Source of the DNA: Sinorhizobium fredii USDA 257
GTDB taxonomy: Bacteria > Pseudomonadota > Alphaproteobacteria > Rhizobiales > Rhizobiaceae
Direction of reading: 5' to 3'
DNA length: 64,000 nucleotides
Assembly: GCF_000265205.3 (NCBI RefSeq)
Contig: NT_187151.1
Span: 91,005-155,004 of the forward strand
Below are positions 1-64,000 of this stretch, one piece after another; the stretch's first letter is position 1; each line of letters opens with the position of its first letter. Under the pieces are notes generated by a model. That model worked only from the letters and a program-made list of their open reading frames with translations. It did not search any database and was not told the origin of the DNA. A program made the translations under genes and the position numbers.

Positions 1-1
1 C

Positions 2-679
2 AAGGGGCGGGTCGAGCGCGCCAACCAGACGCTGCAGGATCGTCTCGTCAAGGAACTGCGGCTGCGCGGCATCGACACGATCGCGGCGGCCAATGCCTAT
101 GCGCCGGAGTTCATGGCCGACTTCAATCGTCGCTTTGGCAAGGCGCCGCGCAATCCGAAGGACATGCATCGGCCGTTTGCCGCGCATGAGAACCTCGATG
201 GCGCGATGTGCCGCAAGGAGATCCGCAAGCTGTCGCAGTCGCTGACGCTGCGCTATGACAAGGTGATGTTCATTCTCGATCCGACAGATCGTGCAGCGGC
301 GCTGGCCGGTAAGAAGGTCATCGTTTGCGACTATCCCGACGGACGCCTCGAGATCACAGACGGGGAAGCCACCCTGCCCTACAGGACGTTCGACACGCTG
401 CGCTCGGTGCACCGCTGCGAGGTGGTTGAGAACAAGCGCCTTGACGACATGCTTTCGATCGTGGCCGAGATGCAGGCCGGACGACAGCAACAGCGCAGCA
501 ACGGCGGGCCGCGCCGCACCGGCCAGACGGACCATATGTTCGGCATTCGCGACGGCAGCCAGAGCAACGGCTACCAAAAGCGCGGCACGAAGCCTGGCCG
601 CAAGACGGATTTTACCAAGGATCCGGTGGTCATCGCCCGACGCCAGCAAGCCCTTGCGCAGCTGAAAGCGGCGGAGTGA
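2..679 (+). pseudogene. ISNCY-type transposase, C-terminal fragment
   Basis: The frame is open from the first bases of the window (KGRVERANQTLQDRLVKELR...) and ends at 679, so only the C-terminal part of a DDE transposase is visible, cut by the window edge. The motif GRVERANQTLQDR is the catalytic-glutamate region of ISNCY/IS1202-like transposases. Bases 1-62 recur with two mismatches at 2855-2916, in the N-terminal fragment of the same family downstream, so two partial copies lie here in the same orientation. Whether this copy is whole upstream cannot be seen. The family call is from memory of the motif pattern. Confidence 0.75.
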
Positions 680-833
680 TCGGGATGTCCAAGCTAAAGT
701 TTATCTTGCAGCTGGAGCCATCCGCCGCCGACCGGGCTATGCAACCCTGACCAGCTCCACCCGGTCGGCGGCTTGCGCCTTCGTACTTGGTAAATATAGC
801 AACTTGCAAACGCAGTACTAAGGAATAAGATGG

Positions 834-873
834 TGTCGCATTTCTAAGTTGACTACTTTGTCTCATCTTTAAA
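834..873. repeat. Right terminal inverted repeat of ISNCY-type element
   Basis: This stretch is an imperfect inverted match of 2021-2059. Each end contains two copies of a 15-base motif close to TTTAGAGATGCGACA or its complement. It probably marks the right end of the element whose transposase C-terminus lies at 2-679. The stretch 680-833 between them has no recognisable gene. Confidence 0.55.
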
Positions 874-913
874 TAGCTGTGACATGATATGTAGCGGGGG
901 TGGGTTCAAGGAT

Positions 914-2000
914 GAAGTGCGACTTGCGATAGATACCAATGGGTTATCACTCGCAAGGAATGCTCATGAGACGCACCTACTCCCAGATCGATATGGATGA
1001 ACGTCGCAGGATCGCTCGCTGGCGAGCGGCCGGCCTCAGCGCCACGGTCATCGCCGAGAAGCTCGGACGGCATCGTTCGACGATTTTCCGCGAGCTCAAG
1101 CGCAATGCGTTTGAGGATGCGCAGATGCCGGATCTCAGCGGCTACTATTGCGTGACCGCCAACGAGATGGCACGTGAACGCAGAGCCAAGCTGCGCAAGC
1201 TCGCCCGCTTCGTCCATGTGCGCCAATCGGTGGTCGAGCGCATCATGCATGGCTGGTCGCCACAGCAGATCGCCGGCCGCATGCGGCTGGAGCGCCATCC
1301 GATTTGCGTCAGTTATGAGACGATCTACAAGTTCGCCTATTCCGCAGACGGCCAGGCCATCAAGCTGTGGCGGCACCTGCCGGAGCGTCGTGCGAGACGC
1401 AGACCGCGGCATGCCCGACGGCGTCACGGTCGCCGCTTCAGCCCGGAACTCAACATTCTTCACCGTCCTGATACTGTCGCCGAACGCAAACAGTTCGGGC
1501 ATTGGGAGTGCGATCTCATTCAGTTTCGCAAGAAGTTCGGCAAGGCCAACGTGACGTCACTGGTGGAGCGGGTCAGCCGCTTTGCTGTCTTCCTGCGCAA
1601 CAACGACCGGCAATCCAAGCCGATCATGGACGGGCTGATTGAGGTGCTCCAACCCCTGCCCCACGCTGCTCGACGCTCGATCACCTTCGACCGTGGCACT
1701 GAGTTCAGCGAATGGCCCTATCTGCAGGCTGGCATCGGAACGCAGACATGGTTCTGTGACCCGCAGTCGCCCTGGCAGAAAGGCACGGTCGAGAACACCA
1801 ATGGCCGGGTTCGCAAATGGCTTTCGAGAGAGGTCGATCCCCTGTCGATCAGCGACGGCGAGCTCAGGGACATCTGCGACCGGCTCAACTCGACACCGCG
1901 GAAATGCTTAGGCTACCGAACGCCCGCGGAAGTCTTCCGCAAGAAACTGCTCGCGCAAATACGACGTGTCGGGTAGCGTCACACGCGCAAGTCGCAGTTC
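914..2000 (+). mobile_element. IS30-family insertion sequence
   Basis: A complete-looking IS30 element. The inverted repeats GAAGTGCGACTTGCG (914-928) and its complement (1986-2000) match at 14 of 15 positions and bracket one full-length transposase gene. It sits exactly between the right end of one ISNCY-type copy (873) and the left end of another (2021). The true outer ends may extend a few bases beyond the repeat core, and I could not define a target duplication. Confidence 0.8.
966..1976 (+). CDS. IS30-family transposase
   Basis: A 336-residue transposase starting MRRTYSQIDMDERRRIARW. The N-terminus has the IS30 helix-turn-helix (AEKLGRHRSTIFRELKRN), followed by the DDE integrase core with WECDLIQF (first Asp), FDRGTEFSEW (second Asp) and WQKGTVENTNGRVRKW (Glu). 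Length is normal for IS30. An in-frame ATG at 939 is possible, but the family N-terminus fits the one at 966. No frameshift or stop is seen, so the element may still be mobile. Confidence 0.88.
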   Translation: MRRTYSQIDMDERRRIARWRAAGLSATVIAEKLGRHRSTIFRELKRNAFEDAQMPDLSGYYCVTANEMARERRAKLRKLARFVHVRQSVVERIMHGWSPQQIAGRMRLERHPICVSYETIYKFAYSADGQAIKLWRHLPERRARRRPRHARRRHGRRFSPELNILHRPDTVAERKQFGHWECDLIQFRKKFGKANVTSLVERVSRFAVFLRNNDRQSKPIMDGLIEVLQPLPHAARRSITFDRGTEFSEWPYLQAGIGTQTWFCDPQSPWQKGTVENTNGRVRKWLSREVDPLSISDGELRDICDRLNSTPRKCLGYRTPAEVFRKKLLAQIRRVG

Positions 2001-2020
2001 GGCATGAATTCACACGGCAG

Positions 2021-2059
2021 TTTAGAGATGCGACATATAGGCCAGTTAGAGATGCGACA
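2021..2059. repeat. Left terminal inverted repeat of second ISNCY-type copy
   Basis: Contains two tandem copies of the motif TTAGAGATGCGACA separated by about 10 bases. It is the inverted counterpart of 834-873. It lies about 100 bases before the transposase N-terminal fragment at 2155, as expected for the left end of such an element. Confidence 0.55.
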
Positions 2060-2154
2060 GTCGTCGCCTCTTGGGATGCTGGTCAAACGTCAGCGTTTGG
2101 AAGGAAGACTGGCGACGTGAAGTGTGGCTGAGCCCAACAGCGTTCGGAGTCGTC

Positions 2155-2916
2155 ATGTCTTGTTTGATCGTCATGTCGCAGAAAGAATTGCATCGCCTTG
2201 AACTCATTCAGCGGATTCGCGGTGGCAGCCTGAGTGTCGTCGAGGCGGCCGAGTTGCTTCGTCTTAGCCGCAGTCAGGTCCACCGGCTATTGCAGGCCTA
2301 TGACCTGGCCGGCGCCGACGGACTGGTCTCGAAGAAGCGCGGCCGTCCGAGCAACCGACGTCACAGCGAGGATTTCCGCAACCTGGTGCTCGACCTAGTG
2401 CGTGAGCATTATGTCGATTTCGGTCCGACCTTGGCGGCCGAGAAGTTGATCGAACGCCACCGGATAGCCGTCAGCAAGGAGACGCTGCGCCAATGGATGA
2501 TGGAAGCCGGCATCTGGGTGTCGCGCCGCGAACGCAAGAAGCGGGTTTTCCAACCGCGCGGCCGACGCGATTGTTTCGGCGAACTGGTCCAGATCGATGG
2601 CTCGCATCATTGGTGGTTCGAGAGCCGCGGTCCCAAATGCGCCCTACTCGTCTACATTGACGATGCCACCGGCAAGCTGTTGCATTTGCGCTTTGCGACT
2701 TCAGAGAACACCTTCGACTATCTGCATGCGACGAAGGCCTATTTGCAGCAATGGGGCAAGCCGATTGCGTTTTACAGCGACAAGCATGGCGTTTTCCGCA
2801 GCACGGCGCTTTATGAGCTGAACATGACATCATCTGCGCCAACACCCCGCAGGCCAAGGGGCGCGTCGAGCGCGCCAACCAGACGCTGCAGGATCGGCTC
2901 GTCAAGGAACTGCGGC
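2155..2916 (+). pseudogene. ISNCY-type transposase, N-terminal fragment (frameshifted, truncated)
   Basis: The N-terminal two thirds of the same transposase type as at 2-679: an HTH (VVEAAELLRLSRSQVHRLL), then GELVQIDGSHHWWFE and LLVYIDDATGKLL of the DDE core. The frame is lost near 2825 (after ALYELN): the next conserved block, GRVERANQTLQD, is in another frame. Homology stops at 2916, where unrelated sequence begins. The start is ATG 2155 or 2173. It has lost the C-terminus that the first copy retains and is certainly inactive. Confidence 0.8.
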
Positions 2917-2948
2917 AGAGTCCGAAGGGGAAGTCGTGACCCATCCAG

Positions 2949-3350
2949 TCATTCGTTCGACCAGTCACTCAGCCTCTGGAATCCGCCTGCAAATATGTTC
3001 CCGTTACGAACTCGTGCGGTCAGCGCCGAGCTTTCAATCCAGGCCTGGATTTCGGTTGTCAGCGGGCCGAGAAAGATGACTTCCGCCAATGTCGCCGCCG
3101 CATGCAACGCGGTCATTTCGGGCCAGCTCATGGCGATGTCGTGGTGCCCGATCCAAGCGTCAGGATTTTTGTAGTCGATGACGCCGCGCGCTGTCCTCTC
3201 CGATGCGTTCACGAAGAACCTGTAGGACAGGACTCCCGGATGACCTTCGGCTTCGACCCGCCTTGCCAGCGCGCCTACCGCAATCTCGAAGTCTTCCGGC
3301 GTCTTCTTCAGCTCGTATAGATTCAGGACGGTGAGGCGGTTGTCGATCAT
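2949..3350 (-). CDS. Hypothetical protein, possible ABM-fold monooxygenase-like
   Basis: A 133-residue protein starting MIDNRLTVLNLYELKKTPED. The ATG at 3350 is preceded by GAGG at 7 bases, which favours it over upstream in-frame starts. The pattern (short protein, Tyr/Phe-rich strand 'GVLSYRFFVN', later 'RGVIDYKNPDAWIGHHD') resembles antibiotic-biosynthesis-monooxygenase/quinol-monooxygenase-like dimeric barrels, but no catalytic signature is decisive and I do not assign a reaction. There is no signal peptide or membrane segment. It ends only about 30 bases from the truncated ISNCY fragment, so its C-terminus may have been altered by that event. Confidence 0.5.
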   Translation of the reverse strand: MIDNRLTVLNLYELKKTPEDFEIAVGALARRVEAEGHPGVLSYRFFVNASERTARGVIDYKNPDAWIGHHDIAMSWPEMTALHAAATLAEVIFLGPLTTEIQAWIESSALTARVRNGNIFAGGFQRLSDWSNE

Positions 3351-3680
3351 GATTGAACCTCGGTCCGAAACAGCATCTCTTTGCATAACCCGCCCCAGCA
3401 CTCCCCAGGTCGGCACGGGACCAATGTAGCAGGCACCCCATACCATCGACAGGCCGTTTCCTCGCAGTCATCGAAGTCAGCATAGTACGCTGGTTGCTCG
3501 TTCTAATGGCGAACGCGAACGGAAAATCCTACCCAGAGCGGTCTTCCACGACGGGTATCAACCGTCAGGTTTTCACCACTAGGTCCGTGACGCAGAATGC
3601 AATAGCTTGCAGCAACGGGGCGAAGTCTTCATCGAAAGGACAGTTGATGAAGACAGACCGCTCAAACGAAGGCGGCTCAC

Positions 3681-3899
3681 TCATCCTTTGGGCGGAATCG
3701 GATCGTTGCCATACGAGTTGCGCTCGCGAATACGCCCATCTCGACCATGAATATAGAGTTCAGTCTTCTGCGCAATCTTAGTGGCGGCGGCAATCGCTTC
3801 AGCCTGGGTTTGGTGAGTGCTTGTAGCTCGCGCAGAACCCGCCTTCTTAACGCTCCAACCATCCGCGCTTGGAACGACGTGCTGCCCCTTCTTCGACAT
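3681..3899 (-). CDS. DUF2188-domain small protein
   Basis: About 72 residues: MSKKGQHVVPSADGWSVKKA, then an Ala-rich helix (TQAEAIAAATKIAQ) and a C-terminal LYIHGRDGRIRERNSYGNDP. The HVVP..GW.V......A......T..EA...A..IA....E..IHG.DG.IR....YG.D pattern is that of the DUF2188 family, small proteins common in proteobacteria with no established function. A strong GGAGG lies 10 bases before the ATG at 3899 and 4 bases before a TTG at 3905; I prefer the ATG. The gene is isolated between mobile elements. Confidence 0.75.
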   Translation of the reverse strand: MSKKGQHVVPSADGWSVKKAGSARATSTHQTQAEAIAAATKIAQKTELYIHGRDGRIRERNSYGNDPIPPKG

Positions 3900-4100
3900 G
3901 CTCAAGGTACCTCCTGAACGAGATATAATCGCTTTTCGGGTATTCCGCTAGCTTGCAAACGCTGGCTTGGTGCGGACACTGAGATCCAAAGGTCGGCTGC
4001 AGACAGAAGCGCTGTTGCGACGCATTTAAACCGATGCTCGCGTCCATCTAATGCATGTGAGTCACAGAGCTCTTTTGCAACGTTGAGATGTGTTTCGGCA

Positions 4101-5769
4101 TGCAAATTTGGCTCTGACTCACTTTTGATGAAATCAAGTGCTGGCTGATGTTGGTTTCACATAAGGAATCAGCACCATGGGTTATTCGCTGCGACCGTCG
4201 ACGCTCCTCGCGGCTTTGTAGTCGACAATACAGCCGTTGATGACGAGGTTATGTTGATCGCGGTTCGGCCGGCGAGTAGAACAAGCCTTTGCCCGATCTG
4301 CGGAACAAGGTCGGAGCGAATCCACAGTCGATATCAACGACGCTTGGCTGACCTGCCCTTGGTGGGAAAGCCCGTTCGGCTTGTCATTGAAGCGCGACGG
4401 TTCCACTGCGACGCAGTGTTGTGCGGCCGGCGAATCTTCGCCGAGCGCTTCGACGGGGACGTTCTCGCGCCTTCAGCGCGGCGAACTGCGAGGCTCGACC
4501 ACATCGTCCATCATCTCGGGCTTGCACTGGGTGGCAGGCCAGCGGCCGCCTTTGCCAAGCGGCTGATGTTGCCGGTAAGCAATGATACGCTGCTGCGCGT
4601 CGTGCGGCGGCGCGGCAGTCCGCGCTTTGTCCCGCCGATCGTGATCGGGATCGATGATTGGGCGTGGCGACGTAACCAACGCTATGGGACCATCATTTGC
4701 GATCTGGAACGGCGCAAAACCATTGCTCTCCTGCCAGATCGGGAGCCGTCGACGGCCCAGGCTTGGCTCTCGGACCAACCTCAGATCAGCATCGTCGCCC
4801 GCGACCGCGGCGGTGGTTACGCGACGGCTGCAGCCAAGGCATTGCCACAGGCGACCCAGGTCGCTGACCGCTGGCACTTGATGGAGAATGCCAGCCGGGC
4901 ATTCGTCGATGCGGTGCGCAAATCCATGCGCCAGATCCGAACCGCGATCGGAGCCGCCACGATCAATCCCGAGCTGCTGACTGCCGCCGAGCGCATCCAG
5001 TACGAGGGATATCTTCGCCGCGAAGACACCAACGCCGCCATTCTCGACCTGGCCAAGTCGGGAGCCGCAATCAAGGAGATTATGCGCCGGACCGGATACA
5101 GTCGCGGCCTGGTCCGACGCGTGCTGCGTGGTCAACGTTCGGATGTCTTCCGCGTCCGCGAGAACTCGCTCGAACTCTATCTGCCATGGCTTGACGCTCA
5201 GTGGTCGGCCGGACACCGGAATGGAACGGAGCTATGGCGGCAACTCAAGAGCCAAGGGTTCCGTGGCTGCCTTCGAGTTGTCACCGAGTGGGCCACACGC
5301 CGTCGAAAAGCAGAAAAGGTCGATGACGGTGCCTTGAGCCGAGCGCCCTCGGCCAGGACCATTGCGCGTCTTATGACCATCGGTCGCGACGACCTCTCCA
5401 AATCTGAGACCGTGACGGTCGCGGCGATAGAGAGCGGTGTACCGTTGCTCGTCGAGGCGCGGGAAGCCATCGCCGCCTTCCAGGCGATGATCCGCAAGAA
5501 ATCCCTCGCTGATCTCGATCCATGGTTGGAGAAAACCCGAACGGGTTTAGTAGCCTCCTTCGCCAACGGCATCGTCAAAGACCGTGCAGCCGTCAGCGCC
5601 GCGCTAACTTCGCCGTGGTCGAACGGCCAGACGGAGGGGCAAATCACCAAGCTCAAGCTCGTGAAGCGTCAGATGTATGGTCGCGGAAAGATTGACCTCC
5701 TCCAAGCCCGCGTCATTGGCGCGGGATAAAATCCGTCACCACCAAAACTGCGTCAGAGCCAATTTTGCA
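4101..5769 (+). mobile_element. ISL3-family insertion sequence
   Basis: The ends are marked by an 18-base inverted repeat with one mismatch: TGCAAATTTGGCTCTGAC at 4101-4118 and its complement at 5752-5769. It encloses a single ISL3-type transposase frame that fills the element. The element may start at the GGCTCTGAC core, the outer bases then being flank. No clear direct target duplication was found. Confidence 0.75.
4177..5729 (+). pseudogene. ISL3-family transposase with early frameshift
   Basis: The family-typical start (ATG 4177, MGYSLRPSTLLAAL) runs into a stop at 4219. Restoring one base near 4218 joins it to VVDNTAVDDEVMLIAVRP and the remaining long frame (4251-5729, 492 codons). That frame shows the zinc-ribbon CPICGTRSERIHSRYQRRLADLP, the DDE region (GIDDWAWRRNQRYGTIICDLE, VARDRGGGYA, QVADRWHLMENAS) and the conserved end WSNGQTEGQITKLKLVKRQMYGRGK. 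The element is therefore disabled unless translation restarts at ATG 4251, which would lose about 25 residues. Confidence 0.8.
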
Positions 5770-5862
5770 CGCCGATTGACAAGCGCTCGACGCCAACTGT
5801 GCTAAGAACCGTCTTCCGCCACTTCCTGCTTTTGGACGGGTTCGGCAAGTGGGTAGCTTCCG

Positions 5863-6123
5863 TTAGTTCGACATTTTGTTCGGCCAGAGCCTTGCGAAAG
5901 GCTTTGGCCATGAATTTCGAGCGTGCGAAAACACTAATGGTTCTTTCCCTTTCTGGGGCGTAATGGAGGTCAGTGCTCGCGTTTCTGACGAGCCGCCCAC
6001 AAGGGTCAAGCCATGAATTTGTGCATTCACCATTCCGGAGCGAGCGGCGGGCTTGATGGGCCGACTCGGATGGTAGCCAATTGCCGTTGAGGTCAACGAG
6101 GCACAGTCCGCTGTCGCGCCCAA
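5863..6123 (-). other. Weak open frames beside the ISL3 right end; no confident gene
   Basis: Overlapping minus-strand frames run from about 6235 into the ISL3 end. One contains KFMAKAFRKALAEQNVELT, which loosely resembles the N-terminal helix found in some small rhizobial proteins annotated as glyoxalase-related. The remainder shows no family signature. It could be a 5' relic of such a gene cut by the IS; I do not call it a gene. Confidence 0.2.
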
Positions 6124-6191
6124 AAAGAAGCGAAACTGTGATAGAAGTGTTCGTCAGGCCGGAGCAAAGGCCAACGAAGGGCAGCGCAGCA

Positions 6192-6449
6192 ATGCTGAAA
6201 ACCGATACCCGCCAAGCGAATTGGCGCCGTGCCAATCCAGGGAAGTATGATGCTCATCTCGCTGTGCAGCGCGCAGTGAATGCAGGCGAACTGGAGAAGC
6301 AAACGTGCGAAGTCTGCGGGATCGAAGCAGTCGATGCCCATCACGACCAATATGACGAGCCTTTGAAGGTACGGTGGTTATGCCGGCGGCATCACACACG
6401 ACTTCACCACTACGGCGAAGACATGTTTCCGATCAGGGATGCATTTTAG
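6192..6449 (+). CDS. Small zinc-ribbon / HNH-like protein
   Basis: An 85-residue protein: MLKTDTRQANWRRANPGKYD..., then CEVCG-x5-DAHHDQYDEPLKVRWLCRRHHTRLHHYG. The two Cys pairs/His residues (CxxC ... HH ... C..HH) form a plausible zinc site like that of degenerate HNH proteins and phage-type small HNH-like proteins. Catalytic activity is uncertain. An upstream in-frame start at 6081 exists, but the recognisable domain begins at 6192. It lies about 160 bases from a tRNA gene, a setting common for integrated DNA. Function unknown. Confidence 0.6.
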   Translation: MLKTDTRQANWRRANPGKYDAHLAVQRAVNAGELEKQTCEVCGIEAVDAHHDQYDEPLKVRWLCRRHHTRLHHYGEDMFPIRDAF

Positions 6450-6611
6450 TTGCCCTTTGGACTTGCCAGGCGGCAGACCTCGGGCTCCGTGGCTATCTCT
6501 GGGAGGTTTCGGTGTGACGGAGCATATGCTGCTTTCCAGGCAGCCCCGGTCGTCTATCGCGGGGCGACGCAGATGCTCGAGTGCCGCGGTATGAGGCGAC
6601 ACAAAAAAATT

Positions 6612-6687
6612 TGGTGGGCCCGGCAGGACTCGAACCTGCAACCAATCGGTTATGAGCCGACGGCTCTAACCATTGAGCTACAGGCCC
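6612..6687 (-). tRNA. tRNA with CAT anticodon (probably tRNA-Ile2; tRNA-Met possible)
   Basis: The reverse complement folds as a full cloverleaf: acceptor GGGCCTG/CGGGCCC (one T-G pair), D-arm GCTC...GAGC, anticodon stem GTCGG/CCGAT with loop CTCATAA, and T-arm GCAGG-TTCGAGT-CCTGC. It ends with an encoded CCA (6612-6614). The anticodon CAT can read AUG, or AUA when modified to lysidine; the GGGCC acceptor resembles rhizobial tRNA-Ile more than elongator tRNA-Met. It would be notable on a symbiosis replicon. Confidence 0.88.
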
Positions 6688-7062
6688 CTCCTCCAGACGG
6701 CTTACGGCAGCAGTGAGAGATTTGCAATATTTCAATCTACTCCCGACCGACGTTTGCGCTTGGGCGCTGCGGTCTGCAGCGCGACATATGTGGAACGACC
6801 CGCTTGGCAAGGGCATTTTTCAGCGATTCATCCCGCGGGAACGGTGCGGTCATATGTCCGGCCTATCAGCGCGGTTCTGTGGACCGCTGGCCTCGATGAA
6901 GTCCGCGAAACGAGTGACTGATCAACCAAACGCGCTCGAAGCGCAATGGCGCGCTGGCCTCTCTCGCCTCGGGATTTCGTCCCGTTGTGGAATCATCGCT
7001 TGTTTGTGCACCTTGCCACTGGCGGCTACCGTGCCGCGCAGTTCGTGATGTTCGTTGTCAGC
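6688..7062. other. Intergenic stretch, nothing recognised
   Basis: Short open frames on the plus strand have no start signal or family motif. The stretch lies between the tRNA gene and the IS110 relic. Confidence 0.4.
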
Positions 7063-7203
7063 TTATGAGCTGGCCGCACTGCTCTCGAGACCGCGATATG
7101 TTCCGCCCTTGGTCAGGAGCGCCCAGATGATCCGCGCCATTTTGTTGGCGAGCGCGATCGCAACGACCTTGAAAGGCCGTCGCGCTAACAGTGCGACTAG
7201 CCA
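7063..7203 (-). pseudogene. IS110-family transposase, C-terminal relic
   Basis: In the frame ending at the TAA at 7063-7065 one reads [20 protein letters not shown], then [19 protein letters not shown], which is the typical C-terminal block of IS110-family transposases. The fragment begins abruptly at about 7203, where it abuts the truncated IS3 transposase, so one element was broken by the other. Confidence 0.7.
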
Positions 7204-8157
7204 CATTCAAGAACTCGTCTCGCAGCCGCCCATTGAAGCTTTCGATGAAGGCGTTCTGGATCGGCTTGCCAGGCGCGATGTAGTGCCAATCCACCTTGCC
7301 CCGGTCCGTCCATTGCAGGATCGCGTTGCTGGTGAATTCGCTGCCGTTGTCGCTGACGATCATCCTGGGCTTGCCGCGTGCCTGGATGATCCGGTCCAGC
7401 TCACGGGCAACCCGCAGGCCGGACAGCGAAGTATCGGCGATGAGGCCCAAGCATTCTCTGGTGCAATCGTCGACGACCGTCAGAATCCGGAACCTGCGTC
7501 CATCGGTGAGTTGATCCGACACGAAGTCCAGCGACCCAACGATCATTGGCAGTCATCGGGATCAGCATCGGCGCTCGGGTGCCAATCGCTCGCTTACGGC
7601 CGCCGCGCTTGCGCACCGTCAGCTTCTCCTCCCGATAGAGCCGGAAGAGCTTTTTGTGGTTCACTAGGTGTCCCTCACGTCTGAGCAGCACATGAATGCG
7701 TCGATAGCCGAAGCGGCGGCGTTCATGTGCCAGCGCCTTCATTCGCTCGCGAAGGCCATGATCGTCGCTGCGCCTGGTTTCATAACGGATCGTCATTCGG
7801 CAAAAGCCGATGGCTTTACACGCCCGCCGTTCGCTCATCCCATGTTGGCTCATCAGATGCGCGACAGCACTCCGCTTGGCTGCGGGCGTCACCACTTCTT
7901 TCCCAAAAGGTCTTTCAGAGCAGCATTGTCGAGCATCGCATCCGCCAGAAGCCGCTTCAGCTTCGCGTTCTCGTCCTCCAGCGTCTTCAGCCGCTTGGCT
8001 TCGGACACGTCCATGCCGCCGAATTTGGCCTTCCATTTTATAGATTGCTCGCATCGCTGACGCCGTGCTTGCGGCAAAGCTCCGAGACCGGCGTGCCCGC
8101 CTCGTGCTCCTTCAGAATCCCGATGATCTGTTCGTCTGTGAAACGGTTGCGCTTCAT
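7204..8157 (-). pseudogene. IS3-family transposase (orfA-orfB), frameshifted and 3'-truncated
   Basis: OrfA starts at 8157 (MKRNRFTDEQIIGILKEHEA). It loses its frame near 8036-8046, where two extra A residues precede KWKAKFGGMDVSEAKRLK. The leucine-zipper part follows, then orfB (SQHGMSERRACKAIGFCRMT, RFGYRRIHVLLRREG). A second shift near 7545 precedes [20 protein letters not shown] and the DDE motifs ([25 protein letters not shown]). After DEFLN the sequence switches to an IS110 relic, so the C-terminal ~60 residues are gone. The element belongs to the IS407-like group of IS3. Confidence 0.8.
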
Positions 8158-8465
8158 TCTCTGGTCCTCTCAATGGGCCAGAGCTTACTTCAAAATGGAT
8201 TATTTCAACGGGGCAAGGTCAACCACGTTAGCACGTTGATGCTGTGGTAGCGGGTCGTTCCACCTCATCAACCAAGATGAGACAGTCAGGCACCATGACG
8301 CTATGTCATCAATGCGGCTGGTGGCAAAGGCCGTGGCGGCTGCAGCGCGACGCGCTGTTCATTGACAGATCCGCATAGCGCACGATTGGGATGCGGCGCA
8401 GGAGACTTCCCGCTCGATCAGATTCCGAGCGAAGTTGGTATTACGGTAGCAAGCGCCATGCCTAA

Positions 8466-8600
8466 CTATCGGCAGGTGGTCAGGCGGGCTTCACGCCGAA
8501 GCTTGCCGCCACTCTCAGTCCCCACACCGGGCATATCCGCCGTTTGGGAAAATATGCACTCGACATGGACGACCAGCCAGCGCCGCTCGTGCCAAAATGA
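8466..8600 (+). pseudogene. Tn3-family transposase, C-terminal relic
   Basis: The frame before the stop at 8598-8600 reads GFTPKLAATLSPHTGHIRRL-GKYALDMDDQPAPL. The LSP-x-x-x-x-HI-x-R-x-G-x-Y sequence is the conserved tail of Tn3-family transposases. The frame is closed by a stop at 8463-8465, so only about 44 residues remain. No Tn3 terminal repeat was identified. The call rests on this motif alone. Confidence 0.5.
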
Positions 8601-8664
8601 TTGCCGTTCGAATTGCCCGCGTGAATTTTACCCAAATGGGCGATATCCATTACTGCCAGGCCTT

Positions 8665-9817
8665 GCTAGTGGATGGAATCTAACACTTGGTGCCCCCGTT
8701 TGACGGCAGCGATGATTTTGTCGGGATCGGCGGTCCAGGTGAAGGGCTTGGGTTGTTGGTTGTGCTCTGTAAGGAAGCGGTTGATGGCGGCCTGGAGGTC
8801 AACGACCGAATGAAAGACGCCGCGCTTGAGGCGACGCTTCGACAGTTTGGCGAAGAAGCCCTCGACGGCGTTGAGCCACGAGCAGGACGTCGGCGTGAAG
8901 TGGAAGGTAAAGCGCTGATGGCGGTCGAGCCAGGCGCGCACCTTGGGATGCTTGTGGGCGGCATAGTTGTCGAGGATGACGTGGATCGCCTTGTCGGCCG
9001 GCACTTGGGCGTTGATGGCGTTGAGAAAACGGATGAACTCCTGATGCCTGTGACGCTGCATGTTCCTGCCGATGACGGTGCCGTCGAGCACGTTGAGGGC
9101 GGCAAACAACGTGGTCGTGCCATGCCGCTTGTAGTCGTGGGTCATGGTGCCGAGCCGGCCCTTCTTCAGGGGCAGGCCGGGCTGGGTGCGGTCGAGCGCC
9201 TGGATCTGGCTCTTCTCGTCGACCGACAGCACGATGGCATGGGCCGGCGGGTCGACGTAGAGGCCGACAACGTCTTTGAGCTTGGCGACGAACTGCGGGT
9301 CGTTGGAGAGCTTGAAGGCCCGCCAGCGGTGGGGCTGGAGACCGTGCGCCTTCCAGATGCGGCGCACCGCGCTGGCGCTGACGCCCACCTCGGCCGCCAT
9401 CATGTCGGCAGTCCAGTGCGTCGTCTCGCCCGGCGGGTCGGCAAGCGAAAGCGCCACCACCTGCTCGCCGATCTCCGGCCCGAGCGGCGCAATGCGCGAG
9501 GGGCGCGTCTTGTCGCGCAAGAGACCCTCGAAGCCTTCCGTGGCGAAGCGCTCCTGCCAGCGCCACACGCAGGTCTTCGACTTGCCGGTCTGTCGCATGA
9601 TCTCGACGGTGCCGACGCCATCGGCACTCAGCAGGATGATCTCGGCGCGCCAGACGTGCTTCTGCGGCGCATTGCGATCACTGATGAGGGCTCTCAGGCG
9701 TTGGCGATCGGTCGGCGAAACGGTGAAGGCTCTTCCTGTGCGCATGCGCCACACTCGCATACGCACTCGCCAAAGGGAATCCCATACAGACTCTTATGTT
9801 AGGCGGATACCACTAGC
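8665..9817 (-). mobile_element. IS630-family insertion sequence
   Basis: The imperfect ends GCTAGTGGAT (8665) and GGCTAGTGGTAT (complement, to 9817) contain the TA dinucleotide expected of IS630 target sites. They enclose one intact transposase gene. Confidence 0.75.
8666..9745 (-). CDS. IS630-family transposase
   Basis: About 359 residues from MRTGRAFTVSPTDRQRLRAL (an in-frame start 21 bases upstream is possible). The N-terminal helix-turn-helix (VEIMRQTGKSKTCVWRWQERF) is followed by the IS630/Tc1-mariner DDE core: IVLSVDEKSQIQALDR (D), IHVILDNYAAHKHP (D) and SCSWLNAVEGFFAKL (E). Full length with no interruptions, so potentially active. The opposite strand also carries a long open frame (8687-9802), which is only a GC-rich shadow. 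Confidence 0.9.
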   Translation of the reverse strand: MRTGRAFTVSPTDRQRLRALISDRNAPQKHVWRAEIILLSADGVGTVEIMRQTGKSKTCVWRWQERFATEGFEGLLRDKTRPSRIAPLGPEIGEQVVALSLADPPGETTHWTADMMAAEVGVSASAVRRIWKAHGLQPHRWRAFKLSNDPQFVAKLKDVVGLYVDPPAHAIVLSVDEKSQIQALDRTQPGLPLKKGRLGTMTHDYKRHGTTTLFAALNVLDGTVIGRNMQRHRHQEFIRFLNAINAQVPADKAIHVILDNYAAHKHPKVRAWLDRHQRFTFHFTPTSCSWLNAVEGFFAKLSKRRLKRGVFHSVVDLQAAINRFLTEHNQQPKPFTWTADPDKIIAAVKRGHQVLDSIH

Positions 9818-9856
9818 CATGATAGTCATAAGAGCTTTGTTACCGCTACAATCGCA

Positions 9857-10273
9857 TTAATTCGGTCGCGAACGTAACCGCAATTGTTCGAGCAATAACG
9901 TTAATTGGTTTTCGAGTTCTCGAAGAGAACGTTCCGTTGCTATAAAGTGAACCTCGGCGCCCGCTACGGTTGAAATTGATAACATTCCCGAATTGGAGCC
10001 ATCGGCGGCCAGACCAGCTCTGACGCTGAATCCGGCTGCAGCAAAGGGCTTGAACTTTCTTTCCTCCTTCCCCGTTCTCGTAGCGATTTGATGTTGGAGC
10101 TGTCCGCATGCGGCCATGAACGAAGCAGCTATTCTGCTGCCCATTTCTGGACCGAATGCTACTGTGGTTGTTTCCCCTTGATCAGCAATCAAACTGACAA
10201 ATGCTAGTTGATCATCCGCGGTCGTTCCTATTCCGTTTACGTCTGTTATCAATATTGCGTCGATCTCGACCAT
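9857..10273 (-). CDS. Hypothetical protein
   Basis: 138 residues starting MVEIDAILITDVNGIGTTAD, with AGAGG 5 bases before the ATG. The reading frame extends upstream to 10348, but the Shine-Dalgarno favours 10273. No known domain was recognised. The first half looks like beta strands (FVSLIADQGETTTVAFGPEM); a C-terminal amphipathic Leu-rich helix (RSLRELENQLTLLLEQLRLR) could mediate oligomerisation. No membrane segment. It lies immediately beside the IS630 element and upstream (in transcription order) of nothing recognisable. Confidence 0.45.
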   Translation of the reverse strand: MVEIDAILITDVNGIGTTADDQLAFVSLIADQGETTTVAFGPEMGSRIAASFMAACGQLQHQIATRTGKEERKFKPFAAAGFSVRAGLAADGSNSGMLSISTVAGAEVHFIATERSLRELENQLTLLLEQLRLRSRPN

Positions 10274-10439
10274 CTTACCTCTTCCCAGAAGCCACGCTAC
10301 CCGATAAAATACCTTCGAGTCAGATGTACTTAGCGCCGACCAGCCCATTGTTGGTTTTGGGGCCGAATTGGAGTTGCGCCTGATACGACAGGAAGCCGTC
10401 GCTTTTACACACGCCTGACTTCGTCAGGCACCATGGCAC

Positions 10440-11468
10440 TCAGCCAACTCGATCCATTAGTTCCGATTGAATGGTCATTGCGGTATACAGCGAAGCATCC
10501 AAAGGCAAATCTCCAAACGCGACCTGACAAAGGAGATAGTTAGCACCTGCTTCGTCGACTTGATCAAGCAGAGCCCGTCGCACGACAGGCGCCGTTCCTA
10601 CGACGCACAATTCACTTTCGATTGCTGCATCGAAGGTCAGAGGCAGATTTGGCGGAACTGGAATTGCATGGAGGTCGTACAGGAATTTGAAGTTATTCAG
10701 CCATCGTTCGAAGGCAGGAGCCGCAAGCGAGTATGCATGTTCTGCAGATTGCCCGACGACAATCATGCGGAGCAGTCCGAGAAATGACGCGTTGCAGTTC
10801 GCGCCAGAACTGAGTCCTTCCTCGGAACGGAAGGCATCAGTAATCCTGCGAACAAGCGAGGCGGGTCCCACACATGCGACATTTGCGCCGTTTGTAGCGG
10901 CCCAGCGTGCAGACTCAGGTCGGTTGGTGGCGATCCAAGTCGGCGGGTGCGGGCGTTGATGAGGCCTCAGGATCAAGGGGACATTGTTTAGTTCAAAGTG
11001 GTCGCCGCGGTAGGAAAGATTGCCGCCCCTCATCGCCTCCATCAGGATTTCGCTGGCTTCGAAATAGCGTCCAGCCACCGCGTCCGGATCGATCCCGAAG
11101 TAACCTAGCTCGATCGGAAGAGAGCCGCGCCCTATGCCCAACTCGGCCCTACCGCCGCTCAAATGGTCAAGCATGCAGATCTCCTCAAACGCACGCAGCG
11201 GATGAGAAAGGCTAAGCAGCATGACAAGCGGGCCAAGACGAAGTTGACGGGTGCGCTGCGCGACGCTCGATAGGAACAGATTCGGCGATGGGCTTCTCCC
11301 ATGCGGCGAAAAATGGTGCTCCGCTAGGTGGTAAGCGTAAAAGCCGAGACGATCACATGCTTCCGTTAGCGTGAGGCGGTCTGCGTATTGCCGTGCCATG
11401 GCGTTACCGTCCTCGTCCAAATGGTCGAATATGCCGAAAGCTAGCTTTGAAGGAAGGATTTTTCTCAT
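10440..11468 (-). CDS. Luciferase-like flavin-dependent monooxygenase
   Basis: 342 residues starting MRKILPSKLAFGIFDHLDED. It shows the bacterial-luciferase TIM-barrel hallmarks: YAYHLAEHHFSPHGRSPSPN near residues 44-63, RLGPLVMLLSLSHPLRAFEE, the flavin-binding block LDHLSGGRAELGIGRGS around 102-118, and the late PTWIATNRPESARWAA. The family uses reduced flavin (usually FMNH2) and O2; the substrate is unknown. By position it corresponds to the y4wF-type gene I recall from pNGR234a. It lies downstream of a HisC-like aminotransferase on the same strand, 298 bases away. Cytoplasmic. Confidence 0.85.
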   Translation of the reverse strand: MRKILPSKLAFGIFDHLDEDGNAMARQYADRLTLTEACDRLGFYAYHLAEHHFSPHGRSPSPNLFLSSVAQRTRQLRLGPLVMLLSLSHPLRAFEEICMLDHLSGGRAELGIGRGSLPIELGYFGIDPDAVAGRYFEASEILMEAMRGGNLSYRGDHFELNNVPLILRPHQRPHPPTWIATNRPESARWAATNGANVACVGPASLVRRITDAFRSEEGLSSGANCNASFLGLLRMIVVGQSAEHAYSLAAPAFERWLNNFKFLYDLHAIPVPPNLPLTFDAAIESELCVVGTAPVVRRALLDQVDEAGANYLLCQVAFGDLPLDASLYTAMTIQSELMDRVG

Positions 11469-11766
11469 TTAACGTCTCACTTTACCCTGGTAGCCCCGGA
11501 CTTCAATTCGAGCGAAATGAGACCTGGGGGCTTTATTTGGCCGAACATCGCTATTCACGGTGAGCCTGCCCTTGCAACGGTGGCGGAAGCCAAATCGTTA
11601 AGCCGCCGACGGCACACATCCCTGCGTGCTCGGCTATTGCTCAACAGTTTTTCAGTGCACCTACCGGCAGATGTTTCCGTCCCAGCGACCTTGTGTTGTG
11701 GAGCACGCCTTTAGACACATGCAGGCGCCAGGCTATGAACTCAGCTTCCTCACGGGCGTGGCGTAG

Positions 11767-12966
11767 TTAGCGCTGTGGGAGACCAGTCTTCCGGTCGTCG
11801 CTCTCTTTCCTGTCGCCACTGTCTTTTCCTACGTGCAAAAGAGCCGAGCCTGAAGCGGCTATACGTCCCATCATCGAGATTGTCTGAGCTCCCGAAATGT
11901 CCTCGACAGCCGCAAGAAACGCATCCATTTGTGGTTTCGTCCCGATGCTGACGCGAATGCAATCTTCCAGACCTTCATCGGGAAGAACGGCCACGAGTAT
12001 CTTTTTCCGTTTCAAGCAGGCGTGCCACCAAACGCCGTCTCGTCCTGCAGGCACCCGCGCCAGCAAAAAGTTTGCATGGGAGGGCGTTACAGAGAACCCA
12101 AGTCGCGACAGCGCCCCCCTCACCCGCTCTCTCTCATGCCTGATATGGCGGTGGTTCTCATTATAGGTGGCGCGGTGGGCCAGGATGCTGACGCCAACCG
12201 CATGGCCGATCACATTCATATTGAACATGTTCTGGATATTGCGCAGCCTCCCTATCACCTCAGGATGACCGAAGCCGAAGCCGACGCGAATGCCGGCCGC
12301 AGCATAGCTCTTCGAAAACGTTCTTAAGAGCAGAAGATTCGAATAGCGGCTAACGAGGCGCAGAGCGCTGTCGGGAGCGAAGTCCACGTAGGCCTCATCG
12401 AGTACCACCAACTGGTCAGATAGTGCGACGAGGCTTTCAATATCAGCAATCGGGACAAATGTTCCTGTCGGGTTGTTCGGATTAGCCAGCAGGATGAACT
12501 TTGCCTGCTTTGCAGGACCGAAGAGCAATTCGTGTATCGGCAACAAGGAAGACTCGCCCCATTTTATTTCAAGTAATCGAGCACCTTGCAATTGGGCGAG
12601 CTTGCGGTTGTATGCAAAGCCGGGCGACAGCATCGCGACACTGTCACCCGGACCAAGGAATGCTTTATATATGAGCGAAAGAAGTTCGGACGAACCGTTA
12701 CCGGCGATCACCTGATCCGCGGAAAGATCATAGGATGCAGCGGCGGCTTCCCGCAAACTGATGTTGTCATCCTCTGGATATAAATACTGCCGCTCGAGAG
12801 CAGCAACTGCGCTCTGCATTACCGCTTTTGGCAACGCAAATGGATTCTCGTTTGTATCGAGTTTGACATAGCCGGCGTCGGATGCCTGACTGGACGGCAG
12901 AGAATTTAGCTGTCTGTACACTTCCGTAAGAGACGAAAGTACGCGCTGCAGCTTTGCATCAGACAT
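11767..12966 (-). CDS. HisC-like PLP-dependent aminotransferase
   Basis: 399 residues from the ATG at 12966 (MSDAKLQRVLSSLTEVYRQL), preceded by GGAGAG at 4 bases; the ATG 12 bases upstream is less well placed. It is a fold-type I class II aminotransferase of the histidinol-phosphate type: VKLDTNENPFALP, ILLANPNNPTGTFVP, VVLDEAYVDFAPDS and the PLP lysine in RTFSKSYAAAGIRVGFGF. The real substrate may not be histidinol phosphate, because an isolated copy on a symbiosis replicon is likely specialised. A C-terminal tail of about 40 residues after the domain (ISMMGRIAASGSALLHVGK...) is longer than usual and hydrophilic. Confidence 0.85.
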   Translation of the reverse strand: MSDAKLQRVLSSLTEVYRQLNSLPSSQASDAGYVKLDTNENPFALPKAVMQSAVAALERQYLYPEDDNISLREAAAASYDLSADQVIAGNGSSELLSLIYKAFLGPGDSVAMLSPGFAYNRKLAQLQGARLLEIKWGESSLLPIHELLFGPAKQAKFILLANPNNPTGTFVPIADIESLVALSDQLVVLDEAYVDFAPDSALRLVSRYSNLLLLRTFSKSYAAAGIRVGFGFGHPEVIGRLRNIQNMFNMNVIGHAVGVSILAHRATYNENHRHIRHERERVRGALSRLGFSVTPSHANFLLARVPAGRDGVWWHACLKRKKILVAVLPDEGLEDCIRVSIGTKPQMDAFLAAVEDISGAQTISMMGRIAASGSALLHVGKDSGDRKESDDRKTGLPQR

Positions 12967-13159
12967 AGTTCTCTCCATTCAATTCGCAGAGGATAGTCGC
13001 TTTGTCCGACAGTCAACGCGAGTTGGGCTAACAGTGCCGCGCATTCACTGACTCCAACTTGATGAGCGTTCTTCTATTTCGCCCGCATCTATTCAGTAAA
13101 ATCGTTTGTTTTCATCGCAGCTATTGATGATATGAATTTAACGCTTTATCGACTTTTGA

Positions 13160-13345
13160 TTACTCATCTTCGTCAGTCCGATACCGCCGCTGGCCTCGGC
13201 CGGTCACCTCGATCCATTTCATGCCTGGTTCACCCATGCCTTCAAAAATGGCGTCTGTGATCTCCAACCCGTTCCGTTCCGCGCCTGCCGATGAAGAATA
13301 CTCGCGGCCTCGGTCAGCAAAAGGCGGAGTATTCGTCGCTCTCAT
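13160..13345 (-). CDS. Small hypothetical protein
   Basis: A 61-residue frame (MRATNTPPFADRGREYSSSA ... KWIEVTGRGQRRYRTDEDE) just downstream of the MFS gene on the same strand. The C-terminal WIEVTGRGQRRYRTDEDE looks like a genuine protein end, but there is no clear Shine-Dalgarno and no known family. It may be a relic. Low confidence. Confidence 0.3.
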   Translation of the reverse strand: MRATNTPPFADRGREYSSSAGAERNGLEITDAIFEGMGEPGMKWIEVTGRGQRRYRTDEDE

Positions 13346-13396
13346 GACAAAACGCTAAAATCTCTCAAGGTGCGATAAAGCAGGCGGTGATTTCTT

Positions 13397-14530
13397 CTAT
13401 TGCTTGAGCACTGGAGCCAATACTGCCACCAAGGCTGCGAATAGTCCGACGATAAAAAAGCATAAACGCATTGTGGTTGCCTCGGCGAGGAGTCCAATTG
13501 CAAAGGGCCCCAACGTCATTGCGCCATATGCGAAGATTGCAACGGACGCGATGGCTTTCCCCGCCGGCACTACAAGATCGGCTGCTGCCCGACTGAAAGC
13601 CAATGGTAGGACGGCCGCATAGCCGACCCCCATCAGCACGAAGCCCGCCACGACTAACGGCAAGGTTTCACCGAGGACGATCAACAAAATGCCAAAGACA
13701 GCCGAGAAACCGCTTATGCGTGCAACAGTGGCTGATCCCCATCGCGTAACCAGAGAATCCGCCTTAAGCCTCATCATCACCATGGCCGCAGAAAAGCCCA
13801 TGTACCCCAAGGCGGCGTCCGATTCTTCGGTCCCGACTACATCATGCAAATATACAGCACTCCAGTCGAGAGCTGTACCCTCTCCTAGTCCAGAGGCGAG
13901 AGCAATGAGCCCCACAAGAAAAAGGCCACTGTTAGGTAACACCAATCCCACTGCACCACTTTCATGCGTTCGGATGGTTGATTGCCAATCGAGCAGAAGG
14001 AAGGGTCCGAGCAACCCGCCGATCGTCACGGCCGTAACAAGAAAATGGACGTACACTGGGGTCTGAAAGACTGTAGCAATGTAACCGCCTGCTGCGCCGA
14101 GAACGGCCCCCACACTCCACATGGCGTGAAACGACGACATCACTGGCCGTCCCATGTGTTTCTCCACTTCGCTCGCCCAACTATTCACCGCTACGTCCAT
14201 CGAGCCATGACACATGCCAAAGAGAAATAGGGCGATCGCCAGCAGCGGTATTGTGGGCGCAAGCCCTAGAGCGGCAATCGAAACCAGGAACGGGATCGCG
14301 ATCATTCGGGCGACCCGCACTGCACCCAAGCTATCGGACAGCCTTCCGGTAATGGGGAACGAAATTAATGCGCCCAACCCTAAAAGCAACAGCAAAACCC
14401 CAAAGCTCGCTTTGGCAACGTGAAAGTGACCCATCACGGCGGGAACGCGAGAAGCCCAGGTCCCGAGGAGGATCCCGTTCAACAGAAAGCCTGCAGCGAC
14501 ACCGCGCCAGGGAGTAAGCAACCTACGCAT
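13397..14530 (-). CDS. MFS transporter
   Basis: 377 residues starting MRRLLTPWRGVAAGFLLNGI; GGAGAAGAA precedes the ATG. About 12 hydrophobic segments are visible, with the MFS loop 2-3 motif G.LSDSLGAVRVAR (residues about 61-74), a conserved GMCHGSMDVAVNSWASEVEK in TM4/5 and WSVGAVLGAAGGYIA. The NXW/VNSWA block resembles the YbjJ/fucose-permease-like subgroup. Substrate unknown; an inner-membrane exporter or permease. It corresponds by position to the y4wD-type gene remembered from pNGR234a. Minus-strand neighbours are the aminotransferase and luciferase-like genes, so it could move their product, but gaps of about 400 bases argue against a tight operon. Confidence 0.85.
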   Translation of the reverse strand: MRRLLTPWRGVAAGFLLNGILLGTWASRVPAVMGHFHVAKASFGVLLLLLGLGALISFPITGRLSDSLGAVRVARMIAIPFLVSIAALGLAPTIPLLAIALFLFGMCHGSMDVAVNSWASEVEKHMGRPVMSSFHAMWSVGAVLGAAGGYIATVFQTPVYVHFLVTAVTIGGLLGPFLLLDWQSTIRTHESGAVGLVLPNSGLFLVGLIALASGLGEGTALDWSAVYLHDVVGTEESDAALGYMGFSAAMVMMRLKADSLVTRWGSATVARISGFSAVFGILLIVLGETLPLVVAGFVLMGVGYAAVLPLAFSRAAADLVVPAGKAIASVAIFAYGAMTLGPFAIGLLAEATTMRLCFFIVGLFAALVAVLAPVLKQ

Positions 14531-15266
14531 TTCTTCTCCAACATCCCGTAGCTTCTGACGTCGATTGATTGTCCGGTCGTATTCCGGCGCTTGCGTAGCG
14601 GACCCTGAGAACTCAGGTCAGCGCTCGCCCATTCCGCGGCAGGCTACAAATGAAAAGATCTCGATCTCCCGTTCTGAGGTCTCAGAATAGGAAATCCGGG
14701 CCGGCTGGACTCTTCTTTTCCGCCCTGACCGGTGAAACCGGTGTAGAAAGCATCGCTCGCTTCAAGTCGGATCGTGGTCGGCGACTAAAGCTGCGCTCAA
14801 GCTAGCACGAATGAACTACAGATGAATTGATTGAGATCATAGACAGGTTTGCGCAAAAAACCACGTTCAATGGCTTTTCAGTGTGGTGAGTCCCGGAGCG
14901 ATTTTGCCTATAACGCTACTCGGCAATTGCAAATATCGGCCGCCACAATAGACCAACGAACGGCCGTTGCCCTTGCAAATGTCGACAAAACGGCCGAGCA
15001 TATTCGCATGGGCGTGTCGTTCTATGACATCCTCAAGCTCGCAGTCGATGGTCGCCGCAGCATCCCGAAGGACGGGCGCGGCGCTCAGCCCGCCAAGATT
15101 CGGAGAATTGATCGGCGAGTATCGCCTTGGTATTTCAGGACGTTTAAAGGGTGAAGGGCCGTACGAGAGTATCGGACAGACTGGTGACTCATTTCCCAGT
15201 GCGGTGGTGCTTGTCTGACTTTATAGAGACACTCTGTCTCCACACAGAAGCGGCCCCATCCATACA
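14531..15266. other. Intergenic stretch, no supported gene
   Basis: A plus-strand frame at 14873-15154 (MAFQCGESRSDFAYNATRQL...) is open for about 94 codons but shows no start signal and no family I recognise. A sequence close to an FNR/FixK box (TTGAT-N4-ATCAT, 14827-14840) lies just before it, too near for normal promoter use. Confidence 0.35.
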
Positions 15267-15698
15267 TCACCGCTCGTGTGCGCCCAAAGACTTGACCAGC
15301 ATCACGATTCGGCGGCGCAGACGATAGTCGCCCACGCGAGAAAAGGCCCTGATGAGCTCGATCCCTTCCTTGCTTACAACGAATTCAACGACTTCGGGTG
15401 GGATGTTAATCTGATTTGAAGCGGACCGCTCCTCCGACCGGATTTTATTAAGCGTATCCTCAAAGAAGTAGGAAGGCTCCACTTTCAGAGCCTTCGAAAT
15501 CTGCTGAAGCCGACCCGCACCGACGCGGTTCACGCCCTTTTCGTATTTTTGAACCTGTTGAAACGTCACCCCGATAGCTTCGCCGAGAGTCGTTTGGGAC
15601 ATGTTCTGCCACTCACGCCTCTGGCGGATTCGTTGACCGACATGGGCATCCACAGCGTTTGGCTTACGTCTTGTTTGTTCAGAGTTAGTACTCAGCAC
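15267..15698 (-). CDS. XRE-family transcriptional regulator
   Basis: 143 residues beginning at a GTG (15698) preceded by GAGGAG at 6 bases; no better ATG is available. The helix-turn-helix spans residues about 20-75 (GQRIRQRREWQNMSQTTLGE, IGVTFQQVQKYEKGVNRVGA), a Cro/C1-type domain like those of other rhizobial regulators with the RQRR...MSQ..LG...G.T.QQ.QKYE..GVNR pattern. The C-terminal part (EVVEFVVSKEGIELIRAFSRV) is typical of this alphaproteobacterial group. Targets unknown. It sits alone between the MFS gene and the peptidase pair. Confidence 0.85.
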   Translation of the reverse strand: MLSTNSEQTRRKPNAVDAHVGQRIRQRREWQNMSQTTLGEAIGVTFQQVQKYEKGVNRVGAGRLQQISKALKVEPSYFFEDTLNKIRSEERSASNQINIPPEVVEFVVSKEGIELIRAFSRVGDYRLRRRIVMLVKSLGAHER

Positions 15699-16180
15699 AT
15701 TCGTCTCCTCAATTTCGGCTATCTTAGTTCTTCGGGAGATATGATATGAGCTCCACCTCCCGCACATACACTCCTTTAACATACCTCAACTGAAAGTCAG
15801 AAACTCAATTGAGACATCTGGAGTCTTCGGCGGCCACCCTAAGCACATTCAGATTATGCTTCAAGTGTGAAGCCTTAGCGGTGGTGCTGATGCGCTTTCG
15901 TGAGTAACGCGAGAACCGCTGCTGCAGGGTCAAGCAGTCTCGTTGCCAGCAGGTCACCAGCATCGCAGGAGCAGTCGTGCTAGAGAGCATTCGCCTGTTT
16001 GCGCCGAGACACCACATTCTCTCCTGCCGTCGGGCGGAGGGAGGCTGCGATGCGGGACCTCCCTTGCTGCTTCAGGAGTCGCATAGAGCCTGGAATCGAA
16101 CATCTGGTGACCGCGAGAGGTGATCTTGACTACCCCCATCCCAAGGTAGGACGCTGCCAGCCTAGCTTTCCTTTGGACGG
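15699..16180. other. Intergenic stretch, nothing recognised
   Basis: No frame with a start signal or motif. Short frames on both strands look like chance. Possibly decayed sequence. Confidence 0.35.
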
Positions 16181-17524
16181 TCATCGGTTCGTTCCCTTGA
16201 GGGACGGTCCAACAGTCATTACGGTGGGGTCGGCGGAGAGCAGCCGTTTCGCGACTGCCCGTACGTCCTCCACGGTGACGGCCTGGATCAGTTGTTTGCG
16301 ACGCTCGACGTAGTCGATGCCGCGATCTTCGAGTTGGATTTGGACCAATGTTTGGGCGACCGCACTAGATGAGTTCAGATTTTCGATCGCATAACCGCCG
16401 ATGAGCTTTTTCTTTGCCGCAGTGAGCTCGTCCTCACTGACGCCCTCCTCTGACATTCGCCTGACCTCGGCTCGGATGAGGGAGAGCGTCTCTGCGGCCC
16501 GATCCGGGCGGGTTCCCGTGCCGATGACGAGCGCCGAAGCATGGTCGATGTTCTCCAAGGTTGAGTAAATGCCGTAAGCGAGGCCCCGCTTCTCGCGCAC
16601 CTCATTCCAGAGCCTGGATGTGAACGCGCCTCCGCCAAGGATTTGGTTCATGAGATTGGCTGCAAAGAACTGCGGGTCCTTTCGGGGGATTCCCGGGTAA
16701 GCTAGGCTCAGTTGGGTCTGAGGTAAGTCATACGCGACGCGAATGGCGCGCCCCAGCTTAGGCACTGCGTCAACGACCGGCGTTAGGGAGGGGCCAGCAG
16801 GCAATCCGCCGAATATTCGATCCAGATCACGCTTGAGTGTGCCGGGATCGATCGCTCCCACCACGGCAATGGTAAGGTTGCCGCGCGCGAAAATCCGCTC
16901 ATGAACCGCCTTCAGATCGGAGGTAGTGACAGCGGCAAGTGTTTGCACGGTGCCCTCCTCCCGACGCGAATACGGATGATCACCATAGATCGCCCTCATC
17001 CATGCGAACTGTGCGGCCGTCTCCGGATCCTTGGCTCTTGCCAGGATGCTGGAGACGATTTGGGCACGAAGGCGGTCCACCGGCTGTTGGTCGAAGCGCG
17101 GCTGCTCGATTGCCAGCCGGAGAAGTTGGAAAGCCTCATCCTTTCGCGCCGCAAGCACCCGCATATAGCCGTAGACTGCATCGGGCCCCGCCTCAAAGAG
17201 CATCTCGGCGCCAGCATCGTCCAGCCGCTCCTGAAAGGCATCGCTGTCAAGATTTCCGGCCCCTTCGTCCAACAGCTCTGTGATCAGATTCACAATGCCT
17301 TCCTTCCCAGATGGATCCTGCGTCCTGCCGCCCCGAAATGCGAAGCGGGTGGTGACGATCGGTAGCGAATAGTCCTGCACCAGCCACGCCTTTATCCCGC
17401 TCGATGTCTCGACCTCCTCTATGGCCATGCCCGCAAGCGCTGGACACGCGGCAAGGCCCAGCAATATGCATGCCACGACGAGTGAGGGCTTGGCCCCGAT
17501 GCGCAGTCGGCTGAACGATATCAT
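16181..17524 (-). CDS. M16-family peptidase homologue lacking the zinc motif
   Basis: 447 residues with an N-terminal signal peptide ([18 protein letters not shown]), so probably periplasmic. The two-lobed M16 fold is recognisable ([68 protein letters not shown]). The catalytic HXXEH is absent at the expected place: it reads NLITE rather than HFLEH. It is therefore the non-catalytic partner of the upstream peptidase, as in other bacterial M16 heterodimers. The start ATG overlaps the end of the upstream gene by 4 bases, implying translational coupling. It corresponds to y4wB on pNGR234a as I recall. Confidence 0.88.
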
Positions 17525-19059
17525 CGGCTTTTATCTCCTGAGGTAGCGCTTTCGCGGGGCAGCAGATACCCCGCTACGGACCGGTCGGGACTGAGGTATT
17601 TCCTGGCAGCCGCTTGCACCTCTGCCGCCTTTACGGCGCGGATCCTAAGTGGCCACGCCTCTACGTCGTGTGCAGTATCGCCTGTCGCAAGCGCCGCCCC
17701 ATAAATGCCGGCCATTCCCGACTGGCTGTCGCGCGCGAAGATTATCGAGCGCACGAAGCGGTTTTTGGCCTTCTCGAGCTCGACATCCGTAATGCCGAAC
17801 TCGATGATCTTCCGAATTTCAGCGTCTATCGCATCCTCCACCTCCTCAATCTTCGCCTCGCCGCGCGGCGAGCCAAAAACCGTGAAGCTCGACGGATCGA
17901 GCGACCTTCCGTTGAAATAGGCCCCGCCAGATGAGGCTATTGCCTGTTTGACTACCAGCTCCTGATAGATCCGGCTGCGCGTTCCCCCGCCGAGAATCTC
18001 CGACAGGATATCGAGGGCTTCCGCTTCGCCCTGCTCAGCTGTTCCGTAGGACGTCGTTACCCAGGATTTTTGGAAGCTCGGCACCGTGACGCGCGGGTCG
18101 GTGAGCGCGACGATACGTTTAGTGTTCTGCTCCGGCTCCTGCGGCCTCACCCGCGCCGGCAGATCCGGACCGCGAGGCAGGGTCCCGAAGGTCTCGTCCG
18201 CTAGCCGCCGCACCCTGCCGGCGTCCACGTCGCCTGCCACGACCAGAATGGCATTGTTGGGGGCATAGTAGCGGTCGTAGAACTTTAGTGCGTCTTCGCG
18301 ATTAAGCTGTTCCATTTCATGCATCCAGCCGATCGTCGGGATGCGGTAAGGGTGGTTCTGATACAAGGTCGCCTGCATCTCCTCCTCAAGTAGCTGCTCC
18401 GGACTGTTCTCGACGCGCCAGCGTCGCTCCTCAAGAATGACATCGCGTTCGGGTACGATCACCGCATCGGTGAGAACGAGATGGCGCATCCGGTCAGCTT
18501 CGAATTCCATTATTGTTTTGAGCGACTCTGGCGTGACCGTCTGATGGTAGGCGGTGTAGTCGGAACCCGTGAAGGCGTTCTCCTCACCGCCGATCTCCGC
18601 GATCTTTGCGCTAAACTCTCCGGACGGATGCTTCTTCGTTCCCTTGAACATCAGATGCTCCAGGAAATGAGCAATGCCGGATTTGCCGGGTGGCTCGTCG
18701 GCATTGCCGACCTTATACCAGATCATCTGCGTGACGATCGGCGCCCGGTGATCAGGTATGACGACTACCTCCATGCCGTTGCCCAGCATGAAATTTGCAA
18801 CCTCGGCTTCGCGAAGGGGGCTCTCGTCGGCCGCCATTGCTGAGGTCATCAGAAATTGCAGTGCGACCATACATAGGACAAATGCACAGATACGCGAACA
18901 CACTCCATCATGGCTCGTCGACCGCTGTGGCAAATGCGACCGTGCAGTGCCAGCTCGACCATCGCTTGGCGAGTACCACCTCTTCCTTCTTCTCCAAGGT
19001 TCTGCAGTAGGGTGGCCGGGCGCGGGCCCCGACCCCGGCATAAAGAACGGTTCTGACAT
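17521..19059 (-). CDS. M16-family zinc peptidase (PqqF/processing-peptidase-like)
   Basis: 512 residues from ATG 19059. Its hydrophobic export signal ([20 protein letters not shown]) begins about 55 residues in, so either the N-terminus is unusually long or the true start is a later GTG; the sigma54 promoter 47-62 bases upstream is compatible with 19059. The active-site motif HFLEH (within [15 protein letters not shown]) plus the downstream Glu ([10 protein letters not shown]) define a catalytic M16 metallopeptidase. The C-terminal lobe has the R/Y pair region ([18 protein letters not shown]). Together with the inactive partner it should form a periplasmic peptidase cleaving short peptides or a precursor. 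Expression is predicted to be NifA-dependent. Confidence 0.88.
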
Positions 19060-19105
19060 TTCGACATTCTTCGCACAATTCTCGTCGACGCTGGCACGTC
19101 AGCAG

Positions 19106-19121
19106 AGCAAAATACGTGCCA
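19106..19121 (-). promoter_or_regulatory. Sigma54 -24/-12 promoter for the M16 peptidase pair
   Basis: The minus strand reads TGGCACGTATTTTGCT, a perfect match to TGGCACG-N4-TTGCW. It lies 47 bases before the peptidase ATG and 63 bases downstream of a NifA site. Confidence 0.85.
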
Positions 19122-19183
19122 CGGAAAAACCGTTTAGATTCAAGCACCTTTGGATCGAACTAGCTATGTCAGCATTCTAACAT

Positions 19184-19199
19184 TGTCGTATGTCGAACA
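19184..19199 (-). promoter_or_regulatory. NifA upstream activator site (peptidase pair)
   Basis: TGTCGTATGTCGAACA fits TGT-N10-ACA. It is placed about 70 bases upstream of the -24 element, typical for NifA looping. Confidence 0.75.
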
Positions 19200-19778
19200 A
19201 TGACAGCCTGGCGGCTAAAAGTGGACCGCCGCGTCCAAAACCGACAGGCGGCGATCCGTAGAGGCTGGCCTTCTGCCGAGTAGGCGAGCGCGCTCGGTCC
19301 CGCCCGACATGGTTCCGCGCGGTCATTGGCACTATAACGGTGTCATACTTCCCGTTCACGCCTGCCGATCGTCTTATTGCTCCGTTCCTGGGTCTATGCG
19401 GCGCCGCATATTCGTGTCCGCCAAGGCGCTCCCTGCGACATGCAGGGCTTCGTCGAAAAAGCCGATAAGAAACCCAAGCGCCGCAATGCGCTCTCTGTGC
19501 CGGCCATGATCAAGGCAATGGTAGCTGGGTCCGATTTGCAAGATGAATGGTGTTGAACCCAGTCTACCAATTTCTTCATCGGCATCGCCAACCGCCACTC
19601 GCCAAAGACATCGACGCGCTCATGCGTGGGTCCATGCACAACGGATCAGCGTCTCACAAGTAGCTGAGACTCCCCGACGTGCTCATGGCGATCTCACAAC
19701 GGCAGAGCGCTTGGGCGGAAACGCCGCGTACGATCCATCGGACAATGAGATGGTTATTAGCCCTATTGCCGATGGGCC
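19200..19778. other. Intergenic stretch, no supported gene
   Basis: Minus-strand frames around 19374-19639 (containing VFGEWRLAMPMKKLVDW) overlap in two frames and show no start signal or known family; perhaps a relic. No promoter other than those listed. Confidence 0.35.
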
Positions 19779-19792
19779 TTGATTCAAGTCAA
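19779..19792 (+). promoter_or_regulatory. FixK/FNR-type box upstream of hemerythrin-like gene
   Basis: TTGATTCAAGTCAA matches TTGAT-N4-ATCAA at 9 of 10 defined positions. The site is centred about 85 bases before the ATG at 19870, a spacing compatible with class II activation and a short leader. Confidence 0.6.
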
Positions 19793-19869
19793 GGCCCCGC
19801 ACCACGCATTACCTCATCCTTGAGCACGGAAGATTACCTTAGAGAAATCACGGAAAGGGACTGGAGTGT

Positions 19870-20367
19870 ATGATCGCTAGGATCAAGACGTTTGCGCCCC
19901 CCACAAACCGGTCATTAGCTCCAGCCACCGCCGATCGGCTGGCCTTATTGGCAGGTTCTCACGAGGACCAACTGGCTCTCTGTGACCGTCTCGAGGCCAT
20001 TGCAAACGGCCTTCCGTACGGAGTCGACCGTAGTATATGCGCTCACGCCGGAAAGATGCTTGGCCCGCACTTACGGAATCTTCACGAGAGAGAAGAAGCT
20101 GCTGTTTTCGCGTGGACAGAGGAGAAGCTGGGGGACGATCCATCAGTGTTAAGTACTTTGGGTCTGCTCAAGTATGAGCATTGCGAAGACGAATGCTTCG
20201 CCGAGGAATTGGCGGAAGTGTTGGGTCGGCTGGCGACGGCGGATGCTACTGTCAATCCGGAGGCAGCGGGCTATATGCTCCGTGGTTTCTTCACCAATTT
20301 GCGTCGGCATGTGCGCTTCGAGCAGCAGTGCTTTCGTAACCTAACTGCTGATCGCTCAGGCTGCTGA
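19870..20367 (+). CDS. Hemerythrin-like HHE domain protein
   Basis: 165 residues. Four-helix pattern with potential iron ligands: AGSHEDQLALCDRLEAIAN (H51, E52), LGPHLRNLHEREEAAVFAW (H86, H91, E95), LKYEHCEDECFAEELAEVL (H122, E125), and FTNLRRHVRFEQQCF (H157, E160). This arrangement fits hemerythrin-domain proteins that bind O2 or NO at a di-iron site. No signal peptide. The ATG overlaps the preceding GTGT, and the upstream sequence GGAAAGGGACTGGAGTGT provides a GGAG at 4 bases. A FixK/FNR-type box upstream suggests microaerobic induction, sensible next to oxygen-labile nitrogenase genes. Function inferred. Confidence 0.7.
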   Translation: MIARIKTFAPPTNRSLAPATADRLALLAGSHEDQLALCDRLEAIANGLPYGVDRSICAHAGKMLGPHLRNLHEREEAAVFAWTEEKLGDDPSVLSTLGLLKYEHCEDECFAEELAEVLGRLATADATVNPEAAGYMLRGFFTNLRRHVRFEQQCFRNLTADRSGC

Positions 20368-20718
20368 CGCATCCCGTTCCTGACCGATGCCAACGGGGCA
20401 TTCGAAGATCCTCTCTGAGTGCCCGCGCCGCCAATTGCCTCCTGACTCCAAGGCAGGGATTCACCCTGAATCACGCGAGGAAATCAATGTCGTGCCAATT
20501 CTGTCTCATTCCGAGTTCGGCGGACTTGCTCTGGCTCTCAGGTGGCTGGGCAGTTCGTTGTTCTACGTCGGCTGCTAGCTGCGGGACGGGGTCGACGGTC
20601 GGCGATGTCTACGTCTTTCGTCAGCTTGCGCGACGGCAAAGGCTCTTTGGGGACTGTCGTTTCGACTACGATTGCATTTATAGCGGCCAAAGTCGTTTTC
20701 CGGAGTCCGTTCGTCAGA
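20368..20718. other. Intergenic stretch, nothing recognised
   Basis: Convergent 3' ends of the hemerythrin-like gene and fdxB. Open frames here are short and lack motifs. Confidence 0.35.
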
Positions 20719-21036
20719 TCAAGCAACAATTTTGTCGGCCGCTACATGGGTCTGGCAGTTCTTCGGGCAGACGCGGGCGCAGGCTCCGCAGCCGATGCAG
20801 CGGCCGGCGTGATCGACAACCATGATCGTGCGGCTGAGCTCGCCATCGAAGTCGTCGTCCTCGCCATCGCAGGCCCCGAGGATCTCACCGGATTCGTCGA
20901 TGCCGTGCAGATGCATGACCTCGCGCGAGCAGACCTTGAAGCAGCGGCCGCAACCAATGCACGTCATGGCGTCAATGGCCGTCAGATATTGCGGCATCCA
21001 TGTGGAGCCGTCGCGGGTAAAGAAATGACTTGTCAT
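20719..21036 (-). CDS. fdxB: Ferredoxin III, nif-specific (FdxB), two [4Fe-4S] clusters
   Basis: 105 residues from the ATG at 21036 (MTSHFFTRDGSTWMPQYLTA), preceded by GGAG at 8 bases; upstream in-frame starts lack such a site. Two cluster motifs are visible: CIGCGRCFKVCSREV and CIGCGACARVCPKNC, with the acidic insert (CDGEDDDFDGELSR) between them that is characteristic of nif-associated ferredoxin III. It is a soluble electron carrier, probably for nitrogenase or cofactor assembly. It lies 307 bases downstream of a nifH/DUF269 relic whose NifA/sigma54 promoter is the likeliest source of its transcript. Confidence 0.92.
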   Translation of the reverse strand: MTSHFFTRDGSTWMPQYLTAIDAMTCIGCGRCFKVCSREVMHLHGIDESGEILGACDGEDDDFDGELSRTIMVVDHAGRCIGCGACARVCPKNCQTHVAADKIVA

Positions 21037-21343
21037 CGTTGGTTCTCCAATCAGGATCTGTCTCTCCGCATCCGCCACAGGCAAAAAAGTAAAATCTCTT
21101 CCGAGATCGGACGTGACCTCATCCGTCACATCCGCTGAAATTCCGGTCTTGTCGGCCGACTTTTCGGGGCGGTCTGCTAGTCAGCGGCCATTGCAAAGAC
21201 TTGGCTAGGCATTTTTGAGCCTCGCCCTGTGGAAAGATCGCGGCAGCGGGACCGGTGCGCGTGGGGAGGAGTGGTCCCGCTGCCTGACGTCGGCTCTCCA
21301 GGGGAAATGAGAGCCGGCGGTTCGTCATCGCCTAGATCGACCG
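21037..21343. other. Stretch between relic and fdxB, nothing recognised
   Basis: No gene or promoter recognised; it would form part of the fdxB leader if transcription starts at the relic's promoter. Confidence 0.35.
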
Positions 21344-21763
21344 TCAACCGCGCCACTTGGGTGCGTGGATGGCGGTTATCGCTTCGGTCTCCGGCGAGCT
21401 TCCTATTGGAAGACTGACGGATGGTGTTCCGTCAATACGACTCTGCCCGGTCGTGAGAAGCACCCCGAAGCCCTCGTACACGGAGCGAACGGACGGTTCG
21501 AGCGCAAGCCCGGCGGTGGTGTGGAAAGCTTTGAGCCTCCACGGCACGTCCGCATCGAAATCGCGGATGATCGCGTACCACGCTGGCGCGCTGTCCCGCG
21601 GCATTGATTCCAGGATGAAGCGGCCGGAGTTACTCTTCAGGTTGCCGCCGACACTACCGACTTTCGGTCCGAGATCAAAAAAAACAGCGAGCGCATTCTG
21701 GGCGGCGGTGCACGTGTCGATGCCTCCCTCGCAGCCGAATGCGACCTGACCTAGACCTGCCAC
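21344..21763 (-). pseudogene. nifH 5' relic fused to a DUF269 (NifX-associated) 3' relic
   Basis: The frame opens at GTG 21763 in the nifH context (GAGGCAAGCAAC before it, close to the nifH leader). It reads VAGLGQVAFGCEGGIDTCTA-AQNALAVFFDLG..., a mutated copy of NifH residues 1-55; the P-loop GKGGIGKS has become GCEGGIDT. It then passes into FDADVPWRLKAFHTTAGLAL, EGFGVLLTTG and SSPETEA, a degenerate copy of the C-terminal ~80 residues of the DUF269 protein encoded intact at 22197-22685. The frame is open to 21344, but the protein cannot be a working NifH. A recombination between two nif segments produced it. Confidence 0.75.
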
Positions 21764-21824
21764 GTTGCTTGCCTCATTCGTACCCTGCCGATCCCCGGCT
21801 TTCCAGCCTCTTAGATGGCATGTC

Positions 21825-21840
21825 GGCAAGACTCGTGCCA
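21825..21840 (-). promoter_or_regulatory. Sigma54 promoter, nifH-type copy
   Basis: The minus strand reads TGGCACGAGTCTTGCC: GG and GC are 10 bases apart, with 8 of the first 9 bases shared with the nifH promoter (TGGCACGGG...). It precedes the nifH relic and fdxB. Confidence 0.75.
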
Positions 21841-21929
21841 CTCGGGTGCTCGACTTGAAAAGAAGCTTGTTATGTTAGCATTTCAGGCATTTAGCCGGGA
21901 GGCAAGGAAGGGAACAGTCGACAAGAATG

Positions 21930-21945
21930 TGTCGCTTTACCGACA
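21930..21945 (-). promoter_or_regulatory. NifA upstream activator site (nifH-relic/fdxB)
   Basis: TGTCGCTTTACCGACA fits TGT-N10-ACA and lies about 90 bases upstream of the -24 element, the same geometry as at nifH. Confidence 0.75.
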
Positions 21946-22196
21946 AGAGTGTCGAAGCGGCTGTTTGAATTACTACACATGGTTCTCATCGGCGGCTACC
22001 GAACTAGTACTCAAGCGGTACAGATAAAGTGCCCGGGGCAGACGGCGGCGCGCGTCGCTGAGGTTGATGCACGGGCTCATACCCTCCGTTTCGGAAAAAT
22101 CCACTATTTACTCGCCCTCAAGCCGCCCACGGGCGTAGCCCTAATCCTTGGCCGATCGCCTTGGCGCCGGCAGCATGCCTTTTGCCGGATCGATCG

Positions 22197-23171
22197 TCAG
22201 GCCCGAGCCACTTCGGGATAGGTTTCAATGGCGGCGGTCGCATCATCCACCAGCTTTGCACCGGCTTCCGCGAGCTTGCGAAGTGTCGCGAAGCCGAAGC
22301 GGTGGACGTCGCGCACTGTTTTCGAAAATACGACCAGCCGTCCGGTCGTTAGAAGCACTCGTCCGAAGCCCTCATGGCTGATCATCGTGATCGGCGACGC
22401 TACCAAACCGGTACGTGCTTCGATTGAAAGCGCGACGGCGGTATAAAAGATATTGAACCGCAACATGACGTCCGGACCGGGATCGCCGATGATCGGGATT
22501 TCTCGACGCTGCTCTTCAGTGATGACGAAGTTGGCCAACAACTCCGCGTCCGATGCGCGGTCTTGCGATCCGTAGGTATCCTGCGCGCGGACCAGCCGCG
22601 CGAGGCATTTGACAAACGGCGTGACAAGGGCCGCCTCGTCCACCTTGACATCAGGCGTGCCCGTATTGATGGACGTTTTTTTCATGATTAAGTCCTCGTC
22701 CTCGAATGGTTTTTTCTCTGCGACGCCCGCTTGCGCCAGCACCTTGCGCAACCACGGCGGAGGGGCCGTCTTGAGCATTTTCTGGGTTCGTGAAAGTACG
22801 TCTTGAATGGCTTCCGGCTCTCCCACTCTAATCGGATGAATTTTCGCAGAGACGACCCTGGCTGCGGAAGGGCCGCCGATAGCCCGACAAAAGAGGAGAT
22901 GACAGCCTGTCAACGCGGTCACCTTTGGGGTGATGCGGTCCTCGCCCTCGATCGGATGCTTCCCGGATTCGTCGGAGACGTCATCGAAGCTCACAGCTTC
23001 CACGAAATCCCAGCCGTCGCGCGACACGTCGTAGACTGCAAAGTGCTTGGCCGACCCGAAATGGGCGTTTAGGACTTTCATGTCCTGCGTCGCGATCGCT
23101 ATGCGCAATGCGCCGGAACGCCGCGGCTGGATTTCGTCAGTGACGAGCGAGAGGCGACGAACGGAATTCAT
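22197..23171 (-). CDS. nifX: NifX fused in frame to DUF269 NifX-associated protein
   Basis: One 324-codon frame holds two normally separate proteins. Residues about 20-150 are NifX (LRIAIATQDMKVLNAHFGSA, FAVYDVSRDGWDFVEAV, LTGCHLLFCRAIGGPSAARV), which binds NifB-co/FeMo-co intermediates. From M163 (22685; MKKTSINTGTPDVKVDEAAL) the rest is the DUF269 protein, with EIPIIGDPGPDVMLRFNIFY and MISHEGFGRVLLTTGRL. The junction EDEDLI-MKK spans GACTTAATCATG; losing one T would create a TAA stop before the ATG, so the fusion may come from one inserted base. A GAGGA before ATG 22685 would still allow separate translation. The start overlaps the nifN stop by 4 bases. Confidence 0.88.
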   Translation of the reverse strand: MNSVRRLSLVTDEIQPRRSGALRIAIATQDMKVLNAHFGSAKHFAVYDVSRDGWDFVEAVSFDDVSDESGKHPIEGEDRITPKVTALTGCHLLFCRAIGGPSAARVVSAKIHPIRVGEPEAIQDVLSRTQKMLKTAPPPWLRKVLAQAGVAEKKPFEDEDLIMKKTSINTGTPDVKVDEAALVTPFVKCLARLVRAQDTYGSQDRASDAELLANFVITEEQRREIPIIGDPGPDVMLRFNIFYTAVALSIEARTGLVASPITMISHEGFGRVLLTTGRLVVFSKTVRDVHRFGFATLRKLAEAGAKLVDDATAAIETYPEVARA

Positions 23172-24577
23172 CCGGCATTTCTCCGCTTTCGCATTGCATC
23201 GATTTTCTCAAGCGACGGCGCGGGCTGGTTGGCCTGGATGATGTTGGCCGCCTCGAAGATCAGGTCGCGCGTGCCACGATAGAGAACTGTGAGTTTGTGC
23301 TGGCTGCCGAGGCGGTCGAATATCGGGAAGCCGATCCGCAGCAGAGGGATGCCGAGGCGCTCCGCTGCCTGGCGTCCGTGCGAATGGGTAACGAGAAGAT
23401 CAGCGCCGCCTGCTAGCTCTTCGAGATCACCGAGATCGCCGATCTGGACCTTTTCGGCCGGGACTTTCTCGATAATTTCTGACTCACCCGTAGTCGTAAC
23501 GGCCGAGATGATCTCGGCGCCAAGTCCCGTAAAAAAGGTGGCAAATTGGTACAGCTGGTCCGGCTCGGTGGCGATCGCGATCTTCTTGCCGGCGAAATGG
23601 AAGTGTCCGTCGAGAAGCGCGTCTTGCAGCTGTGAGCGGTGACGGTGGATTTTCGCCGGCGCCGGCACGCAGGAAATCTCGGAAAGAAGCGAGACAAACT
23701 GGTCGACGTTCTTCAATCCCGTTAGTGACTGGACCAATACGTAAGGCACACCCGTCAACGTCTGCAGTAGCTCAGCCGGGCGCCGCATATGTTCCCCGAT
23801 GGCGATGCACTGCACCGCCCTACCCAACTCCTGTATATCCTCGATGCTTGTACCTCCATACGTTGTCGGCATCCAGCGGTCGGGCACCGTACCGTCGAGG
23901 GAGCCTGAGACGTCCGGCACGATCACCGGCCTCAGCCCGAAACCTTCCACCATCTCGCGCAGATGCTCGATATCGCCTACCGTGAGGTGCCATCCGGGCA
24001 GGATCGCAACCTTCTTTTGCTTCCACGGCTGCTCGCTAGGTTTTGTAATCCTCTCGATCAGTGTTGCCTTTCTCGAGCGAGGCGCCTGCTGACCCCGCAG
24101 TGTAATCTGTTGGATCATCGCGGCGACGGCCCTCGCCCAGCCCTCCTCCAAGGCGCCATCGAAATCCGGCGTGTTTGCCAGCACGACCTCTGTGCCTGCA
24201 AGTTTCTCCGCATGCGTCATTTTGATGTTGGCGATTTGCCTTGCGAAATCTTCAGAACGGGTTTCCACAAGTGCCGTCGTGCAGATCCCGATCAGCCGCG
24301 GATTCGCCCGCTTTTTCAAGTTCAGAATCGCCTCTTCCAGATGGGCTGCCCCGCCCAAGACTGTTGCCAATTCGTCCATTGCCGTCGTCTGCAGCGGGAT
24401 CGTTTCCTTGAAATGGCGCACGCATAGCACTAGCGCGAAGCTAGTGCAGCCTTGGCTGCCGTGGAACAGCGGTATCGCGCCATCGACCCCGAGAAAGGCT
24501 AACGCGGCACCCAGCGGTTGGGACGACTTGAGCGGATTGACCGTCGCTGATTTAGATTGGCGATGGATGTGGACCAT
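23168..24577 (-). CDS. nifN: Nitrogenase cofactor scaffold subunit NifN
   Basis: 469 residues starting MVHIHRQSKSATVNPLKSSQ. NifN pairs with NifE in the NifEN scaffold that matures NifB-co into FeMo-co. Family marks: NPLKSSQPLGAALAFLGVDG, IPLFHGSQGCTSFALVLCVRHF (Cys near a NifK-like P-cluster position), TTALVETRSEDFARQI, and HLTVGDIEHLREMVEGFGL. Length is typical (about 440-470). It begins 9 bases after nifE and overlaps nifX by 4, so it is within the nifHDKENX operon and depends on the nifH promoter. Confidence 0.95.
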   Translation of the reverse strand: MVHIHRQSKSATVNPLKSSQPLGAALAFLGVDGAIPLFHGSQGCTSFALVLCVRHFKETIPLQTTAMDELATVLGGAAHLEEAILNLKKRANPRLIGICTTALVETRSEDFARQIANIKMTHAEKLAGTEVVLANTPDFDGALEEGWARAVAAMIQQITLRGQQAPRSRKATLIERITKPSEQPWKQKKVAILPGWHLTVGDIEHLREMVEGFGLRPVIVPDVSGSLDGTVPDRWMPTTYGGTSIEDIQELGRAVQCIAIGEHMRRPAELLQTLTGVPYVLVQSLTGLKNVDQFVSLLSEISCVPAPAKIHRHRSQLQDALLDGHFHFAGKKIAIATEPDQLYQFATFFTGLGAEIISAVTTTGESEIIEKVPAEKVQIGDLGDLEELAGGADLLVTHSHGRQAAERLGIPLLRIGFPIFDRLGSQHKLTVLYRGTRDLIFEAANIIQANQPAPSLEKIDAMRKRRNAG

Positions 24578-24586
24578 TTGCTTTCC

Positions 24587-26077
24587 TCAACACTCAACGA
24601 AGTAACCGGCGTCGTGCCGGCGAATTGAGCGCCCGACACTCGTAGCATCAGAGTCGGGGCGCGTGTTCGGCAGCGGTTCCTGTGTAGCAGGACGGCTTTC
24701 CCAGGGTGCCGGCTCCCTCACCTGCGACCAGACCGGGTTGTGAATCGCAAGGTCAATCTGGCGCACGAGTTCCACCGTGCCGTCATAGCCCGCATAGGGG
24801 CGGTGACGCTCTTGGTTGATATCAACCCAGGGCATCTTGGCCTTCAGCGCAATGAATTGCGTGCGCCCGCCCGACAGCATGATGTCAGCCTTATGTTCTG
24901 AGAGCATGGCATAGAGCTCTCGGGGCGACATCGACTCGAACATCTGGAGATCGTCCTTAAGCACCTGTCTGATGCGCTCCTTGTCCTCGACCGTCGATTT
25001 CTTGACCGAGGTGCCAACGATCTCCATGCCGATCTCCATCAGCGCATGAACAAGCGACCAGGATTTCACGCCGCCGGTGTTGATGAGCACCCGCTTGCCT
25101 TTAAGTCGCGGCCGGTATTCCTCGAGCTTTTTCCACGCAATCGCCTCCTCCTCCGCAATGAGTGCATCGGTGCGGTCGAGGATCTCTTGATCGGCACCCT
25201 TCTTTACGAGCAGATCGGCAATCTGTCGGAGTGCTTCCGAGGTGGCGGTGATGCCGTAGAAGGATCCCTCGAAGAACGGGATATCCCAGCGCTCCTCCAT
25301 TTTGCGGGCAAGGTTGATCAACGCCGTAGAGCACACCAACATGGCTGCTCGAGCGCGATGAGCGGAGGCAATGTCGAGATAGCGGGCGTCACCGGGAATG
25401 CAGGCGCGAACACGGATGCCAAGCCTCTCCAAGAGTGGCCTTACCAACCAGAACTCACCAGACAGGTTGAACTCGCCAAGGATATTGATGTCGCAAGGGC
25501 CGGCATCATCTGGCTCCACCGTGCCGATGACATGGTCGAGCAACGCCTCGCCAGCCAGCTTGTTGCCGAGGTTCTTCGGACCGACGAAGCCCGGCGAATT
25601 GATCGGCACCACCGGTAGGCCGCACGTTTCCTCAGCGCGCTTGCAGACCGCTTCGATGTCGTCGCCGATAAGCGCCGTTACACACGTCGCATAGACAAAG
25701 ATTGCCGGCGGCTGATACGCTTCTTTAATCTGGCGGATCGCTTTGAAGAGCTTCCGCTCGCTGTTCCCCATAACTATGTCTTGCTCGGTGAGATCGGTCG
25801 TGAAGCTGGTGCGCCAAAGCGTCGGACCGGACGACGCCGTACCTCGGTTGTCCCAGGAATTGCCTTCGCAGGCGAGTGGAGCATGAACCAGATGCGCAAC
25901 GTCGGTGATCGGCTGCAGCACGATCTTGGCGCCATCGAAGGCGCAGCCTCCGGCCGCCGCGCCGGGGGTCAGCGGTTTCGAACAGCCTTTACTGCGTGCG
26001 TTGGAATCCTTGCTGCGATTTCTCTCACAGGCAGGCTCATCGAAGACATCTTGGATTTTGACATTGAGCGAAGACAT
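24587..26077 (-). CDS. nifE: Nitrogenase cofactor scaffold subunit NifE
   Basis: 496 residues starting MSSLNVKIQDVFDEPACERN; GGAG lies 7 bases before the ATG. NifE marks: [78 protein letters not shown], and the C-terminal YAGYDGTVELVRQIDLAIHN. Cysteines equivalent to NifD P-cluster ligands are present (GGCAFD, ACEGN, TCVTAL). It forms an alpha2beta2 tetramer with NifN. It follows nifK by 54 bases. Confidence 0.95.
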   Translation of the reverse strand: MSSLNVKIQDVFDEPACERNRSKDSNARSKGCSKPLTPGAAAGGCAFDGAKIVLQPITDVAHLVHAPLACEGNSWDNRGTASSGPTLWRTSFTTDLTEQDIVMGNSERKLFKAIRQIKEAYQPPAIFVYATCVTALIGDDIEAVCKRAEETCGLPVVPINSPGFVGPKNLGNKLAGEALLDHVIGTVEPDDAGPCDINILGEFNLSGEFWLVRPLLERLGIRVRACIPGDARYLDIASAHRARAAMLVCSTALINLARKMEERWDIPFFEGSFYGITATSEALRQIADLLVKKGADQEILDRTDALIAEEEAIAWKKLEEYRPRLKGKRVLINTGGVKSWSLVHALMEIGMEIVGTSVKKSTVEDKERIRQVLKDDLQMFESMSPRELYAMLSEHKADIMLSGGRTQFIALKAKMPWVDINQERHRPYAGYDGTVELVRQIDLAIHNPVWSQVREPAPWESRPATQEPLPNTRPDSDATSVGRSIRRHDAGYFVEC

Positions 26078-26131
26078 TCGCTAATCTCCAGATTGCATCA
26101 GGAGACGGCCGGCGTTTTGCCGACCGCCGCT

Positions 26132-27673
26132 CTAGCGGGTCAGGTCATAGGAATAATCGGTCACCGCCGTCTGCATCGTTTCGCGATCGAGGCGGTCGAA
26201 GATCGTGTCGAGGATCGTCGTCAGCAGGCGCAGGCCGCCCTGGTAGCCCATGAGCGGAAAGCGGTGGTGGTGGTGGCGGTCGAAGATCGGGAACATCAGC
26301 CGGATCAGCGGCGTGCCGGTATCGCGCTCGAGATACTTGCCGTAGGAATTGCCGATCAGCAGGTCGACCGGCTCGGTGAAGAGCAGCGAGCGCAAGGCCC
26401 AGAGATCCTTTCCCGGCCAGACCTTTGCCTGCTTGCCGAAGGGAGAAGAGGCGAGCAGCTCGGTCATCTCGGCCTGCCAGGCCGCCGTGCCGTTGGTGGC
26501 GAGGCAATGCCGCGGCTCGCCGCCGGTCTCCATGACGAAGCGGGCCATGGCGTAGACGAAGTCCGGATCGCCGTAGATCGCGTATGTCTTGCCATGCAGC
26601 CAGGATTGGCTGTCGGCCATGGCGTCGACCAGCCGGCCGCGTTCCAGGCGTATCGTCTCGGGGATTTCCCGGCCGGAAATCGCCGACACCTTCATCAGGA
26701 ACGCGTCGGTGGCGTTGATCCCGAGCGGGTAATGGAAGGCGGCGGTGGCCTGACCGACCTCCCGGCAATATTCGAGCGTCTTGCGGCTGTTGTAGTGCTG
26801 CAGCGACAGCGTCGCCTCGGCATTGAGTGCCGCCCTCAGCGCCTTGATCGTCGTGCCCCCGTCATACATGCGGTATTCGCCGTCGGACGGCGTATCGAAC
26901 TGGTCGGAGGCATCCTGGATGAAGGTGTAGGACACGCCCATCAGGGTGAGCAGGCGCTGGAGCTCGCGGTTGTTGCCGACGCAAAAGCCGTCGAAGCCCG
27001 GGATGATGTTGATCGTGCCGGCCGCTTGCGTGCGCGCCTGGCCCTTCCAGAAGTGCTCCAGGATGCCCTTGACCATGCTGTCATAGCCGTCGACATGGCT
27101 GCCGACGAAGGCGGGCGTGTGAGCGAACGGCACGTCGAATTCGGGCGGGACTGCGCCTTCGCTCTTGGCGTTCTCAATGAAGCCATGCAGGTCGTCGCCG
27201 ATGACCTCGGCCATACAGGTGGTGGAGACGGCAATCATCTTCGGATCGTAGAGCGCGTAGGTATTGGCGAGCCCGTCGACCAGGTTCTTCAGGCCGCCGA
27301 ACACCGCCGCATCCTCGGTCATCGAGGACGAAACGGCCGAAGCCGGCTCCTTGAAGTGGCGCGACAAGTGCGAGCGATAATAGGCCACGCAGCCCTGACT
27401 GCCATGGACGAACGACATCGTCCGCTCGAAGCCGGCGGCTGCGAACACCGCCCCCAACGGTTGACAGGCCTTGGCGGGGTTGACGACGAGCGCCTCGCGG
27501 GCGAGGTTTTTCTCGCGATATTCCCAGCCCTTGCTGTATTCGCGCTGGTCCGTGACGAGCCGTTCGGGGTGCGGACATTCGAAGTTCAGCTTCTTCTCCG
27601 CGAGCATCTGCCGGTATTCCGGCTCGCGAAACAGCGGCGCATGGTCGAGTATCTTCTCAGCCGATTGCGGCAT
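26132..27673 (-). CDS. nifK: Nitrogenase MoFe protein beta chain NifK
   Basis: 513 residues from ATG 27673 ([20 protein letters not shown]) with AAGAAGGG upstream; an in-frame extension to 27772 would overlap nifD and is unlikely. P-cluster and interface motifs: [53 protein letters not shown]. It carries the beta subunit of dinitrogenase, forming alpha2beta2 with NifD and sharing the P-cluster. It has high GC at third positions, which opens long antisense frames. Confidence 0.96.
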
Positions 27674-27768
27674 GGTGTTTGACCCTTCTTGATCTGGCCT
27701 CTTAGGCCAGGGATGTTCGAGAGGTTTCCGGTCTTGCCGCGGTCCTCGTGCCGCGCAAGACCGGACGA

Positions 27769-29283
27769 TCATTCGGCTGCAACTGCGGCCGTCGGCACGG
27801 TCATTTTCTTCCAGGGCGCGTCGTAAAGATCCCAGACCGGATTGTTGATGGCGAGATCCATGTCGCGGGCGAAGATGGCGAAGCCGTCATAGCCGTGATA
27901 GGGGCCGGAATAATCCCAGGAGTGCATCTGGCGAAACGGGATGCCCATCTTCTGCACCGGATACTTCTCCTTGATGCCGGAGCCGACCAGATCGGGGCGG
28001 ATCCGCTCGATGAACGTGTCCAGTTCGTAACTGGTCGCGTCGTCATAGATCAGCGTGCCCGTCTTCACGTAGTGGCCGGTGCGCTGATAGTCGTCGTTGT
28101 GGGCGAATTCGTAGCCGGTGCCGACGATCTGCATGCCGAGGTCCTCATAGGCGGTGATGACGTGGCGGGGGCGCAAACCACCGACATAGAGCATCACTCG
28201 CTTGCCCTGGAGGCGCGGCCAGTACTTGTCGATCACGGCGTCGACCAGCGGCCGGTACTTGGCGATGACCCTCTCGGCCCGTTCTTCGATCGTCGGGCCG
28301 AAATGCCTGGCTATCTTGCGCAGAGAGGCTTCGATCTGGGAGGGGCCGAAGAAGTTGTATTCCATCCAGGGGATGGCGTATCTTTCCTCCATGTGCCGGC
28401 AGATGTAGTTCATCGACCGGTAGCAGTGGATGAGGTTGAGCTTGGCCCTGGGGGCCCGCTCCACTTCCGCGAGCGTGGCGTCGCCCGACCAGTTGCCGAC
28501 GACGCGCAGCCCGATCTCCTCGAGCAGGATGCGCGACGCCCAGGCGTCGCCGCCGATGTTGTAATCGCCGATGACGTTGACATCGTAGGGACCGGTTTCG
28601 AACTCGACGTCCGTCTTGTCGTCCGCCTTGTCGAACACCCAGTCGCGGATGGCGTCGTTGGCGATGTGATGGCCGAGCGACTGCGAGACGCCGCGGAAGC
28701 CTTCGCAGCGCACCGGCACGATCGTCGTTTCGTGTTCGACGGCCTTCTTGCGCGACACCGCTTCGATGTCGTCGCCAATCAGGCCGATCGGACATTCGGA
28801 CTGGATGGTGATGCCGTTGTTGAGGGGAAACAGCTCCTCGATCTCGTCGATGACCTGTTCCAGCTTCTTGTCGCCACCAAAGACGATGTCCTTCTCCTGA
28901 AAGTCGGAGGTGAACTGCATCGTCACGAAGGTGTCGACGCCGGTGGTGCCGACATAATAGTTGCGGCGCTGCGACCAGGAATACTGACCGCAGCCAACCG
29001 GGCCGTGCGAGATGTGGACCATATCCTTGACCGGGCCCCAGACCACGCCCTTCGAGCCCGCATAGGCGCAGCCGCGGATCGTCATCACCCCGGGGATCGA
29101 CTTGATGTTCGACTTCACGTCGCATTCGGAGAGGGTCTCGCCCTCCTCCCCGACCGCCTCGCGGTCCGATGCGACACTGAGGTGCTTTTGGCGACGCTTG
29201 GCCGCCTTGTGTGGGTACTGCGACAGCACTTGCGTGATCAGCTCCTGATGGAGCGCACTGTCATTCTCGTAATCGAGGCTCAT
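27769..29283 (-). CDS. nifD: Nitrogenase MoFe protein alpha chain NifD
   Basis: 504 residues from ATG 29283 ([20 protein letters not shown]); AAGGGGG lies upstream. It holds the FeMo-cofactor: P-cluster cysteines in [30 protein letters not shown] and [13 protein letters not shown]; the cofactor Cys in [13 protein letters not shown]; and the cofactor His region [20 protein letters not shown]. Length is typical. It is 96 bases downstream of nifH and is followed by nifK after about 95 bases. Confidence 0.96.
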
Positions 29284-29379
29284 TGGGCCTGCCCCCTTTT
29301 TTGCGTGTCCTCCAAGAAGAGGCACCATTGGTGGAATGTCGCACCGGATCACCGTCCCGGGCAGCGTCTGCGGCGGCGG

Positions 29380-30333
<954 letters not shown>

Positions 30334-30357
30334 TCAAGCCGCCTGCACAAGAGTGGC

Positions 30358-30373
30358 TACAAGACCCGTGCCA
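30358..30373 (-). promoter_or_regulatory. Sigma54 -24/-12 promoter of nifH
   Basis: The minus strand reads TGGCACGGGTCTTGTA. The -24 half is perfect; the -12 half is TTGTA rather than TTGCA. It lies 88 bases before the nifH ATG. Confidence 0.75.
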
Positions 30374-30463
30374 AGTCGAGGAGGGTGAGCCCAGCAGAAG
30401 CTGGTTTACTTTCTTTTACAGCTACTTAGATTAGGAGAAGTAGCCGACCCAGACGCAAGCCTG

Positions 30464-30479
30464 TGTCGCGGAGCCGACA
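30464..30479 (-). promoter_or_regulatory. NifA upstream activator site of nifH
   Basis: TGTCGCGGAGCCGACA fits TGT-N10-ACA, about 100 bases upstream of the -24 element. Confidence 0.8.
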
Positions 30480-30844
30480 ATTTCACAAACAATTGTCGAA
30501 AGCGTTGCCTATCAGGCGCTCGGAGCCCACTGCCGCTGATCAGGTACAAGCCGCGGGTTTGGGGAGCATCTTCTCGGAGGCTTTGCCAGCCCTAAGTGTC
30601 CGCCGTCCGATCAAGTTTGCTTAAGATGGCTATTTCCGGCCCTCGTCCGATTAAAATCGCGGACTGAACTATCGGAGCTCAAATGCGTACTGCCGCCGGT
30701 AGCCTGCTTGTCTGTCGTGCGAATGGTATGCGACCCATGACGCCCATGAGCCACTTTCACGAGGAGTTCAGCTGTAATCTGTGCCGACATTTACGATGGC
30801 TTTTGAAACTTGCCGGGCATTCTGACGGCGCCTGAGGAAGTGAG
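30480..30844. other. Intergenic stretch behind nifH, nothing further recognised
   Basis: No open frame with support and no further activator site found between the nifH NifA site and the end of the luciferase-like gene. Confidence 0.4.
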
Positions 30845-30860
30845 CTGACCCGAAGGTCAG
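30845..30860 (-). terminator. Hairpin after the luciferase-like gene
   Basis: CTGACC-CGAA-GGTCAG forms a 6-bp stem with a CGAA tetraloop 13 bases past the stop codon at 30873. There is no U-tract, so it may act as a weak terminator or an mRNA 3' stabiliser. Confidence 0.4.
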
Positions 30861-30872
30861 GACGGTATAAAC

Positions 30873-31928
30873 TCAAGCCTGCGACTGCCCGAGAGATTTC
30901 TGGACTGCCGGGATTATCTTGTCTCCCCAAAGCTCGATCTGGCGCAACATCGTGTTTTGGTCAAAATCTCCCAGCTGGGTCTGAATTGCAATCTGGTCCG
31001 GCTTCAAGACATCGATCTCCTCCAGAAGGCGATCAATCACGCGATTGATACTGCCAATGGGCAGGTTCTTGCGCATAGTGTCGAACGATAGATCCTGATG
31101 CGTCGGCATCTCCTCCAACATATAGCCGTCCTTACTTTGTTGCCGACGCTGTCGCAGTGCCTCGGACAGCCGGCGCTGGAAGCGGGCGTTATCGATATAG
31201 CTGTTGATTTCCGCTCCATCATCACTGGCATAGCAGCACCGCAGTAGCGATACCTTGGAGTCGCGAACCTCCTTGCCCTCGGATGCAGCGGCGGTCTTAA
31301 TGATGCCACGCAGCAAGCCCAGAGTTTCCAAGCCGTCATGGAGAGCCGTGACGAAAAGATTGTGACCCTCACGATAGGCTCGGGCCATAGTTTTGGAGGA
31401 TGCGCTAGCAATCCAGATCGGTGGCGTCGGCTTTTGGAGGGTGCGCACCGAAATCGCCGTCGGGGGTATCTGCATGTAGCGACCGCTGTGGGTGAAGATT
31501 CTTTGCTTTAGTCCCTTCAGCAAAATGTCCAGGCATTCCGAAAAGATGGCCGGCGCCTCATCTATATTGACGCCGAAGCGGTCGAACTCGAACTGCTGGT
31601 ATCCCGAGCCAACGCCGAGTTCGAGTCGACCGTTGGCAACGACGTCGACAAAGCCGATTTCCGCCAGCAGGCGCTGTGGTTGGTAGAGCGGCAGCACGCA
31701 GACTGCGGTTCCGAGCCGAATGGTGCTCGTCAATCCGGCACAGTGGGCTACCATCAGTAATGGCGACGGGACGAGACTGTAGTTGTTGAAGTGGTGCTCG
31801 GCGAACCAGGCTGTGCTGAAGCCAGCCTGCTCCGAAAAAATTGCCTGCTCTATCGAGTTGCGGACGACGCTAGCGGAAGACTGATGATAGCCGCGCTGGG
31901 CAGCGAGAATGAACGTTGCGAACTCCAT
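30873..31928 (-). CDS. Luciferase-like flavin-dependent monooxygenase
   Basis: 351 residues from ATG 31928 (MEFATFILAAQRGYHQSSAS), preceded by AAGGAG at 6 bases. The frame is open further upstream, but without a start signal. Luciferase-family marks: QAGFSTAWFAEHHFNNYSLV, STIRLGTAVCVLPLYQPQRL, NGRLELGVGSGYQQFEFDRFG and PTPPIWIASASS. It uses a reduced flavin and O2; substrate unknown. Last gene of the nifQ-dctA-P450-SnoaL-SDR operon (called y4vJ on pNGR234a, from memory), therefore probably NifA-dependent. It is distinct in sequence from the luciferase-like gene at 10440-11468. Confidence 0.88.
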   Translation of the reverse strand: MEFATFILAAQRGYHQSSASVVRNSIEQAIFSEQAGFSTAWFAEHHFNNYSLVPSPLLMVAHCAGLTSTIRLGTAVCVLPLYQPQRLLAEIGFVDVVANGRLELGVGSGYQQFEFDRFGVNIDEAPAIFSECLDILLKGLKQRIFTHSGRYMQIPPTAISVRTLQKPTPPIWIASASSKTMARAYREGHNLFVTALHDGLETLGLLRGIIKTAAASEGKEVRDSKVSLLRCCYASDDGAEINSYIDNARFQRRLSEALRQRRQQSKDGYMLEEMPTHQDLSFDTMRKNLPIGSINRVIDRLLEEIDVLKPDQIAIQTQLGDFDQNTMLRQIELWGDKIIPAVQKSLGQSQA

Positions 31929-32065
31929 GGTGTCTCCTTGTTTTCGGATCTGGAATCGCGCAGTCGTGGGTCGCGCCTCGATTGACGAGAAGGTTTCCCT
32001 ATGGCCCTGCTCATGGCCCCCTAACGCATTCAGAGCGCCAAGCGCTAAAAGCGTGCAAATGCAAT

Positions 32066-33712
32066 TCAGGGAGAGAGCAACCGCCATCGCGCCGCCGGCC
32101 GGCGCTGCGGCCTCATCTCCGTCGAAATTGCTCCATCGACTTCGCTGCCCCACCCCGCTTCTCTGGACGAGATCAAGCCTCCGTCCACGTGCAGGATCGA
32201 GCCGTTGATGTAGGAGGCATCAAACGAGGCCAGAAAGTAGGCAGCCTCGGCGACTTCTTCTGCGTCCCCGACCCTGCCCAAAGGAATTCGCTGTCGGAGC
32301 GAAGCCGAATCCATGCCGGCGACCGCTGCCAGCCGGTTGGCGGCACATGTGCGGATGTAACCTGGAGCGACTGTGGCTGTGCGGATGCCCAATGGCCCGA
32401 GTTCGGCCGCCATGCAGCGGGTCAGCATGTCTATGCCAGCATTGTATGCTCCATAGGCGTGACTTGGCGCGAGCGGTGAAAGGCTTAAACTTGACCCGAG
32501 ATTCAGGATTACGCTGCCAGAGCGCATCGATATGGCGGCCTCGCGAACGCAGGTGAAGGCGCCAGTAAGATTGACATCCAGTATGCGTTTGAGGACTTCC
32601 GGCGACTCCTCGATATTGGGGACGAGTATCTCATTCATGCCGTTGACGAAGACGTCGAGGTGGCCGAAGCGCTCCCGCAATTCTTCGAAGAGCGAGACTA
32701 CCTCGGTTTCGACGGTCCTGTCCACGCGCCTTGACAGGTGCTTGTCGCCGAGCAAGCCGGCGAGCTTTACCGCTTCTTCACCGTCTCCGTCGGCGATCAC
32801 AACCGTGTCGCCGTTTTCGGCAAAGCGCCGAGCGATGGCCGCGCCTACGCCTGTAGCGCCGCCCATGACGATCACTGTTCGCGCATCGGTGTCCTCGACC
32901 GGCCGCATGAATTCTGCTCCGGGCGTCCTATCCTGAGCCTGATGGGCACCACCCGGTTGGTTGACTGACATCCAGCCCCCATCGACCACAAGCGTCGACC
33001 CGGTTATGTAGCTCGCCTGTGCGCTCGCCAAAAAGCGCACGGCCCGCGCGATTTCGTCGGGGCGCGCTATTCGGCCCAACGGTACGCGGCGCCTTATCGC
33101 GCTGACGTCGAGCTTGCCAGCGCGTTCCAATTCGGCAACCATAGGCGTGCGCACGTGACCGGGCGCTACCGCTGTCACACGGATGCCGCGCGATGCCCAT
33201 CGGCACGCCAGCGATTTCGTGATTGAGATCAGACCAGCTTTCGAAGCGGCGTAGGCACTGCGCTTCGGATTGCCGAGCAGCCCAGCCAGCGAAGCGACAT
33301 TGACGATGGCGGCGCCAGGTTTCATCAGCTTCGCGGCTTCGCACGCCATCGAATAAGCCCCGACAAGGTTTATCGCTAGAGCGCCTTGAAAATCTTCGAG
33401 AGCAGTATCGGCGGTCGCAGCCATGGTCGGCCCAATCCCCGCATTATTGACGAGCACTTCAATCCGCGAGAATCGTTTTTCCAGAAGGGCACGCAATGCG
33501 ACGACATCGTCCTCTCGCGACACGTCAACCTCGAGGCCAAGATGGGGCTCTCCGAGATTTTGGCCAAGTTCGATTACGCCGCTGTCCGGGAGGTCCACCG
33601 CGACAACGACATCTCCATTCGCGGCAAAAATATCGACGAGCGCGCGGCCGATACCCCCTGCGGCACCTGTGACGACGATGACCCGCCCTGGCTGAACCTG
33701 GCGATCGTCCAT
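32066..33712 (-). CDS. Tandem short-chain dehydrogenase/reductase (two SDR domains)
   Basis: 548 residues from ATG 33712 (MDDRQVQPGRVIVVTGAAGG). Domain 1 (about 8-250) is a complete classical SDR: TGAAGGIGRA, NNAGIG, and catalytic YAASK. Domain 2 (about 275-525) repeats the fold with GGATGVGAAIA and NGMNE, but the catalytic Tyr-x3-Lys site reads YGAYN, so the Lys is lost and this half is probably inactive or structural. It has an odd basic tail (RPQRRPAARWRLL). Corresponds to y4vI as remembered. It lies 62 bases after the SnoaL-like gene and 137 bases before the luciferase-like gene. Confidence 0.88.
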   Translation of the reverse strand: MDDRQVQPGRVIVVTGAAGGIGRALVDIFAANGDVVVAVDLPDSGVIELGQNLGEPHLGLEVDVSREDDVVALRALLEKRFSRIEVLVNNAGIGPTMAATADTALEDFQGALAINLVGAYSMACEAAKLMKPGAAIVNVASLAGLLGNPKRSAYAASKAGLISITKSLACRWASRGIRVTAVAPGHVRTPMVAELERAGKLDVSAIRRRVPLGRIARPDEIARAVRFLASAQASYITGSTLVVDGGWMSVNQPGGAHQAQDRTPGAEFMRPVEDTDARTVIVMGGATGVGAAIARRFAENGDTVVIADGDGEEAVKLAGLLGDKHLSRRVDRTVETEVVSLFEELRERFGHLDVFVNGMNEILVPNIEESPEVLKRILDVNLTGAFTCVREAAISMRSGSVILNLGSSLSLSPLAPSHAYGAYNAGIDMLTRCMAAELGPLGIRTATVAPGYIRTCAANRLAAVAGMDSASLRQRIPLGRVGDAEEVAEAAYFLASFDASYINGSILHVDGGLISSREAGWGSEVDGAISTEMRPQRRPAARWRLLSP

Positions 33713-33774
33713 GCGTCTCTGTGCTCCACGGGCTCGGCCTCGAGGAATCGGAGGGTAGCGCAGTCGTATCATGG

Positions 33775-34350
33775 TTATTCTTCTCCACTGCCGATCAGGT
33801 CCTTTGGATGATTTTTCGCAGCAACTCGCCGCTTCGAAAGTTCGTAAACGGGATCATTCGGATGCGGTGCCCCAATCGGTTGGCGAGGACCGAACCGCTC
33901 TGCTTCCGAGGACTTCGGTGGTCTCTGTTTCTCAACCCAATCATAGACTACCGTCCGTTCGACGATGCGCCACTCCCCTTCCCTTTTCTGAAACAGATCA
34001 CAGTAGCGTCCGCACAAGAGCACCTGCTTTATCTCGCCTGTTGCGTCGGGACCGCGCTGCAGCGCGGTGAAATAACTCTCGACGGCGGCCTCTGTCGCGC
34101 CCAGGAACTCAATGATTATGTTCGCAAGCTGGTGGATGTTGCGCGGCTTAGTTTTGAAGACGTTGAGTGCATGCTGAATAAACCCTGCGGCAGAGCCGGA
34201 GTAGCTTCCGTGATTGTCGCGTGCATCGGGCCAATAACAGCTGCGCAGTGCAGCCTCGTCTGCCCGGTCGATTCCTCGACAGTAGCGATGGAGACAGTCG
34301 CGGATTGCTTCTCGGTCGAATAGATTGGTTATGCTTTCTTCATTCATCAT
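33775..34350 (-). CDS. SnoaL-like / NTF2-fold protein
   Basis: 191 residues from M at 34350 or 34347 ([20 protein letters not shown]). The alpha+beta NTF2 cone pattern is seen in [26 protein letters not shown], and later in [20 protein letters not shown] and [13 protein letters not shown]. It matches SnoaL-like/ring-hydroxylase-beta-like small proteins that act as isomerases, dehydratases or accessory proteins in secondary metabolism; the reaction is unknown. It is in the operon between the P450 and the double SDR (y4vH in pNGR234a, from memory). No strong Shine-Dalgarno. Confidence 0.75.
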
Positions 34351-34425
34351 GGTGCGGTGAGATGCGGTAAGCGATGAAGACTTGGGAGCGATCGGCGCTT
34401 CATTGCTACCGCCTCGCCCGTCCAA

Positions 34426-35670
34426 TCAGGCCCAAGTTAGGATGATATTACTGATCCCGAATACATGGCCGCCATGAGTTATCGGCGCCGTACCTTCCTT
34501 GATGCGGAAAGCTGGGATGCGCGCTAACCATTCACGTAGGCCAATGACGATTTCTCGCCGTGCGAGATGCGCTCCGTGGCAAAGGTGTGGTCCATAGCCA
34601 AAGGCGGTGTGCTGATTATCCTGTCGTGCCAGATCGATAGTGTTGGGGCACTTAAATTCAGACGGATCTCGATTAGCAATCATCGCGGGACAGGAAACAT
34701 AATCACCCTCACGGATAGGCACGCCTTCGAACTCGGTGTCCTTCGTGGCCACGCGGATTATCTGAACGGTTGAATAGGCGCGCAGCAGTTCCTCAGCGGC
34801 GAGCCCGAGCCGATCCGGTTCGTTTCGCAACAACTCCTGGTGCTTTGGATTGCGTGCAAGATAGGCCATGTCAAAGCCAATGGCGGCGGCAACCGTGTCG
34901 AGCCCCGCGACCAAGAAAAGCACACCGATGCCGCGGACTTCCTCTTCTGTTAAAGAGCGGCCCTCGATTTTCGCCTGCAGGGCGAAGGTCATGAAATCGA
35001 CGGCTGGCGACTTGCGGCGCATCGCTGCCATTTCGTCAATAAAGGCCACGACCGAGCGGGCTGCTGCCGTTCGCTTTTCTGCATTGCCGTGGAGCAAATC
35101 GCTTACCCAGCCGACAAGTACTTCGGATCGCCTCTGGGAAAGTCCCAGAAAGCTGAGGAAAACGCTGACCGTAAAGGGCAAGGCGAAATCCTTCATCACG
35201 TCACAGCTGGTCTTCTCTTTCGCAATGCAGTCGATCAGCGCGCCTGCTCTGGCATGGATAGTCGGCTCCAGCGCCAACACCCGCCTGGATGAGAACAGAG
35301 GGTTTAGCAGTGCACGAAACACTCCATGGGCCGGGGGGTCCAATTCGAGGGGGATGACCGGCCAGTTTTCGCCAAGTGCCGAGGCGAAGATGCTGCGATG
35401 GCTGGAAAAGGTCTCTGTATCCTCAAGGACCCGGCGCTGGTCTCTCGCCCGTGTTATGACCCAGGTACCTCGTCCATCGCGCGTGTTGGAAGGAGAGTAA
35501 AAGATCGGCGGGCCATTATCATGAACGCAAGCCACGGCGGCGTGCGGATCCCCGTTAGGCGTCGGCGCCATGCCAGGCGACGTGAAAAGACTGAAGTCCC
35601 GCACCAGTGCGGGCGGAACATGATCTGGAATGGGGTTGGTCTTCACTCGCTTTCTCCTTAAGTCACTCAT
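34426..35670 (-). CDS. Cytochrome P450 (CYP127-like)
   Basis: 414 residues starting [20 protein letters not shown]. Soluble bacterial P450: I-helix [15 protein letters not shown] (oxygen-binding A/G-x-D-T region), EELLRA as the ExxR helix, and the heme loop [15 protein letters not shown] with the axial Cys. It needs a ferredoxin partner; FdxB or FdxN could serve. Substrate unknown, but terpenoid or plant-derived compounds are common for rhizobial P450s. The ATG overlaps the dctA stop (ATGA), so translation is coupled. This is the y4vG/CYP127A position in pNGR234a, recalled without search. Confidence 0.92.
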
Positions 35671-37136
35671 AAGCTTAGCGGACCGCCGAAGACCTGAGCG
35701 GAATGATCGGGAGCAATTCGACGGGAATCGCGCCCCCCTGGGCGACCGGCAAGAGCACGATCTGCGGAGTTGGTTGCAACAAACAGCACTTTTTGTCCGA
35801 GTTCAACAGTGTCACTCCGCTGACTTGACAAACCCGACATGGTCTCGACCGGCGCCTTGCCTGCAAGGGTGGTTGCAAGCTGCGCCGGGGCAAGCTCGCC
35901 TTCCCACTTCGCCACCACAATCGTTGCGACCGCATTGCCGATTATGTTGGTGAGCGCCCGGCACTCGGACATGAAGCGGTCGATGCCGAGGATCAGCGCC
36001 ATGCCGGCGACCGGCACGGAGGGAACCGCGGAGAGGGTTGCGGCAAGCGTGATGAAGCCAGCGCCGGTAATGCCAGCTGCCCCCTTCGAACTCAGCATGG
36101 CGATGAGGAGCAGCAGGATCTGATCGCCGTAGGAGAGCGGCGTATCGGTCGCCTGGGCGATGAAGAGCGCCGCGAGCGTCATGTAGATGTTGGTGCCGTC
36201 GAGGTTGAATGAGTAGCCGGTCGGAATGACTAGGCCGACAACCGAGCGCTTGCAGCCTGCCTTCTCCATCTTGCTCATCAGCCCCGGCAGCGCTGCTTCC
36301 GAGGAGGACGTCCCGAGCACGAGCAGCAGTTCTTCCTTGATGTAGCGGATGAGCGCCACGATCGAGAAGCCGTTGTAGCGTGCGACCGCGCCGAGCACCA
36401 TGAAGACGAACAGGAACGAGGTGAGATAGAAGGTGCCGATCAGCATCGCGAGATTGGCAATGGATGCCACGCCGTACTTGCCGATGGTGAACGCCATAGC
36501 ACCGAAGGCGCCGATCGGGGCGGCCTTCATCAGGATCGCCACCAGCCGGAAGATCGGCAACGTCAGCGCGTGCAGGAAATCGACGACGGCCTCGGCCTTC
36601 TTGCCGACCATCGCGAGCGAAATGCCGAAGAGGACCGAGGTGAACAGTACCTGGAGGATGTTGCCCTCGGCGAAAGCACCGACCAGCGTCGTCGGGATGA
36701 TGTTCATGAGAAAGCTGGTGACCGACTGCTCATGCGCCTTCTCGGCATAGCTCGTGATCACCTTCATATCGAGCGAGGCCGGATCGATATGCATGCCCGC
36801 ACCCGGCTGGACGATATTCGCGACGATGAGGCCGAGAATGAGCGCGAGGGTGGAAAAGGTCAGGAAGTAGATCATCGCCTTGCCGGCGACGCGGCCGACC
36901 TTGGCGAGATCGGTCATGCCGGCAATGCCGGTCGCGACCGTCAGAAAAATCACCGGCGCGATGATCATCTTGACGAGCATGATGAAGGCGTCGCCGAGCG
37001 GCTTCATCTTGGAGCCGACATCCGGATAGAAATACCCGAGCAGGATGCCCACGGCGATCGCCGCGAGGACCTGGACGTATAGATGTCTATAAGGGGGTGT
37101 CTTGCCGCGGACCACCGCCACGTTTTCTACGATCAA
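35667..37136 (-). CDS. dctA: C4-dicarboxylate transporter DctA
   Basis: About 489 residues, inner-membrane Na+ or H+/dicarboxylate symporter supplying succinate/malate to bacteroids. Conserved blocks: [52 protein letters not shown] (serine-rich hairpin), [41 protein letters not shown] chose the TTG at 37136 ([20 protein letters not shown]) because GGAGG lies 8 bases upstream; ATG 37160 is the alternative. After the normal end the protein has an extra polar ~50-residue tail ([19 protein letters not shown]...), probably a frameshifted 3' end. Co-transcribed with nifQ. Confidence 0.93.
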
Positions 37137-37211
37137 GATGATTTCCTCCACTTGGTGCATGCGCACTCGTAATCCGCGCATGCAGAGATGACGAAAAGGC
37201 CTCCCAGCCGT

Positions 37212-37931
37212 CTATAGCCGGCCTAGGCGGCGCTTAAGCTCAGCCTCTCCGCCAACTTTCCCGACCGGTGAAGCACTTTCGCCTTCCTCAGGGCCAAAGC
37301 AGCTCTCCAATTCCTTGCATTGCGGGCAAGAAGGCGCCGTGCACAGCGAATAGCCCTCGGCCTCACACAGCTTGCGATAAAAGTACTTCTTCCACCGCAT
37401 GTTTTGGGTATTGCCGGCTGCAAGCGTTGGGAAATGGCTGGCGAGCAATCGGCTGAGTTCGACTCGATCAAAAAGACCAAGCTCCCTCCAGAGATGGTCG
37501 TGGCGCAAGGCACGCCGGGCTATGATTTTGGCGAAAAGCACGCTCGCCGAATCGCCCGCTCGAGCATGCGCGAGCAGCAGACCGCGCAGAAGTTCCTCCT
37601 CGGGGCCGGGCTCCGAATCTCTTACCTCTTCCAAGCGAAAAACATGAATAGTTGGGGCGGGAAAACTGCGGTTCAGGATGTCCCGCAGCTCTACTTGCGA
37701 AAGACCAGTTGCCTCTGTTGCCGTTGCCTCGCCGGCATCGATTTCCTCGAGTGCACGCGAAAGGACACATGCAAGCACGTACTGGTCGAAATCCATTTCG
37801 AGGTCCGTAGGCGGCCATGGTTCGAGGTCCAGCAATTCGGATAACTGTCGCCAACCGGGCCGATCGGTCATTCTGATTCCGAGTGTTACTCTCCCTTTCG
37901 ACAAAGCGCGGACCTCAGCTAGATTTGACAT
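37212..37931 (-). CDS. nifQ: NifQ, molybdenum donor for FeMo-co
   Basis: 239 residues. The C-terminal signature MRWKKYFYRKLCEAEGYSLC-TAPSCPQCKELESCF (Cys spacing x4, x2, x5) is diagnostic for NifQ, an Fe-S protein delivering molybdenum to NifEN. The start ATG 37931 has AAGGA upstream. First gene of the operon nifQ-dctA-P450-SnoaL-SDR-luciferase, with a sigma54-like promoter and two NifA sites upstream. The last 30 residues (SPVGKVGGEAELKRRLGRL) are variable. Confidence 0.95.
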   Translation of the reverse strand: MSNLAEVRALSKGRVTLGIRMTDRPGWRQLSELLDLEPWPPTDLEMDFDQYVLACVLSRALEEIDAGEATATEATGLSQVELRDILNRSFPAPTIHVFRLEEVRDSEPGPEEELLRGLLLAHARAGDSASVLFAKIIARRALRHDHLWRELGLFDRVELSRLLASHFPTLAAGNTQNMRWKKYFYRKLCEAEGYSLCTAPSCPQCKELESCFGPEEGESASPVGKVGGEAELKRRLGRL

Positions 37932-38011
37932 GTTCCCATCCTTCCCTGCTTTCGTTCCACACGAGGGCGCCCCAGAGATGCCTGCACGGCAATTGTGCCC
38001 CCCGGGGGCGT

Positions 38012-38027
38012 TTCAAAATTCGTGCCA
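38012..38027 (-). promoter_or_regulatory. Sigma54-like promoter of nifQ
   Basis: The minus strand reads TGGCACGAATTTTGAA: perfect -24 half, -12 half TTGAA instead of TTGCA. It lies 81 bases before the nifQ ATG and downstream of two NifA sites. Confidence 0.6.
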
Positions 38028-38116
38028 ATCCAGTCTACTGAGCCGAAGGGTTAAGTTCGTGCGTTCCATTCAAAGGCTGAACGGAGGTCTGTAGGAAGCA
38101 GGGGGAAATGCGGCCG

Positions 38117-38160
38117 TGTCGGAAGGGCGACAAAGGCGACATGATGTCGGCCCTCTGACA
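38117..38160. promoter_or_regulatory. Two tandem NifA activator sites (nifQ / peroxiredoxin)
   Basis: TGTCGGAAGGGCGACA (38117-38132) and TGTCGGCCCTCTGACA (38145-38160) both fit TGT-N10-ACA. They are 90-130 bases upstream of the nifQ -24 element and about 230-275 bases upstream of the divergent peroxiredoxin promoter, and may serve both. Confidence 0.8.
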
Positions 38161-38390
38161 AGAGCACGGGTCGAGTTTCTTAACCGGAAACGCGGAACGG
38201 TCGATTCGGCAAGTTCCTGTTAAAATGAACTTTGCAGGCGGCACGTTGATACGCGCGGCCGCCGCAGCTTGTCGCAGACGGGTTGAGCCACGAGAAGGTG
38301 TGTGCGCGTCCAGTTTACGCCAATAGCCAGTCCGCGCACAAGATTGCCATGCCCGTACCGAAGCAGTGCTGTTTGAGCTTGGATCTAAAG

Positions 38391-38406
38391 TGGCACGCCG
38401 CTTGCT
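38391..38406 (+). promoter_or_regulatory. Sigma54 -24/-12 promoter of the peroxiredoxin gene
   Basis: TGGCACGCCGCTTGCT is a perfect TGGCACG-N4-TTGCT match, 104 bases before the ATG at 38510. Confidence 0.85.
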
Positions 38407-38509
38407 GTCTGTTCGTTGGCCGACGAGCTGATTATTCAAGTAACGGTGCTTCGCCAGAGGGTCCAGAGGCGGCGAATGCTCAGTTCTTTTTTCGAAGGAG
38501 CGATGCTCA

Positions 38510-39076
38510 ATGCCTGTGAAAAAAAGAATCCCTTTCGTTGCCTTTCGCACGCGTGTTCGCGACGAGACAATAGGAGGGCCAAACCCATACCGATGGGAAG
38601 TCAGAACAACCGAGGATTACTTCAGTGGCAAGCGCGTCGTTCTGTTTTCGCTTCCCGGTGCGTTCACCCCGACCTGCTCAACTCAGCAATTGCCTGACTT
38701 TGAGAGACTTTACGACGAATTCCGGAAGGTAGGAATCGAAGCGGTCTACTGCCTGTCAGTTAATGACGCCTTCGTCATGAACGCATGGGGCAAGGCGTTG
38801 GGCTTAGAGAAGGTCAGGCTTATCCCGGATGGTTCGGGCGAATTCACTCGCAAGATGGGCATGCTGGTTGCAAAGGACAATCTCGGCTTCGGAATGCGCT
38901 CGTGGCGCTACGCTGCCGTGGTCAATGATAGCGTGGTGGAGCAATGGTTCGAAGAAGAAGGTTTCTCGGACAACTGCGAGTCCGATCCTTATTCGGCATC
39001 TTCTCCGCAGAACATTCTTGAAACGCTGAGGACTTTCGATACCGCACGTCTCGGTCGTGTCCCGATTAAATTTTGA
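38510..39076 (+). CDS. Peroxiredoxin (Prx5/type II)
   Basis: 188 residues, MPVKKRIPFVAFRTRVRDET. The peroxidatic Cys lies in LPGAFTPTCSTQQLPDFERL, the type II/Prx5 signature, followed by VNDAFVMNAWGKALG and RYAAVVNDSVVEQWFEEEGF. It reduces H2O2/organic peroxides, probably with glutathione or thioredoxin, protecting nitrogenase-active cells. AAGGAG lies about 11 bases before the ATG. It stands divergent from nifQ and behind a perfect sigma54 promoter. It is y4vD by position on pNGR234a (memory). Confidence 0.92.
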   Translation: MPVKKRIPFVAFRTRVRDETIGGPNPYRWEVRTTEDYFSGKRVVLFSLPGAFTPTCSTQQLPDFERLYDEFRKVGIEAVYCLSVNDAFVMNAWGKALGLEKVRLIPDGSGEFTRKMGMLVAKDNLGFGMRSWRYAAVVNDSVVEQWFEEEGFSDNCESDPYSASSPQNILETLRTFDTARLGRVPIKF

Positions 39077-39635
39077 TTTTTGCCATGTGAGCTATCCAGT
39101 CTGATGTTGCGGAGCCGGTGCTGACAGTGAGCGCCGCAGCTACCCACTGAGCAGCCCTCAGCGCAATTTCATGAACCCCGCGCAGCAGGAAAATCGCCGC
39201 TCAAGGTGACTTGCCGGTCTGCTCGCGGACGATCCCTCGATCCATTGAGCTAATGCGTGCCATCGAGATAATCGATTTCACCGAGATACTGCTTCCTGCT
39301 ATGCCGCTTTTCGGGCACGGAACCGAAGTTAAAGGCGAGTTCCCATGAGCAAGTCTGTCATCACAATTGATGTCGTGATCGAACTCGCGTTCGCAAGAGG
39401 AGCATTTGGCCTATGTACACCGACATGAAGGAATTGCGCCGGAGCAGTTCATGCTGCGGCACGGGACGGTACGGCACATTCCCGCTGAGGGTTTAGTTTC
39501 CTTCAATCGACCGGGTATCCAATCTCCGCGCCGGAGTCTCAGCAGCCCCTGCCGAGGATAAACGTCGATGCTCGGCGCGTCGCGGAGAGCCTCACACGAA
39601 CTCGGTTTAACACCCAAATGTCGTAACTACGACTG
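39077..39635. other. Intergenic stretch, no supported gene
   Basis: Only short frames; a plus-strand MSKSVITIDVVIELAFARGA start at 39344 closes after about 27 codons. Possibly decayed DNA between the peroxiredoxin and IscA-like units. Confidence 0.35.
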
Positions 39636-39651
39636 TGTCGTACAAACGACA
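39636..39651 (+). promoter_or_regulatory. NifA activator site of the IscA-like gene
   Basis: TGTCGTACAAACGACA fits TGT-N10-ACA. A half-matching copy (TGT-N10-ACT) starts about 17 bases upstream. Confidence 0.8.
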
Positions 39652-39695
39652 TGGCTGTGTTTGAACAACGTGTTGTTTTCGTGATGGTTTCTGGT

Positions 39696-39711
39696 TGGCA
39701 CACTAGGTGCA
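39696..39711 (+). promoter_or_regulatory. Sigma54 promoter of the IscA-like gene
   Basis: TGGCACACTAGGTGCA has GG and GC 10 bases apart, 45 bases downstream of the NifA site and 39 bases before the ATG. Confidence 0.75.
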
Positions 39712-39749
39712 TCGTTCGCAAGCGACTCGAAACCAGGAGAAACGAACCC

Positions 39750-40070
39750 ATGATAACGCTCACCGACAGTGCGATTGCCGCAATAAAGTTCGCGCTTTCA
39801 CAGACTTGCGAGCCGGCGGATGGGCTACGCATCAAAGTGGAAGCGGGCGGCTGCTCGGGTTTTAAATACCACCTGGGCTTGGACCGCGAGTCGCGCGACG
39901 GCGACGCTGTCATTGAGGCGGGTGGGGTCAAGGTGTACGTAGACTCAGCTTCTCAACCTCATGTCAGCGGCATGACTGTGGACTTCACCACGGGTGTCGA
40001 TTCCCCCGGATTCATCTTTGAGAACCCCAACGCGCGAGAGAACTGCGCCTGCGGGAAGTCTTTCGGCTGA
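39750..40070 (+). CDS. IscA/HesB-type Fe-S assembly protein
   Basis: 106 residues, MITLTDSAIAAIKFALSQTC. A-type carrier with the three conserved cysteines: VEAGGCSGFKYHLG and the C-terminal ENCACGKSFG. It carries Fe or [Fe-S] clusters for nitrogenase components. AGGAG lies 9 bases before the ATG. It heads what was once an iscA-nifS-nifW-fixA unit; here nifS survives only as a stub downstream, while the reverse situation holds at 57437-59033. Position corresponds to y4vC on pNGR234a (memory). Confidence 0.92.
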   Translation: MITLTDSAIAAIKFALSQTCEPADGLRIKVEAGGCSGFKYHLGLDRESRDGDAVIEAGGVKVYVDSASQPHVSGMTVDFTTGVDSPGFIFENPNARENCACGKSFG

Positions 40071-40133
40071 TCGCATCAACAGAGGGGAACGAGAATGCTA
40101 GGTCATCCACGAGAGGGATCAGCAACACACTTC

Positions 40134-40204
40134 ATGCTGTCGCTTTCCGCGCACAAGTTCCAGGGGCCGAAGAGCTTCGGGGCACTTTACATAAAGCGGG
40201 AGTT
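40134..40204 (+). pseudogene. nifS relic
   Basis: [23 protein letters not shown] matches the PLP-lysine block of the intact NifS ([23 protein letters not shown], around 58457-58525), at base level nearly identical over about 60 bases. The rest of nifS is missing. The frame continues to 40418 without nifS similarity. Confidence 0.8.
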
Positions 40205-40355
40205 TGCAACCACTTCGCCGTTATCACGTCGGATCTTTAGGATGCTAGAGGAGCGCAAGCGGACCAAAGCAGTGCGCCTAACCGCACATTTGTCATTGGG
40301 ACTCGGCCTAAAATCATCGGGAAACGACACGTACGGAGCGGTTGCGACGATTCGA

Positions 40356-40371
40356 TGTCATGAAGCCGACA
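40356..40371 (+). promoter_or_regulatory. NifA activator site of fixABCX
   Basis: TGTCATGAAGCCGACA fits TGT-N10-ACA, 78 bases upstream of the fixA -24 element. Confidence 0.8.
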
Positions 40372-40448
40372 ACGCTATCACGCAGGCCGCCGTCCTGTGT
40401 GCCGAAAAAGCTCCTTAGATTTCATGGGCTTCTTGAACCACAGTTGGT

Positions 40449-40464
40449 TGGCATGGTTGGTGCT
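40449..40464 (+). promoter_or_regulatory. Sigma54 promoter of fixABCX
   Basis: TGGCATGGTTGGTGCT has GG-N10-GC spacing, 55 bases before the fixA ATG. Confidence 0.75.
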
Positions 40465-40518
40465 TGGAAGGGAGGCGAAAGACGTCATCTTACATGCGAT
40501 CGGAGCCAGAGAGACCTC

Positions 40519-41376
40519 ATGCACATCGTAGTCTGTATCAAGCAAGTCCCGGATTCGGCGCAGATACGCGTCCATCCGGTGACGAACACGATCATGCGCC
40601 AAGGCGTGCCGACTATCATCAACCCTTACGACCTGTTTGCCCTCGAACAGGCACTCCAAGTGCGTGACCACCATGGCGGCGAGGTCACGGTGCTCACCAT
40701 GGGCCCGCCCATGGCCGAGGAATCTTTACGCAAGGCGCTCACTTATGGCGCAGACCGCGCGATACTTCTGACCGACCGGCACTTTGCCGGCTCCGACACG
40801 CTGGCGACTTCATTTGCTCTTTCTCAGGCAATCGCGAAGATTGGCAATAGCTTTGGATCGCCTGATATCGTCTTCACAGGTAAGCAGACGATCGACGGCG
40901 ATACCGCCCAGGTCGGCCCCGGAATAGCCAAGCGCCTCGACCTCGTGCAGTTGACCTATGTCGCAAAGGTCACTTCCATTGATCTCCGCACGCGCGCGAT
41001 TACGGTCGAGCGTCGCTCGGAAGGCGGCACGCACGTCCTGAAGAGCGAATTGCCTTGCCTGATCACCATGCTGGAAGGATCGAATGCCATTCGCCGCGGC
41101 TCACTTGATGATGCCTTGCGGGCCGCACGCAGCGAAATCGTCAAGTGGAATGCGGTGGAGGCTGGCATTGAAGACATCACAAAATGCGGGCTGCGCGGTT
41201 CGCCGACGGTCGTCAAGCGGGTCTTTGCCCCTACCCCGCGCGAGCAAAAAGCGGTGCAGATCGACACCGTCGAGAAGGCAGTGCAGGACGTAGCTAACGA
41301 GCTGGTCACTTCAATCTTCGCCCATCAGCCGGCACTGGAGCACGAGCTCTCCTCCACTCGTAGCGTGAGCAGATAG
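40519..41376 (+). CDS. fixA: FixA, electron-transfer flavoprotein beta-type subunit
   Basis: 285 residues from ATG 40519 (MHIVVCIKQVPDSAQIRVHP). The frame is open upstream to 40342, but that part covers the promoter and NifA site, so the internal ATG is the real start. ETF-beta marks: FALEQALQVRDHHGGEVTVL, GADRAILLTDRHFAGSDTLA, DIVFTGKQTIDGDTAQVGPG. With FixB it forms the bifurcating ETF that passes electrons via FixC and FixX to the nitrogenase ferredoxin. Confidence 0.95.
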   Translation: MHIVVCIKQVPDSAQIRVHPVTNTIMRQGVPTIINPYDLFALEQALQVRDHHGGEVTVLTMGPPMAEESLRKALTYGADRAILLTDRHFAGSDTLATSFALSQAIAKIGNSFGSPDIVFTGKQTIDGDTAQVGPGIAKRLDLVQLTYVAKVTSIDLRTRAITVERRSEGGTHVLKSELPCLITMLEGSNAIRRGSLDDALRAARSEIVKWNAVEAGIEDITKCGLRGSPTVVKRVFAPTPREQKAVQIDTVEKAVQDVANELVTSIFAHQPALEHELSSTRSVSR

Positions 41377-41385
41377 GAGCAGATT

Positions 41386-42495
41386 ATGGGAACTCGAAAA
41401 AGTAAAGCACCACCACCGGCCCAAGCCCGTGCCAGCATGAAAAAGGACCTGCCTGAGCAATTCAGAGACTACCGGCACGTCTGGGTTTTCATGGAGCTGG
41501 AACGCGGCCATGTCCACCCGGTCTCGTTCGAACTTCTCGGCGAAGGCCGCAGACTTGCCGACCAACTGGGGGTTCAGCTCGCAGGTATTATTCTCGGGCC
41601 TCCGGGGGATTCTACCTTGCACGCCGCTGCTGAGGCCTTCGCCTATGGTGCGGATCTGGTGTATCTCGTCGAGGAGCCGCTGCTCACGGATTATAGAAAC
41701 GAGCCTTTCGCCAATGCACTGACAGATCTGGTCATTACCCATAAGCCAGAGATTCTGCTTCTCGGTGCGACGACGCTGGGTCGCGACCTCGCCGGTTCCG
41801 TCGCGACCACACTGCTGACGGGGCTTACAGCCGACTGCACCGGACTTGATGTCGACGAGGACGGTTCGCTTGCAGCTACCCGGCCCACGTTCGGTGGCTC
41901 GTTGCTTTGCACGATTTATACGCTCAATTGCCGGCCCCAAATGGCAACTGTGCGGCCAAGGGTCATGCGCATGCCACAGCGGTCAAACAAGCCGATCGGG
42001 CGGGTAATCAGGCACGATTGGCGGATGTTGGAGGAAGATATCGTCACGAAGGTCGTCGGTTTCCTTTCCGACGACCGATCGGGCAACGCCAATCTCGCCT
42101 ATGCGGATGTGGTGGTTGCCGGCGGGCTGGGCCTCAGCAATGCAGAGAACCTGCTGCTTATCAAAGACCTCGCGCTGACGATCGGCGGTGACTACGGCTG
42201 TTCCAGGCCGCTCGTCCAAAAGGGCTGGATGCCAGCTGATCGGCAGATCGGCCAAACTGGAAAAACGATCCGCCCGAAGCTCTATATAGCGGCTGGAATA
42301 TCAGGCGCGGTCCAGCACCGCGTCGGTGTCGAGGGAGCTGACCTGATTGTCGCTATCAACACCGATCCACACGCGCCCATCTTCGATTTCGCCCATGTCG
42401 GTGTTGTCACCGATGCTGTCAGCTTTCTGCCGGCGTTGACGGAAGCTTTCACCAGACGGTTGGCGCCGGCCAATCGTCTGAGACTTGTGAACTGA
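41386..42495 (+). CDS. fixB: FixB, electron-transfer flavoprotein alpha-type subunit
   Basis: 369 residues starting [24 protein letters not shown] lies 6 bases before the ATG and 9 bases after fixA. The C-terminal FAD-binding block reads [20 protein letters not shown], then [20 protein letters not shown] and [20 protein letters not shown]. Membrane-associated FixABCX complex. Length as usual. Confidence 0.95.
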
Positions 42496-42505
42496 GGTAA
42501 AACCT

Positions 42506-43813
42506 ATGACCGAGGAAAGATTCGACGCCATCGTCGTCGGTGCCGGTATGTCTGGAAACGCGGCTGCATACACCATGGCAAGTCGCGGTCTAAAAGTGTT
42601 GCAGTTGGAGCGCGGAGAATATCCGGGCTCCAAGAACGTCCAAGGCGCTATCTTGTACGCCAACATGCTGGAGACAATCATTCCCGATTTCCGGGATGAT
42701 GCACCTCTTGAGCGGCATCTGGTCGAGCAGCGATTCTGGGTAACGGACGATACGTCACACACCGGAATGCACTACCGGTCGGACGACTTCAATGAGCCGG
42801 CGCCAAACCGTTACACGATCATTCGTGCCCAGTTCGACAAGTGGTTTTCGCGGAAAGTCCGAGCGGCGGGCGCGATAGTTTTGTGCGAGACGACGGTGAC
42901 GGAACTGGCTCTCGATGCTGCCGGCAAGGTGATAGGCGTCCATACCGATCGAGCGGGTAGCGTCATCCATGCGGACGTGGTCGTGCTCGCCGAAGGCGTA
43001 AACGGCCTCCTCGGCACGAGAGCACGATTTCGCAAGGTGCCGAAACCCGAAGCCGTGGCACTCGCTGTCAAGGAAATGCATTTCCTACCGGAAGAGGTCA
43101 TCAATGAACGCTTCGGCCTTACCGGCGATCAAGGCTGTGTTATTGAGGCGGCAGGGACAATCTCGCGCGGAATGGCCGGCTTGGGATTCCTCTACACCAA
43201 CAAGGAATCGATCTCGCTTGGCATCGGCTGCCTTGTCTCCCATTTCGCAGCGACCCTGGAAAGTCCTTACGCGCTACTTGACGCATTCAAGAACCACCCA
43301 TCAATCCGGCCGCTACTTGCGGGCTCGGAGATTAAGGAATATGCGGCGCACCTCATTCCGGAGGGCGGATTCAAGGCAATTCCGCAGCTCTTTGGCGATG
43401 GCTGGGTCGTGGTTGGCGACGCGGCGCAGCTCAACAACGCCGTGCACCGCGAGGGCTCGAACCTCGCCATGACGTCGGGCCGCATCGCCGGCGAGGCGAT
43501 CGCCGCAATCAAGAGCCGAAAACACCCGATGACGAGTGACAATCTCTCACTTTACAAGGCCATGCTGGACAAGTCTTTCGTTCTGAAAGACCTCAGAAAG
43601 TACAAGGACATGCCCGCCCTGCTCCACACGAATTCACGCAATTTCTTCACGACTTATCCGCAGTTGATGTCGCAAGCGGCGCAAAACTTCGTGCGCGTCG
43701 ACGGCACACCCAAGATCGAGAAGGAAAGAGCGACCACAGCCGCTCTTATTAAAGCGCGTTCGCGATGGGGACTGGTCAGCGACGCAGTCCGCTTGGCACT
43801 GGCATGGCGCTAA
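42506..43813 (+). CDS. fixC: FixC, ETF:quinone oxidoreductase-like flavoprotein
   Basis: 435 residues, [21 protein letters not shown]-terminal Rossmann FAD motif [13 protein letters not shown], central [17 protein letters not shown], and [20 protein letters not shown] at the second FAD site. It connects FixAB to the quinone pool and to FixX. GAGGTAAAACCT precedes the ATG. Confidence 0.95.
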
Positions 43814-43827
43814 AGGGGAGCATTGAG

Positions 43828-44121
43828 ATGACAGCTTCAGTCGTTCGCATTGAAGACAAGCTTTACCAAAACCGTTACCTGGTGGACGCGGGGCGGCCGC
43901 ACATCAAGGTGCGGCAGCATCAGTCTCCGAGCCCAAACCTGCTTGCGCTGACCGTTGTTTGCCCCGCGAAATGCTACGAGGTGAATGAAGACGGCCAAGT
44001 AGAGGTTACTGCGGATGGATGCATGGAATGCGGGACATGTAGAGTGCTGTGCGAAGAGAGCGGTGACATTGATTGGAGCTATCCGCGAGGTGGATTCGGT
44101 GTGCTCTTTAAATTCGGATGA
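43828..44121 (+). CDS. fixX: FixX, ferredoxin-like protein
   Basis: 97 residues from ATG 43828 ([20 protein letters not shown]), GGGGAG at 8 bases. Cluster motif: [12 protein letters not shown] and [14 protein letters not shown], a single [4Fe-4S] ferredoxin domain related to the C-terminus of ETF-QO. Last gene of fixABCX, 14 bases after fixC. Confidence 0.94.
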
Positions 44122-44287
44122 CTTGCATCTCACTTTTGTCTAACAAGATGGTTACGTTGACGGGCGCTCACAGGTGCAATCGCAAGCACTTGATAATGTC
44201 AGCAAGGCGGCATTTTCTCGTAGGGAGCCAAGAGCCGTTCGTACGACGCTCAGGGTGTTTCCTCGTAAGAATTGGCTCGATGAGTGT

Positions 44288-45958
44288 ATGACTGAATTAT
44301 CCCCTAAAACCATGCACAAACGGGACTTGGGGTGCAGCGGTCTCTATCGGATATCGAAGGTTTTGATCACTTCAGCCAGCCTCGAGATCAAGCTTGCCAA
44401 TGTGATTAACACCCTCCCCGCACTTTTGCCAATGCGGCGCGGCGCAATCGTCGTTGTGGGCGCTGAAGGAGAGCCCGAGACAACTGCGACGTTCGGGGTT
44501 GAGCCTCCATCATCAGGCGCGCGCCACATTGCTGCGAAGGCTGCAATAGATAGAATCGTCGCAAAAGGTGCGCCGCTGGTCGTACCGGACACTTGCAGGT
44601 CGGAACTGTTCCAGGATGAGCTTCAGAGTATCGTGAGCGGCACTGGCCTAGTCACCTTCATTGGTGTCCCGATGAAGGCCGATCAAGAAACGCTTGGAAC
44701 ATTATGGATCGACCGCGCCAAGGATGGCGCAGCCACCAGAACACAATTTGAGGAAGAGGTGCGTTTCCTGTCGATGGTCGCCAACCTTGCGGCCCGAGCG
44801 GTTCGGCTGGATGGCCACGAGAGCCGCGATAGTCGGCCGATCGGCGAGGAGGGCGATCGCAAGATTAGTGCAGGCGACAAGGAACTGCCTGAACCAACCC
44901 GACAACGGCCTACGAGAATCGACTGGATTGTCGGGGAAAGCCCCGCACTCAGGCAAGTGGTTGAAAGCGTCAAAGTCGTTGCACAAACCAACTCTGCGGT
45001 GCTCCTCAGGGGCGAAAGCGGCACAGGCAAGGAATTCTTCGCAAAGGCAATCCACGAGCTTTCACCTCGCAGAAAAAAGCCGTTCGTGAAGTTGAATTGC
45101 GCGGCACTGTCTGCAGGCGTCCTGGAATCGGAACTGTTTGGGCATGAAAAGGGCGCCTTTACGGGGGCCATCTCTCAGCGCGCAGGCCGTTTCGAACTGG
45201 CGGATGGCGGGACGCTCCTGCTCGACGAGATTGGCGAGATCTCGCCGGCCTTTCAAGCGAAACTGTTGCGCGTCTTGCAGGAAGGAGAGCTTGAGCGAGT
45301 TGGCGGCACAAAAACGCTCAAAGTGGACGTCCGACTCATATGCGCCACCAACAAGGACCTGGAGACGGCGGTGGCCGAGGGGGAGTTCCGGGCTGACCTT
45401 TATTATCGCATCAATGTAGTGCCTCTCTTTTTGCCGCCTCTCAGGGAGCGAAATGGAGATATTCCACGCCTTGCGAAGGTTTTCCTCGACCGGTTCAACA
45501 GGGAAAACAATCGCAATCTCGAATTCACGCCTGCGGCACTCGAGATCCTGTCGAGATGCAAATTTCCCGGCAACGTCCGAGAGCTTGAAAACTGCGTCCG
45601 CCGGACCGCCACTCTCGCGCGTTCGGGGACGATTGTTCCATCGGATTTCTCCTGCCAGAATGCCCAGTGCTTTTCTTCAATGCTCGGGAAAACCGCTGAT
45701 AGACCGCTTGGCACCCATTCGCTCAACGGATTGACTATGAGCAGACGTTTGCCAGTCGAATCGCCGGTCGGTCTCGGTTACCCCAATAGTCCTGGCGACT
45801 TAACGGTGGCACCAAATCTAACGAACCGCGAGCTTCTCATCAGCGCGATGGAGAAGGCCGGCTGGGTTCAGGCGAAGGCAGCTCGGATCCTCGGCCTCAC
45901 ACCGCGGCAAGTCGGCTATGCTTTACGCCGGCATGGTATACAGGTGAAGAAGATCTAA
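44288..45958 (+). CDS. nifA: NifA, sigma54-dependent activator of nif/fix genes
   Basis: 556 residues from ATG 44288 (MTELSPKTMHKRDLGCSGLY); upstream in-frame starts to 44174 exist, and no clear Shine-Dalgarno decides. N-terminal GAF domain (about 20-180), then AAA+ domain with Walker A GESGTGKE, sigma54-contact loop GAFTGA and Walker B GGTLLLDEIGE, then an HTH (QAKAARILGLTPRQVGYALR). The interdomain Cys motif CQNAQC plus CKFPGNVRELENC are the oxygen-sensing cysteines of rhizobial NifA. It follows fixX by 166 bases, so it is partly read through from the fixA promoter (positive loop). The 70-residue linker before the HTH is longer than in S. meliloti. Confidence 0.95.
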   Translation: MTELSPKTMHKRDLGCSGLYRISKVLITSASLEIKLANVINTLPALLPMRRGAIVVVGAEGEPETTATFGVEPPSSGARHIAAKAAIDRIVAKGAPLVVPDTCRSELFQDELQSIVSGTGLVTFIGVPMKADQETLGTLWIDRAKDGAATRTQFEEEVRFLSMVANLAARAVRLDGHESRDSRPIGEEGDRKISAGDKELPEPTRQRPTRIDWIVGESPALRQVVESVKVVAQTNSAVLLRGESGTGKEFFAKAIHELSPRRKKPFVKLNCAALSAGVLESELFGHEKGAFTGAISQRAGRFELADGGTLLLDEIGEISPAFQAKLLRVLQEGELERVGGTKTLKVDVRLICATNKDLETAVAEGEFRADLYYRINVVPLFLPPLRERNGDIPRLAKVFLDRFNRENNRNLEFTPAALEILSRCKFPGNVRELENCVRRTATLARSGTIVPSDFSCQNAQCFSSMLGKTADRPLGTHSLNGLTMSRRLPVESPVGLGYPNSPGDLTVAPNLTNRELLISAMEKAGWVQAKAARILGLTPRQVGYALRRHGIQVKKI

Positions 45959-46039
45959 ATTCGGTGAGCCCACTTATCATGGGCGTGGCCACCCGTCTTC
46001 CTCAGGCGCGCAGGTCTATTGTCCAATTTGGCAGCTTCC

Positions 46040-46055
46040 TGTCGCGACTTCGACA
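46040..46055 (+). promoter_or_regulatory. NifA activator site of nifB
   Basis: TGTCGCGACTTCGACA fits TGT-N10-ACA, 73 bases upstream of the -24 element. Confidence 0.8.
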
Positions 46056-46127
46056 AAACCCGCTTCGGAGCATTGGCCTAAATCGAACACGGAACGCCAA
46101 TCCTTTGAAATTCCCATCTTATTGTGT

Positions 46128-46143
46128 TGGCACAGCGCTTGCA
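46128..46143 (+). promoter_or_regulatory. Sigma54 promoter of nifB
   Basis: TGGCACAGCGCTTGCA, one mismatch to TGGCACG-N4-TTGCW, 40 bases before the nifB ATG. Confidence 0.85.
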
Positions 46144-46182
46144 GGTCCGACAACGACCCTTTGTCACCAGTGGAGCCGTTCG

Positions 46183-47664
46183 ATGAGTGCACCAATAACG
46201 TGGCTTGAAAGCCTGACCAACACGACATCCTCTGGGCAGTTGCTGACAGCCGCAAAATCCGGTGACTGTGCATCCTCGTCCTGCGGTTCGTCCTCACGGC
46301 CAACCGACATGGATTCGGCCACCTGGGAGAAGGTCAAGGATCACCCTTGCTTTTCAGAGGAAGCGCACCACTATTTCGCCCGTATGCACGTCGCAGTCGC
46401 GCCAGCCTGCAATATCCAATGCAATTACTGCAATCGTAAATATGATTGCGCCAACGAAAGTCGGCCTGGTGTCGTGTCGGAAAAGCTGACACCGGACCAG
46501 GCGCTGCGCAAGGTGATTGCGGTTGCCAACGAAGTCCCGCAGCTTTCCGTTCTCGGCATCGCGGGTCCGGGCGACGCTTGTTACGACTGGAAAAAGACAA
46601 GGGCGACTTTCGAACGCGTCGCAAGCGAGATCCCCGACATCAAGCTATGCATTTCCACCAATGGACTTGCCCTGCCGGAGCATGTCGACGAGTTGGCGGA
46701 AATGAACATCAGTCACGTGACAATCACCATCAACATGGTCGATCCCGCAGTCGGCGAGAAGATCTACCCGTGGATCTTTTATGGCCATCGCCGCTACACT
46801 GGCATCGCCGCTGCCAAAATCCTGCATGAGCAGCAGATGTTGGGACTTGAGATGTTGAGCGAACGCGGCATCCTCACGAAGGTCAATTCGGTGATGATCC
46901 CCGGCGTCAATGACCAGCACCTCATCGAAGTCAACAAATGGGTCAAGGAGCGCGGCGCGTTTCTGCACAACGTCATGCCGCTGATTTCCGAACCGGCCCA
47001 CGGCACCTGGTTTGGCCTGGCCGGACAGCGCGGCCCAAATGCGCTCGAACTGAAGGCGTTTCAGGATCGTCTCGAAGGCGGTGCCAAGCTGATGCGTCAC
47101 TGTCGACAGTGCCGTGCCGATGCAGTCGGCCTTCTCGGCGCTGATCGTGGCCAGGAGTTCACGCTCGACCAGATTCCGCTCGAACTTGATTACGACGGTG
47201 GCAAGCGACACGCCTACCGGGAGGTAGTTGCACGCATACGCGATGACCATTCAGCGGCTAAGAAGGAGGCGATCGCAACGGTCGCATCAGTGAACATCCC
47301 TGGTTCGCTTCAAGTGGCTGTTGCGACCAAGGGCGGAGGACGCATCAACGAACATTTCGGCCATGCGAAGGAGTTCCAGGTTTACGAAGCCTCGCAAACA
47401 GGGATCAAGTTCGTGGGGCACCGTAAGGTCGAGCCGTATTGCCATGGGGGCTGGGGCGAGGACGCCACGCTCGGCGACATTATCGCCGCACTCGAAGGCA
47501 TCGATTTCGTGCTTTGCGCCAGGATCGGAGATTGCCCCAAAAAGCAGCTCTTGGAAGCTGGAATACAGGCAACGGACGCCTTTGGCTATGATTATATCGA
47601 AGCCGCGATCAGCGCTCTTTACGCCACTAAGCATGGTTCCGACCGATCGCAGCTAACCGCTTGA
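46183..47664 (+). CDS. nifB: NifB, radical SAM FeMo-co precursor synthase
   Basis: 493 residues from ATG 46183 ([20 protein letters not shown]), GGAG 8 bases upstream; the longer frame to 45964 crosses the promoter. Radical SAM motif [14 protein letters not shown], followed by [12 protein letters not shown] and the further cluster cysteines in [15 protein letters not shown]. The C-terminal NifX-like domain is [20 protein letters not shown]. It builds NifB-co ([8Fe-9S-C]) from two [4Fe-4S] clusters. It leads the unit nifB-fdxN-nifZ-fixU. A nifB fragment recurs at 59783-59853. Confidence 0.96.
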   Translation: [493 protein letters not shown]

Positions 47665-47697
47665 GGCGGCTCACCCGACCGAACCAGGAGTTCAATG

Positions 47698-47892
47698 ATG
47701 GCCTACAAAATCATCGCATCCCAATGCACCCAGTGCGGCGCCTGCGAGTTCGAATGCCCTTCCAGCGCCATCGAGTACAAGGGCGAGAAGTACGTGATTG
47801 ATCCTGACAAATGCACCGAATGCAAGGGAGCTTTCGAGCTACAGCAATGCGCCTCGGTATGTCCGGTGCCGAAGACCTGCGTGCCGGCTTAA
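47698..47892 (+). CDS. fdxN: FdxN, 2[4Fe-4S] ferredoxin
   Basis: 64 residues, [20 protein letters not shown] (ATG 47695 directly before is the alternative). Cluster 1 [12 protein letters not shown], cluster 2 [20 protein letters not shown] with the insert typical of rhizobial FdxN. Electron donor to nitrogenase. AGGAG lies 7 bases upstream, 33 bases after nifB. Confidence 0.95.
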
Positions 47893-47973
47893 GCGCCGAA
47901 TGCAGTGGCCAGGCCTCCGCGCGCGGCAGGCCCTGGTTTTCCCTGCGTAGCCCCGACAATGAAAGGAATGGCG

Positions 47974-48297
47974 ATGGGTCTTGGACGCGAAGAGGAGGTC
48001 GAAATCCATAATCCTCCACGTTTCATGCCGGGTGAGAAAGTCTGTGCCACACGCCACATCAAGAATGACGGCACCTACCCGGGCAAGGAAATCGGAGAAC
48101 GCCTCGTCAGGAAAGGCGACGCGGGTTTTATACGCGATGTGGGGACCTTTCTCCAGCAGTTTTACATCTATGCCGTCGATTGGATTGATCGCGGCATCGT
48201 CGTCGGAATGCGTGCGCGTGAACTGATGAGCCTCGACGAGGTCTCAACCCTGGCAACTGCTGAATGCACTGATCGGAGCGAAGGAAAAGCCCGATGA
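47974..48297 (+). CDS. nifZ: NifZ
   Basis: 107 residues from ATG 47974 (MGLGREEEVEIHNPPRFMPG) with AAGGA at 6 bases; two ATGs just upstream (47959, 47968) are less well placed. PPRFMPGEKVCATRHIKNDG and GDAGFIRDVGTFLQQFYIYA-VDW are the NifZ pattern. It assists P-cluster maturation in the MoFe protein. Its stop overlaps the fixU start by 4 bases. Confidence 0.93.
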   Translation: MGLGREEEVEIHNPPRFMPGEKVCATRHIKNDGTYPGKEIGERLVRKGDAGFIRDVGTFLQQFYIYAVDWIDRGIVVGMRARELMSLDEVSTLATAECTDRSEGKAR

Positions 48298-48524
48298 AAG
48301 TAACAATCCGCAGAACTGGCAATGGTTTATCAGCGTATGTTCCCAAGAAGGATCTGGAAGAGCCGATCGTCCAGGTTGAGAATGAAGGCCTATGGGGCGG
48401 CATTGTGGTGCTCAGGAACGGCTGGCGGCTCTTATTGCCTGATCTTCCGAAGGACACTCAGTTACCCGTCACCGTCGAGGCAAAGAAGATGGTGGATGAT
48501 GCAGCGCAAAGAAAAACATCATGA
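48294..48524 (+). CDS. fixU: FixU / NifT
   Basis: 76 residues, MKVTIRRTGNGLSAYVPKKD, then LEEPIVQVENEGLWGGIVVL and NGWRLLLPDLP. NifT/FixU family, small nif-linked protein of uncertain role. Translationally coupled to nifZ. Confidence 0.93.
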   Translation: MKVTIRRTGNGLSAYVPKKDLEEPIVQVENEGLWGGIVVLRNGWRLLLPDLPKDTQLPVTVEAKKMVDDAAQRKTS

Positions 48525-49179
48525 ATACAACACAGACTTCCGGTCTGCTCGTTCGGAGCAGCCTTGCCGAAAGTGGTTTGAACTGGCGTGGCTGGACCTG
48601 CGGTTTCGAATGCCTCCGACAGCGCTATTGCCTCCGATCTGCTTGATGCCTTCTTGCCAACGCGCCCTCGAGCATCCGTCCCTTGCCCTTGCCCTTGCTT
48701 AAGCTTAACGACGCAGTGCGCCTGTTGGCCGAAGGGTACTCAAGGTCCCGGCGGCGCAATCGGTCCAGCGGGCGCCTGCGTGGCGACCCAAGCCCACTGA
48801 TGAAGGAGTTCACAATGACGACCGGAAAGGCAGCTATCCTGCGCCGCCCTTGGGAGCTGAAGTCTAAGGACCGCACGCGCCGAACCGCTTGTCACGTGCG
48901 AGGTTTCGACCAGCGCGCTTAAGGGCGTTACCGTCTTGGGCGTCGGCGTCCCAATCGGCCTGCGGAGATCGCGTGATGGTTCTCGACGCCAAGCGATCGC
49001 ACAAATCGGCGACGTCCACTGCGTGCTTATCCCGACGACGCGGCCTCGATCCGGCAAGGGCGCCGCACCGCAATCCGCTCGGCAATTCAATTGATGCGTG
49101 TCTATTTCGATCGCGCACAAACGTCACACATTCCGAGGCTGTGGCGTCCTATGGTCTATGATGCGTAATCCGGGTGCGT
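48525..49179. other. Stretch after fixU with decayed frames, nothing identified
   Basis: Fragmented open frames, including MTTGKAAILRRPWELK at 48815 and a block reading EPLVTCEVSTSALKGVTVL in another frame, suggest a broken enzyme gene, but I cannot assign a family. No promoter or repeat recognised. Confidence 0.35.
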
Positions 49180-50187
49180 CAGTTCAGTTGCGACATTTTC
49201 CCTGACTCTCGCGCTGGCAGCGTTTGGCGGCTGGGTTATGTGGCATTTCGATATGCCGCTCGCCTGGCTCGCCGGCGCAATCATCGCCACCGGCGTGGGT
49301 GCGCTGTTCGGGCTGCCTGTGGCTATCCCTCCCTTCGCTCGACTGCCAATGACCGCCGCTATTGGCGCAATGCTCGGAACGTCGTTCTCGCCTGCAGTGT
49401 TCGAGCATGCCGGTTGGTGGCCTAGCGGTGTTCATCGTGGCCGCGAGCGCATTGGGCTACATCTATTTCCGGCGTGTGGCGGGATTTGACCATCCCACGG
49501 CCTTTTTCTCGGCAATGCCGGGAGGCGTTGTCGACATGGTGACACTCGGCCTGGAACGCGGCGGCGACGAGAAGAAGATCGCGCTCGTCCAGACCACTCG
49601 GATCATCTTGGTGGCACTTTCCTTGCCGTTCCTGATACCGAGCGTTGCCGGAGGCGCGCCGCATGGCACCCGCGTCGCTTTCGTTCCGCTCGCGAGCTTC
49701 TGCGTCAAGGACGTTGTGTGGTTCTCCGCAGCCGTTTTGCTCGGAGTGGTTGCCGGAAGATTGCTGCGCCTGCCAGCGCGCTATTTGCTCGGGCCCATGT
49801 CTGCAAGTGCCATCATGCATTGGGATTGACGCAATTCGAGTTGCCGACTGCGGCACGCGCCGTGGCGCAAGTCGTCATCGGGGCAACCATCGGCTGCCGT
49901 CTCGCAATGCCGCCGCCTCGAAAGATCGTGGAAGTCATCGGCTTGTCCTTCGGCTCTACAATCCTGTTTTGTCCGTGACGCTGGTCTTCGCGAGCGTTCT
50001 CTCCTTCCTGACAGGAGACCGGTTCACCGCTCTCATGCTCGCCTACTCGCCGGGAAATGTCGCCGAGATAAGCCTCATTTCTTTGTCGCTTGGCGTCGAG
50101 ATGCCCTATGTTGTCCTCCATCAAATTGTCCGGCTCTTTCTGGTAGCAGCAGGAGCAGCGGCCGTGTTTCGGTGGGTGAAGCGCTAA
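49180..50187 (+). pseudogene. AbrB/AmoA-like membrane protein, frameshifted
   Basis: Segments in different frames together give one polytopic protein: MWHFDMPLAWLAGAIIATGV to HAGWWP; LAVFIVAASALGYIYFRRVA, HPTAFFSAMPGGVVDMVTLG to YLLGPMSASAIMH; ALGLTQFELPTAARAVAQVV; and SVTLVFASVLSFLTGDRFTA, YSPGNVAEISLISLSLGVE. The repeats of PGG(V/N)xEM-like helices are those of the AbrB (AmoA-type) membrane family. Frame changes near 49425, 49820 and 49970 show decay. Confidence 0.75.
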
Positions 50188-50984
50188 AGAGGTCGGAATT
50201 CCCTGCAAGGCTACATAGGTTCGCGTGGTGCTGAAATCGGCGGGTCATGCAGATGGTGGGCGAAACCTTCGCCCGTGTTCTCTTCCCCAATCCTGACGCG
50301 CGACCTGCTCGGAGCCTGATGACCATCCTTATGTCTAACTGTTAGTAAGGCCGAACTTTTAACCTCCTTGGAGTGCGCCCTTTGGGCTGGACATGTATCA
50401 GGCTGCGGATTTGCCAGTTTTGGGGCGAGCCACCTCAACGGGCGTTATGATTTCCGGTGGATGTGGTTCTGTGCGTCAAGTTCAGGAAATTGAGGTGGGC
50501 ATGGCGCTGGACATGCGGCGCGAAGCAGAATGTCTTGGACGGCGGCGACGGCAGTCCGATCTTCAGTCTTGGTCGGTTGAGTTCCTCGTGGGGGCATCAG
50601 GTGACGGGAACATCACCGGCCTGCCACCGCCCCTCTCAGAGAATTTGCAGAACTCTCAGCACATTACCGTGAATCTTTACGGAGCTTGGAGCAAAAGATC
50701 GCGCGTCCGTCGAAGTGCATCGGCGCTGCTCCTGGTTCGCACAGTCTATTCTAACGCTGCCTATGAGATTCTACCTTCCTAAGTAGGTGCACGGGGCCGA
50801 CGCTGCCGTTTAAAGGTTCCAGGCCACCGCCAAAACTCCAGTCGTACTAAGGTTTGGGATCCACCTGAGAGCGGGTCGTTGCGGGCATATGGGCCGCACA
50901 CGTCAGGCGGGGCCATCCTGATGGACTTGTGAACGGTCATGCACCAACTTTCAAGACGGCAGTACTCATACCGCGATCTTTTCA
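50188..50984. other. Intergenic stretch, no supported gene
   Basis: A plus-strand frame at 50393-50782 is open but shows no start signal, domain or codon pattern that convinces me. The stretch ends at IS5 copy A. Confidence 0.35.
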
Positions 50985-51916
50985 GAGCCTGACTCGAAAA
51001 GGTCTCAACAATATCCGTACCTTGCCAAGCGTCGTGTCAGGACCCGGATGTGGGCGATAGTGATCCAAGCCTCGGCTGATGCGATGGACTTCTCCCAATC
51101 CTTAGCCAATCGTCGGCATCTGCCAAGCCATGCGAAGGTGCGCTCCACGACCCAGCGCCGCGGCAGAACTTCGAAGCCCTTGGCCTTGTCGGTCCGCTTG
51201 ACGATCTGGAGAGTGAAGGCAGCGATCTTTTGGAGTGCGCCCTTCAGCTTCGGTCCGGCATAACCACCGTCGGCGAAGATATGTCTCAGCCACGGCCAGC
51301 GCTTGAGAATGGTTTTGAGGACGGCAGGTGCGCCGTCGCGATCTTGGATATCGGCGCTGTGAACCCTGAGGCCGACCATCAACCCGAGCGTGTCGACGAC
51401 GATATGACGCTTCCGTCCCTTGATCTTCTTGCCCGCGTCATAGCCCGAAATTCCGCCGCTTTCCGTGGTTTTCACGCTTTGACTGTCAATCACGCCAGCA
51501 GATGGCGAGGCTTCCCGGCCTTCCAATTCGCGCGCCTCCATCACAAGATGATGGTTGATCCGACCCCATAACCCTGTCGCTCGCCATTCGTAGAAATAGG
51601 ACTGGACAGTTGTAAAAGGCGGAAAATCCTTGGGCATCATCCGCCACTGGCACCCCGTCGTGGCGATGTAAAGCAACGCATTCACGACCTCGCGAAGATC
51701 GGTGCTGCGCGGCCTGCCCAACCGCCGCGGTCCAGGCAGGCAAGGCGAGATCAATCCCCATTCCCGGTCCGTCAGATCGCTTGCATACCGCCTTGCGCGT
51801 CGGGCATATTGCCGCCGGGTGAAATCAGTCCAGCCCATTGTGGTCTCCGTTCGTCCTAAGCAAACAAACAGAATCACAACTGGCTGATTTCACTCAACTC
51901 TTTTTCGGTCAGGCTC
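50985..51916 (-). mobile_element. IS5-family insertion sequence, copy A
   Basis: Ends GAGCCTGACTCGAAAA (50985) and the complement of GAGCCTGACCGAAAAA (to 51916). It is 932 bases and identical to copy B (60786-61717) except for one silent base in an Arg codon (CGG here, CGT there). The flanking triplets are TCA (left) and TAA (right), which do not match, so no target duplication is present. Confidence 0.9.
51005..51838 (-). CDS. IS5-family transposase, copy A
   Basis: 277 residues from ATG 51838 (MGWTDFTRRQYARRARRYAS), GGAG 6 bases upstream. DDE domain of the IS5/IS1031 group: LTDREWGLISPCLPGPRRLG, GVIDSQSVKTTESGG (D), HIFADGGYAGPKL (D), RRWVVERTFAWLGRCRRLAKD (E). Intact. Confidence 0.92.
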   Translation of the reverse strand: MGWTDFTRRQYARRARRYASDLTDREWGLISPCLPGPRRLGRPRSTDLREVVNALLYIATTGCQWRMMPKDFPPFTTVQSYFYEWRATGLWGRINHHLVMEARELEGREASPSAGVIDSQSVKTTESGGISGYDAGKKIKGRKRHIVVDTLGLMVGLRVHSADIQDRDGAPAVLKTILKRWPWLRHIFADGGYAGPKLKGALQKIAAFTLQIVKRTDKAKGFEVLPRRWVVERTFAWLGRCRRLAKDWEKSIASAEAWITIAHIRVLTRRLARYGYC

Positions 51917-51917
51917 T

Positions 51918-52133
51918 AAGATGGTGCAAATTAGCGAAGGTGTTGGCTTGGACTGCAGCGAAAGTGTTCAGCGACAGTTCAAATCCCACCATCATTGTTG
52001 ACTTGAAGACGGATCCGGCCAGTTCCTGTGACTCAATAGCATGCGTCAACTGCTCGCCCCTTTTGATTGCCGTGGATTGACCGACGATCGAGTTTTCGAC
52101 AGTTTCGAAGGGCTTTTCTGCGGTCCTGGACAT
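51918..52133 (-). pseudogene. Truncated gene, possibly phasin-like, cut by IS5 copy A
   Basis: It begins with ATG 52133 preceded by AGAGGAAA and reads [20 protein letters not shown] ... [20 protein letters not shown] for about 72 codons before entering the IS. The helical, Phe/Ala-rich pattern 'N.FA..QAN..AN' recalls the phasin family (polyhydroxyalkanoate granule proteins), but the match is weak. The remainder is not found on the other side of the IS, consistent with a deletion or IS recombination. Confidence 0.45.
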
Positions 52134-52747
52134 TTCGCTTTCCTCTCGTTACAGCGGCTCTGGCGACCATCTTGCACATCGTCAACGCCCATTTGTCGCA
52201 AGAACTCAATTGAATAGTATTGTGAAATCTTCATACGTGGCGCAGTCGAGGCATAGGATTGTTGCCGCAATGAGCAGCTCCGCCGCCTCGCAATGAGCAG
52301 TTTCAAGATTTGTGCCAGTTCTGTCGGTGGCGCCAAAAATCAGTCATCTCGCTATCCTCCACCCGGGTCTTTATCGACAATCGATGCAGCGGCTGCGGAC
52401 TTTGGCTGGAGGCCGATTAAGATGTCTCGGCGGTCATTTGATGGAGGCAAATAACATTTCTTGCCGGCCAAGGTTTGCCTTGAGACAAAGGTGAGAATTA
52501 TGGACAGAAGGCGGTGAGGTGGCAGTCCCGTCGTGCCAGACCGATGGTGTTCGCGCACTCAAATTCGTGGATCACGTCGGCGGCGAAGAGCTTGGCGATA
52601 ATGTCAGAGGCGTCGTCCTAATCGCCTGCACTACCATCAGTATGTCGCCGTGGCCGGTTACCGGGATGGCGGGGCTGGCCGGGTCGAGAACAGTAAGCAC
52701 TTCGGGCGTCAGGATCTGCGGTTTAGTCGATCGTGAAGAACTCGCTT
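52134..52747. other. Intergenic stretch; possible weak sigma54-like site
   Basis: No supported gene. The minus strand at 52302-52317 reads TGGCACAAATCTTGAA, nearly the same as the nifQ promoter (TGGCACGAATTTTGAA), about 170 bases before the truncated gene at 52133. No NifA site was seen near it. Confidence 0.3.
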
Positions 52748-54011
52748 TCAGGCAGGTTGCTGCGGCATTGGTCGGCTCTGGAACGTGAGGAGTAGTGCGG
52801 CGAGCAGACACAAAAGCTGCCTGAACCATCGCAGCAGGAGGGAGAAGTTGTATCCGGCGGCGGCCAGAACGGCATTGACGGCATCCCCCTGTTCGCCAGC
52901 GAGATAATTCCGGTCCATTCTGTGTTCGCTCTTGAGGTGTCCAATGACGGGTTCGACCGCCGATCGTCGTCGCATCTGGCGTTTGATGGGGGGCGTGAGG
53001 CGGCGCTTCTGGCCACTGGTGAAGACCCTCAGCTTGTGCCTTTCGGGAGCATTATGGCCGCGGTATCCAGCATCGGCCAGAATGCGGGAGAGCTCGTTGC
53101 CAAGCATCTTTTCCATATCCGGAATGACGGTCGCGAGCGTATGGCCGTCGTAGGGATTGCCGGGCAGCGCCGTCGCGTGCAGGGCGAACTGCCCGCCCTT
53201 TGAACGGTTCAGTGTTGTGGCCACGGACACCTTCACTCCGAACTCATAGGGCTTGTGCGCCTTGCCTTTACCAATGCACTCGACTTCGTCGGCATGCAGG
53301 CTGTAGATCTTGCGGCCACGCTGACGTTGCCGCTGCGCGATGACCGTTTTTGCCTGATAAAGCGACCATTTGAAGATCGCGTCGAGTTGTTCGTCGCCGG
53401 CGATCTGACGCTCGATGTCGCGAACGGTCCGGCCGAGATAGGTCTTCAACTTGCGCAGCGCCTTGCCGGCCCGTTTGAATTGCTTCGCATGAGCGTAGCG
53501 CTGGTGTGAATAAGCTTGGCATCCGTCGGGAACATGACGTTCTTCGGTTGAACGGTCGTGTCCACGATCACCTGCCGCGTATCCTGCGGCTTCATCGCGC
53601 CTGTCTTGACTGCCACGGCCAAGCTCTCCTGCAAGAGCCCGCCGATCCGTTCCTCGCCCATGCGCTGCCGCCAGCGCGTCATCGAGGAGCGGTCGAACGA
53701 TAGTTCGTGCCGAAAGAACTCCTCGCCGCACAGGTACTGAAAGTAGGGGTTCTCCACCCAGCGCTCGCACAGCGCCTCGTCCGACAGGTTGAACGTGTGC
53801 TTCAGAATGGCCAGCCCGCCATCAGCCGCGTCGGCAATGGCGGCATGCCCGCTCCGTCCGAATAGACCGTCCCAAAGCGGCCTTCCAACACAGGCCAGTC
53901 AATAGCCTGCGCCAGACGCACCAGTTCGTGCTTCATATTGATGATCTGGTCGAGCCGGGATCGGAATAAATCCTGTTCACCCGTTTGGCGCCGTTCGCGT
54001 GGTTTACCCAT
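52748..54011 (-). pseudogene. IS5-group transposase, frameshifted
   Basis: Three blocks in different frames: MGKPRERRQTGEQDLFRSRL to MPPLPTRLMAGWPF (54011-53802); NPYFQYLCGEEFFRHELSFD, then RQVIVDTTVQPKNVMFPTDA (53757-53510); and HQRYAHAKQFKRAGKALRKL to the end (53516-52748), which includes HADEVECIGKGKAHKPYEFG and RRRSAVEPVIGHLKSEHRMD. At the second junction about 30 residues are deleted. Inactive. Confidence 0.8.
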
Positions 54012-54203
54012 TCCTGGTTCTCCGATTCACCGCGATAAACCCAGTGAATCACGCTTCGCCAACCAGGCAAACCTCAAACTGATTTTGCAAGGAACAGCCC
54101 GTTCGGCGGCTGTTTCCGGCAATTAGAAGATCTGCAGATCCCTCGATTCTTACGTCAAATCAGCGGCTTCCGAGTTCTTCACGGCCGACGGTTTAATGGC
54201 AAC

Positions 54204-54219
54204 TGGCACGGCCATTGCT
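54204..54219 (+). promoter_or_regulatory. Sigma54 -24/-12 promoter (dctA relic / peptide-binding protein)
   Basis: TGGCACGGCCATTGCT is a perfect match to TGGCACG-N4-TTGCT, 90 bases before the dctA relic start and 785 bases before the binding-protein gene. No TGT-N10-ACA was seen within 150 bases upstream. A palindrome GACAG-N6-CTGTC (54234-54249) lies near the expected transcription start. Confidence 0.8.
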
Positions 54220-54308
54220 CATCAGCTTCACATGACAGTCGCCGCTGTCGGCTTTCGGAAAATCGGCCTGGCAGGCGACCGGGCGCGCGCCATATGGAGG
54301 ATCTCCTG

Positions 54309-54740
54309 ATGACCATTGAGCATTCCGCGGAGACCCGCGCCAAGCCACCCTTATATCGCCATCTCTATGCCCAGGTTCTGGCAGCGATCGCGGGCATCCT
54401 GTTTGGATATTTCTATCCGGACATCGGAAAGCTTGGAATGATCATTGCACCGGTGATCTTCCTGAAGGTCGCGACGGAAATCGCAGGCATAACCGGTCTC
54501 GCCAAGGTTGGTCCCATCGCCGGCAAGGCGAGTTTGATACCTGACCTCGACTTTGGTACTTGCCGTCCACCTCGCGGTCATCAACGTGATGCAGTCGGGT
54601 GCGGGCAGTGCTTATCGATCCGGCCTCGCTCAATGCCGAGGCGGTCGCCGGCTGTGTGGAAAAGGCGCAAGAACAGTTGATGACCGGTTTCCTGATGCTG
54701 GTTATCCCGTCGACGCTTGTCAGCGACGAAGGAAGACTTT
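54309..54740 (+). pseudogene. dctA relic
   Basis: ATG 54309 ([20 protein letters not shown]) with GGAGG upstream, then [20 protein letters not shown] and [20 protein letters not shown], a clear DctA N-terminus. About 14 residues are deleted between the first two helices. The frame then shifts near 54540 ([10 protein letters not shown] and [20 protein letters not shown] in other frames), and similarity ends at about 54740. It is a second, dead copy of the intact gene at 35667-37136. Confidence 0.85.
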
Positions 54741-55003
54741 GCGACACTGGTCGACATCCACGTCATCGCCGCCGCCAGAAAAAGTGACAGCGGGTACAGC
54801 GACACAGGCCGCGACCCTACCAGGCAAAAAGCTCCGCATATCCATAGACGCTATGAACAGAATTTAGAAAATCAATTTTTGAGGAGTGTGAATTGCCCAT
54901 ATCTAGGGACGATCGGCCACTGGCATGCCGATCCTGCAACGACTTGGAGCCGCCCCACAAACACCGTGGCGGCGAATGGATAAAAACAAGGAGAAAGGAC
55001 GAG

Positions 55004-56872
55004 ATGCTGGACATCGGCGTCATTGGAAGACTGAAGTTTGCGACCGCGTTCATGGCCATGTCCTTACTACTGGTGCCGGCTGCGGAGGCTCATGAGCAGC
55101 CGGTCTGGCACTACGGACTGTCGCTCGTCGATGATCTCAAATATCCGCCCGGCTTCAAAAAGTTCGACTATGTGAATCCCGAGGCACCTAAGGGCGGAGA
55201 TCTCAGGCTTTCACAGACAGGCACCTTCGACACGTTCAATCCCCTGCTGGTGAAGGGCGAAACGGCCGTCGGCCTGGATTTCGTCTTCGACACGCTCATG
55301 AAACCGTCAGAGGACGAGATTTCGACGGCCTACGGGCTTCTGGCCGAAGGCGTTTCCTTCCCCGACGACATCTCCTCGGCCACGTTCCGGCTGAGGCAGG
55401 AAGCGAAATGGGCCGACGGCAAGCCGGTGACGCCGGAAGACGTCGTCTTCAGCTTCGACAAGGCGAAGGAACTGAACCCGCTCTATCAAAGCTACTATCG
55501 GCATGTCGTGAAGGCGGAAAAGACAGGGGATCGGGACGTCACCTTTCACTTCGACGACAAAAACAATCACGAACTTCCTCATATCCTCGGGCAGATCCGG
55601 ATTGTGCCGAAGCACTGGTGGGAGGGCACTGGACCGGACGGCAAGCCGCGCGACATTTCGCGAACGACGCTTGAACCGGTGATGGGGTCAGGTCCCTACC
55701 GGATCGCTTCGTTCGCCCCCGGCGGGACCATTCGTTATGAGCGCCGGCCCGATTACTGGGGCGTCGCGCTCAACGTCAATGTCGGGCAGAACAATTTCGA
55801 TTCGATCACCTATTCCTTTTTTGGCGATCGCGACGTCGAGTTCGAGGCCTTCCGCTCCGGCAACACCGATTATTGGCGGGAGAACCAGGCGATGCGCTGG
55901 GCTACGGCCTTCGATTTTCCGGCGGTGAAGGATGGCCGCGTTAAACGCGAGGAAATTCCCAACCCCTTCCGGGCAACGGCCGTGATGCAGGCGATGGTGC
56001 CGAACATGCGCCGCAAGCCCTTCGACGACGAGAGGGTGCGCCAGGCATTGAACTATGCGCTCGACTTCGAAGAACTGAACCGGACCATCTTCTACAATCA
56101 GTATCAGCGCGTGAACAGCTTCTTCTTCGCCACAGAACTCGCTTCCTCCGGTCTGCCGGAAGGCAAGGAACTGAAGAACCTGAACGAGGTCAAGGACCTC
56201 GTGCCGCCCGAAGTGTTCACCACCCCTTATAGCAACCCGGTCGGCGGCACGCCGCAAAAGGCGCGCGAAAACCTGCGCAAGGCGATCGAGCTCCTGAACA
56301 AGGCGGGGTTCGAGCTCAACGGTAACCGGATGGTGAATACTGAGACGGGCAAGCCGTTCTCCTTCGAGATCATGTTGAGCAGCCCGTCATTCGAGCGCGT
56401 CGCCTTGCCCTATGCGCAGAACCTGAAGCGGATCGGTATCGAAGCGCGCGTGCGCACGGTGGACCCATCGCAATATACCAATCGCAAGCGTGCCTTCGAC
56501 TACGATGTGACCTGGGAAGTTTGGGGTCAGTCCTTGAGCCCCGGAAACGAACAGGCGGACTACTGGGGATCGGCAGCCGCCACACGCCAGGGCTCCAGGA
56601 ATTATGCCGGCATCTCCGACCCTGGCGTCGACGCATTGATTGAGCGCGTGATCTTCGCAAAGGATCGCGAAACGCTGGTTGCCGCAACGAAGGCACTCGA
56701 TCGCGTCCTGCTCGCCCATAATTACGTCATTCCGCTCTATTACAAGCTGGCCGCCCAAATCGCCTATTGGGACGCGCTGGCCCGGCCGAAAGAGTTGCCG
56801 AAATACGGACTGGGCTTCCCCGAGGTGTGGTGGTCGAAGAGCGCTGCCTGTCATTTGCCCGCTTCGCTGTAG
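55004..56872 (+). CDS. ABC transporter peptide-binding protein (family 5, YejA-like)
   Basis: 622 residues from ATG 55004 (MLDIGVIGRLKFATAFMAMS) with GGAGAAAGGA upstream; signal peptide cleaving near AAEAHEQP, so periplasmic. Family 5 solute-binding signatures: FDYVNPEAPKGGDLRLSQTG, DGKPVTPEDVVFSFDKAKEL, MGSGPYRIASF, FDDERVRQALNYALDFEELN. The PEAPKGG start and GLSLVDDLKYPPGFKKF are typical of YejA, the oligopeptide/microcin C-type uptake protein. No membrane or ATPase subunits are nearby, so it must pair with those elsewhere. The last residues (SKSAACHLPASL) look altered. A sigma54 promoter lies upstream. Confidence 0.9.
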   Translation: MLDIGVIGRLKFATAFMAMSLLLVPAAEAHEQPVWHYGLSLVDDLKYPPGFKKFDYVNPEAPKGGDLRLSQTGTFDTFNPLLVKGETAVGLDFVFDTLMKPSEDEISTAYGLLAEGVSFPDDISSATFRLRQEAKWADGKPVTPEDVVFSFDKAKELNPLYQSYYRHVVKAEKTGDRDVTFHFDDKNNHELPHILGQIRIVPKHWWEGTGPDGKPRDISRTTLEPVMGSGPYRIASFAPGGTIRYERRPDYWGVALNVNVGQNNFDSITYSFFGDRDVEFEAFRSGNTDYWRENQAMRWATAFDFPAVKDGRVKREEIPNPFRATAVMQAMVPNMRRKPFDDERVRQALNYALDFEELNRTIFYNQYQRVNSFFFATELASSGLPEGKELKNLNEVKDLVPPEVFTTPYSNPVGGTPQKARENLRKAIELLNKAGFELNGNRMVNTETGKPFSFEIMLSSPSFERVALPYAQNLKRIGIEARVRTVDPSQYTNRKRAFDYDVTWEVWGQSLSPGNEQADYWGSAAATRQGSRNYAGISDPGVDALIERVIFAKDRETLVAATKALDRVLLAHNYVIPLYYKLAAQIAYWDALARPKELPKYGLGFPEVWWSKSAACHLPASL

Positions 56873-57299
56873 TTGCATTTGTGGGAGCTCTGGCGAAGCC
56901 GGGCGTCTCCAGTTCACGCCCAACCGTGTTCTCATCCGAAATGCGCAACTTCTGGACCAATCTGCGCGCCAGTGAATTTTTAGGATAGCCTGCTTTCGAC
57001 GTCCTTTGCCAGCCCCGGGCGCTGACGTCATTCAGTGTCACTCGGTCGCGCGGTGCACCGTTCGTTGGGGTCCGAGTCGGATCGCAGCACCCGGCCCAAC
57101 ACTGCAGCATCTCGCTGGCGAATGGCGCTGCCTCCGAACGCGGGCCGCCATCGTAGAGTGAGGCAAGTGCCAGCAATCGCCGCTATGGCTGGCATCCTCC
57201 GTCTGCCATCAAGCTTTCGAAGAGCTGCGCCGCCGAAGTCATCACATCGCATCCTGTTTGCGGCACAGAGGCGCTCTTTGGTGTGGGCTAATTCGACAA
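56873..57299. other. Intergenic stretch, nothing recognised
   Basis: Only shadow frames. It separates the binding-protein gene from the nifS unit's NifA site. Confidence 0.35.
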
Positions 57300-57315
57300 T
57301 GTCCGATTTCCGACA
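57300..57315 (+). promoter_or_regulatory. NifA activator site of the nifS unit
   Basis: TGTCCGATTTCCGACA fits TGT-N10-ACA, 63 bases upstream of the -24 element. Confidence 0.8.
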
Positions 57316-57377
57316 TTATCGGACAAATGTCATACCGATGTTTGAGTTTCGGTGTTGTTTCAGAACCGTTTTTTCGT

Positions 57378-57393
57378 TGGCATAGTTTGTGCT
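57378..57393 (+). promoter_or_regulatory. Sigma54 promoter of the nifS unit
   Basis: TGGCATAGTTTGTGCT with GG-N10-GC spacing; same arrangement relative to the iscA start as at 39696-39711. Confidence 0.75.
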
Positions 57394-57436
57394 TGACCGA
57401 TTTGCAAAGGCCTTTTCGAACCAGGAGAAACGATCC

Positions 57437-57780
57437 ATGATAGGTCTCAACGGAAGAGCCGTTAGTGCAGTGAAGCTCGCTCCTTCCCGCGATTCTGAAC
57501 CCACCGATGGCTTATGCATATGACGGTTCAAGCGGACGGCTGTGCATATACCATTTTGCATTAGAGACTGAGTCGCGCGAGGGCGACACTGTTATCGAGA
57601 AGGATGGGATCAACATATTTGTTGACTCGGACCCCCAACCCCATGTGGCCGGCCTGGCCCGGGACGTCATCCCAAGGACGTCATCCCAAGGGTGGATTCG
57701 CCCGGGTTTGTCTTCAACGTTTCAACACGCGGGAGAGGTGAGCCTGCGGCAAATCGTTCGGCTGATCGCCACGCACGGGA
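57437..57780 (+). pseudogene. IscA-like relic
   Basis: ATG 57437 after AGGAG reads MIGLNGRAVSAVKLAPSRDS-EPTDGLCI and stops. Another frame continues with YHFALETESREGDTVIEKDG and FVDSDPQPHVAG, matching the intact protein at 39750 (YHLGLDRESRDGDAVIEAGG, YVDSASQPHVSG). A short internal duplication (GACGTCATCCCAAG twice, near 57665) and shifts finish it. Both essential Cys regions are lost. Confidence 0.88.
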
Positions 57781-57869
57781 GAACAGTAATGCTGGATCAA
57801 AAAGCACTTCTACAATGCCACGATCGCCATTTGTAAACCTTTCGTCGTTTCGGTAGCTGGAGAATTATC

Positions 57870-59033
57870 TTGAGGCCTATCTATCTCGACAACAACGCAA
57901 CGACGCGCGTCGATGCGGAAGTTCTCCAGGCGATGCTGCCATTCTTCGCAGATGTGTTTGGCAACGCTTCCTCGATGCATGACGCTGGTGCTACTGCCGG
58001 GGCAGCGATTAACGTAGCGCGCAGGCAGTTGCAAGCACTGATCGGTGCAAAGTTCGACCCAGAGATCACCTTTACCTCGGGCGGGACCGAAAGCAACAAT
58101 GCGGCGATCCTTTCGGGGCTCGAGGCTATGCCTGAGCGCACTGAGATCGTAACTTCGGCGGTCGAGCATCCTGCGGTGCTGACGCTCTGCACCCATCTGG
58201 AGAAGACACGCGGCACCAAGGTGCACAAGGTCCCAGTGGATCACCAGGGCCGACTTGACCTTGACGCTTATCAGGACGCCCTTACACACCGTGTAGCAAT
58301 CGTTTCGATCATGTGGGCCAACAACGAGACGGGAACGCTCTTTCCTGTGGTAAAGCTAGCTGAGATGGCCAAAAAAGTCGGCGCAATTTTCCACACCGAT
58401 GCGGTGCAAGCAGTCGGCAAGCTACCGATTGACTTGAAATCAACGGCGATCGACATGCTGTCGCTTTCCGCGCACAAGTTCCATGGCCCGAAGGGCGTCG
58501 GGGCACTCTACATAAAGCGCGGGGTGCCCTTTCACGCACTCATTAAGGGTGGCCACCAGGAGCGCGACCGGCGCGCGGGCACGGAGAACACGCCCGGGAT
58601 AGTAGGTCTGGGCAAGGCGGCAGAACTCGCGTTGGATTGTATGGACAAGGACAATGCGATAATAAGATCATTCCGCGATCGATTGGAGAAAGGACTTCTC
58701 GAGCGTGTCCCCCAAGTCTTCGTAATGGGTGATCCGGTGACGCGGTTGCCCAACACAACGAGCATTGCCTTTGAAGGCGTCGGTGGTGAAGCCATGCAGT
58801 TTCTGCTCAATCGCCATGGCATCGCCTGCTCCTCCGGAACCGCCTGTACCTCTCGTTCTTTATCGACGAGCCATGTTCTAAAAGCCATGGGTACTCCCCA
58901 CAGGCAGGCGGTCGGAGCAGTCCGCTTCTCGTTGTCAGGCTATAACTGTGAAGAGGATATAGATCGGGTGTTGCAGGTGATACCCGCAGTTGTGAAAAAA
59001 CTGCGTGAATCTCGTCCAGTATTTGCCGGGTAG
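57870..59033 (+). CDS. nifS: NifS cysteine desulfurase
   Basis: 387 residues starting at a TTG (57870; [20 protein letters not shown]) with GGAG 7 bases upstream; no nearby ATG fits the family start [8 protein letters not shown]. PLP marks: [39 protein letters not shown], the PLP lysine in [19 protein letters not shown], and the catalytic Cys in [10 protein letters not shown]. It supplies sulfur for nitrogenase Fe-S clusters. It is the only intact nifS here and lies between two copies of an IS5 element. Confidence 0.95.
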   Translation: [387 protein letters not shown]

Positions 59034-59196
59034 ACGCTCTGCCGGCACATACGATCGTTTCAGCGCTTGGGAATGTCCGAATACCCGTCACTGATGGCGT
59101 CTCGATCACAGCTCTTCCCAGGGTCATCATGGGGTGCAGGGCCGGGACCATGTGTTGGAACGAAAGCAGCTATTCCGCGGCCAGTAGGAGAATGCA

Positions 59197-59649
59197 ATGT
59201 CTTATGATGATGCGACCTTTGCCCCTGATGGCACTGACATTCTGACTTGGCTGAAGGATTTGTCGGCCGCCGAGGAGTTCTTCGATGCCCTCGGCGTCAC
59301 CTATGACCCAAAGGTGCTAAACACATCACGGCTCCACATAATGAAGCGCATGGGTCAGTATCTGGTCGCGGAGGACTTTTCCGATCTCCCCACAGGCACG
59401 GCCGCCACCCGTGCGCGCGCCGCACTCGAGCGCGCTTACAGGGACTTTGCAACTTCGTCGCCACTCAAACATCGTGTTTTCAAGGTGCTTGAGGATCGCG
59501 AGCCGACCAAAGCTGCTGCGCCGATCCAAGTCTTCGTACCATTGGAAGAACTCTTGCAGCCATCCGAAATCAGTGACTGCGGCGGGGTTGCGACACAGCG
59601 ATGTCATCAGTCCGACAAAGTAGTCGCGGCTCCGGACGCGCTGGAATGA
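59197..59649 (+). CDS. nifW: NifW, nitrogenase-stabilising protein
   Basis: 150 residues, MSYDDATFAPDGTDILTWLK, with AGGAG 6 bases upstream. NifW pattern: LSAAEEFFDALGVTYDPKVL, HIMKRMGQYL, SSPLKHRVFKVLEDRE, QVFVPLEELL. It protects the MoFe protein under oxygen. The family usually ends near VPLEELL; here an unrelated tail of about 30 residues (CGGVATQRCHQSDKVVAAPD) follows, suggesting a frameshifted or replaced 3' end. 163 bases after nifS. Confidence 0.9.
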   Translation: MSYDDATFAPDGTDILTWLKDLSAAEEFFDALGVTYDPKVLNTSRLHIMKRMGQYLVAEDFSDLPTGTAATRARAALERAYRDFATSSPLKHRVFKVLEDREPTKAAAPIQVFVPLEELLQPSEISDCGGVATQRCHQSDKVVAAPDALE

Positions 59650-59677
59650 AGCGGTTAGCAGGTTGTAATAAAACTCG

Positions 59678-59782
59678 TTGGCACGTGGTGCATGGAAGGG
59701 TCGGAAGACCAAGGCGATCGAAACCTAGACAGATCATAATGCACATCGCTGATACCGAGTCGGCGCAGATGCGCGTCCATTG
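59678..59782 (+). pseudogene. fixA promoter and 5' relic
   Basis: TTGGCACGTGGTGCATGGAA corresponds to the fixA promoter (TTGGCATGGTTGGTGCTTGG at 40448) with a 2-base loss that destroys the -24/-12 spacing. It is followed by ATGCACATCG (59739, as in fixA MHIV) and, after a deletion, TCGGCGCAGATGCGCGTCCA, matching fixA codons for SAQIRVH. Confidence 0.75.
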
Positions 59783-59853
59783 CTAATGCGTCGGTGCCTA
59801 AAGTGCCAACCCGATGCCGTCGGCCTGCTTCAGCGCTGGTCGCGGTCAGGGTT
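59783..59853 (+). pseudogene. nifB internal relic
   Basis: An ungapped stretch of about 70 bases with roughly three quarters identity to nifB 47085-47155, the region encoding [20 protein letters not shown]. It directly follows the fixA relic, so fixA-fixBCX-nifA-5' nifB were deleted between them. Confidence 0.65.
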
Positions 59854-60201
59854 GCATGAGCCTGGGTCATGTCCATGATACGCATACAGCTCTGATCTCC
59901 CCACCGCCGCGGGGGGTCGTCGACCTGCTGTGCCGGCCGTTTGGCAGTGCGTGATTCGTCGACGCTTCTCTCTGACGCCGCTACGCCGTCGTCACGCTTT
60001 TGAGCGTATCCCGATGTTTCACTGAATGAATCGACTGGCGGAATCCGCAACTGAGCGGGCAAAAAGAGAGCGCTGTCCTTAGTGAAGAATTTTGCGGATG
60101 TCTACATTTCGGAGCGGCCGATTGGCCGGTTCGGGACTAAAGGTCGGCAAGTTGACAATGCATGCACTCTGAAAATGCACAAAATGACGACATTTTTAGG
60201 T
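59854..60201. other. Leader region upstream of the Nif11 gene, no gene
   Basis: No open frame with support. I searched it for TGT-N10-ACA and found none. Confidence 0.4.
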
Positions 60202-60217
60202 TGGCACGGCGCTTGCT
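60202..60217 (+). promoter_or_regulatory. Sigma54 -24/-12 promoter of the Nif11 peptide gene
   Basis: TGGCACGGCGCTTGCT is a perfect TGGCACG-N4-TTGCT match, 72 bases before the ATG. No canonical NifA site is visible within 300 bases upstream, so the activator is uncertain. Confidence 0.85.
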
Positions 60218-60288
60218 CGTTCACGGCATCATCCACGCCGGCAAGAGCGAGGCGGTGTAATTGGCAACTATGAGCAAAGGAATTAGCT

Positions 60289-60666
60289 ATGGCGCGAGCT
60301 GACGTAGAGCGATTCGTCAACGATTTGGACAAAGGCAGGCTGCCTGCAAACCTCAAGCCAAGTGCCACGGGTCTTGCACCAATCGTAGCGATCGGAAAGA
60401 GTCTCGGCTACAACATAACGCTTGACGAAGTTCAAAACTACATCCGATTGGACAGCCGACGGAAGTCTACTGGCAAGAAGCTCGACGCGATGGCGAACAG
60501 CAAGCGTGGCTCGCGCGTTCCGGCCTTGCCGCGCTTTGTACAATCTACTGCCTTAGATAGTCCCGTTACGGATGGACTCACGCGGCCGTTGCATATGGCT
60601 GAAAAGGGCGCCGCCGTCGCCGCGGTCGTTCAACTTGTTGTAATTGTTGTTCATGTTTCAAGCTGA
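60289..60666 (+). CDS. Nif11-type leader RiPP precursor peptide
   Basis: 125 residues, [25 protein letters not shown] 7 bases before the ATG. Residues 1-53 are a Nif11 leader domain ([36 protein letters not shown]). Residues 54-105 are a basic linker. The end is striking: AEKGA then [17 protein letters not shown]. Nif11 leaders are cleaved after Gly-Gly/Gly-Ala, so G107-A108 is a good site and the last 17 residues, nearly all Val/Ala/Ile/Leu, a plausible core. No Cys, and Ser/Thr only at the end, so epimerisation fits better than lanthionine chemistry. A PoyD-like epimerase gene follows. A membrane-anchored protein is the alternative. Confidence 0.75.
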
Positions 60667-60713
60667 TTTTTTTACCGGAGCGCATTGGCTTGGACGATCG
60701 GTGCGAAGAGAGC

Positions 60714-60785
60714 ATGACAGCAAATATCATCGGGAACGAGACATGCGATCTGGCCTACAAGAAACGGCTTCAAGGGCTCACCTTA
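60714..60785 (+). pseudogene. 5' fragment of the epimerase gene, cut off by IS5 copy B
   Basis: ATG 60714 begins MTANIIGNETCDLAYKKRLQ-GLTL and meets the IS at 60786. A 3-base target duplication (TTA) flanks the IS. It probably encoded the first residues of the radical SAM protein downstream, although exact excision would leave the two parts one base out of frame. Confidence 0.5.
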
Positions 60786-61717
60786 GAGCCTGACTCGAAA
60801 AGGTCTCAACAATATCCGTACCTTGCCAAGCGTCGTGTCAGGACCCGGATGTGGGCGATAGTGATCCAAGCCTCGGCTGATGCGATGGACTTCTCCCAAT
60901 CCTTAGCCAATCGTCGGCATCTGCCAAGCCATGCGAAGGTGCGCTCCACGACCCAGCGCCGCGGCAGAACTTCGAAGCCCTTGGCCTTGTCGGTCCGCTT
61001 GACGATCTGGAGAGTGAAGGCAGCGATCTTTTGGAGTGCGCCCTTCAGCTTCGGTCCGGCATAACCACCGTCGGCGAAGATATGTCTCAGCCACGGCCAG
61101 CGCTTGAGAATGGTTTTGAGGACGGCAGGTGCGCCGTCGCGATCTTGGATATCGGCGCTGTGAACCCTGAGGCCGACCATCAACCCGAGCGTGTCGACGA
61201 CGATATGACGCTTCCGTCCCTTGATCTTCTTGCCCGCGTCATAGCCCGAAATTCCGCCGCTTTCCGTGGTTTTCACGCTTTGACTGTCAATCACGCCAGC
61301 AGATGGCGAGGCTTCCCGGCCTTCCAATTCGCGCGCCTCCATCACAAGATGATGGTTGATCCGACCCCATAACCCTGTCGCTCGCCATTCGTAGAAATAG
61401 GACTGGACAGTTGTAAAAGGCGGAAAATCCTTGGGCATCATCCGCCACTGGCACCCCGTCGTGGCGATGTAAAGCAACGCATTCACGACCTCGCGAAGAT
61501 CGGTGCTGCGCGGCCTGCCCAACCGCCGCGGTCCAGGCAGGCAAGGCGAGATCAATCCCCATTCCCGGTCCGTCAGATCGCTTGCATACCGCCTTGCGCG
61601 TCGGGCATATTGCCGACGGGTGAAATCAGTCCAGCCCATTGTGGTCTCCGTTCGTCCTAAGCAAACAAACAGAATCACAACTGGCTGATTTCACTCAACT
61701 CTTTTTCGGTCAGGCTC
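60786..61717 (-). mobile_element. IS5-family insertion sequence, copy B
   Basis: 932 bases with inverted ends as in copy A, flanked by a TTA duplication (60783-60785 and 61718-61720). It differs from copy A by one base. It lies between the Nif11 peptide gene and the radical SAM gene and runs against them. Confidence 0.92.
60806..61639 (-). CDS. IS5-family transposase, copy B
   Basis: 277 residues identical in protein sequence to copy A, with ATG 61639 and GGAG upstream. All DDE motifs are present. Confidence 0.92.
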   Translation of the reverse strand: MGWTDFTRRQYARRARRYASDLTDREWGLISPCLPGPRRLGRPRSTDLREVVNALLYIATTGCQWRMMPKDFPPFTTVQSYFYEWRATGLWGRINHHLVMEARELEGREASPSAGVIDSQSVKTTESGGISGYDAGKKIKGRKRHIVVDTLGLMVGLRVHSADIQDRDGAPAVLKTILKRWPWLRHIFADGGYAGPKLKGALQKIAAFTLQIVKRTDKAKGFEVLPRRWVVERTFAWLGRCRRLAKDWEKSIASAEAWITIAHIRVLTRRLARYGYC

Positions 61718-61778
61718 TTATAAAGGCGAGTATTGGCGCCAGATCTTTAACCGGCGCACGCCGGAGCAACGGCGCACC

Positions 61779-63194
61779 TTGTCGCACATCAAGCGTTTCA
61801 TGGAACGGCTGGCTGGTGACATAAAGTTCCGCACCGCGGTTTCGGAGAGCGCCGACGCCCCTCGCGCGGTAACAGAGCGCTATGGCATTGAAGTTGACCC
61901 ACTGGAGATACTGCCGCTCTGGCGCGATGATCATCTTACTTACCGCTACAAGCCGGAGTCTGCACCATGGCCGCTGTCGATAATGTGGGACGAGTACATG
62001 CGCGACATGTTGCGCCATCGCGACCTCCTGCGCGACCATGGCGATATGTCAATGACCAACCCTCGCTTTCATGCCTGGCGCGAGCGCCAAATTCGGCGTT
62101 GTAATGACGAATTGGGCGGATCAGCACCGTCGATCACACACCCCATCATCGCTTTCGAGCTGAGGGAAGGGTGCACCGTCGGTTGCTGGTTCTGCGGCCT
62201 CTCGGCCGCTCCGTTCAAAGGCTATTACGAGTATAGCAAACAGCATGCAGAGCTTTGGCGCGGCGTGGTTGGTGTCGCGAGCGAGGTGTTTGGCCCGGCA
62301 GCTCGTACTGGGTTCTGCTACTGGGCCACAGAGCCAATGGACAACCCGCAGTACGACCGCTTTCTCTTCGACTACTATCAGATCACGGGCGCATTGCCGC
62401 AAACAACGACGGCCGCCCCGCTCAAGGATGAGGCACTCACCAGGCGCGTGCTCGGCCTCTTCAATCTTTATGGCACTACGATGAATCGCTTCTCTGTGCT
62501 CAGCACGGCACATCTCAATCAGATCCACAGGGCGTTTTCGCCTGAAGAACTGACAGGGGTCGAACTCATCATGCAGGGCAAGGACGCCCCGACCGCAAAG
62601 GCTTTCACGGGGCGTGCGCGCAAGCGGAAGGAGAAACTCAGTGCGAGGCAAGAGGCAATCGCCTTGACGGAGCGCAATCACACGACGATCGCCTGTGTTT
62701 CCGGCTTCCTCGTAAATATGCCGCAGAGACGTTTGCAACTAGTGACGCCGGTACCGGGTAGCGAACGCTGGCCCCTCGGGTATCGCATAGTGGGTCAACG
62801 GTCATTCAGGACGCCTGACGAGTTCCGGGACGGGCTCAAGAGCATGATTGATCAACATATGCTCGAGAGCCCAGCCCCCGACCTGCCGATCCGCTTTCGC
62901 AGGGACCTGGAGTACACAGCGGGAGACCGCTGCTTCCATCTCCGCTCGCGAAGCATGGAACACCGGGTGCTCGACTACGCTCCGATCTCGGTTGGCCATC
63001 TAATCGCGTGCGGCAACTTTACAGTTTCGGAGTTGGTTATGCGGGCCTCGACGGATGGAATGAGCGTACTTGCAGTCGCCGACCTGCTCGATCAGTTATA
63101 CGCGGCCGGCGTGATCGAAGAGGACCTCGGTGACCGCTATGCTTGGCAGACCAGCGACGGCATGAAAGACCGCATTGAAGAAGCTCAAGGATAG
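61779..63194 (+). CDS. Radical SAM RiPP-maturation epimerase (PoyD-like), 5' end disrupted
   Basis: The frame runs from the IS border (61719: YKGEYWRQIFNRRTPEQRRT) through a TTG at 61779 (SHIKRFMERLAGDIKFRTAV) to 63194; first ATG at 61800. Residues are numbered from the TTG. C132, C136 and C139 in EGCTVGCWFCGLSA give the CX3CX2C radical SAM site. FCYWATEPMDNPQYDRFLFD resembles the GGEP-like segment, and DRCFHLRSRSMEHRVLDYAP near the end is typical of the PoyD-type peptide epimerases that make D-residues in proteusins. The N-terminal helix region (FRTAVSES, YGIEVDP) may contact the leader. The natural start was removed by the IS, so function in this strain is doubtful. Confidence 0.75.
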   Translation: MSHIKRFMERLAGDIKFRTAVSESADAPRAVTERYGIEVDPLEILPLWRDDHLTYRYKPESAPWPLSIMWDEYMRDMLRHRDLLRDHGDMSMTNPRFHAWRERQIRRCNDELGGSAPSITHPIIAFELREGCTVGCWFCGLSAAPFKGYYEYSKQHAELWRGVVGVASEVFGPAARTGFCYWATEPMDNPQYDRFLFDYYQITGALPQTTTAAPLKDEALTRRVLGLFNLYGTTMNRFSVLSTAHLNQIHRAFSPEELTGVELIMQGKDAPTAKAFTGRARKRKEKLSARQEAIALTERNHTTIACVSGFLVNMPQRRLQLVTPVPGSERWPLGYRIVGQRSFRTPDEFRDGLKSMIDQHMLESPAPDLPIRFRRDLEYTAGDRCFHLRSRSMEHRVLDYAPISVGHLIACGNFTVSELVMRASTDGMSVLAVADLLDQLYAAGVIEEDLGDRYAWQTSDGMKDRIEEAQG

Positions 63195-63325
63195 CGGCAG
63201 GCGGGTTCCTTTACCTATCGGGACCACTGCAAATGGCACGGGCGGGTGCCACAGGAAAACCTTCAGCCGCCGATCCGGGACGATCCGCCACCCGAACCCG
63301 CGCGATCGTGCTGCAACATGCCAGA

Positions 63326-63754
63326 TCACGGTGAAGAGAAGAAGCTCAATCCGTGACCAATTGAGCACTTATAGACCAGGCTCGTTCCTTTTCGCTCGTA
63401 ACTGGGCACATTGAAGACGACCATGGTGAATTCGGCGCCACCGTCCGGCCGGATCCGGTAACGAAGAAACTGGACAACCGGCTTACCGTCACGATCTATG
63501 GTAAAATGCTGATCTGCAAAAGCGAGGGTGCCGTCAGATGTGATCCTATAGCCGTCTATGCTAACGCCTCCACGCGTCTTGGTCGACGGTGTATCGGCAG
63601 TCGCCGGAGTGCACATGCCTAAAATCGACCGTCACACTCACCGGTTTGCCGGTAGTCAGCGCGCGTTCAAGCTCGCCAGTACATGACTATCGCCGGCGGC
63701 ATTGGCAGCTGTAGCAAACAGTATCCCGAATAAGGTTGCAACGATATGTTTCAC
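63326..63754 (-). pseudogene. virK-like gene, frameshifted
   Basis: It starts at GTG 63754 after AGAGGA with a signal peptide (MKHIVATLFGILFATAANAA). It continues in a second frame (ELERALTTGKPVSVTVDFRH, CRYTVDQDA) and a third (TRGGVSIDGYRITSDGTLAF, KPVVQFLRYRIRPDG, FNVPSYERKG) to 63326. Together these form a VirK-family periplasmic protein. Two frameshifts (near 63665 and 63580) inactivate it. Confidence 0.7.
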
Positions 63755-64000
63755 AGGTGGTCCTCTTTAGAGCGACTATACGGTTGACACGGCCCCTGCG
63801 GGCGAACCGGGGCTCGGCGGTTTCAAACAGGGCGCGGGTGGATTCATGGTGAGAGTGCGGCTTCGGACCGGAGCAGTTTGCCGACAGCCCATACCACTCG
63901 ATGCGGCAGCCGTGTGTGGAGAAGGCTCCGCGTCTACTGCTATCCTTGTCCCAATTGAATTCAACCCAAAATGCCACGCTATTCTAATGGGAAATCTCAG
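63755..64000. other. Window end, nothing recognised
   Basis: An open minus-strand frame overlaps the virK start and lacks support. No nod box or tts box was seen. Confidence 0.35.

Follow-up and report, generated by a model that had tools for sequence, protein, structure and literature searches.

The analyzed 64-kb stretch of DNA (hereafter the window) very probably carries, in decayed form, a RiPP cassette linked to nodulation, driven by a sigma54 promoter and composed of a precursor with a Nif11-type leader and a PoyD-type radical SAM peptide epimerase. Gene families, promoter, distribution and the insertion interrupting the window copy were read from sequence, chemistry and function of the product being our proposal. 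Of the initial annotation, which had made the occurrence of the pair in other rhizobia a condition, the families, the promoter and this occurrence held; an intact copy and a 17-residue core did not.

Precursor and epimerase genes of the window

The reading frame at 61719-63194 (+) matched the model TIGR04517 (rSAM_PoyD) with 555.7 bits against a cut-off of 325 and over the full profile (1-446 of 446), bearing out the earlier description of a radical SAM protein with a CX3CX2C motif and PoyD-like features. By its sequence, the encoded protein belongs to the PoyD-type epimerase family, with a predicted L-to-D activity. Every cysteine of the CX3CX2C cluster motif (62172..62195, +) is kept in 117 of 118 aligned epimerases, as is Cys200. 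The sole strictly invariant cysteine is Cys326 (62694..62696, +; 118/118), which by comparison with PoyD Cys372 may be the H-atom donor, this correspondence being drawn to a protein outside the 118-sequence alignment. The donor role of PoyD Cys372 is described in excerpts of PMC8326336. A C-terminal RRE domain, with its fold seen in a structural model, was assigned to the TIGR04517-type enzyme; none of the Foldseek hits in the PDB reached E <= 0.001 (the best had 1.7e-3), and a sequence search against solved structures gave 0 matches.

At its 5' end, the gene is truncated by an IS5-family insertion element at 60785..61718 (-; NF033580, DDE_Tnp_1) with inverted ends AGAGCCTGAC, its transposase (60806-61678, -) being recognized by the same two models. 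Position 61719 is the first base after the element and holds no start codon, the first in-frame ATG, GTG or TTG being TTG 61779. The flanks of the element join exactly into the empty site of the S. shofinae locus (L008), which harbors an IS-free, intact cassette; a second copy of the element, 99.9% identical, is located within the window at 50984-51917. Severed from the enzyme are its first 14 codons (60743..60784, +), with a start placed by homology to the IS-free loci of S. shofinae and S. kostiense (L010). The window strain thus lacks an intact gene with its own start, the element having cut away start and 14 codons, and the intact precursor/enzyme pair initially described here could not be upheld. 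A Ser-to-Arg substitution (Ser149Arg; 62163..62165, +) beside the Fe-S motif hits a residue that is 99% conserved in the 118-sequence alignment; among the examined copies, it was found in IS-bearing loci only (3/3 vs. 0/20 IS-free loci, some loci repeating a strain). Since the element cuts the gene and the substitution affects such a conserved residue, the copy of the cassette in the window strain is probably dead and yields no D-amino-acid peptide. Four sequenced S. fredii/S. sojae plasmids likewise have an IS5 element between the enzyme and its start, so that no epimerization is expected there or in the window strain. Strains CCBAU 45436 and CCBAU 25509 are IS-bearing, CCBAU 83666 and CCBAU 05631 IS-free. 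A second genomic epimerase copy (C2 and C5) was considered and rejected: C5 starts a single base within the IS junction, and 2281 bp of it are identical to the window, which makes an overlap in the assembly the likelier explanation.

The 125-aa reading frame at 60289..60666 (+) is, judged by alignment, a divergent Nif11-leader precursor. Its match to PF07862 is weak but real (E=0.0032; 18.1 bits, below the cut-off of 23.8), and the search against NCBIfam including TIGR03798 gave no match. The assignment follows from homology to proteins above the Pfam cut-off, which was passed by four of six tested homologues (L013, L022, L023 and P0176; not L010 and L021), with L022 and P0176 passing that of TIGR03798; the Nif11 leader proposed before is therefore retained through its homologues and not through the score of the window copy. 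A search for the nitrile-hydratase leader (NHLP, TIGR03793), taken as the mark of proteusins, gave no hit in the precursor of the window at E values of up to 1.

Many relatives end their leader in LDAI(A/V)GG, and the Gly-Gly is retained in several Mesorhizobium, Aminobacter and Bradyrhizobium loci. It is absent from the window copy, where NS (residues 70-71) aligns with it, and S. kostiense and kin have AGRKRG. With a putative cleavage at this position, the leader would comprise residues 1-71 (60289..60501, +) and the core probably about 54 residues (72-125; 60502..60663, +) rather than 17. The aliphatic 17-residue tail (60613-60663, +) of the initial annotation is present as the end of this probable core, and in 58 of 72 homologues V, I, L and A make up 14-16 of the final 17 positions. 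A 17-residue core behind a Gly107-Ala108 site was dismissed as unsupported, Gly107 being conserved in 9 of 10 aligned precursors and Ala108 not, and the Gly-Gly of the relatives aligning ~36 residues earlier.

Promoter, distribution and neighboring genes

The -24/-12 promoter TGGCACGGCGCTTGCT (TGGCACG-N4-TTGCT; 60202..60217, +) is, as noted before, an exact consensus; four exact sites occur in the window on both strands versus 0.03 expected in shuffles. Relatives carry the box at comparable places, with 34 of 41 non-redundant upstream regions reaching the threshold of 10 of 12 positions. The seven rows without a box at this threshold comprise R. johnstonii 3841, R. leguminosarum trifolii L049 and L055, L039, L040 (very distant), L045 (a fragment) and L053, for which a later precursor of a tandem array was probably taken. 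A degenerate NifA-type upstream element, GGTCGGCAAGTTGACA (60142..60157, +), has 5/6 of TGT-N10-ACA, an exact site being absent within 350 bp here; a perfect one, TGTCGGCAAGTTGACA, lies at a similar position (-156) in Sinorhizobium L029, and TGTCGGCAAGTTGACG was found at -143 to -146 in several Bradyrhizobium loci. According to excerpts of PMC13207237, expression of a homologous precursor in DOA9 is reduced in rpoN mutants. Another homologous precursor was seen as protein in M. huakuii bacteroids (MCHK_12735; published proteome; bacteroid data set PXD026564, named in PMC10454058). The conserved promoter and the DOA9 homologue support the previously suggested nitrogen regulation, in which NifA would be the presumed activator.

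The pair of precursor and epimerase, sought in related rhizobia, was found in Sinorhizobium, Bradyrhizobium, Mesorhizobium and Rhizobium, with cassette genes in the named strains NGR234, R. johnstonii 3841, M. huakuii 7653R and DOA9. A peptide-modifying enzyme adjoins the precursor in all 10 named loci, interrupted in the window, and all 46 precursor-positive plasmid records also carry the epimerase. In surveys on order and family level, 3 of 397 genomes and 7 of 374, respectively, exceeded the epimerase cut-off, too few for testing an association with nodulation; therefore, the genus of genome G064 was used. Among 243 Bradyrhizobium genomes, 28 were epimerase-positive, all of them with nodA (28/28), and none of the 109 nodA-less genomes was positive. 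Since 106 of the 134 nodA-positive Bradyrhizobium genomes are devoid of the cassette, it is dispensable for nodulation.

Precursor and epimerase were present in all 15 compared loci, any other gene, C-methyltransferase included, in at most three, a count made over recurring neighbors as a whole rather than enzyme by enzyme for tailoring functions. Of 29 loci, 10 have a radical SAM C-methyltransferase (TIGR03975) close to the epimerase, and one has an NHLP exporter/peptidase. Within the S. fredii/kostiense/aridi/americanum group (not S. meliloti), precursor and epimerase stand alone and without a Gly-Gly site, no conserved processing or transport gene being seen beside the cassette in the comparison of 15 loci; part of Bradyrhizobium has neither C-methyltransferase nor exporter next to it. 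An MFS transporter and a pitrilysin peptidase of NGR234 were discarded as processing genes, lying ~5 and 8 kb off and being absent from the other 14 loci. The C-methyltransferase label needs five changes on the epimerase tree, many loci being covered for 0.6-1.5 kb downstream only; the gene may have been lost rather than gained, on a tree with uncertain rooting due to long outgroup branches.

Proposed mechanism and alternative readings

In intact relatives, the sigma54 promoter, presumably activated by NifA, would switch on the precursor in nitrogen-fixing, low-oxygen conditions. The adjacent PoyD-type enzyme would grip the Nif11 leader with its C-terminal RRE domain; it may take the alpha-hydrogen from Val, Leu and Ala residues of the core and return it on the opposite face via the conserved cysteine, so that the Val-rich, very hydrophobic core acquires D-residues. 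In some relatives, C-methylation of the core (TIGR03975) would be added, and in one the locus encodes an NHLP exporter that would cleave the leader. D-amino acids, membrane activity and a symbiotic role are what we infer for the product.

That the interrupted locus still functions is improbable. A shortened enzyme could arise from TTG 61779 (or ATG 61803), with an IS promoter or read-through keeping the peptide modified; no stop codon interrupts the body across the 446 TIGR04517 positions, position 1 falling at this TTG, and the body differs from S. shofinae by just four nucleotides over 471 codons. However, the native start and WRQIFNRRTPEQRRT, which other loci have with small changes, sit upstream of the TTG or of the element, the transposase runs antisense, and Ser149Arg marks the IS-bearing loci. 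We consider it very improbable that the tail is a membrane anchor, the Nif11 protein then being a small membrane protein and no RiPP precursor: the nearly all-aliphatic tail of most homologues would suit an anchor, but the epimerase accompanies the precursor in each of the 46 precursor-positive plasmid records, the leader ends in Gly-Gly in many relatives, an exporter with a peptidase is encoded at one locus, and Val and Ile are among the residues epimerized in PlpA, as reported in excerpts of PMC8326336.

With regard to function, a narrow-spectrum bacteriocin for rhizosphere or nodule competition, rather than a bacteroid or plant signal, is possible though doubtful. "NHLP bacteriocin" export genes are found at one relative's locus, and an arms race would fit the patchy distribution and frequent decay; yet sigma54 promoter and nodA association indicate nodule expression, a shared immunity gene is missing with no third gene in more than three of the 15 loci, and the exporter is confined to a single locus. 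The decayed, nodulation-associated cassette remains our preferred reading. Speculative, and held with low confidence, is the wider view that a sigma54/NifA-switched cassette, spread by horizontal transfer, is common to nodulating alpha-proteobacteria and makes a D/L-patterned poly-valine peptide inside nodules. This peptide would act in the membrane of the bacteroid itself or in that of the symbiosome, as a gramicidin- or polytheonamide-like helix and not as an exported antibiotic. Membrane action is suggested because C-methyltransferase and exporter are missing in most Sinorhizobium and part of Bradyrhizobium, Gly-Gly is missing in those Sinorhizobium, and the core end is aliphatic, this stretch typically spanning 12-16 residues (most Sinorhizobium, not S. 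meliloti; part of Bradyrhizobium).

In the open-access literature searched, we found no description of a rhizobial RiPP with D-amino acids, subscription papers lying mostly outside this search; in excerpts of PMC8436566, cassette-type genes appear in a list and are not discussed. Given genes in named strains, a mostly nitrogen-fixation-type promoter and one precursor in a bacteroid proteome, rhizobial in planta natural products become directly testable, and the repeated decay of the cassette provides natural plus/minus pairs for comparison.

Relation to known systems

Epipeptide enzymes (EpeE/YydG) contain two Fe-S clusters and share no significant homology with proteusin epimerases, according to excerpts of PMC8326336. 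Nif11-derived peptides (N11P, TIGR03798) have the same leader family as the rhizobial precursors, including the Gly-Gly end in some rhizobial relatives, and those known are skewed to cyanobacteria and to lanthionine or azole chemistry (excerpts of Haft 2010, PMC2887384); in contrast, the window copy falls below the cut-off and is devoid of Gly-Gly. Cyanobacterial PlpD, OspD and AvpD are, like the rhizobial enzymes, PoyD-type epimerases on long-leader precursors (PMC8326336, in excerpts), and the two cyanobacterial homologues within the plasmid collection show 35-37% identity. Unlike these systems, the rhizobial cores end in long aliphatic tails and belong to nodulating strains with -24/-12 promoters.

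Polytheonamide has a Val-rich core, and its pathway (PoyA/PoyD/PoyC) shares with the rhizobial loci a TIGR04517 epimerase and a long aliphatic core, and with 10 of the 29 loci also a radical SAM C-methyltransferase near the epimerase. PoyD and PoyC are the polytheonamide epimerase and C-methyltransferase, respectively (excerpts of PMC8326336; PoyC by the title of a reference). Whereas polytheonamide relies on a nitrile-hydratase leader, the rhizobial loci combine a Nif11 leader with a sigma54 box, and, unlike that pathway, they share no widely recurring third gene, most Sinorhizobium loci consisting of just two genes.

The interrupted locus

An exact consensus sigma54 -24/-12 box (TGGCACGGCGCTTGCT, 60202-60217, forward strand) precedes the 125-codon precursor ORF (60289-60666, forward strand), the distance from the box's first base to the ORF start being 87 bases; the promoter call of the initial annotation is upheld. 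As expected of a nif region, the 64-kb window holds four exact TGGCACG-N4-TTGCW sites vs 0.03 expected from shuffles, and profile searches placed NifS (573.8 bits, cut-off 530.75) and NifW (179.7 bits, cut-off 117) just upstream of the locus. Further exact boxes lie at 54204-54219 (forward), 38391-38406 (forward), and 19106-19121 (reverse), the first of them upstream of a 128-aa ORF (54294-54680). The Nif11 leader previously ascribed to the precursor stands only as a sub-threshold match of residues 1-47 to PF07862 (18.1 bits, cut-off 23.8), and no NCBIfam model matched the window precursor. The next gene on the same strand encodes an enzyme matching TIGR04517 over 446 of 446 model positions (555.7 bits, cut-off 325), confirming its assignment to the PoyD-type radical SAM epimerases.

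Both genes of the presumed intact pair are there, but an IS5-family element (60785-61718) lies between them. It is near-identical to a copy at 50984-51917 and carries a transposase on the reverse strand (60806-61678; NF033580, 265.5 bits). Position 61719, formerly taken as the enzyme start, is the first base past the element and no start codon; in the enzyme frame after the element, the first ATG/GTG/TTG is the TTG at 61779. The joined flanks form an uninterrupted sequence in Sinorhizobium shofinae (L008), whose epimerase start would, by homology to S. kostiense, be an ATG lying 14 codons ahead of the insertion site, earlier starts being open as well.

A junction search returned seven plasmid records with near-identical flanks, another 11 matching the IS part alone, give or take a few bases. 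The identical junction was found in four of the seven (S. sojae CCBAU 05684, S. fredii CCBAU 45436, CCBAU 25509, and CP035039) and was absent in CCBAU 05631, CCBAU 83666, and NGR234. In an alignment with 117 of the best 120 of 1279 matched homologues (three below 450 aa dropped), the window enzyme departs from the at least 90% consensus at three positions. One departure, a replacement of Ser149 by Arg, lies three residues ahead of the first cysteine of the Fe-S motif and occurs in 3/3 IS-bearing vs 0/20 IS-free loci, some of these loci being duplicates from one strain. The most economical account is a single insertion and subsequent decay, dispersed with the symbiosis plasmid; the window copy of the cassette is probably a casualty.

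A VirK-family gene lies downstream (63326-63762, reverse strand). Its product has 145 aa in both S. shofinae and NGR234, but the window and S. fredii CCBAU 45436 have a 96-aa ORF, probably a second decayed gene of the same haplotype. Contig C5 of the same genome (L007) begins at the IS junction (window position 61720) and repeats the last 2281 window bases (to 64000), representing either an assembly overlap or a second arrangement; the sizes and order of its further ORFs are similar to those of the IS21, IS110, and cytochrome c peroxidase genes on pSF45436a.

Precursors, cores, and fuller clusters in relatives

A pattern scan of an 84,980-species collection yielded 10 enzyme-encoding loci, five from Sinorhizobium/Ensifer and five from Bradyrhizobium, all 10 with a homologous precursor just upstream (the enzyme of one, L016, is frame-shifted). 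In the plasmid collection, the enzyme was found in 60 records (Sinorhizobium 28, Rhizobium 24, Mesorhizobium 5, three others), 44 of which cover at least 80% of the query. The precursor occurs in 46 records, all within these 60, sometimes non-adjacent to the enzyme (about 5 kb apart in CP050298); the pair recurs in other rhizobia. With dN/dS values of 0.07-0.34 for the enzyme (pairs with more than four changes) and 0.20-0.57 for the precursor, purifying selection seems to act on both genes; window and S. shofinae enzymes differ by four changes, too few for a ratio. A dS of just 0.48 between S. kostiense and B. agreste enzymes, together with the tree position, at modest support, of the Mesorhizobium (L048) and Bradyrhizobium-type (L066) enzymes among Sinorhizobium ones, suggests horizontal transfer.

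A Gly-Gly leader end such as LDAI(A/V)GG was recognized by a strict pattern in 31 of 72 precursor homologues; its position reads AGRKRG in the S. kostiense group and ANSKRG in the window. Aligned to it, the window core would comprise about 54 residues instead of the 17 initially proposed. Those final 17 residues hold 14-16 V/I/L/A in 58/72 homologues, and several of the eight lowest-scoring tails look frame-shifted. The Gln- and His-interrupted window tail is identical in IS-free S. shofinae, NGR234, and CCBAU 83666 and was thus not produced by the IS.

Nothing beyond precursor and epimerase was seen in the loci of S. fredii, S. kostiense, and S. americanum or in some of those from Bradyrhizobium. 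Downstream of the enzyme, 10 of 29 loci (flanks 1.4-10 kb) carry a radical SAM C-methyltransferase of the TIGR03975 type (one partial), as do 27 of 72 loci, many with short flanks; three that were scored reached 731-762 bits. S. meliloti (L023, L053) has the C-methyltransferase. Comparing distinct tails, with two distant loci dropped and kinship ignored, the median aliphatic run was 14 where no C-methyltransferase was seen (16 tails) vs 10 where it was present (19 tails; p 0.006). Aminobacter pANY103c (L050, from Lotus) combines a Gly-Gly precursor, epimerase, GNAT, C-methyltransferase, NHLP secretion protein, and peptidase-bearing NHLP export ABC transporter, the only one of 29 loci with NHLP export genes, a weak 28% match in L052 being left out of the count. 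Upstream of this cluster lies an S46-family peptidase gene (L050 1-1984), a candidate for a role in processing. S. meliloti RCAM1115 (L023 5191-7933) carries four tandem Nif11 precursors ahead of the epimerase, with a sigma54 box within 400 bases upstream of the first and third only.

Promoter conservation and the link with nodulation

In 34 of 41 non-redundant regions, the 350 bases preceding the precursor hold a box with at least 10/12 consensus positions, compared with a mean of 0.66 and a maximum of 4 in letter shuffles; its position ranges from about -83 to -168. The genus of genome G064 was taken for Bradyrhizobium, as five of its enzymes are identical to named Bradyrhizobium ones and one is that of DOA9. 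Among its 29 loci, two lack a precursor in reach and all 27 others have the box at -82 to -98, several being near-copies. Exact NifA-type TGT-N10-ACA sites occur in relatives (L023, L029, L041, L050, and others) and the best window site reaches 5/6 positions (60142), making NifA control of the window promoter plausible at most.

Of 243 genomes of this genus, 28 have the enzyme (E up to 0.001; 25 above cut-off), 134 have nodA, and 151 have nifH. All 28 carry nodA, and the enzyme is found in none of 109 nodA-negative genomes (Fisher p 1.4e-8, relatedness ignored); 27 of 28, all except G635, carry nifH (p 1.2e-5, relatedness ignored). Counting against the link are the 106 of 134 nodA-positive genomes missing the enzyme and its relatives in Roseibium litorale and Acuticoccus kandeliae. 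Co-occurrence in the window's genus is no test, because nifH is above cut-off in 29 of 33 genomes, including 14/14 with the enzyme above cut-off; two more have enzyme fragments. In Rhizobium sp. NXC14, nifHDKEN starts 1.8 kb downstream. Enzyme decay is common, as by our reading 7 of the 28 Bradyrhizobium genomes show split matches alone. Three Bradyrhizobium-type loci (L041, L082, L083) share a three-piece broken epimerase, an open precursor, and a 10/12 box.

Published expression and known families

In the available part of PMC13207237, Bradyrhizobium DOA9 'nif11', taken to lie on the symbiotic megaplasmid from the p in its locus tag, carries the box TGGCACGCTCCTTGC at -76 and shows lowered expression in rpoN mutants. 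We found this box at position 862 of the DOA9 locus (L070). A Nif11-type precursor ORF begins 76 bases past the end of the box, and the enzyme after it shows full identity across 494 residues with the NCBI-named DOA9 protein. The M. huakuii precursor (L022) is MCHK_12735, which excerpts of PMC10454058 list as quantified in bacteroids and, at 0.50, among proteins altered in a hypE mutant. According to the sections available of PMC8436566, a 'Nif11 family protein' (log2 -4.35) and an 'amino acid epimerase' (log2 -4.46) with adjacent-numbered tags on pMHa, not matched to the loci compared here, drop in nodules of the abiEi mutant alongside nif and fix genes; MCHK_RS31365, another gene of the precursor type, drops more steeply (log2 -6.00; Table 4) in M. 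huakuii mutant nodules.

The accessible portions of these three papers contained no treatment of the pair as a RiPP pathway. Interest lies in the cassette family rather than in the window's own copy, and the family would constitute a nodulation-linked, sigma54-driven, predicted epimerised RiPP of putative chemistry and purpose. The existing NCBI names are 'radical SAM family RiPP maturation amino acid epimerase' for the enzyme and 'Nif11-like leader peptide family natural product precursor' for many precursors.
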